A stretch of 64,000 nt of DNA from Fodinibius salicampi (GTDB lineage Bacteria > Bacteroidota > Rhodothermia > Balneolales > Balneolaceae). The stretch spans positions 806,001-870,000 of the forward strand of contig NZ_BAABRS010000001.1 of NCBI RefSeq assembly GCF_039545095.1. The letters run 5' to 3'. A program made the position numbers and the translations under genes. Of the stretch, positions 1 to 64,000 are shown one piece after another. Position 1 is the stretch's first letter. Each line of letters opens with the position of its first letter. Below the pieces are notes generated by a model. The model was not told the origin of the DNA. It ran no database searches and worked only from the letters and a program-made list of their open reading frames with translations.

Positions 1-1110
1 TTCAAACCAAAGATATGGAGCCCATTCTCCAAAATCATAATTTTCTCCATTTCGGCTGAAGGAATTGTAAAACAGTTGTTGGTTTTGAATTCGAAGATCT
101 TCATCCTGATTATAAAACCAAGTATATTCTTCAATCGGACGGTAAGCATTCAAGGTACGCCCATAGTTAATGCCTTCCGGTCTAACTACTCCGGGGATTG
201 TAATACGCGGATTATCGTTGGGAGAAATCTCGGCATTATATTCAATACCATATACATATTCCCTGTCAGTATCGGAAGTACGAAGTTTATTATAGGCGCT
301 TTCCTCAACCGTTTCGCCGTGTTGAACCAATTCGTGTCCGCCTGCCTGTATAACTGATCTGGCAGCATCCGCAGCATTGGCGTAATTATCCGTTTCTTGC
401 AAGGGAAAGCCTGACATTTGGAGATAAACATCCGCTAACAGCGTATATGCTGCACCTTTCGTTATTCTATAACCGTTCATTGGGAAAGGCCCTTCAGGTA
501 ATATCTCTTGGTCAATAGCCCAGTTAAGGTCATCAATAATTTGGCTATAGACCGCTCCAGTATTAGTTCGTTCAACCTCAATTCCTTCCAAACTTTCTAC
601 CGGCTCAGTTACCAGAGGAACATCTCCAAAAAACTTAACCAATGCAAAATAATTTAAAGCTCTGAAGAACCGGGCTTCGGCTAATAATCGGGTCTTCTCA
701 TTTTCGGACATTCCCGACATATCGGGAATATATTTCAGGGCTGTATTTGCTCGTGAGATTACCTCGTAATGACCCGACCACCAGCCATCAAAGAACTGAT
801 TCAAGACTTCAGGTCCTACCTGTAAATCTTGGGCTACCTGTCCCTGGATGCGTTCACCTTTCCCTTCGTTATCAAAATAGCCGGACATATATCCGCCCAT
901 CATAACATCAGCACCACCGAAGCCGCCGGAGTCATAAAAGCCGGCTCCCTGGCCATCTCTATACAAGCCATTTACCAATCCCCGGGCTCCATCTGGTGTT
1001 TCAATTAATTGATCTACTGATATCTCATCTTTGGGTGTTTCTGCTAAAAAATTATCGCAGGAACTCAGTACCCATAAAGACAATGCAAAAATAATCACTA
1101 GCTTCTTCAT
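1..1110 (-). CDS. SusD/RagB-family nutrient-binding outer-membrane lipoprotein (C-terminus beyond window)
   Basis: The reading frame opens at an ATG at 1110 and runs off the left edge without a stop, giving 370 codons. The N-terminus has a Lys-Lys start, a hydrophobic stretch and a lipobox ending in LSSC, with Cys18 the predicted lipidated residue. Downstream are SusD-type features: a helical N-terminal region with ARFFRALNYFALVKFFGDVP, the classic SusD TPR segment, and a later QLYxxQADTN-style region. SusD proteins sit on the cell surface, cap a SusC channel and bind the substrate. The gene lies 31 nt downstream of the SusC gene on the same strand, so the two are surely co-transcribed. The substrate cannot be read from the sequence. 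Family confidence is high; only the far C-terminus is missing. Confidence 0.92.
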   Translation of the reverse strand, partial: MKKLVIIFALSLWVLSSCDNFLAETPKDEISVDQLIETPDGARGLVNGLYRDGQGAGFYDSGGFGGADVMMGGYMSGYFDNEGKGERIQGQVAQDLQVGPEVLNQFFDGWWSGHYEVISRANTALKYIPDMSGMSENEKTRLLAEARFFRALNYFALVKFFGDVPLVTEPVESLEGIEVERTNTGAVYSQIIDDLNWAIDQEILPEGPFPMNGYRITKGAAYTLLADVYLQMSGFPLQETDNYANAADAARSVIQAGGHELVQHGETVEESAYNKLRTSDTDREYVYGIEYNAEISPNDNPRITIPGVVRPEGINYGRTLNAYRPIEEYTWFYNQDEDLRIQNQQLFYNSFSRNGENYDFGEWAPYLWFE

Positions 1111-1141
1111 AGTATTTAGATATGTTTTAAGAAATGAGTAT

Positions 1142-4100
1142 TTAGAATCTGAAATTTACTCCAAGGGTAAATGTTCGGGGTTTAGGATATTGATAGAAGA
1201 AAATGTTTTGCGTATTCGGATTTCCCTGCCATGAAGTTCCTTCGGGATCGTGCCCTTTAAAGTCAGGGTGATGAATCACAAATGCATTTTCTAAGCTTGC
1301 AGTAATCCTCATTTGCTGCATACCTAATCGAGTGGTTAAACTCTGATCAAAGGTGTAACCCAGTGAAAAAAGATTCCCTCGTATATAGGAACCGTCAACG
1401 ATCCAATGGCTGTCAGCCTGAGTATTTTGTCCGGAAAGAGGCTGATGCCTAATTCGCTGAATCGGGGTATCCTGATGGTCTTCGGTCCAGGCATCATGCA
1501 GTTGAGTACTGATTCCATTGGTAAGGGCTTGTCTGTCTTCGGCAGTGTGTAAAAACTGCTGCATAATTTCGCTTCCATAGACAAATTGAATATCAGCGGT
1601 GAAATCAAAGCTCCCGAAGTTAAACTCATTAACAAAACTTCCGGTCCAATCTGGCATGCCATGACCGATGATTTGTCGTTCCTCTGATCTCTTCGCTTCT
1701 CCGGGAATACGTCCCGCTTCGGCAGCTTCAGCGGCCTCATCGGTGTTCCAGGTTCCATAGCGCTCAAATCCGTAGAAAGTGCCTATAGGTTCACCGACTC
1801 TAAGGATCGTTTGGCTTCCCGATACCCAATTAGGTCCAGGAAAAATATCCTCATCTTCGACTCCAAGACTTTCCACCCTGTTTATGTTATAATTGAAGTT
1901 AAGCGTAGATGACCAGAAGAAATCAGAGGTCTGAATATTTCTTGTGGTTAACATAAAATCAACTCCTCGATTAGAAACGGAACCCACATTATCCATCACT
2001 ACATCAAAACCAGTAGTAGCCGGGATAGGCCGATCCAACAACAGGTCGTCAGTCAACTTATAATAATAGTCTGCCTCTAAGGAAATGAGTTGATCTAACA
2101 TATCAACCTCAACACCCACATTATATTGGGTTGTCTTTTCCCACTCAAGATCAGGATTAGCTAATCGCTGAAGGCTACTTGATGTTTGCCGGGCCCCACC
2201 TATCAATACCGTACCGGAACTGATCGTTGATAGTGACTGGTAAACACCAATTTCAGTATTACCGGTTTTCCCCCAGGATCCCCTAAACTTCAGGTGATCG
2301 ATAAAATTAACATCCTCCATAAAGTCTTCGTTTGAGGCTGTCCAGCCCAATCCAAGAGATGGAAAAAATCCATACTTATTATTTTCACCGAAACGGGATG
2401 AGCCGTCCATCCTGCTTGTCAAGGTAATGCTATAGGTTTCGTCGTAGGTATAGCTGCCCCTGGCAAAGTAGGAGTTCATCGTCCAATTCCAGGCGTTAGA
2501 GGCGGGAATACTGTTAATATCGGTGGCAGCATCGATATTATTTGTACGATATAAGTCGTTAGGAAATTCACGTACGCTTGAAGAATTGGCTCTGTAATCC
2601 GTTCCCTGCCAACTTGCACCAAATACTGCGTTGAGGCTGTGTTTATTAGTATCAATAATGTAGGTCAGATAGTTCTCATTTTGCCAGTAAGTGGTTTCAC
2701 TGTTAGAAATACTGGCATTCCCTACAGAGGTTGAGGGGGATTCCAGATCGGTTGGCGAATAGTTTCTTGCCTCGAAGATCGTATTATCAATACCAAACTG
2801 GGTGCGAAATTCTAAATTCTCGGTAATTTGAAATTCAGCAAATGTATTACCGAATAACTGGATCCGATCTCTGAGCCTATCCTCTTCTAATGCTCGATGC
2901 ACTGGATTGGGCTGACCTTCAAGAGTAAGACTTTGTATGTCATTAAAGTGGGTATAAGTACCGTCGTCCCATCGTACCGGTAAAATCGGGGCGAACTCAA
3001 TCATAGTCCGGCGGATTTCCTGGCCTCCCCCTCCTTCTTCAATGTTATTTTCCCAGGTTTTATTAACGGTTAAATTTGTACCAATGGATAACCAGTCAGT
3101 GGGATCAGCATCATATACAATTTTTGCGCTGGCCCGTTTCATCCATGAGTTGAGGATAATACCCTCATTGTTTGTATAGTTGAGAAAACCTCCGAAAGAT
3201 GACTTTTCTCCTCCAGACTGTATTCCTATCTGATGATCATGGGAAAGAGCAGTACGGGTCACAGCATCCTGCCAATCCGTATCATATATGGGATTGCCCT
3301 GCTCATCAAATAAAGTTCCCATGTCAGGAGTTAAATCTAATTCCGGCTCTTCACCCGGAGCATAGTCATCAAATAAAGGAGCATTTTCATAGCCAGTACG
3401 CTGGACCTCCATAAACTCTTCCGCATTCATTGCATCCATACGTCCCCGCATTTTGCCAACGCTAAATGATCCATCATAGCTTACCGCAACATCTTCTCCG
3501 GCGGTATCACCTCGCTTTGTAGTTACCAGAATCACACCGTTAGCTCCTCGTGACCCATAAATAGCTGTTGCTGAAGCATCTTTTAACACCTCGATACTTT
3601 CGATATCATTAGGGTTCATATATTCAATCCCATCTTGCATGGCAACCCCATCTACTACATATAACGGATCAGTATCGGCATTAATAGATCCTGAACCTCT
3701 AATCACTACCCTGTTACTGCCTGTGGGTGAACCAGAGTTTGTAAAGATATTAACTCCGGCTACCTTTCCTCTCAAGCTTTGCAGGGCATTAAAGGAAGGT
3801 TGTTTTTCAAGTTCATCGGATGAGACCATGCCAATGGAACCTGTAACATCCGATTTTCGCTGAACACCATAACCGGTTACTACTAATTCCTCTCCAGAAA
3901 TAGCCTCGGATTGCAAAGAAATATTAATTTCATTTCTGCCATTGATGGGCACCTCCTGACTTTGATATCCAATAAAGGAGAAAATAAGCGTATCCTGTAA
4001 GGAAGGCACAGTCAGTTCAAATGTACCTGTATCATCTGTTGAAGTACCAGTAGTGGTGCCTTTTACCATTACATTGACCCCGGGTAAAACATCCCCTGAC

Positions 4101-4522
4101 TGCGCATCCGTAACCGTTCCGCTAATCTCTTCTTCGGGCTGCAGCAAGTGAAAGCTCTTACCCAGCAGTACATAGGTCTGCTTATCAATACGCTGAAAGG
4201 TAATCCCCATCTGGTCCAATATCCGGGAAAGTTCACGTCCGGTCTTTTCACCAATCTGTATCTCATTTCGATTTACATATTTATTTGCCATTATTTCGTT
4301 TTTATACAAAAACGTGACATCAAAATGTTGTTCTAAGGTGGAAAGTAAATTTGATAGTAAGATCTTTCCGCTATTTTGCAAGTTATTACCAGCATCGGTA
4401 CTGGTAAGCAACATCGCCTCAGAATTTGATGATGAGTTCTGGGCAACAAGCACCATATTCGTCATTCCCTGCATAACGAATGATACTAAAAGGAGTATCA
4501 AGATTTTCTGTAGCTTTTTCAT
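1142..4522 (-). CDS. SusC/RagA-family TonB-linked outer-membrane transporter with STN signalling domain
   Basis: The 1126-residue protein has a signal peptide (residues 1-28), an STN (secretin/TonB short N-terminal) domain at roughly 55-115, a carboxypeptidase-regulatory-like beta domain at about 133-208 (GTVTDAQSGDVLPGVNV), a TonB plug at about 215-335 (VVTGYG...) and a long beta-barrel ending in the aromatic NFRF typical of outer-membrane barrels. SusC proteins import oligomers captured by SusD, powered by TonB. The STN domain marks the subgroup that signals to a FecR anti-sigma factor in the inner membrane. The gene lies directly downstream of fecR (75-nt gap) and upstream of susD (31 nt), so transport and induction are encoded together. 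The substrate is unknown; no glycoside hydrolase lies in the visible part. Confidence 0.95.
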   Translation of the reverse strand: MKKLQKILILLLVSFVMQGMTNMVLVAQNSSSNSEAMLLTSTDAGNNLQNSGKILLSNLLSTLEQHFDVTFLYKNEIMANKYVNRNEIQIGEKTGRELSRILDQMGITFQRIDKQTYVLLGKSFHLLQPEEEISGTVTDAQSGDVLPGVNVMVKGTTTGTSTDDTGTFELTVPSLQDTLIFSFIGYQSQEVPINGRNEINISLQSEAISGEELVVTGYGVQRKSDVTGSIGMVSSDELEKQPSFNALQSLRGKVAGVNIFTNSGSPTGSNRVVIRGSGSINADTDPLYVVDGVAMQDGIEYMNPNDIESIEVLKDASATAIYGSRGANGVILVTTKRGDTAGEDVAVSYDGSFSVGKMRGRMDAMNAEEFMEVQRTGYENAPLFDDYAPGEEPELDLTPDMGTLFDEQGNPIYDTDWQDAVTRTALSHDHQIGIQSGGEKSSFGGFLNYTNNEGIILNSWMKRASAKIVYDADPTDWLSIGTNLTVNKTWENNIEEGGGGQEIRRTMIEFAPILPVRWDDGTYTHFNDIQSLTLEGQPNPVHRALEEDRLRDRIQLFGNTFAEFQITENLEFRTQFGIDNTIFEARNYSPTDLESPSTSVGNASISNSETTYWQNENYLTYIIDTNKHSLNAVFGASWQGTDYRANSSSVREFPNDLYRTNNIDAATDINSIPASNAWNWTMNSYFARGSYTYDETYSITLTSRMDGSSRFGENNKYGFFPSLGLGWTASNEDFMEDVNFIDHLKFRGSWGKTGNTEIGVYQSLSTISSGTVLIGGARQTSSSLQRLANPDLEWEKTTQYNVGVEVDMLDQLISLEADYYYKLTDDLLLDRPIPATTGFDVVMDNVGSVSNRGVDFMLTTRNIQTSDFFWSSTLNFNYNINRVESLGVEDEDIFPGPNWVSGSQTILRVGEPIGTFYGFERYGTWNTDEAAEAAEAGRIPGEAKRSEERQIIGHGMPDWTGSFVNEFNFGSFDFTADIQFVYGSEIMQQFLHTAEDRQALTNGISTQLHDAWTEDHQDTPIQRIRHQPLSGQNTQADSHWIVDGSYIRGNLFSLGYTFDQSLTTRLGMQQMRITASLENAFVIHHPDFKGHDPEGTSWQGNPNTQNIFFYQYPKPRTFTLGVNFRF

Positions 4523-4597
4523 ATCTATCCCATTTTTTGTCTGTATTTAGATTTCTCTTTGTATGTGAAGTTTCAAATGGAGCTTTACAATATTTAT

Positions 4598-5662
4598 TTA
4601 CCTGGTTCCTATCATTAATTGTTCTTTTTTTTGTTTAATATTTGTATGAAGAACTTCCTCAAGGGCTTCCTTTAATACATTAAGGTTACTGCTCTTAATA
4701 GATCCGGAGAGCGTTTCGTGTGTTAATTTAGTTGATAATACAACCTTCACTCCAAAGGTGTTTTCAATGCGCTTCGCTACTTCGGTCATAGGAGTATTTT
4801 CAAAAATAAGTTTATCTTTGATCCATGAAGTATAAACCTGAGTATTTACTTCTTTGATTGTTATTGTGCTATCATCTGCTTTAAAACGAGCCAGTTCACC
4901 GGGAGAAAGTTCATAGTTCGCTGATGAACCGGGGTTGTTAATAGTTACCTTCCCCTCTTCCAATACCGTTTTCGTTTCTCCCCGAAAAGTATTCACCACG
5001 AAGCGTGTACCCAGTACGCTTACGGTTCCATCGTTAGTTCGAACAGTAAAAGATCGCTGCTTATCCCCTTCCAGGTGTGTAATCTGAAAATAGGCCTCAC
5101 CTTCAAGCCATACTTCCGTGCTTAATCCGTTTTTTTCGGTAGTAGAAAATGTAAGATTTGAATTACCATTTAGTGTGATACGCGAACCATCACTCAATCG
5201 AAAAGTAATCTTTTCTCCGTAATCTGTACTATATCGCTCTGTCTGCTGGGTTTTAGCTAGTTCTTGACTCCCTGATAAGGTTCCATTTATATAGAAAAAA
5301 CTTAATGCCCCGCCCAGTAAAACAACAATTGCCAGAAGTGCAGCGGTGGCATGACGAGTCATAGTTCGATAAGACTGATTACCACGATTGGAATAAGAGG
5401 AAATCAGCCTATTAAGTTGCTGGTGGCTCTCATATTGGTTAATGGCTTGATTTAATTTTTCTAATTCCTCATAGGGATCGGGAACCTCATGCTCATTATC
5501 AATGGTATTAATAATATTTTTTGCTTCCCTTACAATTAGCTGCCGATCAGGATTATCATGAAGCCAATTATCCCAATACTCTTTTTGTTCTGCAGTAGCC
5601 TCTCCCCTTAGCCATAAAACAAAAGACTTGTCTGCAAGTAAATCTTCGAGTGAATTATTCAT
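4598..5662 (-). CDS. FecR-family anti-sigma factor
   Basis: The 354-residue protein has a cytoplasmic N-terminal part with FVLWLRGEATAEQKEYWDNW, the usual FecR N-terminal motif. One transmembrane helix lies at about residues 107-127. A periplasmic FecR domain (about 140-240, with DGSRITLNGNSNL and VLGTRFVVNTF) and a C-terminal DUF4974-like domain (about 270-350, with FENTPMTEVAKRIENTFGVKV) follow. The known role is to hold or activate the cognate ECF sigma factor, depending on contact with the STN domain of the TonB receptor. It sits between the sigma gene and the SusC gene on one strand. A strong terminator separates it from the sigma gene, so fecR-susC-susD probably has its own promoter in 5663-5766. 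Confidence 0.93.
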   Translation of the reverse strand: MNNSLEDLLADKSFVLWLRGEATAEQKEYWDNWLHDNPDRQLIVREAKNIINTIDNEHEVPDPYEELEKLNQAINQYESHQQLNRLISSYSNRGNQSYRTMTRHATAALLAIVVLLGGALSFFYINGTLSGSQELAKTQQTERYSTDYGEKITFRLSDGSRITLNGNSNLTFSTTEKNGLSTEVWLEGEAYFQITHLEGDKQRSFTVRTNDGTVSVLGTRFVVNTFRGETKTVLEEGKVTINNPGSSANYELSPGELARFKADDSTITIKEVNTQVYTSWIKDKLIFENTPMTEVAKRIENTFGVKVVLSTKLTHETLSGSIKSSNLNVLKEALEEVLHTNIKQKKEQLMIGTR

Positions 5663-5766
5663 TTTTAATAGAATTAAGTTCTTGCTTCTTCAGTCGTAAA
5701 GAACCCCCCAGACCGTGATTGTCCCGAAATATATTTTAAAAAAGGCATTATGATTGTTTACCGAAC

Positions 5767-5806
5767 AAAAAAGGCCAGTAAGGAATTAACCTTTCTGGCC
5801 TTTTAA
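5767..5806 (-). terminator. Rho-independent terminator after the ECF sigma gene
   Basis: AAAAGGCCAG and CTGGCCTTTT form a 10-bp stem extended by AAGG/CCTT after one mismatch, with a six-base loop. Read on the minus strand the hairpin is followed by a run of T residues, and it also has a short T run on the plus strand. It lies 112 nt past the sigma stop codon and 105 nt before the fecR start, so it should end the sigma transcript rather than lie inside a four-gene operon. Confidence 0.85.
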
Positions 5807-5917
5807 TTATTAGCAGGCTGATCAGGGGACCATATGCAGTATTAAAGGATACTAATCCATATTCAACATTTATTTAATAATCCGATTAGTAGTATCTGTA
5901 ATAAAACGACATCCCAT

Positions 5918-6553
5918 TCAATTCTGTCCAGATAATTTTTCGTTAGATTTTATTAACTCCGCCACTTTATTTTTCAAACGCTTTGTGGCCTCATAAATAA
6001 GATTACGCACCCTTTTATTGGAAACATCCATTATTACAGCAATCTCTTTATTTTCCATACCGCTATCAATACGCAGTAATAATGCCTCTTTTTGTCTTGG
6101 GGTTAGGGTTTGCAGCGCTTCACGGAAAAGTGCATTACGTTGTTTCCTTTCTTCTCTCAATATAATTAACTCCTCCATATTGAAAATATCGCTGTGTTCT
6201 TCCTCTACATAAACAGCATTTCTATTATTCCGGGCTTTAATACGCTTGTTATTGCGCAAAAGTATTCTGCGAAAAGACACATATAAGTAACTATCTATAG
6301 AATTAGGGGTTTCTAAGCTTTTTCTCTTTTTCCATAGACGAAAAAATAATTTCTGTATTCCATCTTTAACTGCCTCGTGCTTTGGGCCGGATAGAAAATT
6401 CATTCCGTATCGAAACAATCGATCATAAAACCGAAGAAAAAAAGCTGAAAAAGCCTCCCTGTCATCTTTAGAAAAAGCTTCCCACAGTTGTTCATTACTA
6501 TATAGCTTCCATTGTTCATCATCAGATCTGTCAGTATCTGGTGTCAAAAACAT
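5918..6553 (-). CDS. ECF RNA polymerase sigma factor (FecI/SusC-associated type)
   Basis: The 211-residue protein has a sigma-70 region 2 at about 30-100 (FLRFYDRLFRYGMNFL; the core-binding helix follows) and a region 4 helix-turn-helix at about 140-200 (LTPRQKEALLLRIDSGMENK, then a recognition helix around VSNKRVRNLIYEATKRLK). The linker lacks region 3, as expected for group 4 ECF factors. It is encoded just upstream of fecR and an STN-bearing susC, so it most likely directs transcription of that transporter when FecR is signalled. Bacteroidota genomes carry many such trios and each sigma usually serves its neighbouring receptor. The N-terminal extension (MFLTPDTDRSDDEQ) is slightly long, and an internal start is possible. 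Confidence 0.93.
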   Translation of the reverse strand: MFLTPDTDRSDDEQWKLYSNEQLWEAFSKDDREAFSAFFLRFYDRLFRYGMNFLSGPKHEAVKDGIQKLFFRLWKKRKSLETPNSIDSYLYVSFRRILLRNNKRIKARNNRNAVYVEEEHSDIFNMEELIILREERKQRNALFREALQTLTPRQKEALLLRIDSGMENKEIAVIMDVSNKRVRNLIYEATKRLKNKVAELIKSNEKLSGQN

Positions 6554-6978
6554 ATCCCATATCCCCTAGATTAATACTGTTTGCTAACTGCAACAGTGAA
6601 TAAGACTCGCGTTAAGAATTTCTATACTAATAGCTGTGAATGAAGAAACAACCAAAACCAAATTGTCCCGAGTTTAATTAGATAATCTTAATATTATTTG
6701 AAATTATTTTTTACAAAAGTCAAAAGTTAATTTAACTATTTTGCAAAATTGTTATTGCCGGGAATGTAAACTTTAAAAACAGCTAATGGTTTTGGCCAAT
6801 ATTTCTTTAACGGCTTAAAACACTAATAAGTAATAATCTGAATTTTTCCTCAGTATTGACATAGTATTATATCTTGATAATCGCTGTTTAAGCATAATAT
6901 TAAGAAGGAGTAGCTACTCTGGAGGGTAAAGAAAACAGGTTTTTAAGAGAGAGTTCATCAACAATTTGAACTCTGAAT
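6554..6978. other. 425-bp intergenic region between cstA-like gene and sigma gene
   Basis: The region is AT-rich and has no credible coding frame. It must hold the promoter of the minus-strand sigma factor (near 6554-6750) and the 3' end of the cstA-like transcript. An 8-bp inverted repeat, AGAGTTCA/TGAACTCT, at 6951-6975 lies immediately after the cstA-like stop. It lacks a clean T run, so it is only a weak terminator candidate. Confidence 0.5.
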
Positions 6979-8706
6979 CTATCGGCTCACTTCCTCTCTT
7001 TTCCATAAACTTATAGCCTCGATTAAAATCCATATCGTAAAGCCCAGGATAATAGCTCCAAGGAAAAAGAGAAGTATATTAGAATCAGATGATCTTAAAC
7101 CAGACCATTCAAATACGACCTGCTCCGTCATAGCCCATAGGGTCATAAAGAAAAGAAATATCATGGGAATAAGAGTATAAATGATAGGCCTCCCTTGCCG
7201 TTTCAACCATATAGTAATCAAGAGGAAACTAATACCCGCTAACAATTGATTGGAAGTTCCAAAAAGAGGCCATAGCAGGTAACCACCGGAACCGAGTCCT
7301 CGGGGCCCTTCAGGGAGTAATACGAGAGCTGAGCTTGATATCACGGCAATAGAGGTAGCTACGTGAACTCCGGTAAGCTGTTTGATATTATAGACTTCGC
7401 CCAACTCAGCGATGATATACCGCATCAGGCGTACCGAGCTGTCCAGGGTGGTAGCAGCAAAACTCACTACAATAACTGCAATAATAGTACGAGCAGATTC
7501 GGCCGGAATCCAAAGTCCCGTAGCCAGCTGACCTGCCCCCTGTATAAAGGTATTGAGTCCATTAGATCCGGCAGCTGAAAAGGAGGAGTATGTGGAGTTA
7601 AAGGCCTCACCACTCGAAAAATAGGTGGCTACCGCCAATATGGTAATGATGGCCAGAGCACCCTCTCCTATTGCTCCAAGGTATCCTACAAATCGGGCAT
7701 CAGGCTCTTTATCTATTTGTTTTGAGGTTGTACCCGATGAAACCAGTCCATGAAAACCCGATACTGCTCCGCATGCAATGGTAATAAAAAGCAATGGGAA
7801 CCAACTGGCATCATTAGCAGCAGGATTACTTGCGGGAGCAGTAACGTTGGGGACCATCACGAACAGTCCGAGGTACAAAATAATTAACCCCAAAATTAAT
7901 TGTTGAGCATTTATAAAGTCCCTGGGTTGAAGAAGCTTCCAAACTGGTAGAACAGAGGCAATATATACATAGACCATAAGCACAATAATCCAAATAAGGA
8001 AAGCCATGGAAGTACTGCTAAGTCCAAATAGAACGGTATTCCCTTCTCCTCCAAAGTAACGGATGAAATCAATTTGCAGGGCCGGAATATAGGTAGCTAT
8101 TATAGCTGAGGCATACATTACAGCCAGCACAATAACAGAGGGAATCAACATGCTGCCCTGCCGCTTATAGGTATGATACCCAATCCAGACAGCCAATGGA
8201 ATCTGAATAAAAATTGAGATCACACTGGCCGGAAATGAAATAAACAGATTAGAAATGACCCATGCAAAAACAGCATTTATCATTAGTACGAGAATAAGAA
8301 TAATAAATAGAAAAAGGATTCGTCCCCGTTTTCCAATCAGTTCATCCGCCAAAGTTCCAATGGAGCGCCCCTGGTGACGAATAGATAAAACCATCGTTCC
8401 AAAATCATGCACCCCAGCGGCAAAGACCGTCCCGATAGCAACCCATAGAATAGCAGGTAACCAACCCCAATAAATAGCAATAGCAGGACCTACAATTGGG
8501 GCTGCACCTGCAACAGAGGTAAAATGATGTCCTAATACAATCCATTTATTTGTCGGGACAAAATCCCGGCCATCTTCAAGTTTATGGGCAGGAGTTTCAT
8601 AGTCAGGATCAAGTTGGTATATCTTACGGGCAAGGAATTTAGAATAGAAAGCATATCCGAGCGCAAAAATTATTATAGCCCCTATTGCAAGTAATATGCT
8701 ATTCAT
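6979..8706 (-). CDS. cstA: CstA-family carbon starvation / pyruvate-peptide transporter
   Basis: The 575-residue polytopic membrane protein has about 14-16 hydrophobic helices. The family signature is clear: GHHFTSVAGAAPIVGPAIA near residue 60, GVHDF near 98, and FHGLVSSGTTSKQIDKE near 320, all conserved in CstA. CstA proteins take up peptides and/or pyruvate, and in enterobacteria are induced on carbon starvation. This copy is shorter than E. coli CstA (about 700 residues), as is common outside proteobacteria. It appears monocistronic: 254 nt separate it from the DUF2480 gene upstream and 425 nt from the sigma gene downstream. I cannot decide between peptide and pyruvate as substrate. Confidence 0.92.
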   Translation of the reverse strand: MNSILLAIGAIIIFALGYAFYSKFLARKIYQLDPDYETPAHKLEDGRDFVPTNKWIVLGHHFTSVAGAAPIVGPAIAIYWGWLPAILWVAIGTVFAAGVHDFGTMVLSIRHQGRSIGTLADELIGKRGRILFLFIILILVLMINAVFAWVISNLFISFPASVISIFIQIPLAVWIGYHTYKRQGSMLIPSVIVLAVMYASAIIATYIPALQIDFIRYFGGEGNTVLFGLSSTSMAFLIWIIVLMVYVYIASVLPVWKLLQPRDFINAQQLILGLIILYLGLFVMVPNVTAPASNPAANDASWFPLLFITIACGAVSGFHGLVSSGTTSKQIDKEPDARFVGYLGAIGEGALAIITILAVATYFSSGEAFNSTYSSFSAAGSNGLNTFIQGAGQLATGLWIPAESARTIIAVIVVSFAATTLDSSVRLMRYIIAELGEVYNIKQLTGVHVATSIAVISSSALVLLPEGPRGLGSGGYLLWPLFGTSNQLLAGISFLLITIWLKRQGRPIIYTLIPMIFLFFMTLWAMTEQVVFEWSGLRSSDSNILLFFLGAIILGFTIWILIEAISLWKREEVSR

Positions 8707-8960
8707 ATAACCTTAAAGTTTGCTCTATCCTCTTACTTATTTGAATACAAAAAACCGCATAACAAAATTAAAGCAAACTTTTTGGTCTGTTCAATAGCCT
8801 AAACCATTTGTTCAGAATATGGATAAAATATAATATTTAGAGATGGTTAGCTGCTCTCCTCCTTAGCAGAAAATATTTGGCTATAGATCATAAGATCCGG
8901 AATAACAAAAAAATAGTACTGAAGATTAGCTCCTCTTTTATAAAAGAAGGGACAGGAGAT

Positions 8961-9485
8961 CTATCCCCTGTAAACCGGCACGTTTGAGCATGCCTCACCG
9001 TACATTAACTTTTTAACATGCGGTATAAGCTTTTGAGTAGCATAAAGATAAACGCTATCGGGTACAGGACGCTCATCATCACTGCACCCTTTGAGAATCA
9101 CAAATTTATCAGCGTATTGGCTCCAATCCACCGATTCCAGCTTACGGGTATATAGTTCATGAATGATCTCATCCGGCTGGGCCTTAAAGACCTCTTTGGC
9201 GTATGGGGTCAAGTGTTTGCCTACCAGCATAAAAGCCCACTTTGAAAGAATTGCATCAGTAGAGCAATATACACATACATACTGGTCTTTATACTGCTCC
9301 CAATCATATTCCTCGAGCTGCTCCCGAAAGTCCTTCTCCTTTAAAATAAGTCCCTTAAACAGGAACTGCTTTAGATCGAGGCCTATACGTTGGGTATCAT
9401 CGTAGTATTTCTGGAGATCAACCGTTACGAGCTTATCGGATTGTTTTACTTTATTGACGATTTCGCCTTGAGTATCTGTAGCCAT
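8961..9485 (-). CDS. DUF2480 family protein at the end of the SUF operon
   Basis: This 174-residue soluble protein matches the Bacteroidota DUF2480 family as I remember it. Its sequence has many acidic and aromatic residues, a YVCVYCSTDAILSKWAFMLV segment and a C-terminal KLMYGEACSNVPVYRG tail. Cysteines occur in the YCSTD and ACSNVP motifs and in LKGCSDDERPVP, which is suggestive next to Fe-S assembly genes, but metal binding is an inference. Only 3 nt separate it from the upstream sufA-like gene, so it is the last cistron of the suf operon. The family is repeatedly found beside suf genes in Bacteroidota and its biochemical function is not known to me. Confidence 0.85.
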   Translation of the reverse strand: MATDTQGEIVNKVKQSDKLVTVDLQKYYDDTQRIGLDLKQFLFKGLILKEKDFREQLEEYDWEQYKDQYVCVYCSTDAILSKWAFMLVGKHLTPYAKEVFKAQPDEIIHELYTRKLESVDWSQYADKFVILKGCSDDERPVPDSVYLYATQKLIPHVKKLMYGEACSNVPVYRG

Positions 9486-9488
9486 AAT

Positions 9489-9827
9489 TTACACCGAAAA
9501 TGATTCTCCGCATGAACATGTACGCGTTGCATTCGGGTTTTCAAAGTAAAAACCCTGACCATTCAACCCTTCGGTATAATCCAGTTCGGTCCCAGAGAGG
9601 TATAAGAAGCTTCGCATATCCACGATCAGTTTAATACCGTTGGTTTCAAACTCTTGATCCTCTTCCGTTTCATCTTCCGGTTGGGTATCAAAATCGAGAT
9701 CGTAGGTTAAGCCTGAACAGCCACCGCTAACAACACCTACCCGAAGCTTGGCGTCATCCGGCAAATGCTGTTCATTGCGAATTTCTTTAATGCGTGCTGC
9801 TGCTCGGTCACTTACCGTAATGGACAT
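9489..9827 (-). CDS. sufA: HesB/IscA-type iron-sulfur carrier (SufA-like)
   Basis: The 112-residue protein has the A-type carrier fold, with its three conserved cysteines: one in VSGGCSGLTYD (about residue 37) and two in the C-terminal CSCGESF motif. The start ISVSDRAAARIKEI-like segment is also typical. A-type proteins receive an Fe-S cluster from the scaffold and pass it to apo-enzymes. The acidic stretch in the middle (EDETEEDQEFE) is longer than in many homologues. It lies 22 nt downstream of nfu and 3 nt upstream of the DUF2480 gene. It could equally be named erpA- or iscA-like; the SUF context favours sufA. Confidence 0.9.
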   Translation of the reverse strand: MSITVSDRAAARIKEIRNEQHLPDDAKLRVGVVSGGCSGLTYDLDFDTQPEDETEEDQEFETNGIKLIVDMRSFLYLSGTELDYTEGLNGQGFYFENPNATRTCSCGESFSV

Positions 9828-9849
9828 ATATTTTAAACACTAATCTTAT

Positions 9850-10401
9850 TTAAACAGAAACTACTTGTATTTCAGGATCAATGCGCTTTACCATGCTTTC
9901 TATAGCATAGAGCGTACCGCTAGTAGCCGTAGGACACGTACCACAGGATCCCTGGTAATGTATTTTCAAGCGGTTACCATTTAAACCTAATATCTTCAAG
10001 CCCCCCCCATCTGCCAGGAGATACGGTCGGACCTGCTCATCAAGCAATTTATTGATTTCTTGTAACCGAGGGTCATCTGACTCCTGTACCTCTTTGGTTG
10101 CATGTACTTCGTCGTCTTCTTCGACATCTGTCTGGGGAGTTGCTTCTCTGATAGGTGGAGCAAGTTTGCGAAGTAATTCCGACCAAACGGCCTCTCCATC
10201 CTGAGTGACGGTGACATACTTGTCCACATAATAGACATTAATAACATTGTCTATGGCAAATAGCGCCGATGCAAGCTCATCATGCTCAGCATCAGAAGCA
10301 TTTTCAAATGATTTAGTTACTCCGTTTGTCAGAGGTTCTCCCAATACAAAACGCATGGCATCGGGATTAGGTGTTCGTTCAATTTCTTTAATCTTAGGCA
10401 T
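9850..10401 (-). CDS. Nfu-type Fe-S scaffold/carrier (Nfu_N plus NifU C-terminal domain)
   Basis: The 183-residue protein has two domains. Residues 1-85 form an Nfu N-terminal domain (TPNPDAMRFVLGEP, then FAIDNVINVYYVDKYVTVT). Residues about 110-183 form a NifU-like domain with VRPYLLADGGGLKI and the cluster-binding CGTCP motif. An acidic linker joins them. Nfu proteins accept a 4Fe-4S cluster from SufBCD and deliver it to targets such as radical-SAM enzymes. It replaces the SufU/SufE slot found after sufS in other operon types, and no SufE or SufU is seen here. The sufS gene lies 89 nt upstream, the largest gap inside the operon. Confidence 0.92.
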   Translation of the reverse strand: MPKIKEIERTPNPDAMRFVLGEPLTNGVTKSFENASDAEHDELASALFAIDNVINVYYVDKYVTVTQDGEAVWSELLRKLAPPIREATPQTDVEEDDEVHATKEVQESDDPRLQEINKLLDEQVRPYLLADGGGLKILGLNGNRLKIHYQGSCGTCPTATSGTLYAIESMVKRIDPEIQVVSV

Positions 10402-10490
10402 AATTTGATAACGGTTTAATTACAGTTTACCGCTCTGCTGTTTAGAACGAATATAAATAAATTATAGTTTCCAGAAAACCAAAGAATTAA

Positions 10491-11741
10491 TCAGAAAAAC
10501 TTTTTTGCCTGTTTAATTCCTTCAGCAAGCCGGTCTATATCATTTCTGTTGTTATAAAAAGAGATGGAGGCCCGTGCTGTAGCCGGAATATTAAATCTTC
10601 TCATTGTTGGCTGTGCACAATGATGGCCGGTGCGGACCGCTATGCCCTGTTGATCCAGGATAGTACCGATATCACTGGCATGGATATCATCAAAAACAAA
10701 AGATATTACAGATGCCTTATCTTTGGCTGTACCTACAATACGAAGTCCTTCAATAACTTCCAGTTGTTCGGTTGCGTAAGCCAATAGTTCTTGCTCATGG
10801 TGAGCAATGTGTTCCATTCCAATATCAGTTAAATAGTCAATAGCCGCTCCAAAGCCAATACCTGCTGCAATGGGTGGAGTCCCGGCCTCAAATTTATGAG
10901 GCAACTTATTAAAAGTGGTTTCTTCGAAACTCACTTTATCAATCATATCTCCGCCACCGCGATACGGGGGCATTTCATTGAGATACTGTTCTTTTCCATA
11001 GAGAATTCCGAAACCCGTAGGACCGCACATTTTGTGAGCAGAAAAAGCATAAAAATCAGCATCCAAATCCTGTACATCGATCGGGGAATGAGGTACAGCC
11101 TGTGCCCCATCCACTAAGACGGGAATATCATATTTGTGTGCTTCTTCAATGACTTCTTTCACCGGATGGACCGTCCCCAATGCATTAGAAACATGTCCAA
11201 TAGCCACCATAGCCACATCTTCATCGAGTAAATCAAGGTAAGCCTCCCAAATCAGTTCTCCACGATCGTTTACGGGAATAACAGCCAATGAAGCACCGGT
11301 ATCTTCTGCTACCATTTGCCAGGGTACAATATTGGCATGATGCTCAATTTCAGAAACGACTATCTTCTGCCCCTCTTCAAAAAAGGTGCGCCCGTAGCTT
11401 TGTGCCACGAGATTTATGGAATCTGTCGTACCACAGGTATAGATGATTTCATGACCGTGGCGTGCGTTAATCAAATCACGTGTTTTCTTACGGGTTTCCT
11501 CGTAGAAGTCCGTTCCCTCCTGACTCAAGGTGTGAATACCGCGATGCACGTTTGCGTGCTCGTGACGGTGATAGTAATCAATACGATCCGCAACCTGTCG
11601 GGGCATCTGGCTTGATGCTGCGTTGTCCAGATAGACCAAAGGATTCCCCTTAACGGTCCGTTCAAGAACCGGGAAATCCTTTCTAATAGCGTCAAAATCT
11701 ATCTGACGCTTAGTGGTCGTATCTTTAGCAGGCTGTGCCAT
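10491..11741 (-). CDS. sufS: Cysteine desulfurase SufS
   Basis: The 416-residue PLP enzyme is a class V aminotransferase of the SufS/CsdA group. The PLP-binding lysine sits in FSAHKMCGPTGFGILYG and the persulfide-forming cysteine in RTGHHCAQPTMRRF, both intact. YLDNAASSQMP and HRGIHTLS are family signatures near the N-terminus. The enzyme removes sulfur from cysteine and gives it to the SufBCD scaffold. Only 2 nt separate it from sufD upstream, so the two are translationally coupled. Type II desulfurases normally need SufE or SufU to relay sulfur, and neither is encoded in this window. Confidence 0.96.
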   Translation of the reverse strand: MAQPAKDTTTKRQIDFDAIRKDFPVLERTVKGNPLVYLDNAASSQMPRQVADRIDYYHRHEHANVHRGIHTLSQEGTDFYEETRKKTRDLINARHGHEIIYTCGTTDSINLVAQSYGRTFFEEGQKIVVSEIEHHANIVPWQMVAEDTGASLAVIPVNDRGELIWEAYLDLLDEDVAMVAIGHVSNALGTVHPVKEVIEEAHKYDIPVLVDGAQAVPHSPIDVQDLDADFYAFSAHKMCGPTGFGILYGKEQYLNEMPPYRGGGDMIDKVSFEETTFNKLPHKFEAGTPPIAAGIGFGAAIDYLTDIGMEHIAHHEQELLAYATEQLEVIEGLRIVGTAKDKASVISFVFDDIHASDIGTILDQQGIAVRTGHHCAQPTMRRFNIPATARASISFYNNRNDIDRLAEGIKQAKKFF

Positions 11742-11743
11742 AT

Positions 11744-13090
11744 CTAAGCCACTAACTGAGAATCTAATTGATTATTTGTAAAGTTATGAACCTCCTGAAC
11801 TAACAGTTCTTGTACCGAATCGACCGTAATATTTTCGATAGTCTCCAGTGCAAAAGCATAAATCAACAGTTCACGAGCTTTTTCTTCATTCAGGCCGCGA
11901 CTCTTCAGATAAAACAGCTCATCTTCTTCGAGTTGTCCTACCGTGGCACCGTGGGTACAAACAACATCGTCGGCAAATATTTCCAGCTGAGGCTTAGTAT
12001 TAACCAATCCTTTTCTGGAAAGCAGCAGGTTCCGATTCTCCTGGAAGGATTCGATTTTCTGTGCATCACGACGAACGAAAATCTTACCGTTGAATACAGA
12101 GTGTGCCTTGCCATTGATCACACATTTATGAAGCTGATGACTGTCACAGTGCGAAAAACGGTGATCCATAACAGAATGCGTATCAGAAACCTGATCTCCG
12201 TCGATAAGAACCAGTCCGTCTACAGTAAATTCAACCTCTTCGTCCCGCTGCGAAATACGCGGTTCATTTCGAGAAAGCTTAGCTCCTCGTGTAATCGTAT
12301 AAGACTCGTAGTTGGCATGTTTGGCAACAAAAGCTGCAGTTCTTGCAATATGAATCGCTTCCTTGCTGTCGCGCTGAATCTTGGTGTGTTTGACGTATGA
12401 TTCTTCTTCAGCATTCACTTCCACGACCGGCAGATTGAAATATTTGTTGTCGCCCAGTCCGATGTGATCTTCTACTATTGTGACTTCTGATTCTTTATCA
12501 GCCACAACCACACTGCGGGAGGTAGTAAAGTAGTGTTCATCAGCATCAGTCTGGATATACAAGAAATGTATGGGAGCCTCTACCTTTTTGCCTTCCGGAA
12601 TATAAACAAAAGCTCCGTCTTTAAGGAAAGCACTATTGAAAGCACTAAATATTTCGCCGTCAAAATTGGCATCCAGATACTTGTTAAGATGCTTTTCCAG
12701 TAGTTCATTGTCTTCTTCTACCAGGCTCGCAATATTCCCGATTACGACCTCATCGGGAAGTGCTTCTGTAGAGGAATGTTCCGCAGAAAAGCTTCCGTTA
12801 ATAAATACCAGCCGCGAGTCCTGACTTTCCGGTAAATAATGACTGCTAATATCAGGGACATTTACCTCCAGCTCAGAGGCCAGCTTATAGGTATCCTTAT
12901 AAAGATCCCGGAGGCTGATAAATTTCCAATCTTCCAGCTTTTTAGTTGGGAAAGGTGTATTGCGGACGGTCTCAGCTCCTTTCAGGCGCACTTCATCCAA
13001 ATACTTGGATTTGCCGTTTAGAGCTCCCTGATAGTCCAGTAAATCCTTTAAAAAAGTACGTTCTTTTTGTTGTTGCTTCACTTTAGCCAT
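11744..13090 (-). CDS. sufD: Fe-S assembly scaffold subunit SufD
   Basis: The 448-residue protein belongs to the SufB/SufD family and is recognised by its C-terminal half: SVFNGKIFVRRDAQKIESFQ, CTHGATVGQLEEDELFYLKS and RGLNEEKARELLIYAFA, which form the right-handed beta-helix and the SufC-contacting helix. The conserved His of THGATVG is present. SufD pairs with SufB and two SufC subunits to build Fe-S clusters. It lies 5 nt downstream of sufC and 2 nt upstream of sufS. Like other SufD proteins it lacks the extra N-terminal segment and the CTAP motif seen in SufB. Confidence 0.95.
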   Translation of the reverse strand: MAKVKQQQKERTFLKDLLDYQGALNGKSKYLDEVRLKGAETVRNTPFPTKKLEDWKFISLRDLYKDTYKLASELEVNVPDISSHYLPESQDSRLVFINGSFSAEHSSTEALPDEVVIGNIASLVEEDNELLEKHLNKYLDANFDGEIFSAFNSAFLKDGAFVYIPEGKKVEAPIHFLYIQTDADEHYFTTSRSVVVADKESEVTIVEDHIGLGDNKYFNLPVVEVNAEEESYVKHTKIQRDSKEAIHIARTAAFVAKHANYESYTITRGAKLSRNEPRISQRDEEVEFTVDGLVLIDGDQVSDTHSVMDHRFSHCDSHQLHKCVINGKAHSVFNGKIFVRRDAQKIESFQENRNLLLSRKGLVNTKPQLEIFADDVVCTHGATVGQLEEDELFYLKSRGLNEEKARELLIYAFALETIENITVDSVQELLVQEVHNFTNNQLDSQLVA

Positions 13091-13095
13091 TTTTT

Positions 13096-13869
13096 TTACT
13101 GTTCTCCATTTACAGATGCAGCATTCGTTAACCAGTCGTAACCTTGATCTTCAAGCTTAATAGCAAGATCCTTGTCGCCCGACTTAGCAATTTTACCGTC
13201 AATCATTACGTGGACGTAATCCGGGGTTACATAATCCAGAATACGCTGATAGTGAGTAACAAGTACCACTGCATTATCATCAGCAGAAATTTCATTAATA
13301 CCATTTGCTACTATTTTAAGCGCATCAATATCGAGGCCGGAATCGGTCTCGTCCAAAAATGAAAGCCGTGGATTTAAAACAGCCATCTGGAAAATTTCAT
13401 TACGCTTTTTCTCTCCACCACTAAATCCGGCGTTAACGCTTCGATCCATAAACTCTTTCTTCATGTCAATAAGCTTAAGCTTCTCAAGAGCGTAATCTTC
13501 AAACTCAAGCGGATCTAGCTCGTGACGACCGCGTTCCTTGGCTACCGTATTGTAGGCCTGACGCAGTAAATTTTTATTCGTTACGCCCGGTACTTCAACA
13601 GGATACTGGAACGCCAGGAAAATACCCAGATGAGCACGCTCATCGGCCTCGAGCTCCAGAATACTTTCGCCATCAAACAGGATATCGCCCTGAGTAACCT
13701 CATAGGCCTCATGCCCTGCTACGACCTTGGAAAGCGTACTCTTACCGCTTCCATTGGGTCCCATAATGGCATGAATTTCACCTTCATTTACTTTTAGATT
13801 AACTCCTTTTAGAATCTTTTCAGATGGATCTTCTTCTACGCGAACATGTAAGTCTTTGATTTCTAACAC
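13096..13869 (-). CDS. sufC: Fe-S assembly ATPase SufC
   Basis: The 257-residue ABC-type ATPase has Walker [14 protein letters not shown], an atypical signature [14 protein letters not shown] that is characteristic of SufC, Walker [13 protein letters not shown] and the switch histidine in [10 protein letters not shown]. SufC is soluble. It drives conformational change of SufBD during cluster assembly rather than membrane transport. It lies between sufB (51 nt) and sufD (5 nt). All ATPase motifs are intact and the length is normal for the family. Confidence 0.96.
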
Positions 13870-13920
13870 GCTAACTTATTCCTCTAATATTAATTTTAAT
13901 TGTTAAAAATGATATATGGA

Positions 13921-15372
13921 TTAACCGACGCTGCCTTCAAGCTTAATGCCAAGCAACTTATCGGCCTCAACAGCAAATTCCATGGGCAGTTCCTGAAGTA
14001 CTTCTTTAGCAAACCCATTTACGATGAGGGAGATAGCATCGTCCTCATCCATACCGCGCTGCTGCAGATAAAAAATCTGATCTTCTCCAACCCTGCTGGT
14101 AGATGCCTCATGCTCAACCTTAGCTGTAGGATTTGCGGATTCAATATACGGGAACGTATGCGCCCCACAGGTTTGTCCGATTAGCATAGAGTCACAAACC
14201 GAATAATTCTGTGCTCCATCGGCACGGGGACTAATTTTCACAAGTCCACGGTAACTGTTGTCGGAATTACCCGCTGAAATACCTTTGGATATAATGGTGC
14301 TCTTGGTATTCTTGCCTATGTGAATCATCTTAGTTCCGGTATCCGCCTGCTGGCGCTGATTCGTTACAGCAACGGAATAAAATTCACCTATGGAATTGTC
14401 TCCCTGCAAAATCACGCTTGGATATTTCCAGGTGATGGCAGAACCCGTTTCAACCTGGGTCCATGAAATCTTGGAATTATCACCGCGGCAGTGCCCTCTC
14501 TTTGTAACAAAGTTGAATATACCGCCCTGACCGTCTTCATCTCCGGAATACCAGTTCTGAATGGTAGAATACTTGATTTCAGCATCTTCAAGGGCAACTA
14601 ACTCTACAACCGCAGCATGCAGCTGATTTTGCTGGTACTGAGGGGCCGTACAGCCTTCGAGGTAACTAACATGGCTATTGTCCTCACAAATTATGAGGGT
14701 ACGCTCAAATTGTCCGGACTGCATGTTGTTGATTCGGAAATAAGTAGAAAGCTCCATCGGACAGACCGTATCTTCCGGTACATACACAAAAGATCCGTCA
14801 GAGAATACGGCGGAGTTCAGTGCCGCATAGAAATTATCCCCTTTCGGCACTACGGTTCCCATATATTCTTTTACAAGCTCCGGATGTTCTTGGATTGCTT
14901 CCGAAATAGAACAGAATATAACGCCCGCTTCTGCCAGCTTTTCTTTAAAAGTAGTGAAGATAGATTCACTGTCAAAAACAGCATCAACAGCAATGCCTTG
15001 CAGCTGTTTCTGCTCATCCAACGGGATACCTAGTTTTTCATAGGTTTCCAGAATCTGAGGATCAACATCCTCAAGACTATCGGGCTTTTTCTTACCATCC
15101 TTCTTTTTGGTAGAAGAATAGTATTGGATGTTTTCGAAGTCAGGGCTGGTATATTCCACATTGGGCCAGTCCGGCTCTTCCATCTGCTTCCACTTTTCAA
15201 AAGCTTCCAGACGGAATTCTAAAACCCACTCTGGCTCATCCTTGCGTCGGGAAATTTCCCGAATAATATCTTCGTTAATACCCGTGGGAAAATCTTCATA
15301 TTCTACATCAGTGGTGAAGCCGTACTTATATTCACCACCAACCATTGATTCAAGAGCTTCAGTTTCACTCAT
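13921..15372 (-). CDS. sufB: Fe-S assembly scaffold SufB
   Basis: The 483-residue protein is SufB by its length, the N-terminal [19 protein letters not shown]-type region, [11 protein letters not shown] (the CTAP motif around the essential cysteine), [19 protein letters not shown] and the C-terminal [11 protein letters not shown] plus FYLQQRGM. It is the first gene of the minus-strand suf cluster, which then runs sufC, sufD, sufS, nfu, sufA and DUF2480. The start ATG at 15372 follows an AT-rich leader. No IscR/SufR-type regulator gene is adjacent, so control must come from elsewhere. Confidence 0.96.
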
Positions 15373-15773
15373 AAATAATCAGTCCGGTATTTTAAAATGT
15401 TGTAAATTTGCTTATTTAAATATCAGAAGGGCTATTTATATCATAAATCCTTATCCATCTGAATTAATTAGCAATTAATGCTAAATACGCACCTTTAACA
15501 GAGCCGAAATATAAGGAACATTACCGCTAATCTAAACTAAATTAACTACTTATTGTCCACTCATCTTCAGTAGTGCTCTTTACTCCCTAAATATGAATAG
15601 AACCACTATAAAGTTCCAATTGATAAGAGCTATATCATAGATAAGGTCTGCTTATAAAAAAACGTTTAACTTAACAGAAATTTAAAAGTCAACGTATAGC
15701 TTTTTAATACTTGCACCCTCCTCTTTTTATTATTAGGATTGGTAAAAAGGGATTCCCTAAAATACTACAGTTC
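15373..15773. promoter_or_regulatory. Divergent promoter region between sufB and the CcdA-like gene
   Basis: About 400 bp without a credible gene separate two outward-facing genes, so both promoters must lie here. The stretch is AT-rich. I see no convincing operator palindrome and no confident -33/-7 pair. A TTG-initiated extension of the plus-strand gene from 15711 is open, but the ATG at 15774 is a better start. Confidence 0.5.
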
Positions 15774-16724
15774 ATGTCTGATTCAAAAGAACCGAATATA
15801 ACTACAGATTTTAAAACTGCCTATTCTTATCGTAAACGGTTATTTTATACGTTATCTGCTATTGTAGCAGCTATAATTATTGCCGGCTTCTGGAATTATC
15901 ATTTGGTAGATGGATTTGGTCAGGATATTATTGCCGGAAATACCATCGGCGATACATCGGAACTGAGTAATGATTATGAAACAAAAGGTAGTGGTTTTGG
16001 ATTTATCTTTGCAGCTATTGCAGGTCTTGCCGCTACTTTTACAGCCTGTAACTGTGTGGTATTCGCTATGATTCCGGGTTTAGTCTGCCCGGTTGATGAA
16101 CAATCACACCAGACCTCTGCCTGGAAAGCATTTGGATTATTTGTGCTGGGAGTCTTAGGCATTACAGCACTTTACGGAGCGTTCATCGGTTTCCTGGGAG
16201 CTGATGGTACTGCCGCTCTTAATGAACGATCTGTTCGCCTAACGCAGGCACAGGTAGTTTTTAGCCTGCTGGGATTGATCATGCTGATATGGGGACTGCT
16301 CGAAATGGAATTTTTCGACTCAGTCAGAAAATCCTTCCCGGATCGTCTCCGTTCATTGATGAATCGGACAACATCAAAAGCGTTGCTATTGGGACTCTTG
16401 GTTGGTTTCTTTGCGATCGGTCGTCCTTTCCCTGTTTTTAGAGAATTCCTGCTGTATGCTGCTAGCGCTAACAGCCCTGTTTATGGAGCTGGAGTAATGG
16501 TTGTTCAGGGAATTGGCCAAATTGCCGTAATGGCTCTCCTTTTTGTGTTGATTATTTGGTTAGGGAGAAATAAGATAAGCGCTACTGCCCAATCCAGTCC
16601 ATACAAGTTTCAACTTATCAGCGGGGTAGCACTGATTACAGGGGGCATGTATTTCATCTACTACTGGGGACTTGCTTTTATTTTTGATATTGGTCGATGG
16701 GGCTTTAAACTAGGCTGGTATTAA
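15774..16724 (+). CDS. CcdA/DsbD-like polytopic membrane protein
   Basis: From ATG 15774 the protein has 316 residues. A first hydrophobic helix (about 22-40) is followed by a roughly 35-residue polar loop, then about six more helices. The second helix carries a Cys-Asn-Cys (residues 92 and 94) and a nearby Cys-Pro (106). A later segment has GLLVGFFAIGRPFPVFREF. The layout and the G/A/P-rich helices recall the cytochrome c biogenesis/DsbD transmembrane family, which moves reducing equivalents across the membrane through paired cysteines. A redox role is inference; I would not name the substrate. It is divergent from sufB. The frame stays open upstream to a TTG at 15711, but those 21 extra residues look non-native. 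Confidence 0.65.
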   Translation: MSDSKEPNITTDFKTAYSYRKRLFYTLSAIVAAIIIAGFWNYHLVDGFGQDIIAGNTIGDTSELSNDYETKGSGFGFIFAAIAGLAATFTACNCVVFAMIPGLVCPVDEQSHQTSAWKAFGLFVLGVLGITALYGAFIGFLGADGTAALNERSVRLTQAQVVFSLLGLIMLIWGLLEMEFFDSVRKSFPDRLRSLMNRTTSKALLLGLLVGFFAIGRPFPVFREFLLYAASANSPVYGAGVMVVQGIGQIAVMALLFVLIIWLGRNKISATAQSSPYKFQLISGVALITGGMYFIYYWGLAFIFDIGRWGFKLGWY

Positions 16725-16746
16725 TGATTATATGCCACCAGCGTCG

Positions 16747-17607
16747 TTATACTAAAAGCAAGATCGCAATAATTGCAATAGCTATTCCTCCCCACTGTTT
16801 TTGGGACACTATATCGTCCCAGAACCATAAACCCAGAAAGGTTCCTCCCAGTACATTAAGCGTATTAACAATTGGAAATGCTACAGCTCCACTAATCCCA
16901 TCAAGAGCATAGATTAAAAATATAGCTGAATAGAGATTCGGAATACCAATGAGCATACCCATTTTAACCTCTTCCCAGGTGGCTAAAGATCCTTTCCGGA
17001 ATATCGCAAGGACCAGTCCAATGATAAAAGCACTCAAAAAAATCCACGCCATAAATATGGACTCACTAAAAGCGAGGCTAAATTCCTCATTATACACCTT
17101 CAGTGAGGCATCTGCGAAACCGGTAAGCAAAAAGATGATCAGCAACAGCCACGAAGCATCTAAATTACCAATCCTGATATTTCTACCGCGCGAAATAAGA
17201 AGCAAAAGCGCCCCAACTACCAGTACTATACCCAATATTTTAGGTCCGCTCATCACTTCGCTATAAATAATGACGGATAGCAATACCGGAACTAACAGGG
17301 ACAGACGCATAGCCGCTACAGAAATCCCCATTCCATTGGCATGAACGGACTTACTGTAAGCAATAAAATTGCCAATAAAAAAAGCACCAATAACCAGGCA
17401 GAACAATAAAACGGGGACTGACGGTCTGACTACCCATTCTGCCGATTGTTGTTCCGTAAATCCCACTCCAAAAGCCACAATAAATGCAACCAGGTAGTTG
17501 ACCATAAGGGTATTTAGTGTGCGAAGCTTCTTGACCTCAGTAAGCTTCAGCAGGTGTGCTATAAGCAGTGAACAGACAGAACTTAACAAGAGATATAAAT
17601 AAAACAT
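16747..17607 (-). CDS. EamA/DMT-family transporter
   Basis: With the start at ATG 17607 the protein has 286 residues and about ten hydrophobic helices arranged as two repeats, the usual EamA layout. Examples are FYLYLLLSSVCSLLIAHLLK at the N-terminus and GAVAFPIVNTLNVLGGTFLG near the C-terminus. These transporters export small metabolites or act on nucleotide sugars or amino acids; the substrate cannot be told. The start lies one base after the TAA of the upstream lipoprotein gene, which argues for this start over the longer 17646 option that overlaps it. It is the last gene of the greA-to-EamA run and converges with the CcdA-like gene, with 22 nt between stops. Confidence 0.8.
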   Translation of the reverse strand: MFYLYLLLSSVCSLLIAHLLKLTEVKKLRTLNTLMVNYLVAFIVAFGVGFTEQQSAEWVVRPSVPVLLFCLVIGAFFIGNFIAYSKSVHANGMGISVAAMRLSLLVPVLLSVIIYSEVMSGPKILGIVLVVGALLLLISRGRNIRIGNLDASWLLLIIFLLTGFADASLKVYNEEFSLAFSESIFMAWIFLSAFIIGLVLAIFRKGSLATWEEVKMGMLIGIPNLYSAIFLIYALDGISGAVAFPIVNTLNVLGGTFLGLWFWDDIVSQKQWGGIAIAIIAILLLV

Positions 17608-17608
17608 A

Positions 17609-19363
17609 TTATCTTTCCGGAATGAAAAAAGATAACGTACGATCACCGTAGAGCATGGGAGATTGTGAGCGATCGTGAAGGCGTCGGGAAGTGTAAGAAA
17701 TGTTCTGGTTTAAGAGGCTGTATATTTGAATAATATCGGTCCTATGTTGTTGCAACGCCCGGGCAAAAAGATAAGGAAATATATGGTGATTCTTGTCCTC
17801 CGTAGATGAACGGTACAGCCGTGAAGGACGTCCAGGTTCACTTCCCAAAAGAAGAGCAGTATTAGGATCTTCAGTAAAAGCAGAAGCGTGTGATGCCATG
17901 TATTGCTCTACCTGATAATTTGAGAGGCTATCCGGCATACTTATGCTGAAGTCAATATCAGCTAATACCCATTTTTGCTGGGCCGGAATATTACCGAGTC
18001 GGGTTAAAAATGCCTTCAGTGGCAAATCCACTGCTGCATTCGATTCCTGTTCAATATTTTTCAGAAATAGCTCATTACCCTCTTGATCCGCCTTAATAGC
18101 TCCATAGCCGGCTATATAGACAAACAACTCTGTATTCTCATCGGCTGATGAATCTATCTTCTCGATTATATCAAAAACTTGCTGAGGATCATTTATATCC
18201 TTTAAAAAATGAATATTTTCATCCTGATATCCCAAACCATCTTTTAGGTACGCTTCTATTAGCCGGCCGTCTCGGTGAGTGTAGCGACGCTGAGGCAGTG
18301 ATTCCACATAACTTTCGTTTGTAACAATGAGGGCCTGTGCACTTTGTATGTCTTCCCTTAGATGTGGGATATTACTTTCCACATCAATATTACCAAATGG
18401 GACAGTAGGAATGGTAATAATTTCAGTATCTTCTGAGAAGTTAGCCGTTCTCCACTGTATTTCGGCATCATCTCTGCGGATATAGCTTTCAAATATACCG
18501 TATCGCACTTTATACCAATCGTTATTATGTATTCCCTCTACATAAACCTGACTCCCTTCCGCTAACTGTGCCAAAACGTTTTCCGGATTTACGGCTGGCT
18601 CCCTGCGAAGTTCCGTAAAATCTGTATTTACCCGGGCGTAAGGGTCCAGAATAGAAGATACCGGATTCGAATAATGATAGGTTGAATCCTGGAATTCTAT
18701 TTCTACCTCAAACTGTCCTGGTTGAGGATCTGTAAGCTTAAGATCTTCAAATCGGTTGGCAAGTGGAATATTGATTTGTCCTCCACTAATTTGTTCTATT
18801 TCTTCTTCAAAAACCGTGCGATTATTATAAGTTACAGAAACATTAGCTGGAGAAGAGATATTTTTGTCAACACGAACGGTATCGGTTTCGATAAAAGTTC
18901 CGGTATCATTAAGATACCGTTCCTCTCCGACAGGGCGAGGTTCTCCATCGGGCTTAAGATTAAAAAAACCAGAAACGGATAATAATGCACCAATGGTGTT
19001 TAAGGTGATAGACTGCATCCTATTACCTCCGAGTTGGCTCGAATTACCGGCATAAAAGGCGGCTGCTCCACCGGCAAGTCCCAAAATTACAAAACCCGGA
19101 CGCAATCGGTATTCCTGTATCGTACGCTCGACCAAGATTTTCTCGGTATATTGGAAAGTCGTATTTGAAAGTACTTCTAATTTAAGAACGGGATTTTCGG
19201 GTGAAAGGGAATCAGACAGATGTAAAAAGGTTTCTTCATTAAGTACCTTTGAATCTGAGGAATCTACAGCTTCGCGATCCTTTACAACCCATCGGCTGGT
19301 CGTACAAGAAACGGATAGTAGCAAAAAAAATGCTGCAATCGTTATGTGTATTAAGCGTTTCAC
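17609..19363 (-). CDS. Lipoprotein with SH3-like domain and inactive caspase-like domain
   Basis: The 584-residue protein starts with GTG and has a lipoprotein signal ending LLLSVSC (Cys20). A hydrophobic hairpin-like stretch (about 90-135) follows, then a PEGA/carrier-like beta region (about 165-235). An SH3-like segment spans about 243-300 (ARVNTDFTELRREP...DWYKVRYG), and residues about 340-500 resemble the C14 caspase/metacaspase fold (ALIVTNESY, GYQDENIHFLKD, ELFVYIAGYGA, WVLADIDFS). The two catalytic positions are changed. The His of the usual SGHG is Tyr420 and the Cys of the usual DACFS is Asp471. It therefore probably binds rather than cuts. It lies 9 nt after the beta-barrel gene, suggesting the two work together in the outer membrane. 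Confidence 0.75.
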   Translation of the reverse strand: MKRLIHITIAAFFLLLSVSCTTSRWVVKDREAVDSSDSKVLNEETFLHLSDSLSPENPVLKLEVLSNTTFQYTEKILVERTIQEYRLRPGFVILGLAGGAAAFYAGNSSQLGGNRMQSITLNTIGALLSVSGFFNLKPDGEPRPVGEERYLNDTGTFIETDTVRVDKNISSPANVSVTYNNRTVFEEEIEQISGGQINIPLANRFEDLKLTDPQPGQFEVEIEFQDSTYHYSNPVSSILDPYARVNTDFTELRREPAVNPENVLAQLAEGSQVYVEGIHNNDWYKVRYGIFESYIRRDDAEIQWRTANFSEDTEIITIPTVPFGNIDVESNIPHLREDIQSAQALIVTNESYVESLPQRRYTHRDGRLIEAYLKDGLGYQDENIHFLKDINDPQQVFDIIEKIDSSADENTELFVYIAGYGAIKADQEGNELFLKNIEQESNAAVDLPLKAFLTRLGNIPAQQKWVLADIDFSISMPDSLSNYQVEQYMASHASAFTEDPNTALLLGSEPGRPSRLYRSSTEDKNHHIFPYLFARALQQHRTDIIQIYSLLNQNISYTSRRLHDRSQSPMLYGDRTLSFFIPER

Positions 19364-19372
19364 TATTTATAC

Positions 19373-20605
19373 CTAAAGATTTATAACGGCTCCAAGTCCG
19401 ATAACATTGCGAAATTTAAAAGAAGATGCGTCACCCGGATGAGACAACCACAGTGGCAGATCGTAGCGAAGCATAAGTCCGCGATTTTTTCCGAGGTAGT
19501 CGGGAATATTTATTGAAAACATAAAGCCCGGGCCCGCATCTGAAAATAGCGTATTTTGTTCCTCTTCCCTAAGTCCCAATGAGGTACCCGTGTCAAAGAA
19601 CAGGTACGAATGAAGCTCAATAAATTCACCAGCAACGGGAATAGTTTTAATTACTTTATTTAAGGGGTTAGGGTAATCAAGCTCCAGGTTGACGGCGGAA
19701 AATGAGGTATAAAGGGGAGCTGTTCTTTCATTTAATAAATCAATATCCTGATGGGTATATCCGCGAAGGTTTGCATCGCCGGTAACCTGAATGTTACCTG
19801 ATTGCATCCAGGAAGGCGGGATGGTTCCGCGGGCCCGGGTCCATCCACTATTCATCCACTTTCGGCCTGTTTTAAAACTCCTGGAAAAAAGATGTTCCGG
19901 TGCTGTATTTGTTGTCGCCAGACCTGTAAATAAGTGACTATTTAAGGTTACTGATTCAGTGAGCGGTATACGTTGTTTAAAGGTTATCACTGCTTTGGAA
20001 AAATTATTATATTTCCCCAATATATTAGCATCCGCAGATATAGAAAACACATAACGCCCCAGCCTGTTATCGTTGGTTTTCAATAAGTTAACGGATATTG
20101 GAAACAGCCATTCCTGTTGCCATAGCTGAGAATACAACAAGTAACTTTCTTCGAAATGACGTTGGGCATCCATGCCCAGGGAAAGCTCGGTGTAGTTTGT
20201 TTCATCAAATCCCTTTTGCCACCGTTTATTAAAGGAAAGTCCATGGGTTTGGAAGCCGGTACGAAAGGAGCTCCTTCCCCGAATGTTAGCCTCACTACCA
20301 AATTCAGATAGCGAAGGAATAGGCTCAGTAAGGGATATATAATAAGATACAGGATGAGTGGGTATTTTTGTCCCCAACCAGATTCCGGCATCCAGTCTAT
20401 GGGGACCGTCACCAAAGGTGCCGGACATCTGACCTCGTACTCGTCCCCCAACCCGTATACCATCCACACTATTAAACCAAAGGTCAGGCGCAGGAAGAAG
20501 CTCATAGCTCCTATCGTCCTGTGCTATTATAGTGGTGGGCCCGGCAAAGAAGGCAGCAGCGGTAATTAAGACAAAAGATATTATGATTTGTTTGGTATAA
20601 TCCAC
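19373..20605 (-). CDS. Outer-membrane beta-barrel protein (surface-antigen/Omp85-like barrel, no POTRA)
   Basis: The 410-residue protein starts at GTG 20605, which gives a clean signal peptide (DYTKQIIISFVLITAAAFF, cleavage after AQ). The longer frame opening at TTG 20677 lies inside the NUDIX gene and is less likely. After cleavage come alternating aromatic strands: FNSVDGIRVGGRVRG near the start, ANLRGYTHQDID in the middle, and a C-terminal GLMLRYDLPLWLSHP...VIGLGAVINL. These resemble barrel domains found alone or behind M1 peptidases in Bacteroidota. No POTRA domains precede the barrel. It overlaps the NUDIX stop by 25 nt and is followed 9 nt later by the pseudo-caspase lipoprotein. The role is unknown. 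Confidence 0.7.
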   Translation of the reverse strand: MDYTKQIIISFVLITAAAFFAGPTTIIAQDDRSYELLPAPDLWFNSVDGIRVGGRVRGQMSGTFGDGPHRLDAGIWLGTKIPTHPVSYYISLTEPIPSLSEFGSEANIRGRSSFRTGFQTHGLSFNKRWQKGFDETNYTELSLGMDAQRHFEESYLLYSQLWQQEWLFPISVNLLKTNDNRLGRYVFSISADANILGKYNNFSKAVITFKQRIPLTESVTLNSHLFTGLATTNTAPEHLFSRSFKTGRKWMNSGWTRARGTIPPSWMQSGNIQVTGDANLRGYTHQDIDLLNERTAPLYTSFSAVNLELDYPNPLNKVIKTIPVAGEFIELHSYLFFDTGTSLGLREEEQNTLFSDAGPGFMFSINIPDYLGKNRGLMLRYDLPLWLSHPGDASSFKFRNVIGLGAVINL

Positions 20606-21039
20606 TCGTCTAACAATTTGTTTTGAGTTACTATCGAGATTAACAGCTTCATGAGCCGCCGCTGTTCCGGCCACCAAATATAATCAGATATTTGCTCTTT
20701 ACGAATCCACCGGGCTTCTACATGCTCATAATTTAGATTGATTGGGGCTGACTGTGTTGCTATCTCTGCTGCAAAAGCTGGAATTTGCTGAATAGTGTCT
20801 GACTTAACATCGTAAAATTGATTAACGGACGGAAGAGTCCAAAAGGTCTGTGGCTTCCACCCGGTTTCCTCTGATAATTCCCTTTGTGCCGCCTCATATG
20901 CTTTTTCACCGGACTCTACCTTGCCGCCAATCATCCGCCATTGGCCTGCATACATAACGTCCGGCGATCTTTTTAGTATTAGTATTTTTACCTCTTCACC
21001 ACCAGTTCGGTAGGCATAGAGATCAACAAGGCGACTCAT
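20581..21039 (-). CDS. NUDIX hydrolase
   Basis: The 152-residue protein carries a full Nudix box, GKVESGEKAYEAAQRELSEE followed by TGW, matching GX5EX7REUXEEXGU with every metal-binding acid present. It also has the N-terminal VKILILKRSPDVMYAGQWRM typical of NTP or nucleotide-sugar pyrophosphohydrolases. Which nucleotide it cleaves is not determined by the box. Its place just after ugd and UDP-glucuronate decarboxylase makes a nucleotide-sugar or house-cleaning role plausible, but that is inference. It starts 11 nt after the decarboxylase gene and its end overlaps the barrel gene. Confidence 0.88.
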   Translation of the reverse strand: MSRLVDLYAYRTGGEEVKILILKRSPDVMYAGQWRMIGGKVESGEKAYEAAQRELSEETGWKPQTFWTLPSVNQFYDVKSDTIQQIPAFAAEIATQSAPINLNYEHVEARWIRKEQISDYIWWPEQRRLMKLLISIVTQNKLLDEWIIPNKS

Positions 21040-21050
21040 TATATCAAATA

Positions 21051-21995
21051 TCAGTCGTTGGCCAGAACCTTCTTTTTGAAATAATCCAATGTCTTACTAA
21101 GTCCCTCCTTTCGATCGTACTTTGGTTCCCATCCCAGTACTTCCCGGGCCCGTGAGATATCAGGCTGCCGTATTTGCGGATCGTCTTTGGGAAGTTCCTC
21201 AAATACAATCTCGCTATTGGAATTGGTAAGATCAATAATCTCTTTGGCAAACTCCAGTATGCTAATTTCCTGGGGATTACCAAGATTTACTGGCTCCACA
21301 AATTCGCTCTGTGAGAGTCGCCAAATACCTTCAACCAAGTCATCGACATAAATGAAGGAACGTGTTTGCGACCCGTCTCCATAGACTGTAATCGAATTGC
21401 CAGTGAGCGCCTGACGCATGAAAGTCGGCAGAGCTCGTCCATCGTGCAAACGCATTCGCGAGCCGTAGGTATTGAAGATACGGACGATCCGCGTTTCTAT
21501 TCCATGATAACGATGATAGGCCATTGTCATGGCTTCAGCAAAACGTTTGGCTTCGTCATAAACCCCCCTGTGACCAATAGGATTAACATTTCCCCAGTAA
21601 TTCTCTTTCTGGGGATGTGTAAGGGGATCACCATATACTTCACTAGTAGAGGCCAGCAGGAATCGAGCGTTTTTAGCTTTAGCCAGCCCCAACGCCTTAT
21701 GCGTACCCAAGGAACCTACCTTCAGCGTTTGGATAGGCATCTCGAGATAATCGATAGGAGATGCAGGCGAAGCAAAATGAAGGATAAGATCCAGATCACC
21801 GGAAACATGAATATAATTCGTTACGTCATAATTGACAAAGGAAAAGCGATCATTGCCAACCAAATGAGCGATATTGTCGCTGTCTCCCGTAATAAGATTA
21901 TCCATACAGATAACCTCATACCCCTCCTTTATATAGCGGTCGCAAAGGTGAGAACCTAAAAATCCAGCCCCACCAGTGATAAGAACACGCTTCAT
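21051..21995 (-). CDS. UDP-glucuronate decarboxylase (UXS-type SDR)
   Basis: From ATG 21995 the protein has 314 residues. The frame extends upstream to a GTG at 22022, but the ATG places the Rossmann motif correctly at the N-terminus. It is an extended short-chain dehydrogenase: [20 protein letters not shown] binds [13 protein letters not shown] supplies the Ser/Thr, and [13 protein letters not shown] holds the YxxxK pair. The [20 protein letters not shown] and [12 protein letters not shown] motifs are those of UXS enzymes, which turn UDP-glucuronate into UDP-xylose. The upstream gene makes UDP-glucuronate, so the two form a two-step pathway to a cell-surface sugar. RmlB-like activity is less likely. 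Confidence 0.9.
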
Positions 21996-22087
21996 ATTTT
22001 GATCTTCATTCAAAGTAGACACCTTAACTATTTATTGTATTATGGGGTATCATCTTATTAACACCCAGAACCGGCGCTTGAATTCTA

Positions 22088-23419
22088 TTACACATTTACT
22101 GCCGGACGTCCTACACTGATATAAGTAATGCCAGCTTTTTCTGCACGGTCCAAGTCATAGAGATTGCGACCGTCAAAAATGACCGGCTGCTTCATCTCGT
22201 CGGCAAAATTATCGACGGTGGGGCGACGAAACTCATTCCACTCGGTACAAATGACCAAAGCGTCTATATCATCCAGCGCTTCTTTCTGATCATGTACAAA
22301 GGTGGTATTATCCAGCACTTGCTGGTTGGTCGCCCGCTTAAAAGTACTAATCGCCTCTGGATCATAAGCTAACAGCTTTGCTCCCCGTTTTACAAGCTCA
22401 TCGGCGATGTATAGCGCCGGAGCTTCCCGGATGTCATCTGTTTCCGGCTTAAAAGAAAGTCCCCACATCCCAAAAGTCTTGCCGCTAAAATCGTCAGTAC
22501 CATAATAATCCTCCATCTTTTCAACGATAGATATTTTCTGAGATTCGTTGACTTTCATAACCGAATCTATAATTCTAAAATCATAGCCATTTTGCCGGGC
22601 CGTGTAGTGAATAGCCTGAACATCTTTAGGAAAACAGCTCCCCCCATATCCAATGCCAGCAAAAAGAAAACGCTTACCGATACGGGAGTCCGTTCCTACC
22701 CCGCGACGCACATTATCTACATTTGCGCCCACCTTTTCACAGATATTGGCAATTTCATTCATAAAGGTAATTTTCGTTGCCAGCATTGCATTAGCAGCAT
22801 ATTTAGTTAGTTCTGAGCTGCGCCGGTCCATTACAATAATGGGATTACCCGATCGGACAAACGGTTCATAGAGTGTGGTCATGATTTCGGCTGCCTTCTC
22901 GCTGGAAGTACCGATTACTACTCGTTCGGGATACATAAAATCATCTACAGCCGCTCCTTCACGCAAAAACTCCGGGTTGGAAACCACATCAAACAATGAT
23001 TCATCTAAATTTTCAGCGATAGCTTTATGTACGCGGTCTCCCGTACCTACAGGAACGGTAGATTTGTTTACAATGACCGTATAATCATCAATAAGCGATC
23101 CCAGCTGGTCGGCCACCTTCATAACGGCGGTGAGATCAGCCTGTCCGTCACCGCCCGGAGGAGTAGGTAAACACAAAAATACAATATCGGCCTCCTTTAC
23201 GGCTCCCTCTATCTCGGTTGTGAAATGGAGACGTCCCTCACGCTGTCCGCGGGAGAACAGGGTTTCCAGGCCCGGTTCATAAATGGGAATTTGGCCTTCT
23301 TTCAGTTGGTCAATTTTCTCTTCATTGATGTCTACACATGTAACCTTATTGCCCGAATCAGCAAAGCAGGTACCACTGACCAACCCCACATATCCGGTGC
23401 CTATAACTGCTATGTTCAT
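22088..23419 (-). CDS. ugd: UDP-glucose 6-dehydrogenase
   Basis: The 443-residue protein has the N-terminal NAD motif MNIAVIGTGYVGLVSGTCFA, the NKSTVPVGTGDRV segment, EFLREGAAVDDFMYPERVV and the catalytic GIGYGGSCFPKDVQAI with its cysteine intact. It oxidises UDP-glucose to UDP-glucuronate in two NAD-dependent steps. It lies 4 nt downstream of greA and 92 nt upstream of the decarboxylase that would use its product. The length and all motifs are normal. A GDP-mannose dehydrogenase is the alternative in this superfamily, but the paired UXS gene supports UDP-glucose as substrate. Confidence 0.94.
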   Translation of the reverse strand: MNIAVIGTGYVGLVSGTCFADSGNKVTCVDINEEKIDQLKEGQIPIYEPGLETLFSRGQREGRLHFTTEIEGAVKEADIVFLCLPTPPGGDGQADLTAVMKVADQLGSLIDDYTVIVNKSTVPVGTGDRVHKAIAENLDESLFDVVSNPEFLREGAAVDDFMYPERVVIGTSSEKAAEIMTTLYEPFVRSGNPIIVMDRRSSELTKYAANAMLATKITFMNEIANICEKVGANVDNVRRGVGTDSRIGKRFLFAGIGYGGSCFPKDVQAIHYTARQNGYDFRIIDSVMKVNESQKISIVEKMEDYYGTDDFSGKTFGMWGLSFKPETDDIREAPALYIADELVKRGAKLLAYDPEAISTFKRATNQQVLDNTTFVHDQKEALDDIDALVICTEWNEFRRPTVDNFADEMKQPVIFDGRNLYDLDRAEKAGITYISVGRPAVNV

Positions 23420-23423
23420 TTAT

Positions 23424-23894
23424 TTATCGCTCAATATTTTTGATTTCTAGTTTTAGTTCTCCGGCCGGCACTTCCACTTCTAGTACGTCTCCTATTTCGG
23501 AGCCCAAAATAGCCTGACCGATAGGTGATTTAACCGATATCTTGCCCTCTTTAAAGTTTGCTTCATCCTTGGATACCAAGGTATACTTCACCTCTTTATC
23601 TACAGTATGATTGTAGATGGTGACTGTAGAAAGCAGGTATGCCTTGTCTATATTTACATCTTCTTCATCGAGGATGCGGGCATTAGCCAGAGCATTCTCA
23701 AGTTCAGCGATACGCTTTTCAAGCATACCCTGGGCCTCTTTTGCCGCATCATACTCGGCATTTTCACTTAAATCACCCTTAGCTCGAGCCTCAGCAATCT
23801 CTTCGGCTATCTCCTTGCGTCCTCTTCCTTTAAGATCTTTAAGCTCTGCTTCCAGTTTTTCAAATCCTTCACGTGATAAGTAGTTCTTTTCCAC
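23424..23894 (-). CDS. greA: Transcription elongation factor GreA
   Basis: The 156-residue protein begins with MEKNYLSREGFEKLEAELKD, the start of the GreA N-terminal coiled coil. The acidic tip carries the two key residues in GDLSENAEYDAAKEAQ. The C-terminal FKBP-like domain follows, with SPIGQAILGSEIGDVLEVEV. GreA rescues backtracked RNA polymerase by stimulating transcript cleavage. It heads the minus-strand run that continues with ugd 4 nt later. Upstream is a 463-bp gene-free region with a terminator-like hairpin only about 45 nt from the start codon, which may regulate the operon. Confidence 0.96.
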   Translation of the reverse strand: MEKNYLSREGFEKLEAELKDLKGRGRKEIAEEIAEARAKGDLSENAEYDAAKEAQGMLEKRIAELENALANARILDEEDVNIDKAYLLSTVTIYNHTVDKEVKYTLVSKDEANFKEGKISVKSPIGQAILGSEIGDVLEVEVPAGELKLEIKNIER

Positions 23895-24357
23895 GATACT
23901 CAGCTTTTGTTTTAAAAGTAATTTAAGCTTGGAATAAAAAATGCCAGCGGGAAGGCTGACATTTTATCTATGATAACGGCATAAAATACTATCTTATTGA
24001 CACTTATACCAAATCTAAATTTAGCAGCACCGAAAGTTTTTTGCTGGCAATAAACATTTATGGGTTATTAATATGTCAGCTACTAGTGGCGATCGATTTA
24101 TAAAAAAACTTTAATCGTTTACAATCTATTTTGACTCCCTTTTGAGTTGCAAATATTTATCGGGAAACTGCTCAATTCCATTTAAAGATTGATAATTGTA
24201 AGTGCTCACGTCCGTAGAGCTTTCTAACTATCGCATAAATTAATAGGCATACTTCTCTCATAATTTGTCTTCAGTAAAGTACTTTGTCTAATCCCCAAAG
24301 GGAATTATTTACTGAAATACCGGCAATCAGTGTTAAACCTACTAACTTTTCAAAGTG
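23895..24357. other. 463-bp gene-free region upstream of greA
   Basis: I find no coding frame here. It must contain the greA promoter and the end of the dodecin transcript, since both genes read leftward. The only clear structure is the hairpin at 23938-23965. The rest is AT-rich and unremarkable. Confidence 0.5.
23938..23965 (-). terminator. Terminator-like hairpin just upstream of greA
   Basis: AAAATGCCAGC and GCTGACATTTT form an 11-bp stem with one C-A mismatch and a six-base loop. Read on the minus strand it is followed by six T residues, as in an intrinsic terminator. It lies between the dodecin gene (about 390 nt away) and the greA start (about 45 nt away), so it may either end the dodecin transcript or act as an attenuator in the greA leader. 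Confidence 0.55.
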
Positions 24358-24561
24358 TCAGGAATTCTCGACAACGAAAGTAACCTTTGCATTCACCCGG
24401 TACTTTTCGATCTGGTTGTTAGATACAATTCCCTGGATATTTTCGCAGTTGACACTTTTAATGTTCTGAACTGTTTTCGATGCTTGTGTTACGGCATTCT
24501 GAACTGCTTGTTCAACGGACTCTCCTTCAGCGATGACCTCTATTACTTTTGCTAACGACAT
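24358..24561 (-). CDS. Dodecin family protein
   Basis: The 67-residue protein fits dodecin in length and pattern: VIEVIAEGESVEQAVQNAV, the loop KTVQNIKSVNCENIQG and the C-terminal strand IEKYRVNAKVTFVVEN. Dodecins assemble as dodecamers that store flavin or CoA. The tryptophan that stacks on flavin in archaeal dodecins is not evident at the expected site, which here reads SVNCEN, so flavin binding is uncertain. The gene stands alone, divergent from metG, with 271 nt between start codons. Confidence 0.85.
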   Translation of the reverse strand: MSLAKVIEVIAEGESVEQAVQNAVTQASKTVQNIKSVNCENIQGIVSNNQIEKYRVNAKVTFVVENS

Positions 24562-24765
24562 AAGTGACCTCTTTTTGATTGTTTTTTAATATATGATTCT
24601 GGGCAGGTTTATTAACGTCTCCAACCTTATCCTGCTACATTATATTATTGTAACGAAAATTGGGCAGAGATAATACTGTTCTTTTATCCTTTTAACAGGT
24701 ATAAACTGTCTTTAAAAAATCACTGTCAGCTATCATTAAATCAATCCACACATCACCAAAGCATT

Positions 24766-24798
24766 ATTGTTATTTTTAGCTGGATACTCTTATTTTCG
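24766..24798 (+). promoter_or_regulatory. Weak candidate promoter for metG
   Basis: A TTG at 24767-24769 is followed after about 21 nt by TATTTTCG at 24791-24798. This resembles the Bacteroidota primary-sigma pattern (TTG at -33, TAnnTTTG at -7) and lies 35 nt before the metG start codon. The match is partial and found by eye only. Confidence 0.25.
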
Positions 24799-24832
24799 GT
24801 TTCTATAAAACTAACTGTCAAAATTTAGCTTC

Positions 24833-26860
24833 ATGTCCAAACGCACTCTTGTTACTTCTGCACTGCCTTACGCTAACGGTCCCATACATCTGGGACATTT
24901 GGCCGGGGCGTACCTGCCCTCTGACCTCTATGTACGCTATAAGCGCCTAACGGAGGAAGATATTATTCATATCTGCGGTTCGGATGAACATGGAGTTCCC
25001 ATCACTATTGCAGCCGAAAAAGAAGGAGTCAATCCCCAGGATATTGTGGATCGTTTCCACGAACGTAACAAGCAGATATTTGAAGATTTCGGTATCGAAT
25101 TTGATTACTACGGACGGACCAGCTCCGAAACACATCACGAAACCTCACAGGCTTTCTTTAAAAAACTTTATGAGGACGGGGTCTTCGTGGAAAAAACCGA
25201 AGAGCAACTGTATGATCCCAAGGCTGAGATGTTCCTCCCCGACCGGTATGTAAAGGGAACGTGTCCCCATTGCGACTATGATGAAGCTTATGGAGATCAA
25301 TGCGAAAGTTGCGGAACCTCCTTATCTCCCACTGATCTGATCAATCCCAAGAGTGCTATTACCGGCGATACGCCCGAGACGCGGGAAACAAAGCACTGGT
25401 ACCTGCCGCTGGGGGATTTCCAGGAGAAACTGGAGCAATGGTTGGATACCCGTGAAAACTGGAAGCCCAATGTAATGGGACAGGTTAAGAGCTGGCTCGA
25501 TGATGGCCTTGCAGACAGGGCTGTTACGCGTGATCTCAGTTGGGGAGTTCCGGTACCGGTGGAGGATTCTGAAGGCAAGGTACTTTACGTGTGGTTTGAT
25601 GCCCCTATCGGCTACATTTCGGCAACCAAGGAATGGGCTGAGCAGCAGGGCGATCCTGAGCGGTGGAAAACTTACTGGCAGGATGAAGAAACAGACCTCA
25701 TCCATTTTATAGGTAAAGACAATATTGTGTTCCACTGCATTATGTTTCCGGCTACGCTTATGGCCCACGGTGACTATGTTTTGCCCAAAAATGTACCGGC
25801 CAATGAATTCCTGAACCTGGAGGGCAAGAAACTCTCAACTTCCCGTGGATGGGCCGTATGGCTGGAGGATTACCTTGAAGATTTTGACGCCGACCTGTTA
25901 CGCTATGTACTCGGCACTACTCTCCCGGAAACAAAAGATTCTGATTTCTCTTGGGAAGGATTCCAGAATAAGGTCAACAGCGAACTGGCTGATATCCTGG
26001 GCAATTTTGTATTCCGAACCACTTCATTTACTAAGAAATACTTTGAAGGGGAAGTCCCTAAGCTCATTGATCCCACGGAGAAAGACCTCGAGACCTTGAA
26101 GAAAATTCAGGATCAGAAAGAAAAGATAAGCGCTGCTTATGAGCAGTTTAAACTGCGGGAAGCTATCGCCGAGACCATGAATCTCGCGCGTATCGGGAAT
26201 AAATATTTTACAGAGATGGAACCCTGGAAAACGCGGAAAGAAGACCGCATAATCTGTGGCAATACTCTTCACGTATGCCTGCAAATTACTGCGGCCCTGA
26301 GCGTGCTTTTTGATCCTATCCTACCCAACAAGATGAAGCAGCTTCGCAGTGAACTAAACGTTTCGGACGATACCGGATGGAAAGAGATCAACTCCTCCCT
26401 CCTGTCTGCGGGAGCTTCCATTGAAAAGGGCGCCATTCTTTTTGAAAAGATAGAAGACGAGGAAGTGGAAGAACAGTTGCAAAAACTGGAAGAGCGTACC
26501 GCAGAACAGGAAGAAAATTCAGACATTGAGCCGCTGAAGGAAAATATGACCTTCGATGACTTTATGAAGATGGATCTACGTGCCGGCAAAATCATTGCAG
26601 CCTCCCCCATTGAAAAGGCCGATAAGCTACTTAAGATCGAAGTTGACCTGGGCTTTGAACAGCGGACTATTGTTTCCGGGATCTCCAACGATTTTAGTGC
26701 AGATGAAATCGTCGGGCAAAAAGTATGCGTAGTGGCAAACTTGGCTCCAAAGAAACTTATGGGCGTGGAAAGCAACGGCATGATCCTGATGGCTGAAGAG
26801 GCCGATGGTTCCCTTAAGTTCGTAGAAACCGATGCCAAGCCGGGTAGTCCTATTATGTAG
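24833..26860 (+). CDS. metG: Methionyl-tRNA synthetase
   Basis: The 675-residue protein has the class I HIGH-type motif in PIHLGHLAGAY near the N-terminus. A zinc knuckle with two CxxC pairs (CPHCDYDEAYGDQCESC) follows at about 140-160, and the KMSKS-type loop is GKKLSTSRGWAV near 340. The C-terminal 110 residues form an EMAP/Trbp111-like tRNA-binding domain (FMKMDLRAGKIIAASPIEKA) that also dimerises the enzyme in the E. coli type. All catalytic motifs are intact. It appears monocistronic, with the next plus-strand gene about 210 nt away and separated by an inverted repeat. Confidence 0.97.
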   Translation: MSKRTLVTSALPYANGPIHLGHLAGAYLPSDLYVRYKRLTEEDIIHICGSDEHGVPITIAAEKEGVNPQDIVDRFHERNKQIFEDFGIEFDYYGRTSSETHHETSQAFFKKLYEDGVFVEKTEEQLYDPKAEMFLPDRYVKGTCPHCDYDEAYGDQCESCGTSLSPTDLINPKSAITGDTPETRETKHWYLPLGDFQEKLEQWLDTRENWKPNVMGQVKSWLDDGLADRAVTRDLSWGVPVPVEDSEGKVLYVWFDAPIGYISATKEWAEQQGDPERWKTYWQDEETDLIHFIGKDNIVFHCIMFPATLMAHGDYVLPKNVPANEFLNLEGKKLSTSRGWAVWLEDYLEDFDADLLRYVLGTTLPETKDSDFSWEGFQNKVNSELADILGNFVFRTTSFTKKYFEGEVPKLIDPTEKDLETLKKIQDQKEKISAAYEQFKLREAIAETMNLARIGNKYFTEMEPWKTRKEDRIICGNTLHVCLQITAALSVLFDPILPNKMKQLRSELNVSDDTGWKEINSSLLSAGASIEKGAILFEKIEDEEVEEQLQKLEERTAEQEENSDIEPLKENMTFDDFMKMDLRAGKIIAASPIEKADKLLKIEVDLGFEQRTIVSGISNDFSADEIVGQKVCVVANLAPKKLMGVESNGMILMAEEADGSLKFVETDAKPGSPIM

Positions 26861-26922
26861 TTCCCCGTAATAAGATCTGTTTATTACAGACTGCAATTTA
26901 TTAAGGAGAAAAGCCTTTAAGG

Positions 26923-26987
26923 TTATAATTATGGACCCTACTATCATATGTATTTTGCTAATGTACTATTTGGTCCATTAATTATAA
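26923..26987. repeat. Near-perfect 15-bp inverted repeat after metG
   Basis: TTATAATTATGGACC at 26923-26937 faces GGTCCATTAATTATAA at 26972-26987. They are complementary except for one extra A, with a 34-nt spacer. It lies in the gap after metG and has no T run. It could be a structured RNA element, a weak terminator or the ends of a tiny mobile-element remnant. Confidence 0.5.
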
Positions 26988-27069
26988 TTGATAATCTCAT
27001 CATATATATTTTGATCTGTACAGTCGTTATATGCCCTAAAAGCCGTATCCAATATTACTATAATAAATT

Positions 27070-28195
27070 ATGAATGATAAATCTCCTGCTTTAGGATTAA
27101 TAATATTTGTCACTTTTTTATTCTTTTCATGCACACAGGAAAACGACTCTGCCGATCGTCTTTCCAAAGATCTATTTGAAGCGTTACCTATGGAGACAGT
27201 TTTAGTTTACGGAGTCAAATGACATCGCCTTTCGTTATATCCGATCGATGGAAATAGATAGACGGGGGAACATTCTGATCAATGATCCCAGTCAACCCGT
27301 GGTGTTCATGCTCAATGGGAAAGGGAACTTGATTCAGAAAATTGGTAAAGAAGGACGAGGACCAGGTGAATTTCAAAATGCAGGTTCTTTTTTAACCGTT
27401 CATGACAGCTTAGCAGTTACCGATGGTCCATCCCATAAAATTGAAGTATTCCAATATCTCAATACCAAATACGAACATATTCGAACCATTGATATTGAAA
27501 ATCAAAAGCTTTTAGGCAACCTGCTTGGTCTTACAGATAAGGGGATACTCTTGGAGAATGATATTTGGTTGTCTCCCTTTGCCCCAAAAAATCCTACTGA
27601 AACAGCGATAAGCTTTCTTGACCATAAAGGGGATATTCTTCAAGACACTTTGTTTAGTGTACCAATTCATGAATTTGTTGTACATGATAATTCAGAAACC
27701 GCTTTTGTCAGAGGAAAAATTTTTGGAAACAGCTCAAAGTTGGCATACGATGACAACAAAGGAAGGATCTACTCACTATGGACAGATAAACTGAGTATTG
27801 ACTATTTCACACTTGACGGTGAAAGGCACCACGCATTTTCATATCCCCTCCTCCAACCGGTCAACATCACTAAAGTTGAGCGCGATAGCGCCTTAAACCG
27901 CTTGGATGAGCCTACACGAGATATAATGCGTAAGCATATGCCTGATGTAAAGCCCATTGCAGGTCATATGGTGGTAGATGATCAACAACGTTTATGGGTG
28001 GAGCTGTTGTCTGAAGAATTAGGACATGGATGGTTCGCATTTAGCGCGGATGGTGAACCATTATTTCATATAAAAATTCCTCATCACAATGCTATCCTTC
28101 AGGATATCCGTGGAAACACTTTCCTCTGGAATTACACCAATAAAAAGGGAGTTCCAACTGCTGTGAAATCAAGAGTCAATATACCAGAAGTATAG
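27070..28195 (+). pseudogene. Frameshifted 6-bladed beta-propeller lipoprotein
   Basis: An ATG at 27070 opens a lipoprotein-like start (FVTFLFFSC, Cys about 21), but this frame ends in TGA at 27220. A second frame, open from just past a TAG at 27203 and carrying TESNDIAFRYIRSMEIDRRG, continues to a stop at 28195. It has repeated propeller motifs such as GNILINDPSQPV, GKEGRGPGEFQNAGSFLTV and VVDDQQRLWVELL, typical of Bacteroidota 6-bladed beta-propeller proteins. Removing one T from 27206-27208 joins the frames into about 374 residues. So a one-base insertion, real or a sequencing error, splits the gene. If only the second frame is translated, the ATG at 27248 gives 315 residues without a signal. 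Confidence 0.75.
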
Positions 28196-28601
28196 CTGCA
28201 CTTCGATTGAACATAACCAAAATTCATTTTCACTCATTACTTATTTATTTAAAAAGATCCCTCTCACAGGCTATAAATTGCGTTTTTTGAGTTCTAGAAA
28301 AAACACGGGTCTTCTTCAGTGAAAACACCCGTGTTCTTTGGGAAGAACACGCCTCTTCTTTTCCGAAAATACCGGTGTTCTCTAACAGGAACTGCTTGCT
28401 TCTTTCGGCGAACGACGTTAGACCGGTAAATTTTTATGCTTGCAACATCTTGCGGTTGCTTGCAGATTCACAAAACGGGACGGATTCTTTTCGCCCATTT
28501 TGTTTTCTAAATGACTTATAGTAAAATTGGTTTAGAATGAATTGTCGCCCATGTTTTATTTTTAATTCAGGGTTTGTTGAATCGACAAAATTTGCCGCAA
28601 A
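28196..28601. other. 406-bp intergenic region with short repeats
   Basis: This gap has no coding frame. Its middle (28297-28387) holds four imperfect copies of a 21-24-bp unit, described separately. Farther right, near 28440, a GCTTGCA word occurs twice within about 30 bp. The right end should contain the promoter of the cyclotransferase-like gene. Confidence 0.5.
28297..28387. repeat. Four imperfect tandem copies of a GAAAACACCGGTGTTCTT-like dyad
   Basis: Units start at about 28297, 28321, 28342 and 28365, with spacings of 24, 21 and 23 bp. Each begins GAA, has an A-rich left half, a CG-rich centre and a TTCT right half. In the second and fourth units the halves form an internal dyad (AACACccgTGTT, ATACCGGTGTT). 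The spacing of about two helical turns would suit a protein bound on one face of the DNA, or RNA hairpins in series. There is no constant-repeat and variable-spacer pattern, so it is not a CRISPR. Confidence 0.6.
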
Positions 28602-29084
28602 ATGCTTTATTTCGCTTATGGTTCAAATTTGTATTCCAAACGATTAAAAAGCCGCGTCCCTTCGGCAACTAAAGTGGCAGCAGTCTCGCTGCCGGATTAC
28701 GAGCTCTTTTTTGATAAGAGAGGAACCGATGGATCCGGTAAAGGAAACATCAGGAAAACGAATGATTCTATCGTTTATGGGGTCATATATGAAATTAATG
28801 CTGAGGAAAAGGTCACCCTTGACAGGATTGAAGGTGCTGGCTATGATGACGTATCACTTCAGATTCCTGTTGGAAGTGAATTGATTAAAGTCTTTACTTA
28901 TATGGCGAAAGAGAGTCATACGGATGATTCATTAAATCCTTATTCGTGGTATAAAAATTTAATAATTGCCGGTGCAAAAGAGAATAACCTGCCTGAAGAA
29001 TATATTAACGAAATCCAAGAGGTAGAAGCAATTAAGGATCCGGAGGAGGAGCGGGCTAAATTAGAGCTGAAGATTCTTGAATGA
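28602..29084 (+). CDS. Gamma-glutamylcyclotransferase-like (AIG2/GGCT fold) protein
   Basis: The 160-residue protein opens with MLYFAYGSNLYSKRLKSR, the YGSNL substrate-binding loop of the family. It continues with SIVYGVIYEINAEEKVTLDR and IEGAGY, where the glutamate of IEG matches the family's catalytic acid, then YSWYKNLIIAGAKENNLPEE. GGCT-fold enzymes cleave gamma-glutamyl amines or amino acids by cyclisation to 5-oxoproline. The natural substrate here is unknown. It appears to stand alone on the plus strand, 93 nt before the methyltransferase gene. Confidence 0.88.
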   Translation: MLYFAYGSNLYSKRLKSRVPSATKVAAVSLPDYELFFDKRGTDGSGKGNIRKTNDSIVYGVIYEINAEEKVTLDRIEGAGYDDVSLQIPVGSELIKVFTYMAKESHTDDSLNPYSWYKNLIIAGAKENNLPEEYINEIQEVEAIKDPEEERAKLELKILE

Positions 29085-29177
29085 ATTTTATCTCTCACGT
29101 TTCTTGCCAGCTTCCCGTTTTATAGTTAACCTTTTATCCAGAGACAAAATTATAATCTTGTTTTACCTATAATTCTT

Positions 29178-29882
29178 ATGAAATCAACTGTTGATGAAAT
29201 CCGAGAGCGTTTTGATAATGATGTCGATCGGTTTTCCAACCTTGAAACCGGTCAAAGCGCTACTATTGATGCTCCATTGGTATTGGAGCTCATTACCCAG
29301 GCCGCGGCAAAAGTGAATCCCGATGCCTCCCATATACTTGATATTGGCTGTGGAGCTGGTAACTATGCGTTAAAGCTACACCAGATCTTAGAGGATTTTA
29401 ATGTCGATTTGATTGACCTCAGTAAGCCTATGCTGGAACGCGCAACGGAAAGGATTGAAGAAGTATCTCAAGGGGAAGTGTTTGCAATGCAGGGCGATAT
29501 ACGGGAATTGTCCTTGGAAGATGAACGCTACGATATTATAGTATCCGCTGCTACCCTCCACCACCTCCGCGATGAAAAGGAATGGGAGCAAGTATTTGCA
29601 AAGGTTTACCGTGCACTTAAACCGGGCGGATCATTCTGGATTTCAGATCTGGTTAAACAATCCGTTGATGCCTTGCAATCACTTATGTGGCAACGGTACG
29701 GGGAATATCTAACTGATTTTAGAGATAAAGAATACCGTGATCAGGTATTTAGCTATATTGAAAAAGAAGACACGCCCCGCTCCGTGATATATCAAATTGA
29801 CTTGATGCGTAGCGTCGGATTCAGGGAAGTAGAGATCCTACATAAGAATACCAATTTTGCTGCATTCGGGGGAATTAAATAG
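29178..29882 (+). CDS. Class I SAM-dependent methyltransferase
   Basis: The 234-residue protein has motif I ILDIGCGAGNYALKL (about 54-68), an acidic end of strand 2 at VDLIDLSKPMLERA, motif II-like GDIRELSLEDERYDIIVSA and the ALKPGGSFWISDLV segment of motif III. These define the Rossmann fold that binds S-adenosylmethionine. The acceptor cannot be inferred: no DNA, rRNA or cofactor-specific motif stands out. It most resembles small-molecule methyltransferases of the Methyltransf_25/11 kind. It is on the plus strand between the cyclotransferase-like and MscS genes. Confidence 0.88.
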   Translation: MKSTVDEIRERFDNDVDRFSNLETGQSATIDAPLVLELITQAAAKVNPDASHILDIGCGAGNYALKLHQILEDFNVDLIDLSKPMLERATERIEEVSQGEVFAMQGDIRELSLEDERYDIIVSAATLHHLRDEKEWEQVFAKVYRALKPGGSFWISDLVKQSVDALQSLMWQRYGEYLTDFRDKEYRDQVFSYIEKEDTPRSVIYQIDLMRSVGFREVEILHKNTNFAAFGGIK

Positions 29883-29986
29883 TATAAGAAGAATATATGT
29901 ACTCCCAAATGAATAATAGTACTCTCTTACTCATACACGATAAAGCTCACATTTTGGCAATCGTTTAATTTATACCTAAAAATTTT

Positions 29987-30844
29987 ATGATAGACACACT
30001 CATCGAGGGATTTATATCAGAATACTACTCATTTGTAGCATTTCTGCCGCGGTTAATTACAGCTTTGGTTGCAGTGGGAATTGTATACCTGATCGGAAAA
30101 GTTCTTGCATCCGGTCTATTGCAGGTTTTAAAACGAAGCTCCATGCCAGAAGCATACCACAGTTATTTTAGTAAGCTGGTGAAAGGAATTGCTATTTTCA
30201 TAGGTATCATTCTGTTTTTGAATGTAATCGGCTATGGTACGCTTTCAGCGAGCCTGGTTGCCGGTGGCGGACTTACCGCAGTCATGCTGGGATTTGCTTT
30301 TAAAGATATAGGAGAAAACTTCTTGGCCGGTTTTTTTCTGGCATTCAGTCGCCCCTTCAATACGGATGATATCATTGAAACCGATGGCATTACCGGAAAG
30401 GTAAAAAGCATTCAGCTGCGCCATACTCATATACGAACTCCTGAAGGATGTGATGTTTTTGTACCAAGTGCCCAGCTCTTTACACAGCCTCTCTTTAATT
30501 ATACACTGGATGGATTAAGACGGGGCAGTTTTACCGTAGGTATTGATTATGCAGATGATACTAACAGAGCATTAGATATAATGCTGGATTGCGTACAGAA
30601 TACGCCGGGCGTACTACAGTCTCCGATAGCAAATTCATCCATCAAGGGGTTTACTCCCAATTATGTAGAGCTGCAGGCATTTTTCTGGATTAATGCCAGA
30701 GACCAGGAAATGGGACTGGCAAGGGTAAAAACAAGTGCGATGAATAACTGCCGGTTAGGACTTATTGAGGCAGGCTTTACATTTAGCTCTAATGTTTCTA
30801 CTGCCCTGACGATGAGTCCGGTGGATGTTCAGCTTCATGAATGA
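29987..30844 (+). CDS. MscS-family mechanosensitive channel
   Basis: The 285-residue protein has three N-terminal helices, the last being the pore helix with Gly/Ala spacing (SLVAGGGLTAVMLGFAFKDI). It is followed by GENFLAGFFLAFSRPFNTDD, the signature of the MscS beta domain, and by VKSIQLRHTHIRTPEGCDVFVP. The C-terminal alpha/beta domain is complete and the length is close to E. coli MscS. Such channels release solutes when the membrane is stretched by osmotic downshock. It converges on the interrupted REC-kinase gene, with about 50 nt between ends. Confidence 0.93.
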   Translation: MIDTLIEGFISEYYSFVAFLPRLITALVAVGIVYLIGKVLASGLLQVLKRSSMPEAYHSYFSKLVKGIAIFIGIILFLNVIGYGTLSASLVAGGGLTAVMLGFAFKDIGENFLAGFFLAFSRPFNTDDIIETDGITGKVKSIQLRHTHIRTPEGCDVFVPSAQLFTQPLFNYTLDGLRRGSFTVGIDYADDTNRALDIMLDCVQNTPGVLQSPIANSSIKGFTPNYVELQAFFWINARDQEMGLARVKTSAMNNCRLGLIEAGFTFSSNVSTALTMSPVDVQLHE

Positions 30845-30894
30845 AAGGACGAAACAAATAATTGATAATTATATATCGCAAAGGCAACAGCTAA

Positions 30895-32031
30895 TTACCC
30901 CGATTGTACTGGATTTTTAGGCAGACGAACTTCAAATTGAGTTCCCTTACCAGGCTCACTTTCTACTGATATTTCTCCCTTGTGCATTTCTACAAATTCT
31001 TTACAAAGCAATAAACCCAGCCCCGTTCCTTTTTCGCGCTCGGTCCCTTCCCGCTAGGGACGATCCTGGGGATTAAAAATATTTTCCCGAACATCTTCTG
31101 GCATTCCTAACCCTTCATCCTTAACCATTACTTTTCTGACATCACTATTTGAATCAATTTCTATAAAAATACGGTCTCCATTTTCCGAGAATTTGATTGC
31201 ATTTGATATCAGGTTACGGAATATGGTTGAAATCATCTGCTGGTCCGCATATAGCATCGCATCCTCACCCTCAAAATGTAGATCTACCTGTTTTTTCTTC
31301 GCCTGAATTTGATATAAGTCTATACAGTCTTCAATACAGCTGTAAAGCGAAAATTCCTTAGGGTCCATATCCATCTCTCCACCTTGCATTCGAGTCCAGC
31401 TCAGAAGGTTTTCCAATATTTGATTGGCTGAATGGGCGGACTGGTGGATTAAAGCAATATGTTCTACTATCTGTTTATCTACGTCTTGCTCATCGAGATC
31501 GGACTGTAGTACTTCTGCCAGTCCCGAAATCCCAAATAATGCTCCCTTTAGATCATGGGCAATAATGGAATAGAGTTTTTCTTTTGTTTTGGTCAATTCC
31601 TGAAGTTTTTGCTGCTGTTGGATAACCTGGTCCCGTGCTCTTTTTAAACTCAGGTGGGTTTTTATCCGTGCCAATAGTTCCCCGGAATTAAACGGTTTGG
31701 TTACATAGTCAGACCCTCCGAGGTTAAGTCCCTTTATAACATCCTCCTCTTCGGAACGAGCGGTTAAAAATATAATCGGAATATCTGAAAGTTCCTGGTC
31801 AGATTTCAACTCCTCGCATACTTCATATCCCGATTTGCCGGGCATCATAATATCCAACAAAATCAGATCCGGTTCGTGCTTTTTTGCTGTTTGCAAAACA
31901 CGATCACTATCGGTTACGGCAACGACTCCATATCCCTGATTATCCAATACTTTCCCAAGGAGCTGGATATTTTTAGCGATATCGTCTACAATAAGTATCA
32001 AAAAGTCTTTTTCTTCAATATCCAATTTCAT
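30895..32031 (-). pseudogene. REC-HisKA-HATPase sensor kinase interrupted by an in-frame TAG
   Basis: The frame starts at 32031 with a receiver domain (VDDIAKNIQLLG; phospho-Asp in LILLDIMMPGKSG; Lys in YVTKPFN). A HisKA follows (SIIAHDLKGALFGISG), then an HATPase with N box LISNAIKF and G1 DEGLGMP. At 31054-31056 the frame hits TAG after NPQDRP. The same frame then continues without a gap: [14 protein letters not shown] supplies the missing G2 box, and [13 protein letters not shown] ends at a stop at 30895. One base change in a sense codon, such as TCG to TAG, explains this. The shortened 325-residue product would lack the G2 box and is probably inactive as a kinase. It follows the PAS hybrid kinase by 59 nt. 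Confidence 0.8.
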
Positions 32032-32090
32032 AACGAATATCTGTTATTTCTTTTAAAAGTGGATGTATTTAGCATTGAAATCCCAGGGAC

Positions 32091-34355
32091 TTAATGATTG
32101 AGGCTGGCAACTAGTTTTGGATATTGCTGAGTTATCAAATCACGTATACGGTCAATATCGAACAAGTTAATGGCCGACTCGAGATTATTATTAAACTCAA
32201 CAAGTTGAGTTGCCGGTATTTCATTTTCAATACCTTTTAAATCCTTAAGAAGCTCCTTGTATTGATCCATCATAATTGATTCTGTATCAAGCCCTGCAAT
32301 AGAAGCCGATATTTTATCATCAAGTTTTTTTGCCAGCTTCTTTTTTTTCTCCTCACTAAATTTGGGGGAAACAGTTTTTTCTGAACTCTCACGCTTGGTA
32401 ATTACTGATTGGTCTTCTTTTCCCTTTTCTAAACCGATATAGCGCTCCAATTCTTCCAAAATTTGAATACGGTCGACTGGCTTTCGCAAATAACCGTCAA
32501 ACCAAATATCTTTTTCCTGTTCTGAATGCACGTCAAAAATAGAAGCTGTTAAAGCGATAACAGGCAGATCCTTTTTACTTTCCTTTATCAGTCTCATCGC
32601 TTCCACCCCACTCATGTGCGGCATTTTTATATCCATGAAGATAAGATCCAAATCTTCCTCTCTTGCTATACGTACGGCATCCATTCCATTTTTTGCTTCA
32701 ATTACCTTAATGGGGTATCCTTTTAAAAATTCAACAATTAGTTGACGATTTAACTGTATGTCATCGACAACCATTATTTTTCCTTCATTGAGAGCAATAT
32801 TATACCGTCCCCCTGCTTTTTCCTTTGATTCCTCCAGCATTGTAGAGATAGGTACTTCAGGAATATATACCGTAAATGTACTTCCTCTACCCTGTACACT
32901 AACTACATCAATGGAACCATCCATAAGCTGAGCCAGACGATTGGAAATAGACAGTCCCAAACCGGTACCTCCATATTTGTCGGAAGTAGAGTAATCTTCC
33001 TGTTCAAATTCTCGAAAGATAGTTTCCTGTTTAGCCTGCGAAATTCCAATTCCCGTATCCTTTACATATAATTCCAGATTAACATGGCTTTGTGTTTCAC
33101 TAATTTCCTCTGATTTAATCCCAATTTCGATAAATCCTTCATCGGTAAATTTTATGGCGTTACCCATAAGATTTACTAAAATTTGACGCAGTTTCATTTC
33201 ATCTACCAAAAGGGCAGCAGGAAGATTTTCGTCAATTATTGACCGTATTTCCAGTCCTTTATCACCCGCCTGTAGTGCAAATATACTTTTCACCTCATCT
33301 ACCACCCTTTCAATATTGACCGGATGTCTGTTAATTCCTTTCTTACCAGCTTCTATCTTTGAAAGATCGAGAATATCATTGATCAATTTAAGTAGGTTTT
33401 TACCACTTTTACGGATGTTTTCGATATACTCTTTTTCCAGATCGCTATTGGCCAGCTCTTTCATCATATCCGCAAATCCCAAAATGGAATTCATGGGAGT
33501 ACGGATTTCATGGCTCATATTCGAAACAAAATGACTCTTTGCCTTATTGGCTTCCTCCGCTTTTTCCTTTGCATCAATTAGTTTCTGCTCTAATTCCTTC
33601 TGTTCATTAATATCTTTGGCAATGGCATAAAGCAGACCGGATTCTTCATCAAAGGTTGAAGTCCAAGACAGCCAATAATATGAGCCGTCTTTACGGCGAA
33701 ACCGGTTTTCAAAATTTACAGTTACATCGCGTTCTCCGACAGCCAACTTTTCGATCTCCACCATGGTCGGTTCGACATCTTCTGGATGAATCAGATTTAC
33801 AAATGGCTGGCTTAGCAGTTCATCTGAGGTATAGCCCAATACCTCTGTAAAATGAGGATTTATCTCCTTAAAATAGCCTTCTGGTGTAGCAGTACACATT
33901 AAGTTCAGAGGCAAAGAATAAAATTTCTGAATTTGCCGGTTAGCTTTCTTTCTTTTCGATATATCTCTTACAACTCCCAGATAGCCTATCTCTTCCCTAT
34001 TTCCGTTCTTTATTTTCTTTAAAATAGTTTCGGCTTCCAGAACACTCCCGTTTTTTTTGCGATAACGGGCTTCAAAAGTAATGGAATTTTTATCAGACTT
34101 TTCAAAAAGATCTTCTGTTTCTCTCTTTTCAAACTCTGCTGGTTCGGCATAAAAACGCTTTACCGGTTCACCAATTATTTCCGACGTTTTATATCCAAGG
34201 ATTGATTCGGCACTTTCATTTACGGCAACTACATTGAAATCAAGATCCTCTATCACTACTATATCGGGAAAAGAATCTAAAATATAATCGAGGGGAGTGC
34301 CTTTCTGAGTTAAAAACTCTACGAGGTCAGGATCTAGATCTTTTTTCCACTGCAT
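32091..34355 (-). CDS. PAS-PAS-HisKA-HATPase-REC hybrid sensor kinase
   Basis: The 754-residue protein lacks an obvious signal peptide or membrane helix, so it is likely cytoplasmic. Two PAS domains (about 12-135 and 140-258; SILGYKTSEIIGEPV, EVLGYTSDELLSQPF) are followed by HisKA with [20 protein letters not shown]. An HATPase with LMGNAIKFTDEG, DTGIGIS and GGTGLGLSI comes next, then a receiver with IMVVDDIQLNRQ and LIFMDIKMPHMSG. The last 100 residues are helical and resemble an Hpt domain without a convincing histidine. All kinase motifs are intact. The interrupted REC-kinase gene follows 59 nt later and could be its phosphorelay partner. It is divergent from the malic enzyme gene. Confidence 0.92.
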   Translation of the reverse strand: MQWKKDLDPDLVEFLTQKGTPLDYILDSFPDIVVIEDLDFNVVAVNESAESILGYKTSEIIGEPVKRFYAEPAEFEKRETEDLFEKSDKNSITFEARYRKKNGSVLEAETILKKIKNGNREEIGYLGVVRDISKRKKANRQIQKFYSLPLNLMCTATPEGYFKEINPHFTEVLGYTSDELLSQPFVNLIHPEDVEPTMVEIEKLAVGERDVTVNFENRFRRKDGSYYWLSWTSTFDEESGLLYAIAKDINEQKELEQKLIDAKEKAEEANKAKSHFVSNMSHEIRTPMNSILGFADMMKELANSDLEKEYIENIRKSGKNLLKLINDILDLSKIEAGKKGINRHPVNIERVVDEVKSIFALQAGDKGLEIRSIIDENLPAALLVDEMKLRQILVNLMGNAIKFTDEGFIEIGIKSEEISETQSHVNLELYVKDTGIGISQAKQETIFREFEQEDYSTSDKYGGTGLGLSISNRLAQLMDGSIDVVSVQGRGSTFTVYIPEVPISTMLEESKEKAGGRYNIALNEGKIMVVDDIQLNRQLIVEFLKGYPIKVIEAKNGMDAVRIAREEDLDLIFMDIKMPHMSGVEAMRLIKESKKDLPVIALTASIFDVHSEQEKDIWFDGYLRKPVDRIQILEELERYIGLEKGKEDQSVITKRESSEKTVSPKFSEEKKKKLAKKLDDKISASIAGLDTESIMMDQYKELLKDLKGIENEIPATQLVEFNNNLESAINLFDIDRIRDLITQQYPKLVASLNH

Positions 34356-34724
34356 ACCTAATAATTTATTTCAAAAGATTATGTCCAGATATTCAAGAAA
34401 GGCGATCTGGTGTATATTTATGCCCAATCAAATTTACAGCCGTCAATCTGTTTTTAAAGTATTAAATAATATACCTCCTACCAAAGTTAGCATATATTAT
34501 AAAATTAATCTTAAGGAAGCATTCCCCTGCCTCCTCTAATCATTGTCCATGCCTTTTATAAATAGTATTTTACAGTTAAATCAAATTAGTATTTATCATT
34601 TCAGATATAGATCACATCACTTTCTAATCTCCCCTTTTAGATTTAAATCTTTTTAATTTTTCGTATCTTCCCGTTTTAATCAGCCATTATTCCTATTAAT
34701 AAATTCAATCAAAAAAGAGTCTAA
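34356..34724. promoter_or_regulatory. 369-bp divergent promoter region between hybrid kinase and malic enzyme
   Basis: The two flanking genes read outward, so both promoters must be here. The region is AT-rich and no coding frame is credible. I could not pick out a confident operator or promoter pair. Confidence 0.45.
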
Positions 34725-36149
34725 ATGAGTGAAATACAGCCAAGTGTCAGCTACAGCTTTACCATGCGTTTATACATCGAAAATAAGCCTGGTATGCTGG
34801 CTAAAGTACTTAACGTAATTGCTGAACAGAAAGGAGATCCTGGTGCCGTCGATGTTGTAAAAGTTGAGGGACGTTATAAGGTACGAGATCTGACAGTAAG
34901 TGCACGGGATGAAAAGCATTCCCGTTCCATTGTAAAAGAGGTTAAGAAACTTGATGGCATAAAGGTGCACAATGTATCTGACCGGGTATTCCTTCTTCAC
35001 CTTGGCGGAAAAATTCGGATTGAAAACAAGGTACCGGTAAATACCCGTGATGCCCTATCTATGGCCTATACGCCGGGTGTTGGACGGGTATGTGAAGCTA
35101 TAGCTAAAGAAAAGGAAAAGGCCCACACCCTTACCATTAAGCAAAACTCCGTAGCCGTTGTTAGCGACGGGTCGGCGGTATTGGGGCTTGGCAATATTGG
35201 GCCGGAAGCCGCTATGCCCGTTATGGAAGGAAAAGCGATGTTATTTAAGGAGTTCGCGGATGTAGATGCTTATCCTATTTGCCTGGATACGCAGGAGGTG
35301 GATGAAATTGTCAACGCCGTAAAGTGGATGTCACCAGGTTTTGGAGGTATAAACCTGGAAGACATCAGTGCCCCCCGCTGTTTTGAGATCGAACAGCAGC
35401 TCAAGAAAAAACTGGATATACCCGTATTCCACGACGACCAGCACGGGACTGCAGTGGTAACCCTGGCCGCTACTATTAATGCGCTCAAGGTCATTGGCAA
35501 GGAGTTAGGTGACCTGCGAATCGTAATTGTAGGAGCTGGTGCCGCCGGTGTGGCTATTACGCGAATACTCCTTGAAGCGGGAGCCGGAGAAATCCTATGC
35601 TGCGATCGAGATGGTATTATCAATCGGGGAAATCTCGAAGAATATGAAGCCAGCAAAAAATGGATTGCAGAGAATACCAATCCGGATAATAGTTCCGGCT
35701 CGCTTATGGATGCCACAAGCGGAGCCGATTTGTTGATTGGTGTCAGTGGACCCGGTATTGTGCCCCGCGAAGCGATTGAAAGCATGGCAAAAGATCCAAT
35801 TGTATTCGCCTTGGCAAATCCCGTACCCGAGATCAGACCCGAAGAAATTCATTCTATAGCCCGCATCATTGCCACCGGAAGGAGCGATTACCCCAATCAA
35901 ATTAATAATGTATTGGCCTTCCCCGGACTTTTCCGCGGGGCCCTGGATGCCAGAGCCAAAGATATCAACGAAGAGATGAAATTGGCAGCGGCTCACTCCA
36001 TAGCCAACTGTATTGAAGAAGGAGATTTGGGAGAAGAATATATTGTACCGAGTGTATTCAATAAACAGGTGGTGCGGAATGTAGCCAAAGCTGTTAAGAA
36101 AGCAGCTTTTGAGAGCGGAGCTGCAAAAAAAGGCAAGAAAACAAAATAA
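34725..36149 (+). CDS. NAD(P)-dependent malic enzyme with N-terminal ACT domain
   Basis: The 474-residue protein has an ACT-like regulatory domain at residues 8-85 ([20 protein letters not shown]). The catalytic part follows: [35 protein letters not shown], the metal-binding SAPRCFEIE and [15 protein letters not shown], and the NAD site [20 protein letters not shown]. It decarboxylates malate to pyruvate. ACT domains bind amino acids or other effectors, so allosteric control is likely; the effector is unknown. It is monocistronic, with an inverted repeat at 36189-36215 after the stop. The Lys-rich tail (AAKKGKKTK) is unusual but not informative. Confidence 0.93.
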
Positions 36150-36188
36150 TTCAGATACTCCTTTAATAAATAGTACATTTTTCTGGTC

Positions 36189-36215
36189 TCATTCCGGTAT
36201 GTTATACCGGGATGA
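36189..36215 (+). terminator. Probable terminator hairpin after the malic enzyme gene
   Basis: TCATTCCGGTAT and ATACCGGGATGA pair over 12 positions with one T-G wobble and a three-base loop. It lies 40 nt past the stop codon. The downstream sequence lacks a T run, so termination would be weaker than at canonical sites. Confidence 0.45.
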
Positions 36216-36386
36216 AGGCCCATTCCTTTCGCTTTTGTATTAACCTGGAATCACCCCAATAGGTGATATCACCTCGCCCCTTCCCTTGATTTATTAATTT
36301 TAATTATTATACTTATTAAGCATCTAAATATATATGGATGTATAGCCTTAAAGAAGCAGTCAATTCTAATCATATCAAGAGGTACC

Positions 36387-37391
36387 ATGTTAATAAACAA
36401 AGCAAAAATAATCCCCATATTCTTGATGGGAGCTTTTCTACTCACATCATGTAGCGAATCTTCTATCTATTCAACTACCGAAGAGAATAAATCTTCTCCC
36501 ACCATTCAGCCAAAAGCAAAAAACATGAATGGTCTTGAAGATCAGAGAAACCTAACCCCTAACTCCATGAAAAGCCTGGAGGATATTAATGATGCTCTGG
36601 CAACAAGTGGAAAGAATATACGTCTCTCCCATGCCGAAACCGTTACCCTTGCAGATGGAGGAGCCACGGAAGTCGGTCAAACGATATATGCCAATGACCG
36701 GCAAAAGCGTCTTAGCTCACAATGGGTACCCGGCGATGAACGGCGCAATGCTGATGGAAACAATCTAACTTACCTGGTTTATGAGCCTTATGCTCCGGCC
36801 AATTGGGGAACACCGGATCAAGTGGATGGTGAACCCGCAATTGACTCCTCCTTTGATACTTGGAATCATATTAAGGGAAATGCAAAGCTAAATATTGTCA
36901 AGGTTCCGGATACGGGATTAAATCCAAGTTATATCCTGGGAGGAAGTCCATTTTTGGCGGATATATCAGAAATTGGATTCCTTCCTCCTTTATACTTTGA
37001 GTTATTTTTAAGTCCCGGTTCCAGTGAAAATGTTCTGAGCGTTACTTTTACTTTTAATTTTGTGGATGAAAATGGGAATCCAACTGATATCAATAATGAC
37101 GGTTATGCCGATACGGCCCTTAAAGAGGTATGGTATAATGATGCCTTTTTATGGACTGATTCCGGCAATAGCGGCGATGCTGTCGATATTGAAACGGTGG
37201 CCCTACACGAAAACGGTCATGCCTTAGGTTTTGGCCACTTCGGTAAAATTTCTGTTACCGACAACAATAACAAGCTGCACGTTTCTCCACGGGCAGTTAT
37301 GAATGCAATTATTCTTGGAACACAGCGAGACCTGTTGGGTACCGATAAGGCTTCATATAATAATATTTATGGCAACTGGGCTAAAAACTAA
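36387..37391 (+). CDS. Matrixin-like (M10-family) zinc metalloprotease lipoprotein
   Basis: The 334-residue protein has a lipoprotein signal (IFLMGAFLLTSC, Cys about 22) and a roughly 80-residue polar linker. The catalytic region carries HENGHALGFGHFG, the full HExxHxxGxxH zinc motif, followed by SPRAVMNAIIL, which fits the Met-turn. The zone between resembles matrixin strands (FDTWNHIKGNAKLNIVKV). Such proteins are surface or periplasmic endopeptidases. There is no visible propeptide cysteine switch, so control of activity is unclear. A strong terminator follows at 37426. The annotation as matrixin family is from motifs; the substrate is unknown. Confidence 0.82.
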   Translation: MLINKAKIIPIFLMGAFLLTSCSESSIYSTTEENKSSPTIQPKAKNMNGLEDQRNLTPNSMKSLEDINDALATSGKNIRLSHAETVTLADGGATEVGQTIYANDRQKRLSSQWVPGDERRNADGNNLTYLVYEPYAPANWGTPDQVDGEPAIDSSFDTWNHIKGNAKLNIVKVPDTGLNPSYILGGSPFLADISEIGFLPPLYFELFLSPGSSENVLSVTFTFNFVDENGNPTDINNDGYADTALKEVWYNDAFLWTDSGNSGDAVDIETVALHENGHALGFGHFGKISVTDNNNKLHVSPRAVMNAIILGTQRDLLGTDKASYNNIYGNWAKN

Positions 37392-37425
37392 GTGATGTAA
37401 TATTAATCGTTTTCATATATTTTAT

Positions 37426-37459
37426 CGCCTCTTTCCAGTTTAAGGAAAGAGGCGTTTTT
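37426..37459 (+). terminator. Strong Rho-independent terminator after the metalloprotease gene
   Basis: CGCCTCTTTCC and GGAAAGAGGCG form a perfect 11-bp stem with a seven-base loop, immediately followed by TTTTTA. It lies 34 nt after the stop codon on the plus strand and ends a monocistronic transcript. Confidence 0.92.
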
Positions 37460-37507
37460 ATAAATATTACTTTTTATAGGCAGCTTGCTTATAGAAATGG
37501 TACTCCT

Positions 37508-38157
37508 ATGGATCAATATACCAAACCGCAGTGGTCAAAATCTGCTCTCCTGACTATCGATGTACAAGAAGATTTTACTCGGCCCGATGCTCCGGCATAT
37601 ATAAAAGGAACAGCCCCTATTCTGCCCAGCATCAGGAAACTCCTGGAGCACTATCGAAACGTTAATCTCCCAATTTTTCATATTGTAAGGCTCTATAAAA
37701 CGGATGGGACGAATGTAGATATCTGCAGGAAAAAAAGTATTGAAGAAGGCCAAAAGATCGTTTCTCCCGGTTCCGATGGTGCAGAGCTGGCTTCAGAACT
37801 TAAACCGAACTCATCCATACGTCTAATAATCCAAGCTTATTGATGAAGGGAGAGCCGCAACAACTGGAAGCCAACGAATGGATTCTTAACAAGCCTCGCT
37901 GGGGCGCATTTTTTCAGACAAGCGTAGAGAAAATTCTTTCGGGACAGAATATCTCTACGCTTGTTGTTTCCGGGTGTAACTTTCCCAACTGTCCCCGTGC
38001 AACTATCTATGAAGTCAGTGAACGCGATTTTAGAACGGTTGTGGCTACAGATGCGGTTTCAGGTCTCTACCCTCAAGGAGAACAAGAACTTGAGAACATC
38101 GGAGTTGCTATTCTCAAAACACGAGAGATTATCAATCGGAGTTTAACCCAACAGTAA
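37508..38157 (+). pseudogene. Frameshifted isochorismatase-family cysteine hydrolase
   Basis: The first frame (from ATG 37508) encodes LLTIDVQEDFTRPDAPAY with the catalytic Asp, then stops at 37843. A second frame overlapping it continues with LLMKGEPQQLEANEWILNKP, carries the nucleophile region VVSGCNFPNCPRATIYEVSE, and ends at 38157. Together they make a complete isochorismatase-like hydrolase of about 216 residues. The total of 650 nt is one base short of a whole number of codons, so a single base appears to be missing near 37815-37840. Either the gene is dead or the sequence has an error. These enzymes hydrolyse amides or esters such as nicotinamide, but the substrate here is unknown. Confidence 0.82.
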
Positions 38158-38236
38158 GATCCATTATTTAGCAGAAGTACTACCCTAATTTTTCTTTGTG
38201 CTCATTTAGTTAAGATAATTATAAACGAGCTCTATC

Positions 38237-38680
38237 CTACAGGAGTAGTAAAATAATAACAACGAGAAGCGCAGTAGTTAAGCTTATAGTCAGTACCCTG
38301 TCTGCCTGCTCCATATCCTGTTGTACGTAATCAGCAAATTCATCCAGATCCTCCCCTGCTATTCTATCATAGTTCTTGCGCCCGTCTAGCTGATTTGATT
38401 TTTCTACAATCTCACTTTTGTAGGAACGAAGCATTGCTAACTCTTCCGCCGAAAGTGAAGCTTTGGATTTTATTTTATCTATTGCAGTAAGCATCTTGTT
38501 AAGCGATTTATCTAAGATAGCACGCTTTTTTTCTGCATTTTTTTCATTCTTTACCTCTTGGACTGTTTCATTTATATGCTTTTTAAAGGTTTTGGTAACG
38601 TTAAGAGGTTGAGAAACCGCTGCCGTTTGAGATATTACAAGAAATACAATCAGAGAGAGACCTATTTTAATAGCTTTCAT
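38237..38680 (-). CDS. Small secreted or membrane-anchored helical protein of unknown function
   Basis: The 147-residue protein has a signal peptide (residues 1-23, ISQTAAVSQ cleavage), a charged helical middle rich in Lys and Glu (about 30-125) and a hydrophobic C-terminal helix (about 128-147). I do not recognise the family. The arrangement suggests a periplasmic helical domain anchored in the inner membrane by its tail. It lies downstream of the kinase cluster on the same strand, 120 nt after the propeller kinase, and a perfect 14-bp inverted repeat sits in that gap. Confidence 0.65.
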   Translation of the reverse strand: MKAIKIGLSLIVFLVISQTAAVSQPLNVTKTFKKHINETVQEVKNEKNAEKKRAILDKSLNKMLTAIDKIKSKASLSAEELAMLRSYKSEIVEKSNQLDGRKNYDRIAGEDLDEFADYVQQDMEQADRVLTISLTTALLVVIILLLL

Positions 38681-38721
38681 GGTATCAGGATTAGATTGAC
38701 AAGTATTATTTGTTACTTATA

Positions 38722-38752
38722 TTACACCTTAACTCATAGAGTTAAGGTGTAA
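38722..38752 (-). repeat. Perfect 14-bp inverted repeat upstream of the small helical gene
   Basis: TTACACCTTAACTC and GAGTTAAGGTGTAA are perfectly complementary with a three-base ATA loop. The centre is 57 nt upstream of the small gene's start and 63 nt past the kinase stop. Without a T run on either side it is not a classic intrinsic terminator. It could be an operator for a dimeric regulator or an RNA hairpin. Confidence 0.65.
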
Positions 38753-38800
38753 ATGTATATCCTTTATCAAGATTAAAAAAAAGCTTGCATTCTCCATGCT

Positions 38801-41800
38801 CTATATTCTCTTTTTGCCTTTTTGTTCCCGGGGAAACATTAAGGTGAAGGCAGCCCCCTTTCCCTCACCTTTGCTATCAACCGTTATCTTTCCTCCCATC
38901 TCGGCGATATAATTGGCACTGCTATGTAGCCCAAAGCCATGTCCCTCCTGCTTAGTAGTAAACTCCTGAGTAAATATTCTATTTAAATTTTCTTGCTTAA
39001 TTCCAGAACCATTATCGGTTATAGAAAGATAAACCCAATCTTCATCCTGCCAAGATTTTATAAGAATATCTTTTTTCTCGGGAGGATTATCCTCCATGGC
39101 TTCTTTGGCGTTCTTAAAAATATTAACCAATACATGAATAAGTTTAGATCGCTGTATTACAATTGAATCGACCTCTTGCATCTCTTTCTTTACATTCAGA
39201 CCGTGGCGTTCAATCGATCCGGCCTGAAGGGCCAGAGCATCATCAATCATCTCCGAGAGAGAGGTCTTATAGGCATTCATACTTGCTCCGGCATAACTCT
39301 GCTGGGCTGCAATAACGTCATTGATCAACTTAATTTTATCAGTTAGGCGTTCTATTTGATTGAGTACTTTTTTTCGGTCTTTCTTCAGCGGTTCTTCAAG
39401 CTTTAAATAATACCGCATCAGTTTTATTCCTTTTGGATTGTGGGCAATAAACTCCTCAATATCGTCAATATGTTCCCGAAGTATGCTATTTGCCTGTATT
39501 ACTCCTTCGATATTTGACCGCTTCATAGTATCCTTGATCAGGGAAGCCGAAGTATTTACGCTATTTAAAATATTCCCGACGTTATGCAAAATTCCTGATG
39601 CAAGATCCGCCATACCGGCCTTGTGTGCATTTTCAACTAACTCATCTTTAGCTTCCTCAAGTTGTTTAAGTGCACTTTTCAAATCTTCATTTTTCTTATT
39701 CAATTCAGAAGTACGTTCTTTGACCTCCTTTTCGAGTCGTTTACTGTATGCTTTGATACCCCGCACTCTTTTCTGATAACCAGCATAAACTATTCCAATA
39801 ATAAAAAGGGCTGAAAGCACATAAAACCAAGTAGTCTGCCAAAAAGGAGGCGTAATCGTTAGGGCAAGAGCTACCCCTTCTTCATTCCACACGCCATCAT
39901 TATTTGCAGCTTTTACACGAAACGTATAATCACCGGGATCTAAATTTGTATAGGTTGCATTCCGCTGATTATCTACATAATTCCATTTTTCTTCAAAGCT
40001 CTCCATCATATAGGCATACTCATTTTGATCAGGCTTTGTATAGTTCAAAGCTACAAATTCGAATGAAAATACATTATCTCGGTAAGAAAGGGTCAATGAA
40101 TCCGTCATAGATATATGCCGATCAAGCGGAGAGTCCGGGTCATTAACATTGACCGACTCGTTATATAGTTTAAAATCGGAAAGGTAGACCGGTGGGATAT
40201 TAGGATTCATGTAAATATTATCCGGATCAAACAAGTTAAATCCGTTTATCCCGCCAAATAGAAGTTCACCTGTACTCAATTTTAATGCCGCATACCGCGA
40301 AAATTCGTTTGCCTGCAGTCCATCATTACGGTCATAATTTTCAAACGTTTTCTTCTTTGGATCAAAATTTGAAAGTCCCTTTATAGTTCCAATCCACAAT
40401 TCTTGATTATCAGATTCCACGATAGACCTAATTTCATTACTGGGGAGCCCATCTGATTGATCATAGGTCATAAAATGATCTTCATCTTCTATATATTTTG
40501 ACAATCCACTTTTAGTAGCAATCCAAATATTATTGGAACTATCCTCATAAACTTGACGTATCAGATCATCCGGTATACTGGTGCTGTCATTCTCTTGCTG
40601 AATATATCTTTTAAATAACCCTTCATTTTTAGCATCTGCCGAAAGATAATTCAAACCGTTTTCGGTGGCGAACCATAGATTTCCCCTGCTGTCCTCAAAA
40701 ATATTTAGGATAGCATTTGACGATATGGCATTCGCTTGCTCTGAATTAGCCTCAAATAATTGTAACTCTTCGGTTTCGGTATTATATCGATACAGGCCTT
40801 CGGCGTTGCTAGCTATCCATATATAATCATTTTGGCTGTCGAAATGTACATCAAATACATTTTGGATGGGATATTGATGGTTTCCTATCATCTCTTGAAA
40901 AGAAACAAATCTCTTTTCTTGCCGATCAACTAGAATATTCAATCCCCCACCCCAGGTACCAACCCATATTCGTCCGGAAGGATCCTGATCAACCTCTATA
41001 ACGGCATCGGAGGGTAACGAATTCGGGTCATACGGATCATGGCGATAAACTTCAAAAGTTTGTTCAGTACGATTAAAATAATTGAGACCGCCACCATCAG
41101 TTGCAATCCAGATATTCCCATCTTCTGTTTCATAAAAATCTCGAATAATCCCATTACTCAGCCAGTTTTCTTTGCCAGCGGAGGTAGTATAGTGCTTAAA
41201 TTTAGAGGCATAAGGATCGGCAATATTTAACCCATTAATACCTGTACCAACCCAGTACCGTCCTGCACTATCTTCAAAAAAACAGTAAATGGAGTTACTG
41301 GAAAGACTATTAACATCTCTCGGATCGTGCTCATAGCGATAGAACTCATCTGCTTCAGGGTTATATAAATGTAGTCCCCCATTTTCATTCGTGATCCAAA
41401 ACTGATCCCGTCTATCCTGTTTCATATAGAAAATATCATTATTTCCCAGGGAATGGGGATCCCCGGGGACATGGCGATAATGTACGAAGCTTGTATCACC
41501 GTTTTCTACTACCATTCGGTCAGCTCCTGCATTATTCGTTCCCACCCATAAATTTCCTTTTGAGTCGAACTGCACAATATTTAAATAATTGGATCCTAAT
41601 GATTGAGGATCAGTGGGATCGTGCAAAAAGGTTTGTTCAATGGTAGCTTCTTCCGTATTAAATTTTATCAATCCATTATTTGAAGTAGTTAACCAAAGAA
41701 TAGAGCTTTCTCCGACCTTCAGGGAACTTAAGTCCATGCCTTTAAAGCTACCTTTTGGAATAAATTTTTGTTGATCCGGATCAAAGTAGTAGAGACCTTC

Positions 41801-42280
41801 TGCTCCTCCCAACACCCATAATCGACCATTCTCATCTTCTTCAATAGCCGTGTTATTTATATAGATATTGGGATTTGCAGGAACATAAAAGGTTGTAAAA
41901 TTATTTTTAGTCCGGTTATAACGACTTATACTACTACGGGTGCGAACCCAAAAGACGTTATTTTGGTCTTCATATACATCTTGCACTATATTATCTCCCA
42001 AACTAGTAGAGTCATCCTTTTTATGAATATATTCATGGAATTGAATACCATCATATCTGTGTAACCCACTGTAGGTACCGATCCACATGTACCCAAATTT
42101 ATCCTGATATATATCTGTTACGGTATTGCTAAGGAGTTCTTGCTGAATATGATTAAAATTTAATTCTGGTTTCGCATCCTGAGACTGGCCTAAAGCCGGT
42201 ACGTAGATTACCATCCATATAAATAAGCAAAAGCATAGTCTGACCAATCGCTTTGAAAACCCATTTATGTACCTGCTCAT
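38801..42280 (-). CDS. Propeller/Y_Y_Y sensor histidine kinase (no REC or AraC output)
   Basis: From ATG 42280 the protein has 1159 residues with a signal peptide ending YVPALGQS; the frame opens farther up at 42463, inside the preceding gene. Residues about 40-720 hold many two-component-regulator propeller repeats (WIGTYSGLHRYDG, WVGTWGGGLNIL). A Y_Y_Y domain (YTNLDPGDYTFRVKAANNDG) and one membrane helix (about 815-833) follow. The cytoplasmic part has a coiled coil, an unusual H box GILHNVGNILNSV (His about 899), N box NIFKNAKEA, G1 DNGSGI and G2 HGFGLHSS. All kinase motifs are present. Unlike Bacteroides hybrid two-component systems, it has no receiver or AraC domain. It probably senses a periplasmic ligand. 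Confidence 0.9.
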   Translation of the reverse strand: MSRYINGFSKRLVRLCFCLFIWMVIYVPALGQSQDAKPELNFNHIQQELLSNTVTDIYQDKFGYMWIGTYSGLHRYDGIQFHEYIHKKDDSTSLGDNIVQDVYEDQNNVFWVRTRSSISRYNRTKNNFTTFYVPANPNIYINNTAIEEDENGRLWVLGGAEGLYYFDPDQQKFIPKGSFKGMDLSSLKVGESSILWLTTSNNGLIKFNTEEATIEQTFLHDPTDPQSLGSNYLNIVQFDSKGNLWVGTNNAGADRMVVENGDTSFVHYRHVPGDPHSLGNNDIFYMKQDRRDQFWITNENGGLHLYNPEADEFYRYEHDPRDVNSLSSNSIYCFFEDSAGRYWVGTGINGLNIADPYASKFKHYTTSAGKENWLSNGIIRDFYETEDGNIWIATDGGGLNYFNRTEQTFEVYRHDPYDPNSLPSDAVIEVDQDPSGRIWVGTWGGGLNILVDRQEKRFVSFQEMIGNHQYPIQNVFDVHFDSQNDYIWIASNAEGLYRYNTETEELQLFEANSEQANAISSNAILNIFEDSRGNLWFATENGLNYLSADAKNEGLFKRYIQQENDSTSIPDDLIRQVYEDSSNNIWIATKSGLSKYIEDEDHFMTYDQSDGLPSNEIRSIVESDNQELWIGTIKGLSNFDPKKKTFENYDRNDGLQANEFSRYAALKLSTGELLFGGINGFNLFDPDNIYMNPNIPPVYLSDFKLYNESVNVNDPDSPLDRHISMTDSLTLSYRDNVFSFEFVALNYTKPDQNEYAYMMESFEEKWNYVDNQRNATYTNLDPGDYTFRVKAANNDGVWNEEGVALALTITPPFWQTTWFYVLSALFIIGIVYAGYQKRVRGIKAYSKRLEKEVKERTSELNKKNEDLKSALKQLEEAKDELVENAHKAGMADLASGILHNVGNILNSVNTSASLIKDTMKRSNIEGVIQANSILREHIDDIEEFIAHNPKGIKLMRYYLKLEEPLKKDRKKVLNQIERLTDKIKLINDVIAAQQSYAGASMNAYKTSLSEMIDDALALQAGSIERHGLNVKKEMQEVDSIVIQRSKLIHVLVNIFKNAKEAMEDNPPEKKDILIKSWQDEDWVYLSITDNGSGIKQENLNRIFTQEFTTKQEGHGFGLHSSANYIAEMGGKITVDSKGEGKGAAFTLMFPREQKGKKRI

Positions 42281-42443
42281 AAATTTTTTACTATTATAAA
42301 TTAACATAACCGCTACCAATTGGTTCTTTTTCTGATAACCGAGCCTTGGAATTGCAATTGATGGATTATTTAAATATTTGTTTTCTAATAAGACTGCTGG
42401 AATACTGAAATTAAACAAGCTTATTAATTTATTTTTTTGGTAT

Positions 42444-43907
42444 TTAAGGAGTTTGCTTTTCACCTATCCGAGGAAATGTCAAAATAATGGTAGCTCCAAT
42501 CTCCTTTTCTCCCCTCTTCACTTCAATTTCGCAACCTATTTCAGATAGATAGTTTGCACTGCTATCGAGACCGAATCCGTGACTACTTTCTTTGGTGGAA
42601 AAATCCTGAGAAAATATTTTATCGATATCATTTTTCTGGATTTCAATTCCATTGACTATAATAGAAAGGTATACATTTTTTTCATCCTGCCACGTTTTTA
42701 TAACGATCTTTCTGTCTTGGGAAGGGAGTTCTGACACCGCTTCCATAGCCTTTTCGAAGATATTAACCAGCATATAGAGGAGTTTCGTACGCTGAACGGC
42801 AACAGGATCTGTCAATCCTAAATCTTTTTCAATTTTCAAATTATGCTGATCAATGAATCCCTCCTGAAAGAGGAGAGCGCTATCAATCAACTCCTTAAGC
42901 GATGTCTCTTCAGTCTCTGCACCAGTAGCAACGTATTTTTGCTGTGCCTCAATAATTTCCGTCATAAGTTGAACTTTATCATCTAGCCGATTGCTATGTT
43001 TTTGTATCTCTCTGTATTCCTCAACCATCGGTTCCTCAAGCTTTAAATAATAATTCATCAACTGCTTGCCCCGGGGATCTTCTATAATAAATTTCTTAAA
43101 ATTATCCTGATGTTCATCCAATAACCTATTAGCCTTCTTAAGGCTGGAAATTTTAGAACTTTTAAGAGTTTCTGCAATTTGTCCGGCTGAAATATTTACG
43201 CTATTTAAAACATTACCAAGATTATGAAGAATGCCTGTAGCTAAATCAGCCATCCCAGCTTTATGAGCCTTTTCTGACAATTCTTCCTTCGTAGAATATA
43301 ACTCTTCAATGGTATTATCTAATTTCAAATTTTGTTTGTCCAAATTTAAGCTATTCTCTTTAATACGAATATTCTGCTTATAAAAAGTTCCTCCTAGATC
43401 AACCATATATGCGAGGAGAAATAATACCGTGAATAGCTCTAAATAGAAGGGACCATCCAGTTCAACCACAAAACCTGTTAGTAGCCCTCCACATAAAACC
43501 CCGCTAAGCAATGGAACGTGTGATACAACTATCTGGCGATAACCGCCAACAAGTCCATTTTGGATGACCGTGGCAAGATGCAGTGCAAATGTCCCCCAAA
43601 GAAAGAAATTGGCAAAAGGTATCCATAGGCACATTATAAAGGCTTCAATCATCATGGCTCCTTTCTCAATCTTTTTCGTTCCCGGTGCCATTTTTGATGC
43701 TAATAGAACGAGATGAGGATATATTAAAAAGGAAAGTACCAGAAATGGAAAATACCAATAGGACCATCCTCGCTCAACAACTAAAAAAGAAAGAATAAGG
43801 AATGCCGCAAGATCTCCCATCACCCGGGGCAGATATTTATCTCTGCTCAGCTGATGGGCCTCACCCAACTTAATTCCTATTATAGAAAGGGTCATTATAA
43901 ATGCCAA
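42444..43907 (-). CDS. MASE2-like membrane histidine kinase homologue with degenerate ATP site (probable pseudokinase)
   Basis: The 487-residue protein has an N-terminal membrane region (about 25-180) resembling MASE2 (YLPRVMGDLAAF, YWYFPFLVLSFLIYPHLVLL), then a coiled coil and the cluster's H box GILHNLGNVLNSV with its histidine. The ATP-binding part differs from its neighbours. The N box reads NIFEKAMEA where the others have N(I/L)FKNAKEA, so the Mg-binding Asn is Lys. The G1 box reads VNGIE where others read DxGxG. The G2 segment HGFGLDSSANY is kept. It likely cannot phosphorylate, but could dimerise through the conserved region or act as a phosphotransfer partner. It overlaps the upstream end of the next frame and lies between two propeller kinases. 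Confidence 0.85.
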   Translation of the reverse strand: MAFIMTLSIIGIKLGEAHQLSRDKYLPRVMGDLAAFLILSFLVVERGWSYWYFPFLVLSFLIYPHLVLLASKMAPGTKKIEKGAMMIEAFIMCLWIPFANFFLWGTFALHLATVIQNGLVGGYRQIVVSHVPLLSGVLCGGLLTGFVVELDGPFYLELFTVLFLLAYMVDLGGTFYKQNIRIKENSLNLDKQNLKLDNTIEELYSTKEELSEKAHKAGMADLATGILHNLGNVLNSVNISAGQIAETLKSSKISSLKKANRLLDEHQDNFKKFIIEDPRGKQLMNYYLKLEEPMVEEYREIQKHSNRLDDKVQLMTEIIEAQQKYVATGAETEETSLKELIDSALLFQEGFIDQHNLKIEKDLGLTDPVAVQRTKLLYMLVNIFEKAMEAVSELPSQDRKIVIKTWQDEKNVYLSIIVNGIEIQKNDIDKIFSQDFSTKESSHGFGLDSSANYLSEIGCEIEVKRGEKEIGATIILTFPRIGEKQTP

Positions 43908-44005
43908 GTTAATCCAAGTGATTTAATCTAATTTAGGCATCCGATATTTATTTTAAAAAATGATAGTACCTTTACATTCTGCTTTCCGAAAACAAATGAG
44001 ATACT

Positions 44006-47000
44006 TTAAGGAGCCGCACCTCCTTCATCGGTACCTTCAGTATCGTTTGGGATTCTTGGAAATACCAACGTAAAAGCAGCCCCCTTTCCGTCGCTTTCCA
44101 CCCTTATATCACCACCCATGCTCTGCATATAATTAGCGCAGCTATGTAGCCCAAAGCCATGACCGTCCTTTTTCGTTGTAAATCCCTGTGTGAAAATTTT
44201 ATCTATATTTTTTTCTTTTATTCCATACCCATTATCAGCTATAGTAAGGTACACATTATCTTCATCCTGCCAGGTTTTTATAGTTATAACTTTATCATCG
44301 AAATCATTATCTGCCACAGCCTCCTTCGCATTCTTAAATAGATTAACCAAGATATGGATTAGTTGTGTACGATGTGCTTTAATAGCATCTATAGCATTTA
44401 GTTCTTTTTCAATAGTTAGGTCATGGCGTTCAATACTTCCAGACTGAAGGCTCAAGGCATCATCAATCATTTCCTCCAGTGACATCTGGTCGGCTTCCAT
44501 ACTGGCACTGGCATAACTTTGCTGGGCCGCTATAACCTCCTTAATTAAATTAATTTTCTTATTTAGCCGCTTGGATTGTTCCAAAACCTTTTTTTGCTCT
44601 TTTTTAAGCGGATCTTCAAGCTTTAAATAGTATGAGAGTAATTTTTTCCCTTTGGAACTGTTGAGTATGAAATCCTCAACCTGGTTTATATTCTTTTTAA
44701 GAAGGTCATTAGCTTGGTAAAGATTATGTAGCTCAGACTTTTGTGCGGTTTCCTCTATTACAGAGGCAGAAGTATTAACGCTATTCAAAATGTTCCCCAC
44801 GTTATGCAGCACCCCTGTGGCGATATCCGCCATTCCCGCTTTTCGGGCCTTTTCCACCAACTGACTTCTCGTTTCCTTAAGTTCAGTAAGCGCTTCTTCC
44901 AAGTCACTATTTTTCTCATGCAATTCGGCCGTGCGCTCTGCAACTTTTTCCTCGAGCTGTTCATTGCGACTTCTTACACTGAGTACTTTCCATTGATAGA
45001 ATCCCAAGAATAGAATAACTCCAAATGTACCGATAAATACATAGAAAGCATATGTGCGCCAGAATGGGGGCGTTATAGTCACCTCAACAGATGCTCCTTC
45101 TTCATTCCAAACTCCATCATTATTTGCAGCTTTTACTCGAAATGTATAATCACCGGGATCTAAATTAGTATAGGTAGCATTCCGCTGGTTTCCTATATAA
45201 TTCCAATCCTCATCAAAACCTTCCATTTTATAGGCATACTCATTTTTATCAGGCGTCGAATAATTTAATGCCGCAAATTTGAACGAAAAAACAGATTGTT
45301 TGTGTGATAATGTTATATTATCCGCTTCCGTAATTTGATTCTGCAACGGTGAGTCGCCTCCTATTGGAACATCTTGATTAAACACCTGAAAGTTAGTAAT
45401 TACCACTGGAGGAACAATATTATTTTTCCGGATGCTATCCGGATGGAATTCATTAAGTCCATTTAATCCCCCAAAATACATCCGTCCATTACTAGACTTC
45501 ACTGCAGAACGACTGTTAAATTCATTTCCCTGCAATCCATCGTCAGGTGAAAAATTACTGAAAGTAGAATCCTTTGGATTAAACTTTGAAAGCCCTTCGT
45601 TGGTACCCAACCATAGATTGCCCTTAATATCTTCTAGTATACTTTTGATCATATTTGAAGGGAGGCCATCTGCTGTGGTAAATGTGCTAAATGTGCTATC
45701 GCTGTAATGAAATTGATTTAATCCACTATCAGTACCAATCCACAAACGTCCTTTGGTGTCATGCAAAACATCAAAAATATTCTTACCCCGAATAGAAGTA
45801 GAATCACCCTCCTGCTGATAAAAGTGATGAAACCGTTCTTCCTCTCTCATAAATAAGTAGAGACCAACAGCCGAAAAGCCAATCCAGATATTTCCACGTC
45901 GATCCTCATAGGTCAAACTGGGATAATCATCACTTATAGTAGCCGGGTCATTCAAATTATCGGAATTGGATTTATAATGAATTAAACTATCGGCATCGCC
46001 CCCCTCTAAATAGTTTAATCCTTCACCAAGCGTTGAAATCCAGATATCTCCTCTGCGGTCCTCATAAATGTCAGAAATATTATTTAGACTGAGGCTATTG
46101 GGATCTTCCGGTTGATGTTTATAATGGGTAAATGTTTGTTCAGATGTATTCAATACGCTTACGCCATCACCCCAGGTACCGGCCCACACGTTGTCATGCT
46201 GATCAACCAAAATGCTTAATACATAATTGCCGGCTATACTATTCTGACCTGGAACATGGGTATAGCTGGTAAAATTATTTGTTGCTGGGTCTAACTTGTT
46301 GATGCCTCCCCCATCTGTTGCCATCCAAATATTTCCCTCTGAATCCATGTCAATTTCCTGAATATTATTGTCATTCAGACTGGAATCATCATCTATCTGG
46401 GTATGATAATGAACAAATTTTTTAGCGTTTCGATCATAAAAATTTACTCCACCGCTGTATGTGCCTAGCCACATATTATTTTTGTCGTCCCGATAGATGG
46501 CATAAATAGAATCGTTACCCAGACTTTTCTCATCATATTCATTCTCTTTAAAAACAGTAATAACATTATTTTTAACATCAAAAATATTGAGACCACCATT
46601 TTCCGTCCCTATCCATAGCCGTCCTCTTGCATCCTCATTTATGGCTAAAATGACGTTATGGGAAATAGTATTCGGACTATCTTCTTGATGGGTATAACGA
46701 GTAAAATCATCGGTTTTACTGTTATAAACCGCCATTCCTCCTCCCTGCGTACCTATCCAAATTTTGCCATTAGTGTCCTTATGTAATGCAGATATTCTAT
46801 TATGAGGAATGGTGGAACGATTGTCTGAATCATAAAAATATCTTGTAAAGGCATCTTTACTGATATTATATCTGGTTAACCCCCGGTATGTCCCTATCCA
46901 CAAGTTTCCCTTGTTGTCCTTTTCTATGGCTGTTACATGTTCATGAGAAAGAGTGCTAGAATCTTTGGGATCATGAACATATTGAATAATATTTTTCTTA

Positions 47001-47482
47001 TTTCTGTCTATTCTGTCAAGCCCATCGTCAGTTCCAACCCAAAGAGAACCTTCAGAATCTTCATAAAGAGAGGTTACAATATTGCTTGAGATTGAATACG
47101 GATTTGAATCAGTAGTATAGCGTGTAAAGTTATCTTTTTTACTATTATATTTGTTAAGTCCACTGAATGTTGCTATCCACAAATTTCCATCCCTATCCTT
47201 CAGAATATCTCTCACATCATTACCACTTATCGTAGTAGTGTCGGTCAGGTTATATTGATAGTGTTTAAATTCATATCCGTCATATCTGTTTAACCCATTG
47301 CGCGTTCCAAACCACATAAATCCGTTATGATCTTGATAAATAACCATAACATTATTTTGAGACAGCCCCTCATTTTGGGTTATATGTTCAAATTCTATAT
47401 TACGATAGTTTTGTCCCTGTATAGAGGTTCCTATGCATAAAAAGCCTATCAGAATAGTTATAAAAGAAAAAAACTTCTTCAT
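44006..47482 (-). CDS. Propeller/Y_Y_Y sensor histidine kinase, paralogue of the 38801-42280 gene
   Basis: From ATG 47482 the protein has 1158 residues, almost the same as the other propeller kinase. It has a signal peptide (KKFFSFITILIGFLCIGTSI) and about 14 propeller motifs (MWFGTRNGLNRYDG, LWIGTYRGLTRYN). A Y_Y_Y domain (YTNLDPGDYTFRVKAANNDG, identical to the paralogue) and one membrane helix come next, then the kinase region: H box GVLHNVGNILNSV, N box NLFKNAKEA, G1 DNGYGI, G2 HGFGLHSCANY. It is complete and likely active. There is no output domain, so phosphate must go to a separate receiver. The longer frame from 47542 adds 20 residues ahead of the signal peptide and is unlikely. Confidence 0.9.
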   Translation of the reverse strand: MKKFFSFITILIGFLCIGTSIQGQNYRNIEFEHITQNEGLSQNNVMVIYQDHNGFMWFGTRNGLNRYDGYEFKHYQYNLTDTTTISGNDVRDILKDRDGNLWIATFSGLNKYNSKKDNFTRYTTDSNPYSISSNIVTSLYEDSEGSLWVGTDDGLDRIDRNKKNIIQYVHDPKDSSTLSHEHVTAIEKDNKGNLWIGTYRGLTRYNISKDAFTRYFYDSDNRSTIPHNRISALHKDTNGKIWIGTQGGGMAVYNSKTDDFTRYTHQEDSPNTISHNVILAINEDARGRLWIGTENGGLNIFDVKNNVITVFKENEYDEKSLGNDSIYAIYRDDKNNMWLGTYSGGVNFYDRNAKKFVHYHTQIDDDSSLNDNNIQEIDMDSEGNIWMATDGGGINKLDPATNNFTSYTHVPGQNSIAGNYVLSILVDQHDNVWAGTWGDGVSVLNTSEQTFTHYKHQPEDPNSLSLNNISDIYEDRRGDIWISTLGEGLNYLEGGDADSLIHYKSNSDNLNDPATISDDYPSLTYEDRRGNIWIGFSAVGLYLFMREEERFHHFYQQEGDSTSIRGKNIFDVLHDTKGRLWIGTDSGLNQFHYSDSTFSTFTTADGLPSNMIKSILEDIKGNLWLGTNEGLSKFNPKDSTFSNFSPDDGLQGNEFNSRSAVKSSNGRMYFGGLNGLNEFHPDSIRKNNIVPPVVITNFQVFNQDVPIGGDSPLQNQITEADNITLSHKQSVFSFKFAALNYSTPDKNEYAYKMEGFDEDWNYIGNQRNATYTNLDPGDYTFRVKAANNDGVWNEEGASVEVTITPPFWRTYAFYVFIGTFGVILFLGFYQWKVLSVRSRNEQLEEKVAERTAELHEKNSDLEEALTELKETRSQLVEKARKAGMADIATGVLHNVGNILNSVNTSASVIEETAQKSELHNLYQANDLLKKNINQVEDFILNSSKGKKLLSYYLKLEDPLKKEQKKVLEQSKRLNKKINLIKEVIAAQQSYASASMEADQMSLEEMIDDALSLQSGSIERHDLTIEKELNAIDAIKAHRTQLIHILVNLFKNAKEAVADNDFDDKVITIKTWQDEDNVYLTIADNGYGIKEKNIDKIFTQGFTTKKDGHGFGLHSCANYMQSMGGDIRVESDGKGAAFTLVFPRIPNDTEGTDEGGAAP

Positions 47483-47636
47483 TTTAAATAGAGATGTATG
47501 ATTTTGCCCATAAAGGAATGGCATATACCGTATCATTAACAATTGGTAGCTTTATAATAGGGTTGTAAAAATATCCAACGTATAAAGTTTTATGAGGCAA
47601 TTGCTCCTTCCCGAAAACTAGCTAACCCATCAATAG

Positions 47637-49406
47637 TTAATTGTCTGCAAAGTTATATTTCGCTCGGGCAGTTTCCTTTAATGCTCGAATCAACTCATTT
47701 TTATCGACTGGTTTAGATACATAATCATCCATACCAGCTTGGAAACACAGATCACGATCTTCTTCCATAGCCGATGCTGTTAGTGCAATAATGGGGATAT
47801 GTTCATCACTATTTTCTTCTGCTTCCCGGATTAATTTTGTGGCATCATACCCATCCATCTCAGGCATTTGAATATCCATAAGAACAAACGCATAATCCTT
47901 GTCTTCGACAGCTTTAACAGCCTCTGTTCCCGTTTCAACGATATCCACTTCAAATCCTTCTTTTTCAAGAATCTTTCTGGCGACTATCTGATTAATCTTA
48001 TTGTCTTCGGCAACTAAAATATGGAGTTTTTCCAGCAATGGTCGCAAGTCTTCTGCAGATCGTTTGGGGTCTGTTGTAGAAACCTCTTCTGTTCCCTCAT
48101 ACTTACTTAATGGTATCGTAAACCAAAATGTTGATCCTACCCCTAATTCGCTTTCAACCCCCACTTCACCCCCCATAAGTCCAGCCAATTGTTTGGATAT
48201 TGCCAACCCGAGTCCTGTCCCCCCGTATTTCCGGGTAGTTGAGGAGTCAGCTTGCTCAAAAGAACTAAAAATTCCCTTTAGTTTATCTTTTGGAATTCCG
48301 ACCCCTGTATCCTTAACAGAAAATTTTATTATATGATTATTTTCATCCTCAGATTCAAGCTGCGTAATTTTGAATAAAACTCTTCCCTCTTCAGTAAACT
48401 TTACAGCGTTGCTTCCATAATTTACAAGGATTTGCCTTATTCTCGTCGAATCTCCGAGTAGTACTTCTGGTATTTTGTCCTCAATTGAATAATCAATCTC
48501 AATATTTTTTTCATTGGAGGAGAAAGAGATCACCTGTACTACCTCTTGAATAATTCTTTTTATTTCAAAAGGTATTTCTTCAATTTCCATCTTGTCGGCT
48601 TCCATTTTGGAAAAATCCAAAATGTCATTGATCACTCTTAACAGAGATTTGGCACTTGTTTTAACCATCTTGGATAGCTCGCGCTGCTCACTACTAAGGT
48701 CTGTTTCCAGCAACAGGTCATTCATCCCAATGACCCCATTCATGGGGGTACGAATTTCATGGCTCATATTTGCCAGAAATACACTTTTGGCCTCGGATGC
48801 TTCCACAGCCTTGTCCTTCATCTTTTTATACTCTTTTACCAACTCATTTAATTCTTTCGTCCGTTCCTGAACTTCCTTTTCAAGCTTTTCAGTATACGCA
48901 ATAGCTTCTTGCTGGAGCTTCCATTTGTTCGTAAGCGATAATGCCGTCTGTTTTAAAGCCGTAGCATCAAAAGGCTTTTTCATAAATAATAACTTATCAG
49001 TATTGCCCAGGTTACGAACAATTTCATCCCATGAATAATCGGAATAAGCGGTACAGATTACCATCTCGATATAAGGATAATCTTCCCATATTTTTTTGAT
49101 AGTTTGTATGCCGTCTATACCGGGAGGCATTCTTACATCCATAAAAACCAGAGCATAAGGATTTCCCTTTCCTGCCGCATCCTCGACCATTCGAATGGCT
49201 TCCTCTCCCTGGTATGCATGGTCTATATCATATTCAATATTCACCCCTTCATCTTCTTTGTCGGATGATGGGGTACCAAAAAGCTCATCGGCCATCTCTT
49301 GAAGCTCGACGTCTGAGTCTTTTGTATGGTTTGTAAGTATAGCCTCTATATCCTCATGAATGGCTTCATTATCATCCACTAAGAGAATATGATATGCCTG
49401 ATCCAT
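47637..49406 (-). CDS. REC-HisKA-HATPase-REC hybrid kinase
   Basis: The 589-residue soluble protein starts with a receiver ([18 protein letters not shown]). It carries a roughly 40-residue acidic insertion before the phospho-Asp ([14 protein letters not shown]). After a coiled coil come a classical HisKA ([20 protein letters not shown]), HATPase ([30 protein letters not shown]) and a second receiver ([23 protein letters not shown]). Two receivers flanking the kinase suggest a phosphorelay hub. It is the only protein in the cluster with receivers, so it may collect signals from the receiver-less kinases, though no Hpt or DNA-binding partner is encoded nearby. It sits between the first MASE2 kinase and a propeller kinase. 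Confidence 0.92.
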
Positions 49407-49694
49407 AGCTGATTTACTTGTTTAATTTGAACCCTACCACATCCTTCTATTTCTTCGCCGTCATCAGATGCTTAATAATTAGAATAATTAAATATTTGTA
49501 AAAATATCCTTTTATAAGATTAACTTAAAAAATAAATAAGTACAACATTTTTCATGTTTGACTAAAACTTTTCCAAAAAATGAATTAATCCCATGTAATC
49601 ATAACGAAAAACCCGACCTTTATAAATTCTATACCTGGCAATTTAATATGGTAATTAATAATCATCATCAAAATTGGACTGGTTGTCAGTTCGA

Positions 49695-51164
49695 TTAATC
49701 TTCCATTTTAGGCTTCTCTTTTGATCTGGGAAAAACAAGAATAAAAGTCGCTCCTTTACCAATTCCTTCACTTTCCACCCGGATTTTCCCATCCATTTCG
49801 GACATATAATTGGCACAGCTGTGCAATCCGTAGCCATGCCCTTCAGTCTTAGTGGTAAATCCATGATTAAATATCTTGGATCGGTTTTCAGAGGTAATGC
49901 CTTCCCCTTTATCAGAAATAGACAAATAAACGTGTTCCTCATCCTGATAAGTACGAATTATAATCTCTTTATCATGAGAAAGGTTATCTGCCATGGCCTC
50001 TTTGGCATTCTTAAACAAGTTAATAAGAATGTGGATGAGCTTGCTTTTCTGGACTATAACCGGTTGGGTCTCTCCAAAATCCTTGACTATATCCAAACTA
50101 TGGCGGTCAATACTACCTGCTTGCAGTGTTAAGGTATCTTCAACAATCTGTTCCAGCTGTACTTGTTCATTGAGTCGCCCCACCCGGGCATAGTCCTGCT
50201 GAGTATCAATAACCTCAATCATAAGCTGTATCTTTTGATTCAGCCGCTTACAGTGGGTTTTCAGCTTTTTATGTTCTGCTTCCAGGGGTTCTTCCAGTTT
50301 TTGATAGTACTTTAGCAATTTCTTGCCACGGGGATCCTCAATAATAAATTCTTCCAGGTTATCTTTATGACTGTCCAGCAATTCATTAGCCTTTTTAAAA
50401 TCAGAAAGGGAGGAATGGGTCAGAGTCTGTTTAATCTGATTGGTGGAAATGTTCACGCTATTCAAAATATTACCGATATTGTGCAGCACACCTGTCGCTA
50501 AATCTGCCATCCCCGCCTTATGAGCTTTGTGGACCAACTCATCTCTGGTTGCATGAAGTTCTTGAACTGTTTCATTTAAAGCACTGTTTTTCTCTTCCAG
50601 CTTACCGCGAATCCCAGCTAATTTGCGGGCCTGAGTAAAGAAAGAAGCTGCTGCATTGGTAACGAAGAGTATAAGACTGAGCATTGCTGCAACCTCTATA
50701 TAAAATGGGGCCTCGGGCTGATATTCAAACCCCATAAAAACTCCACCTATTAACATACCAAAAGCAAACAGGAATAATGCCTTAAACATTTGCTTAAATC
50801 CTCCAATCATTGTATTGGTAATGAGTACTCCAGCAAGAAAAGCAAACGACTCCCAAATAAAGAATTGGGTAAATCCAGTCCATATACCTACCATCAACGA
50901 CTCAAACATCATGGCTTTTATCTCTACCTGTTTATCTCCAGGTCTGGATTTAGCTGTTAAATAAACCAAGTGTGGATAGATTAAGAAGGATACCACCATA
51001 AACGGGAAGTACCAATATGATAGGTCTCGTTCTAAAACTAATAGCGTAATTACTACAAATGAAGCACCCAAACCCAATATCCGAGGAAGATAGTTAGCCT
51101 GCGATAACCGGTGTGCTTCGCTAAGTTTAATTTCTCGAAAATTCGATGACATTTTGTTTACCAT
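49695..51164 (-). CDS. MASE2-like membrane histidine kinase (intact)
   Basis: The 489-residue protein parallels the 42444-43907 gene. Its MASE2-like membrane domain (about 20-180; YLPRILGLGASFVVI, SYWYFPFMVVSFLIYPHLVY) is followed by a coiled coil and the H box GVLHNIGNILNSV. It has N box NLFKNAKEA, G1 DKGEGI and G2 HGYGLHSCANYM. All ATP-site motifs are intact, unlike its paralogue. MASE2 is best known as an N-terminal membrane sensor of diguanylate cyclases; finding it on kinases of this type is unusual. It is the first gene of the leftward signalling cluster, with 288 nt before the hybrid kinase. Confidence 0.88.
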   Translation of the reverse strand: MVNKMSSNFREIKLSEAHRLSQANYLPRILGLGASFVVITLLVLERDLSYWYFPFMVVSFLIYPHLVYLTAKSRPGDKQVEIKAMMFESLMVGIWTGFTQFFIWESFAFLAGVLITNTMIGGFKQMFKALFLFAFGMLIGGVFMGFEYQPEAPFYIEVAAMLSLILFVTNAAASFFTQARKLAGIRGKLEEKNSALNETVQELHATRDELVHKAHKAGMADLATGVLHNIGNILNSVNISTNQIKQTLTHSSLSDFKKANELLDSHKDNLEEFIIEDPRGKKLLKYYQKLEEPLEAEHKKLKTHCKRLNQKIQLMIEVIDTQQDYARVGRLNEQVQLEQIVEDTLTLQAGSIDRHSLDIVKDFGETQPVIVQKSKLIHILINLFKNAKEAMADNLSHDKEIIIRTYQDEEHVYLSISDKGEGITSENRSKIFNHGFTTKTEGHGYGLHSCANYMSEMDGKIRVESEGIGKGATFILVFPRSKEKPKMED

Positions 51165-51557
51165 AGCTTAGCTGTTACAACGCACCAAATATGGGGTATG
51201 TACTTGCTGCTCAGTGAAACTTCTAAAACTATCTTTCACCAGCTGAAATTCAAATAATTAAGTTAGGAACCAGTTTAAATCCAATAATATACAGCAGTCA
51301 GCCTCTATGTTATTTCCCATCAAATATCCCAAGTGAGTATGCGCCTATAGAAATAAGATAAATCTCAACTTAAATAAATAATAAGTAAGTACAATCTTTT
51401 TTCGAATAAACTTCGGGCACTTTTGTTTTTTAAATTTTAATAAACTTTTATTCCTGACATTTTTTTCAAAAATTCTATTTGTAACTGTTCTCTTCACATT
51501 ACATTTTATGGAAAATTCTTTCTGAACACTTTTAAATAAAAACACGGAGTTTAATCT
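51165..51557. promoter_or_regulatory. 393-bp divergent region between kinase cluster and sodium transporter
   Basis: This is a very AT-rich gap between outward-reading genes and must hold both promoters. A 66-codon minus-strand frame at 51345-51545 is Lys/Phe-rich and looks like an AT-composition artefact. The GGAG at 51546-51549 is a good ribosome-binding site for the TTG start of the transporter. No other structure stands out. Confidence 0.5.
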
Positions 51558-52904
51558 TTGGCATCATCAACTATAGACCGGGGTAGCTGGAACTCAAAAC
51601 TGGGATTTGTACTTGCGGCTGCCGGCTCGGCGGTGGGATTAGGAAATATTTGGCGTTTTCCGACAGAGGCTGCTTCTAATGGGGGCGGAGCTTTCTTACT
51701 CATCTATCTAGCCTGTTGTTTTCTTATCGGCTATCCCGTTATGATGGCAGAAATTGGCATTGGACGGAAGACCGGTAAAAATCCTGTTGGCGCCTTTAAG
51801 GCACTCAGTACGAACAAGTTCTATCCGCTGATTGGTATGTGGGGGGTGCTCTGTGGGGTTATGATCCTCTCCTTTTATACAGTAGTTGCCGGTTGGACGG
51901 TAAGTTATGTATTTGAAGAAATCTTTTTCTTTGCGGGCTATACAGAATGGGCCGCGTGGATTGGTGATACGAGCAATGGCTGGCTTAATGCTTTCTTTTC
52001 GATTGTATTCATGTTTGCTACCGTATCAATTATTACTGGAGGGGTTAGTGATGGCATTGAAAGGGCAACAAAAATGTTAATGCCTCTCCTTTTTATCATA
52101 TTATTTGTATTAATCGGATATGTTGTTCTTCAGCCCGGTAGCACCGAGGGCCTGGCCGTTTACTTAAAACCGGATTTTTCACGTATCACTCCCGAGCTTG
52201 TATTTGCGGCAATGGGCCAAGCTTTCTTCTCTCTGTCTTTAGGAATGGGAGCCCTTATTACTTATGGATCTTATCTCAGCAAGCAGGAGAATGTACCGGA
52301 AGCCGCAGCCTGGGTTACCACTACGGATGCACTCGTAGCCTTTTTGGCCGGACTTCTGATTATACCTGCTATGTACATGGCTCAGGCACAAGGTATCGCC
52401 ATTTTTGATGATGGAGGAGAACTCCTTGCAGGTCCCGCGCTGATATTTCAGGTACTTCCCTCCTTGTTTCATGATCTGGGTGGAATATGGGGTATTTTTC
52501 TTGGGATCACCTTTTTCGTCTTGCTTAGTGTAGCCGCTCTAACCTCAACTATTTCACTGCTCGAAGTTCCGGTATCTTATGTGATTGATGAATTCCAGGT
52601 GCAACGCAAAAAAGCCGCTAAATATATAGGCCTCGGAATACTGGCTATCGCTTTAATCATTTCATTTGATACCTCTCTTATTGGCACCCTTGATTTTGTT
52701 TTCAGCCAGATCGGCTTACCCTTAGGAGGAATCATGATATGCCTGTTTTTGAGCTATGTCTGGAAAATTGATAGTGCAATGGAAGAACTTGAAACAGGGA
52801 ACCCAGGATTCGGCAGAGGCATTGTGGGACGAGTTTGGAAAATAATGGTTATGATCATCTGTCCCCTTGTGATCTTTTATAACCTGATCAATAACTTTCT
52901 TTAA
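51558..52904 (+). CDS. Sodium-dependent transporter (SNF family)
   Basis: The 448-residue protein has about 11-12 membrane helices and the family start WNSKLGFVLAAAGSAVGLGN followed by IWRFP. GGGAFLLIYL and the helix 6-8 region (FAAMGQAFFSLSLGMGALIT) supply the sodium-site residues of the LeuT fold. The start is TTG at 51558, supported by a GGAG eight bases upstream and by the family N-terminus. It should import an amino acid or related solute with sodium. It is 76 nt upstream of efp on the same strand. The substrate is unknown. Confidence 0.92.
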   Translation: MASSTIDRGSWNSKLGFVLAAAGSAVGLGNIWRFPTEAASNGGGAFLLIYLACCFLIGYPVMMAEIGIGRKTGKNPVGAFKALSTNKFYPLIGMWGVLCGVMILSFYTVVAGWTVSYVFEEIFFFAGYTEWAAWIGDTSNGWLNAFFSIVFMFATVSIITGGVSDGIERATKMLMPLLFIILFVLIGYVVLQPGSTEGLAVYLKPDFSRITPELVFAAMGQAFFSLSLGMGALITYGSYLSKQENVPEAAAWVTTTDALVAFLAGLLIIPAMYMAQAQGIAIFDDGGELLAGPALIFQVLPSLFHDLGGIWGIFLGITFFVLLSVAALTSTISLLEVPVSYVIDEFQVQRKKAAKYIGLGILAIALIISFDTSLIGTLDFVFSQIGLPLGGIMICLFLSYVWKIDSAMEELETGNPGFGRGIVGRVWKIMVMIICPLVIFYNLINNFL

Positions 52905-52980
52905 AAAAGAAAGGGCTTGTTATACTTCTGAGCTCATGGTATTTTTGAGCCAGAATTTTCAGATGAATTTAAAAAGATAT

Positions 52981-53556
52981 ATGGCCAAGGTTTCTACTTC
53001 TAACTTTCGAACCGGGATGGTAATTGAAGTTGATAATGAACTTTATTCCATTGTTGATTACCAACATGTTAAACCCGGCAAGGGCGGTGCTTTTCTTCGC
53101 ACAAAGCTCAAAGGTGTTGTCAATGAAAAAAATATCGAAAAAACCTTCCGTTCCGGGGAAAGTGTAAATGAGGTGCGTGTAGAGCATCAACCTTACCAGT
53201 TCCTGTACCTCGACGGGAACCTTTATTATTTTATGAATCAGGAAACCTTTGAACAGGTCCCTATTGAAGAAGAACGGATTAATAAATCTGAGTTTATTGC
53301 AGAAGGACAAGTCTGTACTCTTGTAGTTGATGTAGATAACGAGCAAATACTTTATGTATATCCACCAGACCATATCGTTGCAGAAGTAGCCGATACACGT
53401 CCCGGACTTAAGGGAGATACGGCACAAGGTGGAAGTAAACCTGCAACGCTTACCTCAGGGGCAACTATTCAGGTTCCCCTGTTCATCAATGAAGGAGAAG
53501 AAATAAAAGTCGATACCCGAACCGGCGAATACATTGAACGTGTAACATCAAATTAA
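52981..53556 (+). CDS. efp: Translation elongation factor P
   Basis: From ATG 52981 the protein has 191 residues, the normal EF-P length; the frame extends upstream to 52936 but those residues are not conserved. The N-terminal KOW-like domain contains VKPGKGGAFLRTKLKGV, whose loop lysine is the modified or tip residue. The two OB domains end in INEGEEIKVDTRTGEYIERV. EF-P frees ribosomes stalled on polyproline. It heads a plus-strand set with accB (9-nt gap), accC and gcvH. Confidence 0.95.
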   Translation: MAKVSTSNFRTGMVIEVDNELYSIVDYQHVKPGKGGAFLRTKLKGVVNEKNIEKTFRSGESVNEVRVEHQPYQFLYLDGNLYYFMNQETFEQVPIEEERINKSEFIAEGQVCTLVVDVDNEQILYVYPPDHIVAEVADTRPGLKGDTAQGGSKPATLTSGATIQVPLFINEGEEIKVDTRTGEYIERVTSN

Positions 53557-53565
53557 TCAGCTATC

Positions 53566-54072
53566 ATGGATTTAAAAGTAATTGAAAACCTTCTTGATCT
53601 CATTGCCGAAAGTGAAGTCAATGAAGTTTCTATTGAAGAAGGAGACTTTAAGATTAAAGTTAAAAAGAAAGCCGATATAGAACAGCAGGTTCCGCAACAG
53701 TTGCCGGTACAATACCAAGTTCCTGCACAGCCACAGGCGCCGCAGCAACCGGCTCAACCACAACAAGGGCAGCCTGCTCCCTCCTCCCAACAGCAGGCCA
53801 GCAGCGAAACGGCAGAAGAGTCTTCATCAGAACCTTCAGGCGAAGTTGTTAAATCGCCTATTGTAGGGACATTCTATCGTTCTCCCTCCCCTGATGATGA
53901 TGTTTTCGTTAAGGTTGGAGATCAGGTTGAACAAGGACAGACCCTGTGTATTGTGGAGGCAATGAAGATAATGAACGAAATTGAATCCGATTACGCCGGT
54001 GAAGTGAAAAAGATTCTGGTAGAAGACGCCGAACCGGTAGAATATGATCAACCCTTATTTATCATCGGATAA
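53566..54072 (+). CDS. accB: Biotin carboxyl carrier protein of acetyl-CoA carboxylase
   Basis: The 168-residue protein has an N-terminal helical domain (residues 1-35), a Pro/Gln-rich flexible linker (about 45-95) and a C-terminal biotinyl domain with [13 protein letters not shown], whose lysine is the biotinylation site. AccB carries carboxyl-biotin between biotin carboxylase and the transferase in fatty acid synthesis. accC follows 12 nt later, the usual pairing. The linker is longer than in E. coli but typical for the phylum. Confidence 0.95.
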
Positions 54073-54084
54073 AAACAGACTTTC

Positions 54085-55440
54085 ATGTTTAATAAAATTC
54101 TTATCGCCAATAGAGGCGAAATCGCTCTTCGTATTATTCGTACCTGTAAAGAAATGGATATCAATACGGTTGCTGTCTTTTCTACGGCAGACCGAGACAG
54201 CCTGCATGTTAAATTTGCTGACGAAGCCGTCTGTATCGGCCCTCCGCCAAGCAGGGAAAGTTATCTTAAGATTCCCAGAATTCTCTCGGCAGCAGAAATA
54301 ACCAATGCCGAAGCCATTCATCCGGGCTACGGCTTTCTCTCCGAAAATGCTAAATTCTCCCGTATTTGTGGGGAGCATGATATTAAGTTCATCGGTCCCT
54401 CTCCTGAGGCCATTGATGCAATGGGAAATAAGTCCGTTGCCAAAAAAACCATGATTGAAAGTGGTGTTCCGGTGGTACCGGGCAGTGAAGGATTGATAGA
54501 ATCGGTGGAAGAGGCCAAAGAGATATGTGATGAAATTGGCTACCCGGTTATTATTAAGGCATCTTCCGGAGGCGGAGGACGCGGAATGAGGGTTGTCCAT
54601 GAAAAGGAAAATCTGCAGCAGAACTATAACATGTGTAAATCGGAGGCTGAAACCGCTTTTGATGATCCCGCAGTATATATAGAGAAATTTGTACAAGACC
54701 CCCATCATGTGGAGATTCAGGTTCTGGGCGACCAGCATGGAAATGTTATTCATCTCGGGGAACGGGACTGTTCGCTGCAACGACGCCATCAAAAGATTTT
54801 GGAGGAATCCCCCTCTCCTCTTATGACGCCCGAACTGCGCGAAGAGATGGGACAAGCAGCTATCGACGCAGCTAAAGCCGTTGATTACGAGGGTGCTGGT
54901 ACTGTAGAGTTCCTCGTAGATAAAGATAGGAAATTCTACTTTATGGAGATGAACACCCGTATTCAGGTTGAACATCCCGTCACAGAAGAAATTACCAATT
55001 ATGATCTTGTAGCTGAACAGATTAAGGCAGCTGCAGGCATAGAAATGGAGGATAGAGAATTTAAAATGAGAGGGCATGCTATTGAATGCCGGATTAATGC
55101 AGAGGATCCGGAACACAACTTCCGTCCATCAGCCGGTAAAATAAAAGTGTTCCATCTTCCAGGGGGGCATAGTGTACGCGTTGATACTCATGCTTATGCT
55201 GATTATAACATTCCTCCCCATTACGATTCGATGATTGGCAAACTTATTGTTAGTGCTCCAACCCGGGAAGATGCTATAAAGCGTATGAAGCGATCGCTGG
55301 AAGAGTTTATCATAGAAGGGGTTAAAACAACAATACCCTATCATCTCCAGCTTATGGATGATGAAAACTTCAAAAAAGGTGAGTTTAATACACACTACCT
55401 GGAAGAATTTGATTTTAATCCTGATCCCAATAAGAAATAA
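54085..55440 (+). CDS. accC: Biotin carboxylase subunit of acetyl-CoA carboxylase
   Basis: The 451-residue protein has the N-terminal [20 protein letters not shown], the ATP-grasp glycine loop [14 protein letters not shown], the bicarbonate and metal site [18 protein letters not shown] and the C-terminal domain with [17 protein letters not shown]. All are diagnostic of biotin carboxylase. It carboxylates the biotin on AccB with ATP. It lies between accB and gcvH. A 353-residue open frame on the opposite strand is a by-product of the codon pattern and not a gene. Confidence 0.96.
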
Positions 55441-55447
55441 CCACTTT

Positions 55448-55828
55448 ATGAGTTATCCTGAGGACCTAAAATATACCAAAGAACATGAATGGCTACGAGA
55501 CAACGGTGATGGAACAGCTACAGTTGGTGTTACTGATTTTGCCCAGAGTGAGTTGGGTGATATTGTCTTTGTAGAGCTTGAACCCGAAGGTACTGAGTTT
55601 GAACAAGATGAGGTATTCGGAACCGTTGAGGCTGTTAAGACTGTATCTGAGCTATTTGCTCCAGTTGCAGGAGAAATTATGGAAATCAATGAAGCATTAG
55701 AAGCGGAACCAGAACTTGTAAATGACGATCCGTATGGGAATGGATGGATGGTTAAAATTGCTGTTACCAATGAGGGGCAGCTCGATGAGCTTATGACTGC
55801 CGAGGAATACAAGGAAATTGTAAATTAA
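55448..55828 (+). CDS. gcvH: Glycine cleavage system H protein
   Basis: From ATG 55448 the protein has 126 residues, the standard length; the frame runs back into accC but that part is not conserved. It has YTKEHEWLR, VGVTDFAQSELGDIVFVELP-like core, and the lipoylation site VEAVKTVSELFAPVAGEI with its lysine. GcvH shuttles the aminomethyl group during glycine cleavage and can carry lipoate for other complexes. The other gcv genes are not in the window. It follows accC by 7 nt and precedes guaA by 57 nt. Confidence 0.95.
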   Translation: MSYPEDLKYTKEHEWLRDNGDGTATVGVTDFAQSELGDIVFVELEPEGTEFEQDEVFGTVEAVKTVSELFAPVAGEIMEINEALEAEPELVNDDPYGNGWMVKIAVTNEGQLDELMTAEEYKEIVN

Positions 55829-55885
55829 TCTTAAAAATTACCGGGTATCTATAAAAAGGACCCTTTTTTATTATAATATTATTTT

Positions 55886-57436
55886 ATGCAGCACCGACCT
55901 TCCGACTGGATTCTAATCCTTGATTACGGATCCCAATACACCCAACTTATAGCACGTAGAATAAGAGAATTTAATATTTATTGTGAAATTCATCCCTTCA
56001 ATAAGGATCTTTCCGACTTTGAAAATAATTTGCCCAGCGGTGTTATTATGTCGGGAGGCCCCAGCAGTGTTAATGATGAGGACGCTCCCTACCTGAATAC
56101 AAATGTCTTTGACTTTGAGGTCCCTGTATTGGGTATTTGTTATGGGCTCCAGATTTTAGCCCATCATATTATCCCCGGTAGTGTGGAAAAAGCGGAACGA
56201 CGAGAATTCGGCCGATCTGACCTTATTGTCGACGACGACAGTGATCTACTAAGCAATATCCCGGAAGAATCCGTGGTTTGGATGAGTCATGGCGATCATA
56301 TAAAAAAACTTCCTGCGGACTACGAAATAATTGCCCACACTGATAATGCCCGGGTTGCAGCCGTACGCCATGTAAATGAAAAAATATTTGGGGTTCAATT
56401 TCATCCGGAAGTAGTTCATACGGTCTATGGCAAGCAAATACTTAAGAATTTTGCTCTTGACATTTGTAAACTTGAAGGTACCTGGACCGCAGAATCTTTT
56501 ATTGAATCGACCGTAAAAGAGATTCGTGAACAGGTTGGAAATGACCGGGTAGTCTGTGGACTTAGTGGTGGTGTGGATTCTACCGTGGTCGCCTCCCTCA
56601 TTCATGAAGCCATTGGTGACCAACTACAATGTATTTTTGTAGATAATGGGTTACTTCGTAAAAATGAATTTCAAAAAGTACTGGATCTATACGAAAAGGA
56701 ACTTAACCTGCCGGTAAAAGGTATCGACGCTTCCGATCAATTTTTAGAGGCCTTAAAAGGAGTTACTGATCCCGAGAAAAAACGAAAGATTATCGGAAAC
56801 GTTTTTATCGATGTATTCGATGAGGCTATCAGCAACGACAAGAGTTTCAAGTTCTTGGGTCAGGGCACCCTTTATCCGGATGTTATTGAGAGTATTTCTT
56901 TTAAAGGTCCCTCTGCAACTATAAAATCACATCACAATGTAGGCGGACTTCCCGAAGAGATGAATCTATCACTGATTGAACCAGTAAGGGAATTATTCAA
57001 AGATGAGGTCCGAAATGTCGGACGCAAGCTGGGGATTCCGGATGGTTTTATAAAACGCCATCCCTTTCCAGGACCCGGACTGGGTATCCGCATTTTATCG
57101 GATGTTACCAGGGATAAGCTGACACTGTTGCGTGAAGTAGATGATATTTTTATAAGTGAACTTCGGAGTCAGGATCTGTATGATGAAGTCTGGCAGGCCC
57201 TGGCGGTACTTCTCCCGGTACAAAGTGTAGGTGTTATGGGAGATGAGCGTACTTATGAATATACTGCTGCCTTACGGGCTGTAACCAGCGTGGATGGCAT
57301 GACGGCTGATTGGGCCCATCTTCCTCATCCTTTTTTAGCATACGTTTCCAACCGGATTATCAACGAGGTGCCGGGTATTAATCGCGTGGTATATGATGTA
57401 AGTTCTAAGCCCCCTTCTACTATTGAATGGGAATAA
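55886..57436 (+). CDS. guaA: GMP synthase (glutamine-hydrolysing)
   Basis: The 516-residue protein has an N-terminal glutamine amidotransferase (nucleophile Cys in [11 protein letters not shown], His and Glu in GVQFHPEV). It also has an ATP pyrophosphatase with the P loop [17 protein letters not shown] and a C-terminal dimerisation domain ending PPSTIEWE, the exact GuaA terminus. It converts XMP to GMP. All catalytic residues are present. It is the last clearly housekeeping gene of the plus-strand run starting at efp. Confidence 0.97.
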
Positions 57437-57476
57437 ATGACAGAACAAAATGAGCTGAAAGAAGTTAAAGTATTCT

Positions 57477-59231
57477 ATGAGGCTATTTAAGAATTACAAC
57501 TATCAGTTACTTCCGTTTTACTCAATACTCATCCTTTGCCTGACGATCAGTGCTAATGGAACTCTTATAGCACAAGACGCCACCTTTGATGAGGCATTGG
57601 ACCATTACGAGAACGAAGAGTATGCCCAGGCTGCAAATCTATTTGACAAGGTCCACAACACACGAGGCTTGCTTTTTGCAGGAAAAGCCTATTTTGGCAT
57701 GAAAGATTTTGCTACGGCTGAAAGTCGCCTCCTTCAGCTTAAAGAAAACACTGATCTTACTCCTCTTCTCGTAGAAGCCGATTATACCCTTAGTCTTATC
57801 TATTTCAAACAGAAAAATTATTCTGATGCCCTTATAACTCTTTATGATCTGTCTGAACAGGAAAATCATCCGGAAGTTGCATCACAAAGCAGCTACTTTT
57901 ATGAAGATTTACTTAAATTCCTGACCTTCGAACAACGGAACGAGATCATGGATCAGGCAGATAATGAAACCATCCTATTTGATCTCACTTCCAGCGCAAT
58001 GGGACGAGTAGAGTATAATGACGCGAAGGTGCTTTTTGCAAAATTACGCAATAATACAAGAGATATCCCCTCTTCTGAATTAGAAGAACTCTCTTCGATT
58101 CTTGAACGTAAAACAGAATATCAGCAATTAAGTGATAAAAGGTCATTAGAGGTTCCTGATAACTTTACCTATAATATTGGAGTGGCTTTACCCGCTTATT
58201 CAAACGACACGGATAACTATAGAGTAGCACAGGGATTATACCTGGGTTATACCCTTGCTGTAGAAGAGTTTAATAAAGAGCAAAATTTCAACACGAGACT
58301 TACCTATCAGAATACCGGCATTGAAGTAGATTCTGCACGACAGGCCCTAGAAACTCTTTCAACTATTGCGGGTGTAGATGCCGTCATTGGACCTCTATAC
58401 TCTGAACGTGCCCAATCAATGGCGAAAGTAACCGATAAGTATAAAGTACCTGTTGTCGCTCCTTTGGCAAATGCTTCTGCTATTGCCGAAGAAAGCGAAT
58501 ACATCTACCAGGCAAATCCTACCTTTGAGGTTCATGGTAAAAATATGGCTCACTTTGCCTTCGATGAATTAGAGCTGAATAAAGTGGCTATCATTGCTCA
58601 ACAGGGATCACTCGGGGAATTATCTGCCCGGGCATTCCGGGATGAGTGGGAAGAGTTGGGGGGAGAAGTGCCCTACTATTTTATTGAAGATCTTGCTGGA
58701 CGTGGACATATTCTCTCTAAATATACGCGTTATTTTAAGGAAGAGCGTGACCCGACGGTTGAATCTGCAGTATCAGCAGTATATGCCCCTTTTACCGGGA
58801 ATACATCTTCGGCCCTTATTGATCTTTTATTAGGTCAATTAAATACCAATGAAAGTACTGTTACAGTATTAGGGTCTCAGCAATGGGCCAACACTAATGT
58901 TTCCTCCGGCAAGATTGGCAAACGACCGGTATATTTTACTGAAAGCTTTTACACAAACCCGAATAATTCAGAAATTAATTCTTTCAAAGCAAAATTCCGG
59001 CGACGGTTTGATCGTCCGGCTAATCGTTTTGCAATGATTGGTTATGACACCACCACTTTTTTATTGAAGGCACTCAAAGAAGCTGTAAACCCAGCTAAGC
59101 TTCAAGAAGCATTAAAAAAGCAGCCCATACATCGTGGACTCATTACGAACATTGAATTCAAGGATACCAATATTAATCAACAGTTGATGATCTTTAGGTT
59201 AACAAACGAGGGCAGTCATCCTATAAACTAA
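57477..59231 (+). CDS. TPR plus periplasmic-binding-protein-like (LpoA/PBP1-type) secreted protein
   Basis: The 584-residue protein has a signal peptide (residues 1-32), a helical TPR-like region (about 35-200; FDEALDHYENEEYAQAANLF) and a type I periplasmic-binding fold (about 205-570; NIGVALPAYSNDTDNY, VDAVIGPLYSERAQSM, VPVVAPLANAS). The layout resembles LppC/LpoA proteins, which activate penicillin-binding proteins, and ABC-transporter binding proteins of the LivJ kind. No permease genes are adjacent, so a structural or regulatory role at the envelope seems more likely than transport. It lies 40 nt after guaA and converges on mltG. Confidence 0.78.
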   Translation: MRLFKNYNYQLLPFYSILILCLTISANGTLIAQDATFDEALDHYENEEYAQAANLFDKVHNTRGLLFAGKAYFGMKDFATAESRLLQLKENTDLTPLLVEADYTLSLIYFKQKNYSDALITLYDLSEQENHPEVASQSSYFYEDLLKFLTFEQRNEIMDQADNETILFDLTSSAMGRVEYNDAKVLFAKLRNNTRDIPSSELEELSSILERKTEYQQLSDKRSLEVPDNFTYNIGVALPAYSNDTDNYRVAQGLYLGYTLAVEEFNKEQNFNTRLTYQNTGIEVDSARQALETLSTIAGVDAVIGPLYSERAQSMAKVTDKYKVPVVAPLANASAIAEESEYIYQANPTFEVHGKNMAHFAFDELELNKVAIIAQQGSLGELSARAFRDEWEELGGEVPYYFIEDLAGRGHILSKYTRYFKEERDPTVESAVSAVYAPFTGNTSSALIDLLLGQLNTNESTVTVLGSQQWANTNVSSGKIGKRPVYFTESFYTNPNNSEINSFKAKFRRRFDRPANRFAMIGYDTTTFLLKALKEAVNPAKLQEALKKQPIHRGLITNIEFKDTNINQQLMIFRLTNEGSHPIN

Positions 59232-59249
59232 TAATGGACTCCTTCCCTC

Positions 59250-60320
59250 TTATTCGCTTCTATTATTATTATTCCTTTCCCGCTCCTCTTTAAGGCGATA
59301 TTGCTCATTTAGCCATTGCCTCCATTCAGCACTTTTGCGTTTATGTTCCTCAAAAGTTTCTGAAAAATTATGGTTCCCTTCTGGAGCCGCAACCATATAA
59401 AGATAATCATGCTCTTCTGGAAATAAAGCCGCTTCTATAGAGCTCTGAGAAGGATTAGTAATAGGCCCCGGCGGTAATCCCTCATGTAGATAGGTATTAT
59501 ATGGATGTTCAACTTTGTAGTCTTCATACAATAATCTCCGGCGCTCTCCTACCGCGTAATTCACTGTCGGGTCAGCCTGCAGCCTCATTCCCCTATTCAA
59601 ACGATTCCAGTATAACCCACTAATAGTTTTTTTCTCATCATTCTGACTCGCCTCCCATTCGATAATTGAAGCCAGAATGATCGCTTCATTCATCGTAATA
59701 TCTAGCTCATCTAGTCGCTCTCTATACTGTTCGGTAACCTTCTGATTAAAAGTTTTAAAAATACGTTCCACTACTTGTTCGGATGAGGCTGTCCAGTAAA
59801 AGGAATATGAATCAGGATAAAGATGTCCGATGACTTCTGTTGTATCTATGCCATGTTCTGCCAAAAATGTAGAATCACTTAAGGTTTGGCTTAACGCAAG
59901 AGAATCAAAACGGAAGGATTGATATATCCTTTTTTTAACATCCCAAGGAGGCCGGCCAGGTAATAGTGTAAATTGTATAGGGTCCTGAAGTCCCCGCCCC
60001 ATTCTTGAGAATAGCTCATTATATGAAGTGCCTTCCTCAATACGATAATGCCCCGCCTGAAAACGCCGCCACCGAAGAGTATTGATAGCCCAGTTAAATT
60101 CCTGAATATCCTCAATCAATCCTTTCTCCGTTAGAATTTCTTCCAGTTTTTCCGGACTGTGTTCATCATCCAGATACAGATCAACTAGCTCATCAGTATC
60201 CAAAGCAGGGTCTTGATAAAGGCGTGTCCAGCGGGATTCACCAACCAAGAATACAGCTATACCGAAGAGAAGAACTGCTATCAGGATCTCCTTAGAGATA
60301 TGTCTATTATTTTGTGGCAA
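59250..60320 (-). CDS. mltG: Endolytic murein transglycosylase MltG
   Basis: The 356-residue protein has one N-terminal membrane helix (about 10-26), a LysM-like region (about 40-100) and a YceG catalytic domain. The catalytic glutamate sits in LASIIEWEASQ. NRLNRGMRLQADPTVNYAVG and PYNTYLHEGLPPGPITNP are the other family landmarks. MltG cuts growing glycan strands and acts as a terminase at the inner membrane. It follows the BI-1-like gene by 13 nt and its stop faces that of the LpoA-like gene with 18 nt between. Confidence 0.94.
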   Translation of the reverse strand: MPQNNRHISKEILIAVLLFGIAVFLVGESRWTRLYQDPALDTDELVDLYLDDEHSPEKLEEILTEKGLIEDIQEFNWAINTLRWRRFQAGHYRIEEGTSYNELFSRMGRGLQDPIQFTLLPGRPPWDVKKRIYQSFRFDSLALSQTLSDSTFLAEHGIDTTEVIGHLYPDSYSFYWTASSEQVVERIFKTFNQKVTEQYRERLDELDITMNEAIILASIIEWEASQNDEKKTISGLYWNRLNRGMRLQADPTVNYAVGERRRLLYEDYKVEHPYNTYLHEGLPPGPITNPSQSSIEAALFPEEHDYLYMVAAPEGNHNFSETFEEHKRKSAEWRQWLNEQYRLKEERERNNNNRSE

Positions 60321-60333
60321 TGAACAATCTCCG

Positions 60334-61053
60334 CTATCGTCGCTGCAATTTGGAAAGTAATCTTAGCAGCTCGATATAAAGCCATACAAGCGTAATCATA
60401 AGCCCAAATGAAGTATACCACTCGAAATACTTTGGTGCGTTAGATGCAACCCCTTGATCGATCATATCAAAATCGAGGACAAGATTAAGGGCTGCTACTC
60501 CGACAATAATCAGGCTGAAACCGATCCCCATCAATCCGCTGCCATGAATAAGGCTTATATTAATCCCAAAAAAGCTAAGCACAATACTGGCAATATATAC
60601 CAAAGCGATTCCCCCGGTAGCAGCCACAACTCCCATACGAAATTTTTGGGTAACCTTAATAAGTCCCGATCGGTATGCCATAAGCATAGCGGCGAAAGTT
60701 CCTAACGTTAATAGTACTGCATTAAAAACAATACCATCGTACATGTTCGCATATTGCAGGGAAATTCCTCCTAAAAAAAGTCCTTCAAGTCCGGCATAGA
60801 CAGGGGCGGTAACGGGCGACCATTCCTTTTTAAAGACAGTAGCAATAGCAACGATAAATCCTCCGATAGCTCCTCCCCAAATAAACAAGGGGGTGGGTTG
60901 ATACCAACTGATAGAAGCCCCTAACAGTAAAATGAGAAATAAAGCTACAGTTTTATTTATAGTACCGCTTAATGTCATACTCCCTTCGCCAGGAGATACA
61001 CGTGCTGCTTCTTGAAAGGTCTTTTTTGTTAGCGTTGGATTCGCTGTTCTCAT
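60334..61053 (-). CDS. Bax inhibitor-1/YccA-family membrane protein
   Basis: The 239-residue protein has about seven hydrophobic helices after a 30-residue polar N-terminus. Its C-terminal half reads FDMIDQGVASNAPKYFEWYT then LMITLVWLYIELLRLLSKL, the ending of the YccA/BI-1 group. These proteins are proposed calcium-leak or membrane quality-control proteins. The role here is unknown. The gene is the promoter-proximal partner of mltG, with 13 nt between. Confidence 0.88.
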   Translation of the reverse strand: MRTANPTLTKKTFQEAARVSPGEGSMTLSGTINKTVALFLILLLGASISWYQPTPLFIWGGAIGGFIVAIATVFKKEWSPVTAPVYAGLEGLFLGGISLQYANMYDGIVFNAVLLTLGTFAAMLMAYRSGLIKVTQKFRMGVVAATGGIALVYIASIVLSFFGINISLIHGSGLMGIGFSLIIVGVAALNLVLDFDMIDQGVASNAPKYFEWYTSFGLMITLVWLYIELLRLLSKLQRR

Positions 61054-61282
61054 AAATAAAGTTAGTTTATAATTCAGGCCAAATATAGCATCTGTTTGCT
61101 AAGAATAACAACCGAACCGGTAAAATAATTTATTTGGAAAAACTTGTAACAATATCTTTTTACTCACGTATATATTTATGTCATACATTATTTCTAAACG
61201 TTATCTGTGATATAAAACAGAAGTTCATTGGATTTATAATGCAAATGAATAAGATACCACTTATTCTACTAGCCATAATCTA

Positions 61283-61369
61283 ATGAATAACGATTTGGAA
61301 CAAGAACTTTTGGACGCTCCTATGTCCAAATGCCCTAAAGAAGCCAGGCCCTCAGTCTTGACCGATTGA
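61283..61369 (+). CDS. Possible 28-residue leader peptide overlapping a terminator
   Basis: ATG 61283 opens a 28-codon frame whose peptide ends KCPKEARPSVLTD. Its start overlaps the TAA of a preceding 14-codon hydrophobic frame (61239-61283, MQMNKIPLILLAII) as TAATG, a coupling signal. Its last codons form the left arm of the terminator stem and its stop lies in the right arm. It could be a regulatory leader peptide for the downstream receptor gene. Expression is unproven, and a chance frame of this size is possible. Confidence 0.4.
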   Translation: MNNDLEQELLDAPMSKCPKEARPSVLTD

Positions 61370-61379
61370 GGGCCTTTTT
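61347..61379 (+). terminator. Intrinsic terminator (possible attenuator) before the TonB receptor gene
   Basis: GGCCCTCA and TGAGGGCC form a perfect 8-bp GC-rich stem around a 12-base loop, followed at once by TTTTTATTTTTT. It points rightward, 79 nt before the GTG start of the receptor. No ordinary plus-strand gene lies upstream that it would terminate, so attenuation of the receptor transcript, or the end of a short RNA, is likely. Confidence 0.85.
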
Positions 61380-61458
61380 ATTTTTTGAGTTCCCAAAACT
61401 ATTCCCTATATATTTTGGTTCATAAGTTAGCCTGAACCTATAACTTAAAATTCAAACA

Positions 61459-63513
61459 GTGCTGATTAACCATAGCTCATCTAATTCAGTTCATTTACTA
61501 TTAATATTTACATTTCTCTTAATCGGATTACATTCAACTTCTTTTGCCCAGCAGCAGGATGACAGTCTACGTGTAGAGCTCGATCCTATTAACGTTACAG
61601 CTATTCGTTCCACTATTGGGGTAGCCGATGCTCCCCTATCGCTTCGGGTAAGTAGCAAAGATCTTGAGACTATTAATCACAGTGCTTCTCTTTCATTGAA
61701 AAGCATAGGTGATGATTTACCCGGACTCTGGATTGGAGACAGGCAAAACTATGCCCTTGGAGAACGAATGACCATCAGGGGAATTGGTTGGAGGGCCCAG
61801 TTTGGCGTACGGGGAATGCAGGTTATTCTCAACGATATGCCTCTTACTATAGCCGACGGACAAGCTATGACAAATATCATTGATCCCGCTTTTATAAGGC
61901 GGGCAGAACTTATCCGCGGTCCGGCGGCCACATACTGGGGAAACAGCAGTGGCGGGGTACTGTATCTCTCTTCTATCCCAAACTACGGCCCTGGTACCCA
62001 TGGACGATTTCGTACGATGGCAGGATCGTTTGGTACATATAAACAGGAAGGGGAAGTTTCCTTTTCCTCAGAAAATCACCAACTCTCCGCCTATACCAGT
62101 TATTTAACCTCTGACGGTTTTCGTGACTATAGCGCCGTAGAAATGTTGCGATCAGGCATTACCGGTTCGGTGAACCTGACCTCAAAAAGCGAACTAAAGT
62201 ACCAGGCTGCAGGTATTTTGATGCCAAAAGCACAACACCCCAGTAGTCTGAGCAAACAGGATGCACGAGAAAACCCCACGATGGCAAGTTCCTATTTTGA
62301 AAGTGCCCAGGCCGGTAAAGAAATTTCACAGGGTCAAGCCGGATTGAGTTACATTCTGGACACTTCAGTAGGAACACTCAATGTAACAGGGTACGGAATC
62401 TACCGTGACCTTCATAATCCCCTGCCCTTTGGCATTATCACGGTTGACCGAAAAGTAGGCGGCCTTCGTGCCACACTGGATCACACCCTTAACCAATTCG
62501 ATTTGCAGTGGGGTGGTGAAATTAAATTCCAAAATGATGACCGGGTGGAATATGATCATGCCGGAGGAGGAGAACGCGGAGATATTACCGTGGATCAGGT
62601 AGAAAAAGTACATAACCAGGCCTTGTTTATGAACTGGAACTATAGTCTGGGCGGTGTAAATGTTTTAGGAGGTATTCGTTACGACCGGATGAACTTTTCT
62701 ACCGATGCCCCCAGTCGGGATCAGTCAGGTGAACGTACATTTGATTCAGTTAGTCCAAGTATAGGGTTAAGCTATCAACCACAATCCTATACTCTTTACA
62801 CTAATTTAAGCACCTCCTTCCAGGCACCAACGACTACAGAACTTGTTAACCGACCAGGCGGAGGCAATGGATTCAATCCCGATCTAAAACCCGAAAGCAC
62901 CGTAGGACTTGAAGCCGGAATTCGAAGTAACGGTTCAAATCAATTTGAGTATGATGTAGCAGCTTATCACTTGTGGATCTATGATCTCCTTTTCCCCTAC
63001 CAGCTGGAAGACGGAGGGGCGACCTTCTATCGCAATCAGGGAGAAACGTCACACCTGGGAGTGGAGGGCTATATCGGTTACCAGATGGGAAGAAACTGGG
63101 AAATAACGGCTACAGCCAATATTATGGCAGCAGAATTTAAGCAGGCTCAAACTCTTGATAACGAGTCTCTGGAAGGCAACACCATACCGGGTATCCCGAG
63201 ACACAGGCTTAATTCAACTCTTCGCTGGTCTCCTGATAATTTCTTAGGTACCCTCTCCTATGAGTATGCCAGCAGCCATCCGGTTAACAACCTTAACACA
63301 GAACAAAATGATGCCTATAATGTTTTGGACCTGAAAATAAGTTATCAATTGACTTTTCGGGAAAATGGGATAATGCTTCAGCCCTTTGTTAATATCAATA
63401 ACCTGCTTGATGAACGCTACAATGGCTCTGTAGCCATCAATAATCCCGGTAACCGATTCTATGAGCCCGCACCGGGACGTAATTGGCAGGGAGGTCTTTC
63501 CGTCAATTTTTAG
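61459..63513 (+). CDS. TonB-dependent outer-membrane receptor
   Basis: The 684-residue protein starts at GTG 61459, with a signal peptide ending SFAQQ. A plug domain spans about 45-165 (LPGLWIGDRQNYALGERMTI, RGPAATYWGNSSGGVLYL). A 22-strand type barrel carries the usual late motifs LSTSFQAPTTTELVNRPGG and FVNINNLLDERYNGSVAINN, ending in SVNF. It lacks the SusC-type N-terminal extension and has no SusD partner, so a siderophore, metal chelate or cofactor is more likely than an oligosaccharide. The ligand cannot be named. The leader with short frames and a terminator suggests regulated expression. Confidence 0.93.
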   Translation: MLINHSSSNSVHLLLIFTFLLIGLHSTSFAQQQDDSLRVELDPINVTAIRSTIGVADAPLSLRVSSKDLETINHSASLSLKSIGDDLPGLWIGDRQNYALGERMTIRGIGWRAQFGVRGMQVILNDMPLTIADGQAMTNIIDPAFIRRAELIRGPAATYWGNSSGGVLYLSSIPNYGPGTHGRFRTMAGSFGTYKQEGEVSFSSENHQLSAYTSYLTSDGFRDYSAVEMLRSGITGSVNLTSKSELKYQAAGILMPKAQHPSSLSKQDARENPTMASSYFESAQAGKEISQGQAGLSYILDTSVGTLNVTGYGIYRDLHNPLPFGIITVDRKVGGLRATLDHTLNQFDLQWGGEIKFQNDDRVEYDHAGGGERGDITVDQVEKVHNQALFMNWNYSLGGVNVLGGIRYDRMNFSTDAPSRDQSGERTFDSVSPSIGLSYQPQSYTLYTNLSTSFQAPTTTELVNRPGGGNGFNPDLKPESTVGLEAGIRSNGSNQFEYDVAAYHLWIYDLLFPYQLEDGGATFYRNQGETSHLGVEGYIGYQMGRNWEITATANIMAAEFKQAQTLDNESLEGNTIPGIPRHRLNSTLRWSPDNFLGTLSYEYASSHPVNNLNTEQNDAYNVLDLKISYQLTFRENGIMLQPFVNINNLLDERYNGSVAINNPGNRFYEPAPGRNWQGGLSVNF

Positions 63514-63537
63514 TTGGTATTTTAAATTATTCTAACT

Positions 63538-63591
63538 TTATCCGTCTGTTAAAATGAGTATTTTATTTTACATTATTTAACAGACGGATAA
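63538..63591. repeat. Perfect 16-bp inverted repeat just before the last gene
   Basis: TTATCCGTCTGTTAAA at 63538-63553 and TTTAACAGACGGATAA at 63576-63591 are exactly complementary with a 22-nt AT-rich spacer. The right arm ends 3 nt before the ATG at 63595, so an RNA hairpin would cover the ribosome-binding region. It may also end the receptor transcript, although there is no T run. Confidence 0.75.
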
Positions 63592-63594
63592 GCC

Positions 63595-64000
63595 ATGATT
63601 AAAAAGCTATTCTTGCTCTTTATCATTATAGGTGCAGGGTATTATTATTGGACTACGCGTCCAATTTCTCACGGCCCGGGTATTGTTGCACCCGATGCTC
63701 CCGTACAAAGAGATATCCCAAAAGTTCCGGATATTTCTTATAAAGATTTTACACTGGATCCAAAGGCTGAGATTCAACTCGAATCTCGTATCCTCTCTAT
63801 CAAAAGATACAGTGATATTTACACAGACCTCACCAAAACTGACGTTGTTTTTGGGTGGGGGGCAATGTCAGATGAAGAAAATCTGACCTCCCTTTTCGTT
63901 GGTCAGGAAGACCGTACATTATCTTTAAAAATTGCGAACCCTCCTATTGATCCTCCAGAAATATGGACGCACATATCCAATATGCATCTTATCCCATCAA
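63595..64000 (+). CDS. Small membrane-anchored protein of unknown function (C-terminus beyond window)
   Basis: ATG 63595 opens a frame that stays open to the right edge for 135 codons. It begins MIKKLFLLFIIIGAGYYYW, an uncleaved N-terminal membrane helix, then SHGPGIVAPDAPVQRDIPKV and a soluble part with DVVFGWGAMSDEENL. I do not recognise a named family. The pattern, a short anchor with a mixed alpha/beta extracytoplasmic domain, is that of a periplasmic protein. A shorter frame at 63632-63886 in another phase is not the gene. The stop is outside the window. Confidence 0.7.
   Translation, partial: MIKKLFLLFIIIGAGYYYWTTRPISHGPGIVAPDAPVQRDIPKVPDISYKDFTLDPKAEIQLESRILSIKRYSDIYTDLTKTDVVFGWGAMSDEENLTSLFVGQEDRTLSLKIANPPIDPPEIWTHISNMHLIPS

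Follow-up and report, generated by a model that had tools for sequence, protein, structure and literature searches.

How a caspase fold could be retained in a bacterial envelope protein once its cutting residues have been replaced is the question raised by a gene of Fodinibius salicampi located in the window analysed here (the whole stretch of DNA, 64,000 nucleotides of contig NZ_BAABRS010000001.1). The original prediction, made from the letters of the window, described the product of this gene as a lipid-anchored, caspase-like protein devoid of both catalytic residues, encoded next to an outer-membrane barrel, and suggested for it a peptide-binding or scaffolding role regarded as undescribed. 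Bacterial pseudo-caspases as such are already described: the survey of Klemencic et al. 2019 counts 858 pseudo-orthocaspases among 9,994 bacterial orthocaspases, 90% of the bacterial ones belonging to Alphaproteobacteria and Cyanobacteria, for which a role in photosynthesis was proposed, and 10 among the 1078 sequences of Bacteroidetes, with YS as the commonest bacterial type (PMC6426788). These 10 sequences may include some members of the family analysed below, on which no paper was found in a non-exhaustive search of the open-access literature. The features of the locus are collected in Table 1.

Table 1. Coordinates of the pseudo-caspase gene, its parts and its neighbours in the window
Feature	Position	Strand	Basis
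EamA-type permease, downstream; proposed ATG 17607 (listed start GTG 17646)	16747..17607	(-)	ORF, Pfam
Pseudo-caspase lipoprotein, whole gene, 584 aa, GTG start	17609..19363	(-)	ORF reading
Signal peptide and lipobox Cys20 (residues 1-20), then T-T-S-R-W	19304..19363	(-)	Read from sequence
N-terminal region (residues 21-170), long beta strands and inserted helical hairpin 89-134	18854..19303	(-)	Models, conservation
Beta region of weak conservation (residues 171-236), modelled within a beta-sandwich	18656..18853	(-)	VIA rows Z <=8.3
SH3b domain (residues about 237-306)	18446..18655	(-)	VIA-align Z 10.2; Pfam SH3_3 in 9/48 members
Caspase-fold domain (residues 341-584)	17612..18343	(-)	Pfam, Foldseek, VIA-align
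Arg364-Asp365, place of the N-D or R-D pair in active homologues	18269..18274	(-)	Alignment
Tyr420, place of the catalytic His	18104..18106	(-)	Alignment
Asp469-Ile470-Asp471, place of D-A-C; Asp471 for the catalytic Cys	17951..17959	(-)	Alignment
Outer-membrane-barrel-like gene, upstream neighbour	19373..20677	(-)	Listed TTG 20677; weak sub-threshold BamA match

The caspase fold and its two catalytic sites

The open reading frame contains no internal stop and its 584 codons run uninterrupted from the GTG; codon arithmetic places Tyr420 at 18106-18104 and Asp471 at 17953-17951, exactly as predicted, both being clean codons without frameshift. PF00656 matches the protein as one stretch over residues 344-573 (E 6.2e-6, 26.5 bits for a cut-off of 21.4). 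An AlphaFold2 model of pLDDT 88.1, obtained with a 48-row alignment as input, retrieved the MALT1 paracaspase as top PDB match in Foldseek (3v4o_A, E 2.9e-10, TM 0.69 on the target) and metacaspase-4 as top match in VIA-align (6w8r_B, Z 21.4, rmsd 2.9 over 218 residues, model residues 341-584). The structural comparison with metacaspases proposed along with the original prediction revealed a caspase-like fold, and the protein belongs to the peptidase C14 superfamily by its caspase-hemoglobinase fold (PF00656, Foldseek and VIA). The domain is longer than the region of about 340-500 initially delineated, since the VIA-align match extends to residue 584. MALT1 and the plant metacaspase-4, the closest solved folds, are active enzymes with 13-14% identity.

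Used as a single query against PDB sequences, the window protein gave no match, and the family profile retrieved at best an SH3 chain (E 0.015), the remaining matches being weak. The caspase match in NCBIfam stayed below its threshold (28.6 bits vs 140), and Pfam C14 finds just 25 of the 48 family members at E 0.01; this poor recognition by Pfam may explain why the family was overlooked.

The two catalytic sites were compared with those of C14 proteins outside the family, whose domains were aligned to the family model. These rows are the best profile matches and no random sample; they derive from 11 of the 18 matching genomes of the phylum sample, from G172, G174, G235 (1 of 2 places) and G237 (2 of 3 places) in the class sample, and from G005, G013, G022, G067 and G069 in the order. 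All 22 rows covering both sites have a His aligned with Tyr420 and a Cys aligned with Asp471, and the His is also present in two further rows that do not cover the Cys site. The motifs had therefore been correctly placed, and by this alignment within the confirmed fold Tyr420 and Asp471 occupy the places of the catalytic His and Cys. Variation within the family was assessed on 73 distinct members from the genome sample, after removal of duplicates and of rows with <170 aligned residues; the genomes behind them overlap largely with those of the 48 named loci. Instead of the His-Cys dyad of active C14 enzymes the window protein presents Tyr420 and Asp471, and Cys is found in 0/73 members, so that the loss of both catalytic residues from a lipid-anchored, caspase-like protein is borne out. 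The protein has a p20 domain with His and Cys substituted, the substitution by which pseudo-orthocaspases are defined (PMC6426788); judging from these residues, it is very probably not a cysteine peptidase.

The nearest homologues outside the family are L046, L127 and L128; all three were found in the bacterial family to which the window belongs, and the lead-in preceding the domain is shared as well. Two of them, the active orthocaspases L127 and L128, found in 2/244 class-sample genomes, resemble the window family by their lipobox-like start, their D-I-E-x-x-I-P lead-in and their match to the profile (E about 1e-33), but have His and Cys intact and another N-terminal part. A separate genome of the phylum carries two C14 genes about 1.5 kb apart (L148, 1865-3130 and 4657-6459), both with His and Cys kept; in the first of them, the N-D pair usually seen at site 365 is missing.

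Lipid anchor, N-terminal region and SH3b domain

The protein is organised, in order, as the lipobox, the N-terminal region, a weakly conserved beta part, the SH3b domain, a conserved linker and the caspase domain. Its signal peptide with a lipobox Cys, as read from the sequence, is that of a bacterial lipoprotein, and Cys20 is found in 48 of the 49 sequences formed by the window protein and the 48 named loci, the exception (L094) being a truncated fragment. None of 48 sequences has acidic residues at positions +2 to +6 after the lipid-bearing Cys. In Capnocytophaga, the surface-export signal is given as K-(D/E)2 or Q-A-(D/E)2 (PMC5080379), a rule established in genera of the phylum other than the host's. 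Since the lipobox is present and the known export signal absent, the protein most likely faces the periplasm rather than the surface.

Within the N-terminal region, Trp25, Arg80, Gln83, Tyr85 and Glu147 are invariant in the 48-row alignment. Foldseek gave no match for this region under E 0.001, and the VIA rows beyond SH3b do not exceed Z 8.3, for which a common beta-sandwich arrangement may be the sole reason; the region may yet have a known fold. Residues 89-134 form a glycine-rich hairpin of two borderline hydrophobic helices that might or might not span a membrane, in a protein that is also lipid-anchored; their family mean peak hydropathy over 19 residues is 1.37 for the first helix and 1.17 for the second, values >1.6 being reached in 8/48 and 0/48 members, respectively.

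The SH3-like segment predicted to be joined to the caspase domain is supported by its fold, VIA-align superposing 65 residues (about 240-306) on BT_1314 with an rmsd of 2.5 at the Z score of Table 1. The Pfam SH3_3 match of the window protein is below the cut-off (E 0.078), the members counted in Table 1 being those recognised at E 0.01. Over 38 non-redundant sequences of the 48 members, the mean frequency of the top residue is 0.51 in the N-terminal region, 0.54 in SH3, 0.56 in the linker, 0.42 in p20 and 0.54 in the p10-like half.

Distribution, origin and variation of the family

The family is carried by 45 of 58 genomes (own included), in four of the five sampled families of the order: 31/35 in f1, 1/1 in f2, 9/9 in f3 and 4/4 in f5, with 0/9 in f4. 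A match was obtained in 46/58 genomes, that of G013 being another caspase only, and the gene of one carrier (G042) is cut by the contig end. The f1 genomes without the gene (G013, G018, G025 and G031) are scattered; its absence from these 4/35 genomes and from all nine of f4 indicates that the gene is dispensable. In the class sample, 110/244 genomes match, among which 105 hold the family, all within the order (contig ends truncate some of these genes, and one is reduced to a 65-residue piece), and the match of the other five is confined to the caspase domain. In the phylum sample, 68/394 genomes match, the 20 lying outside the order only from position 311 on. Internal stops are absent among the family matches listed for the relatives and for the class and phylum samples, and the open frames of the relatives share 23-57% identity with the window protein. 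A contig search with the alignment yielded the 48 loci; with the single sequence, no relatives were confirmed. The named hosts include Fodinibius, Aliifodinibius, Balneola, Gracilimonas and Rhodohalobacter, to which are added a few metagenome records with broader or odd titles (Bacteroidetes, Rhodothermia and one Chitinophagaceae); the host names point to Balneolales as the order.

A quick maximum-likelihood tree, built without the two catalytic columns, parts the 73 members from 16 HC sequences with a branch support of 100; 24 of its 86 forks are open and three rows are long (L032, L035 and L045). The Cys state requires one change on this tree, which, if the root is taken to lie among the HC sequences, means a single loss of Cys no later than the base of the family. 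That the family is a caspase fold without catalytic dyad and of single ancient origin is, in our view, almost certain.

The residues that replaced the dyad are not uniform. Position 420 is Tyr or Phe in 50/73 members and His in 15/73, and position 471 is Asp or Glu in 66/73; in the window protein and the 48 named loci, the same positions are Y 33, H 9, F 6, V 1 and D 38, E 3, S 3, N 2, F 2, I 1. The original prediction raised the question of whether Tyr and Asp are fixed in orthologues: Tyr is not, and 471 is mostly acidic. The dyad of the window protein, YD, is found in 34 of the 73 members, followed by HD (15), dyads with Glu (9) and YS (4). Around these sites, Arg364 is present in 72/73 members, Asp365 in 53/73, and position 469 is Asp in 72/73 and Glu in 1/73, the three acids 365, 469 and 471 occurring together in 46/73. 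Asp365 is absent from 15/15 members keeping His and present in 53/58 of the others; the tree requires two changes for the His state and two for the Asp365 state, so this association reflects few events. The acid state at 471 requires five changes. The f3 lineage (e.g. L083-L086 and L088-L091) shows a Y-G-H-[GA] motif with the catalytic His and an Asp for the Cys. Its residue 365 is Thr, Ser or Val, and a complete acidic pocket is therefore not universal in the family.

Alphaproteobacterial and cyanobacterial pseudo-orthocaspases share with the window family a p20 fold in which the dyad is replaced and the acidic pocket largely kept (PMC6426788; SyOC, PMC7889975), and they can also be the only C14 protein of a genome (PMC6426788). 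Deletion of SyOC in Synechocystis is reported there to increase peroxide tolerance (PMC7889975). The window family differs from them in being a lipoprotein that bears SH3b and whose N-terminal region is distinct; export was suggested by the authors for the alphaproteobacterial and cyanobacterial YS type, and the window family is lipid-anchored. The Cys site, mostly acidic here, is Ser, Asn or Ala in those proteins, and the published dyad types YS, YN, YA, FS, QC and HA do not include the YD of the window protein, YS being the type of 4/73 members (PMC6426788). Against the photosynthesis link proposed for the alphaproteobacterial and cyanobacterial types, a link put forward by the authors and not part of the definition of these types, the reaction centre PF00124 had no match in the 58 genomes, the control being positive in Synechococcus elongatus, and such a link was rejected for this family. 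For rhodopsin, neither the own genome nor the control produced a match, and this negative is therefore uninformative. The survey also presents TbMC4, a YS pseudo-metacaspase, and the long form of c-FLIP as inactive caspase folds that serve non-catalytic functions, as would be the case of the window family; they are eukaryotic, act with active partners and are not described there with a lipoprotein stalk (PMC6426788). Bacterial pseudo-orthocaspases being already known, what is new here is the lipid anchor, the SH3b domain, the replacement of Cys mostly by an acid and the lack of a detected reaction centre.

Gene neighbours and proposed role

The pseudo-caspase gene starts 9 nt after the end of the barrel-like gene, and 1 nt separates its stop from the likely ATG of the EamA permease. 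Promoter-like sites are at the level of shuffled sequence (12 vs 13.1). Between 16600 and 22200 of the window, terminator-like sites number 10, for a shuffle mean of 5.0 (sd 2.0), several of them within genes. The barrel probably starts further downstream than the listed TTG 20677, because the listed frame overlaps the nudix gene (20581-20677 in the window) and the matches of several relatives run through a stop. At two other loci, a gene resembling acetate kinase by eye lies directly upstream of the pseudo-caspase and overlaps it by a few bases (L056:6757-7974 and L080:6748-7965).

That most sampled members of the order keep the fold long after losing the cutting residues suggests that the shape is kept for binding rather than cutting, and the peptide-binding or scaffolding role originally proposed appears plausible. 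We take Asp365 and Asp469, by alignment and by the positions of the motifs, as the probable equivalents of Asp95 and Asp211 of TbMC2. In that enzyme the two acids coordinate basic substrates, and cyanobacterial pseudo-orthocaspases are reported to keep them (PMC6426788). The retention of the pocket acids in most members and the acid at the Cys site favour a receptor or scaffold for basic peptides. We therefore put forward, tentatively and as a possible reading, an order-specific pseudo-orthocaspase acting on the periplasmic side as a binding scaffold or sensor for a basic peptide. The caspase domain is joined to a lipoprotein stalk made of the N-terminal region, with its beta strands and helical hairpin, and of SH3b; the Cys was lost once and is now mostly Asp or Glu, with His lost in most lineages. 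A peptide or tail with Arg or Lys would be bound, uncut, in the acidic pocket retained by most members, and the envelope or a partner would be contacted by SH3b together with the conserved N-terminal part.

A further variant, which we consider unlikely, sees the change of Cys to Asp or Glu as a gain: the new acid would complete, with Asp365 and Asp469, a three-carboxylate pocket whose ligand in the envelope could be a cation, polyamine or basic peptide tail. If this were true, a protease fold would have been turned into a periplasmic receptor across most of the order, with no photosynthesis link and usually no active caspase beside it. The main rival to the basic-peptide scaffold is that the caspase fold serves as a rigid platform without ligand, the function residing in the N-terminal region, SH3b and the p10-like surface. 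We judge it somewhat improbable, and several observations agree with it: p20, the half bearing the pocket, is less conserved than the N-terminal, SH3 and p10-like regions, so that a structural role fits as well; Tyr420 and Asp471 rank only 85/258 and 35/258 by entropy; and residue 365 differs between lineages. The near invariance of Asn349, Arg364, Gly419 and Asp469 within p20, added to the acid at 471 in most members, is an excess of constraint for mere filler. The conserved acids at 469 (73/73) and 471 could alternatively endow the old pocket, in combination with other residues, with a new catalytic chemistry; a conserved nucleophile is absent, position 420 is occupied by Tyr, Phe, His and others, and catalysis is hinted at by sequence alone, and we give this possibility very little credence. 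Even less credible is a decaying gene whose substitutions are neutral debris, in spite of the missing dyad and the scattered absences in f1: the carriage of the family by 45/58 genomes indicates that the dyad loss is not local decay, and the frames remain open at the identities given above, the family is held by 105 class-sample genomes, residues outside the dyad are invariant and the Cys changed once and anciently. Gene decay is contradicted by this order-wide conservation.

Two other rivals involve a partner. The outer-membrane-barrel-like gene is adjacent, as noted in the original prediction, and a role as accessory lipoprotein of this barrel would agree with the short spacing in the window, with a barrel match at 38 of the 48 named loci and with the weak likeness of the barrel to BamA (E 0.032, far below cut-off). 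The functional link is weak, and we hold such a role for quite unlikely. Among the 58 genomes, 40 have both genes, five the pseudo-caspase only, nine the barrel only and four neither, the two being thus separable in 14. At 2/4 barrel loci fetched from genomes without the gene, the order is nudix-barrel-EamA, the barrel and EamA matches lying 54 and 66 bases apart (L162, 6349-8924, in the f4 genome G053, and L163, 2164-4667, in the f1 genome G013, respectively), and L160 and L161 have other genes there; conversely, one gene in L056 and several in L085 come between the barrel and the pseudo-caspase. Matches to nudix (40), GreA (38) and SufB (37) at the 48 named loci, some of which are cut by contig ends, are equally faithful, with EamA at 31, and the region may therefore simply be stable. 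The barrel is a stable neighbour and was rejected as an obligate partner. Regulation in trans of an active caspase homologue, as c-FLIP does on caspase-8, appears very unlikely. Another C14 protein occurs in 7/45 carriers, six over the PF00656 cut-off and that of G022 by the family profile only, and the two of the seven that were read, L046 (G005) and L129 (G022), have the dyad intact; neither PF00656 nor the family profile detects another one in the remaining 38/45 carriers, own genome included, although divergent ones could escape. PF00656 having missed at least one C14 protein with an intact dyad (L129 in G022), this absence of active partners is a soft negative. G013, which is without the pseudo-caspase, has three other C14 genes over the cut-off.

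The family is a deep clade of apparently single origin, spread across most of the order, anchored to the envelope and with no reaction centre detected in its genomes. It would show that caspase folds can be kept for a non-proteolytic function in the envelope, and it offers a defined protein, pocket and residues with which such a role can be tested.
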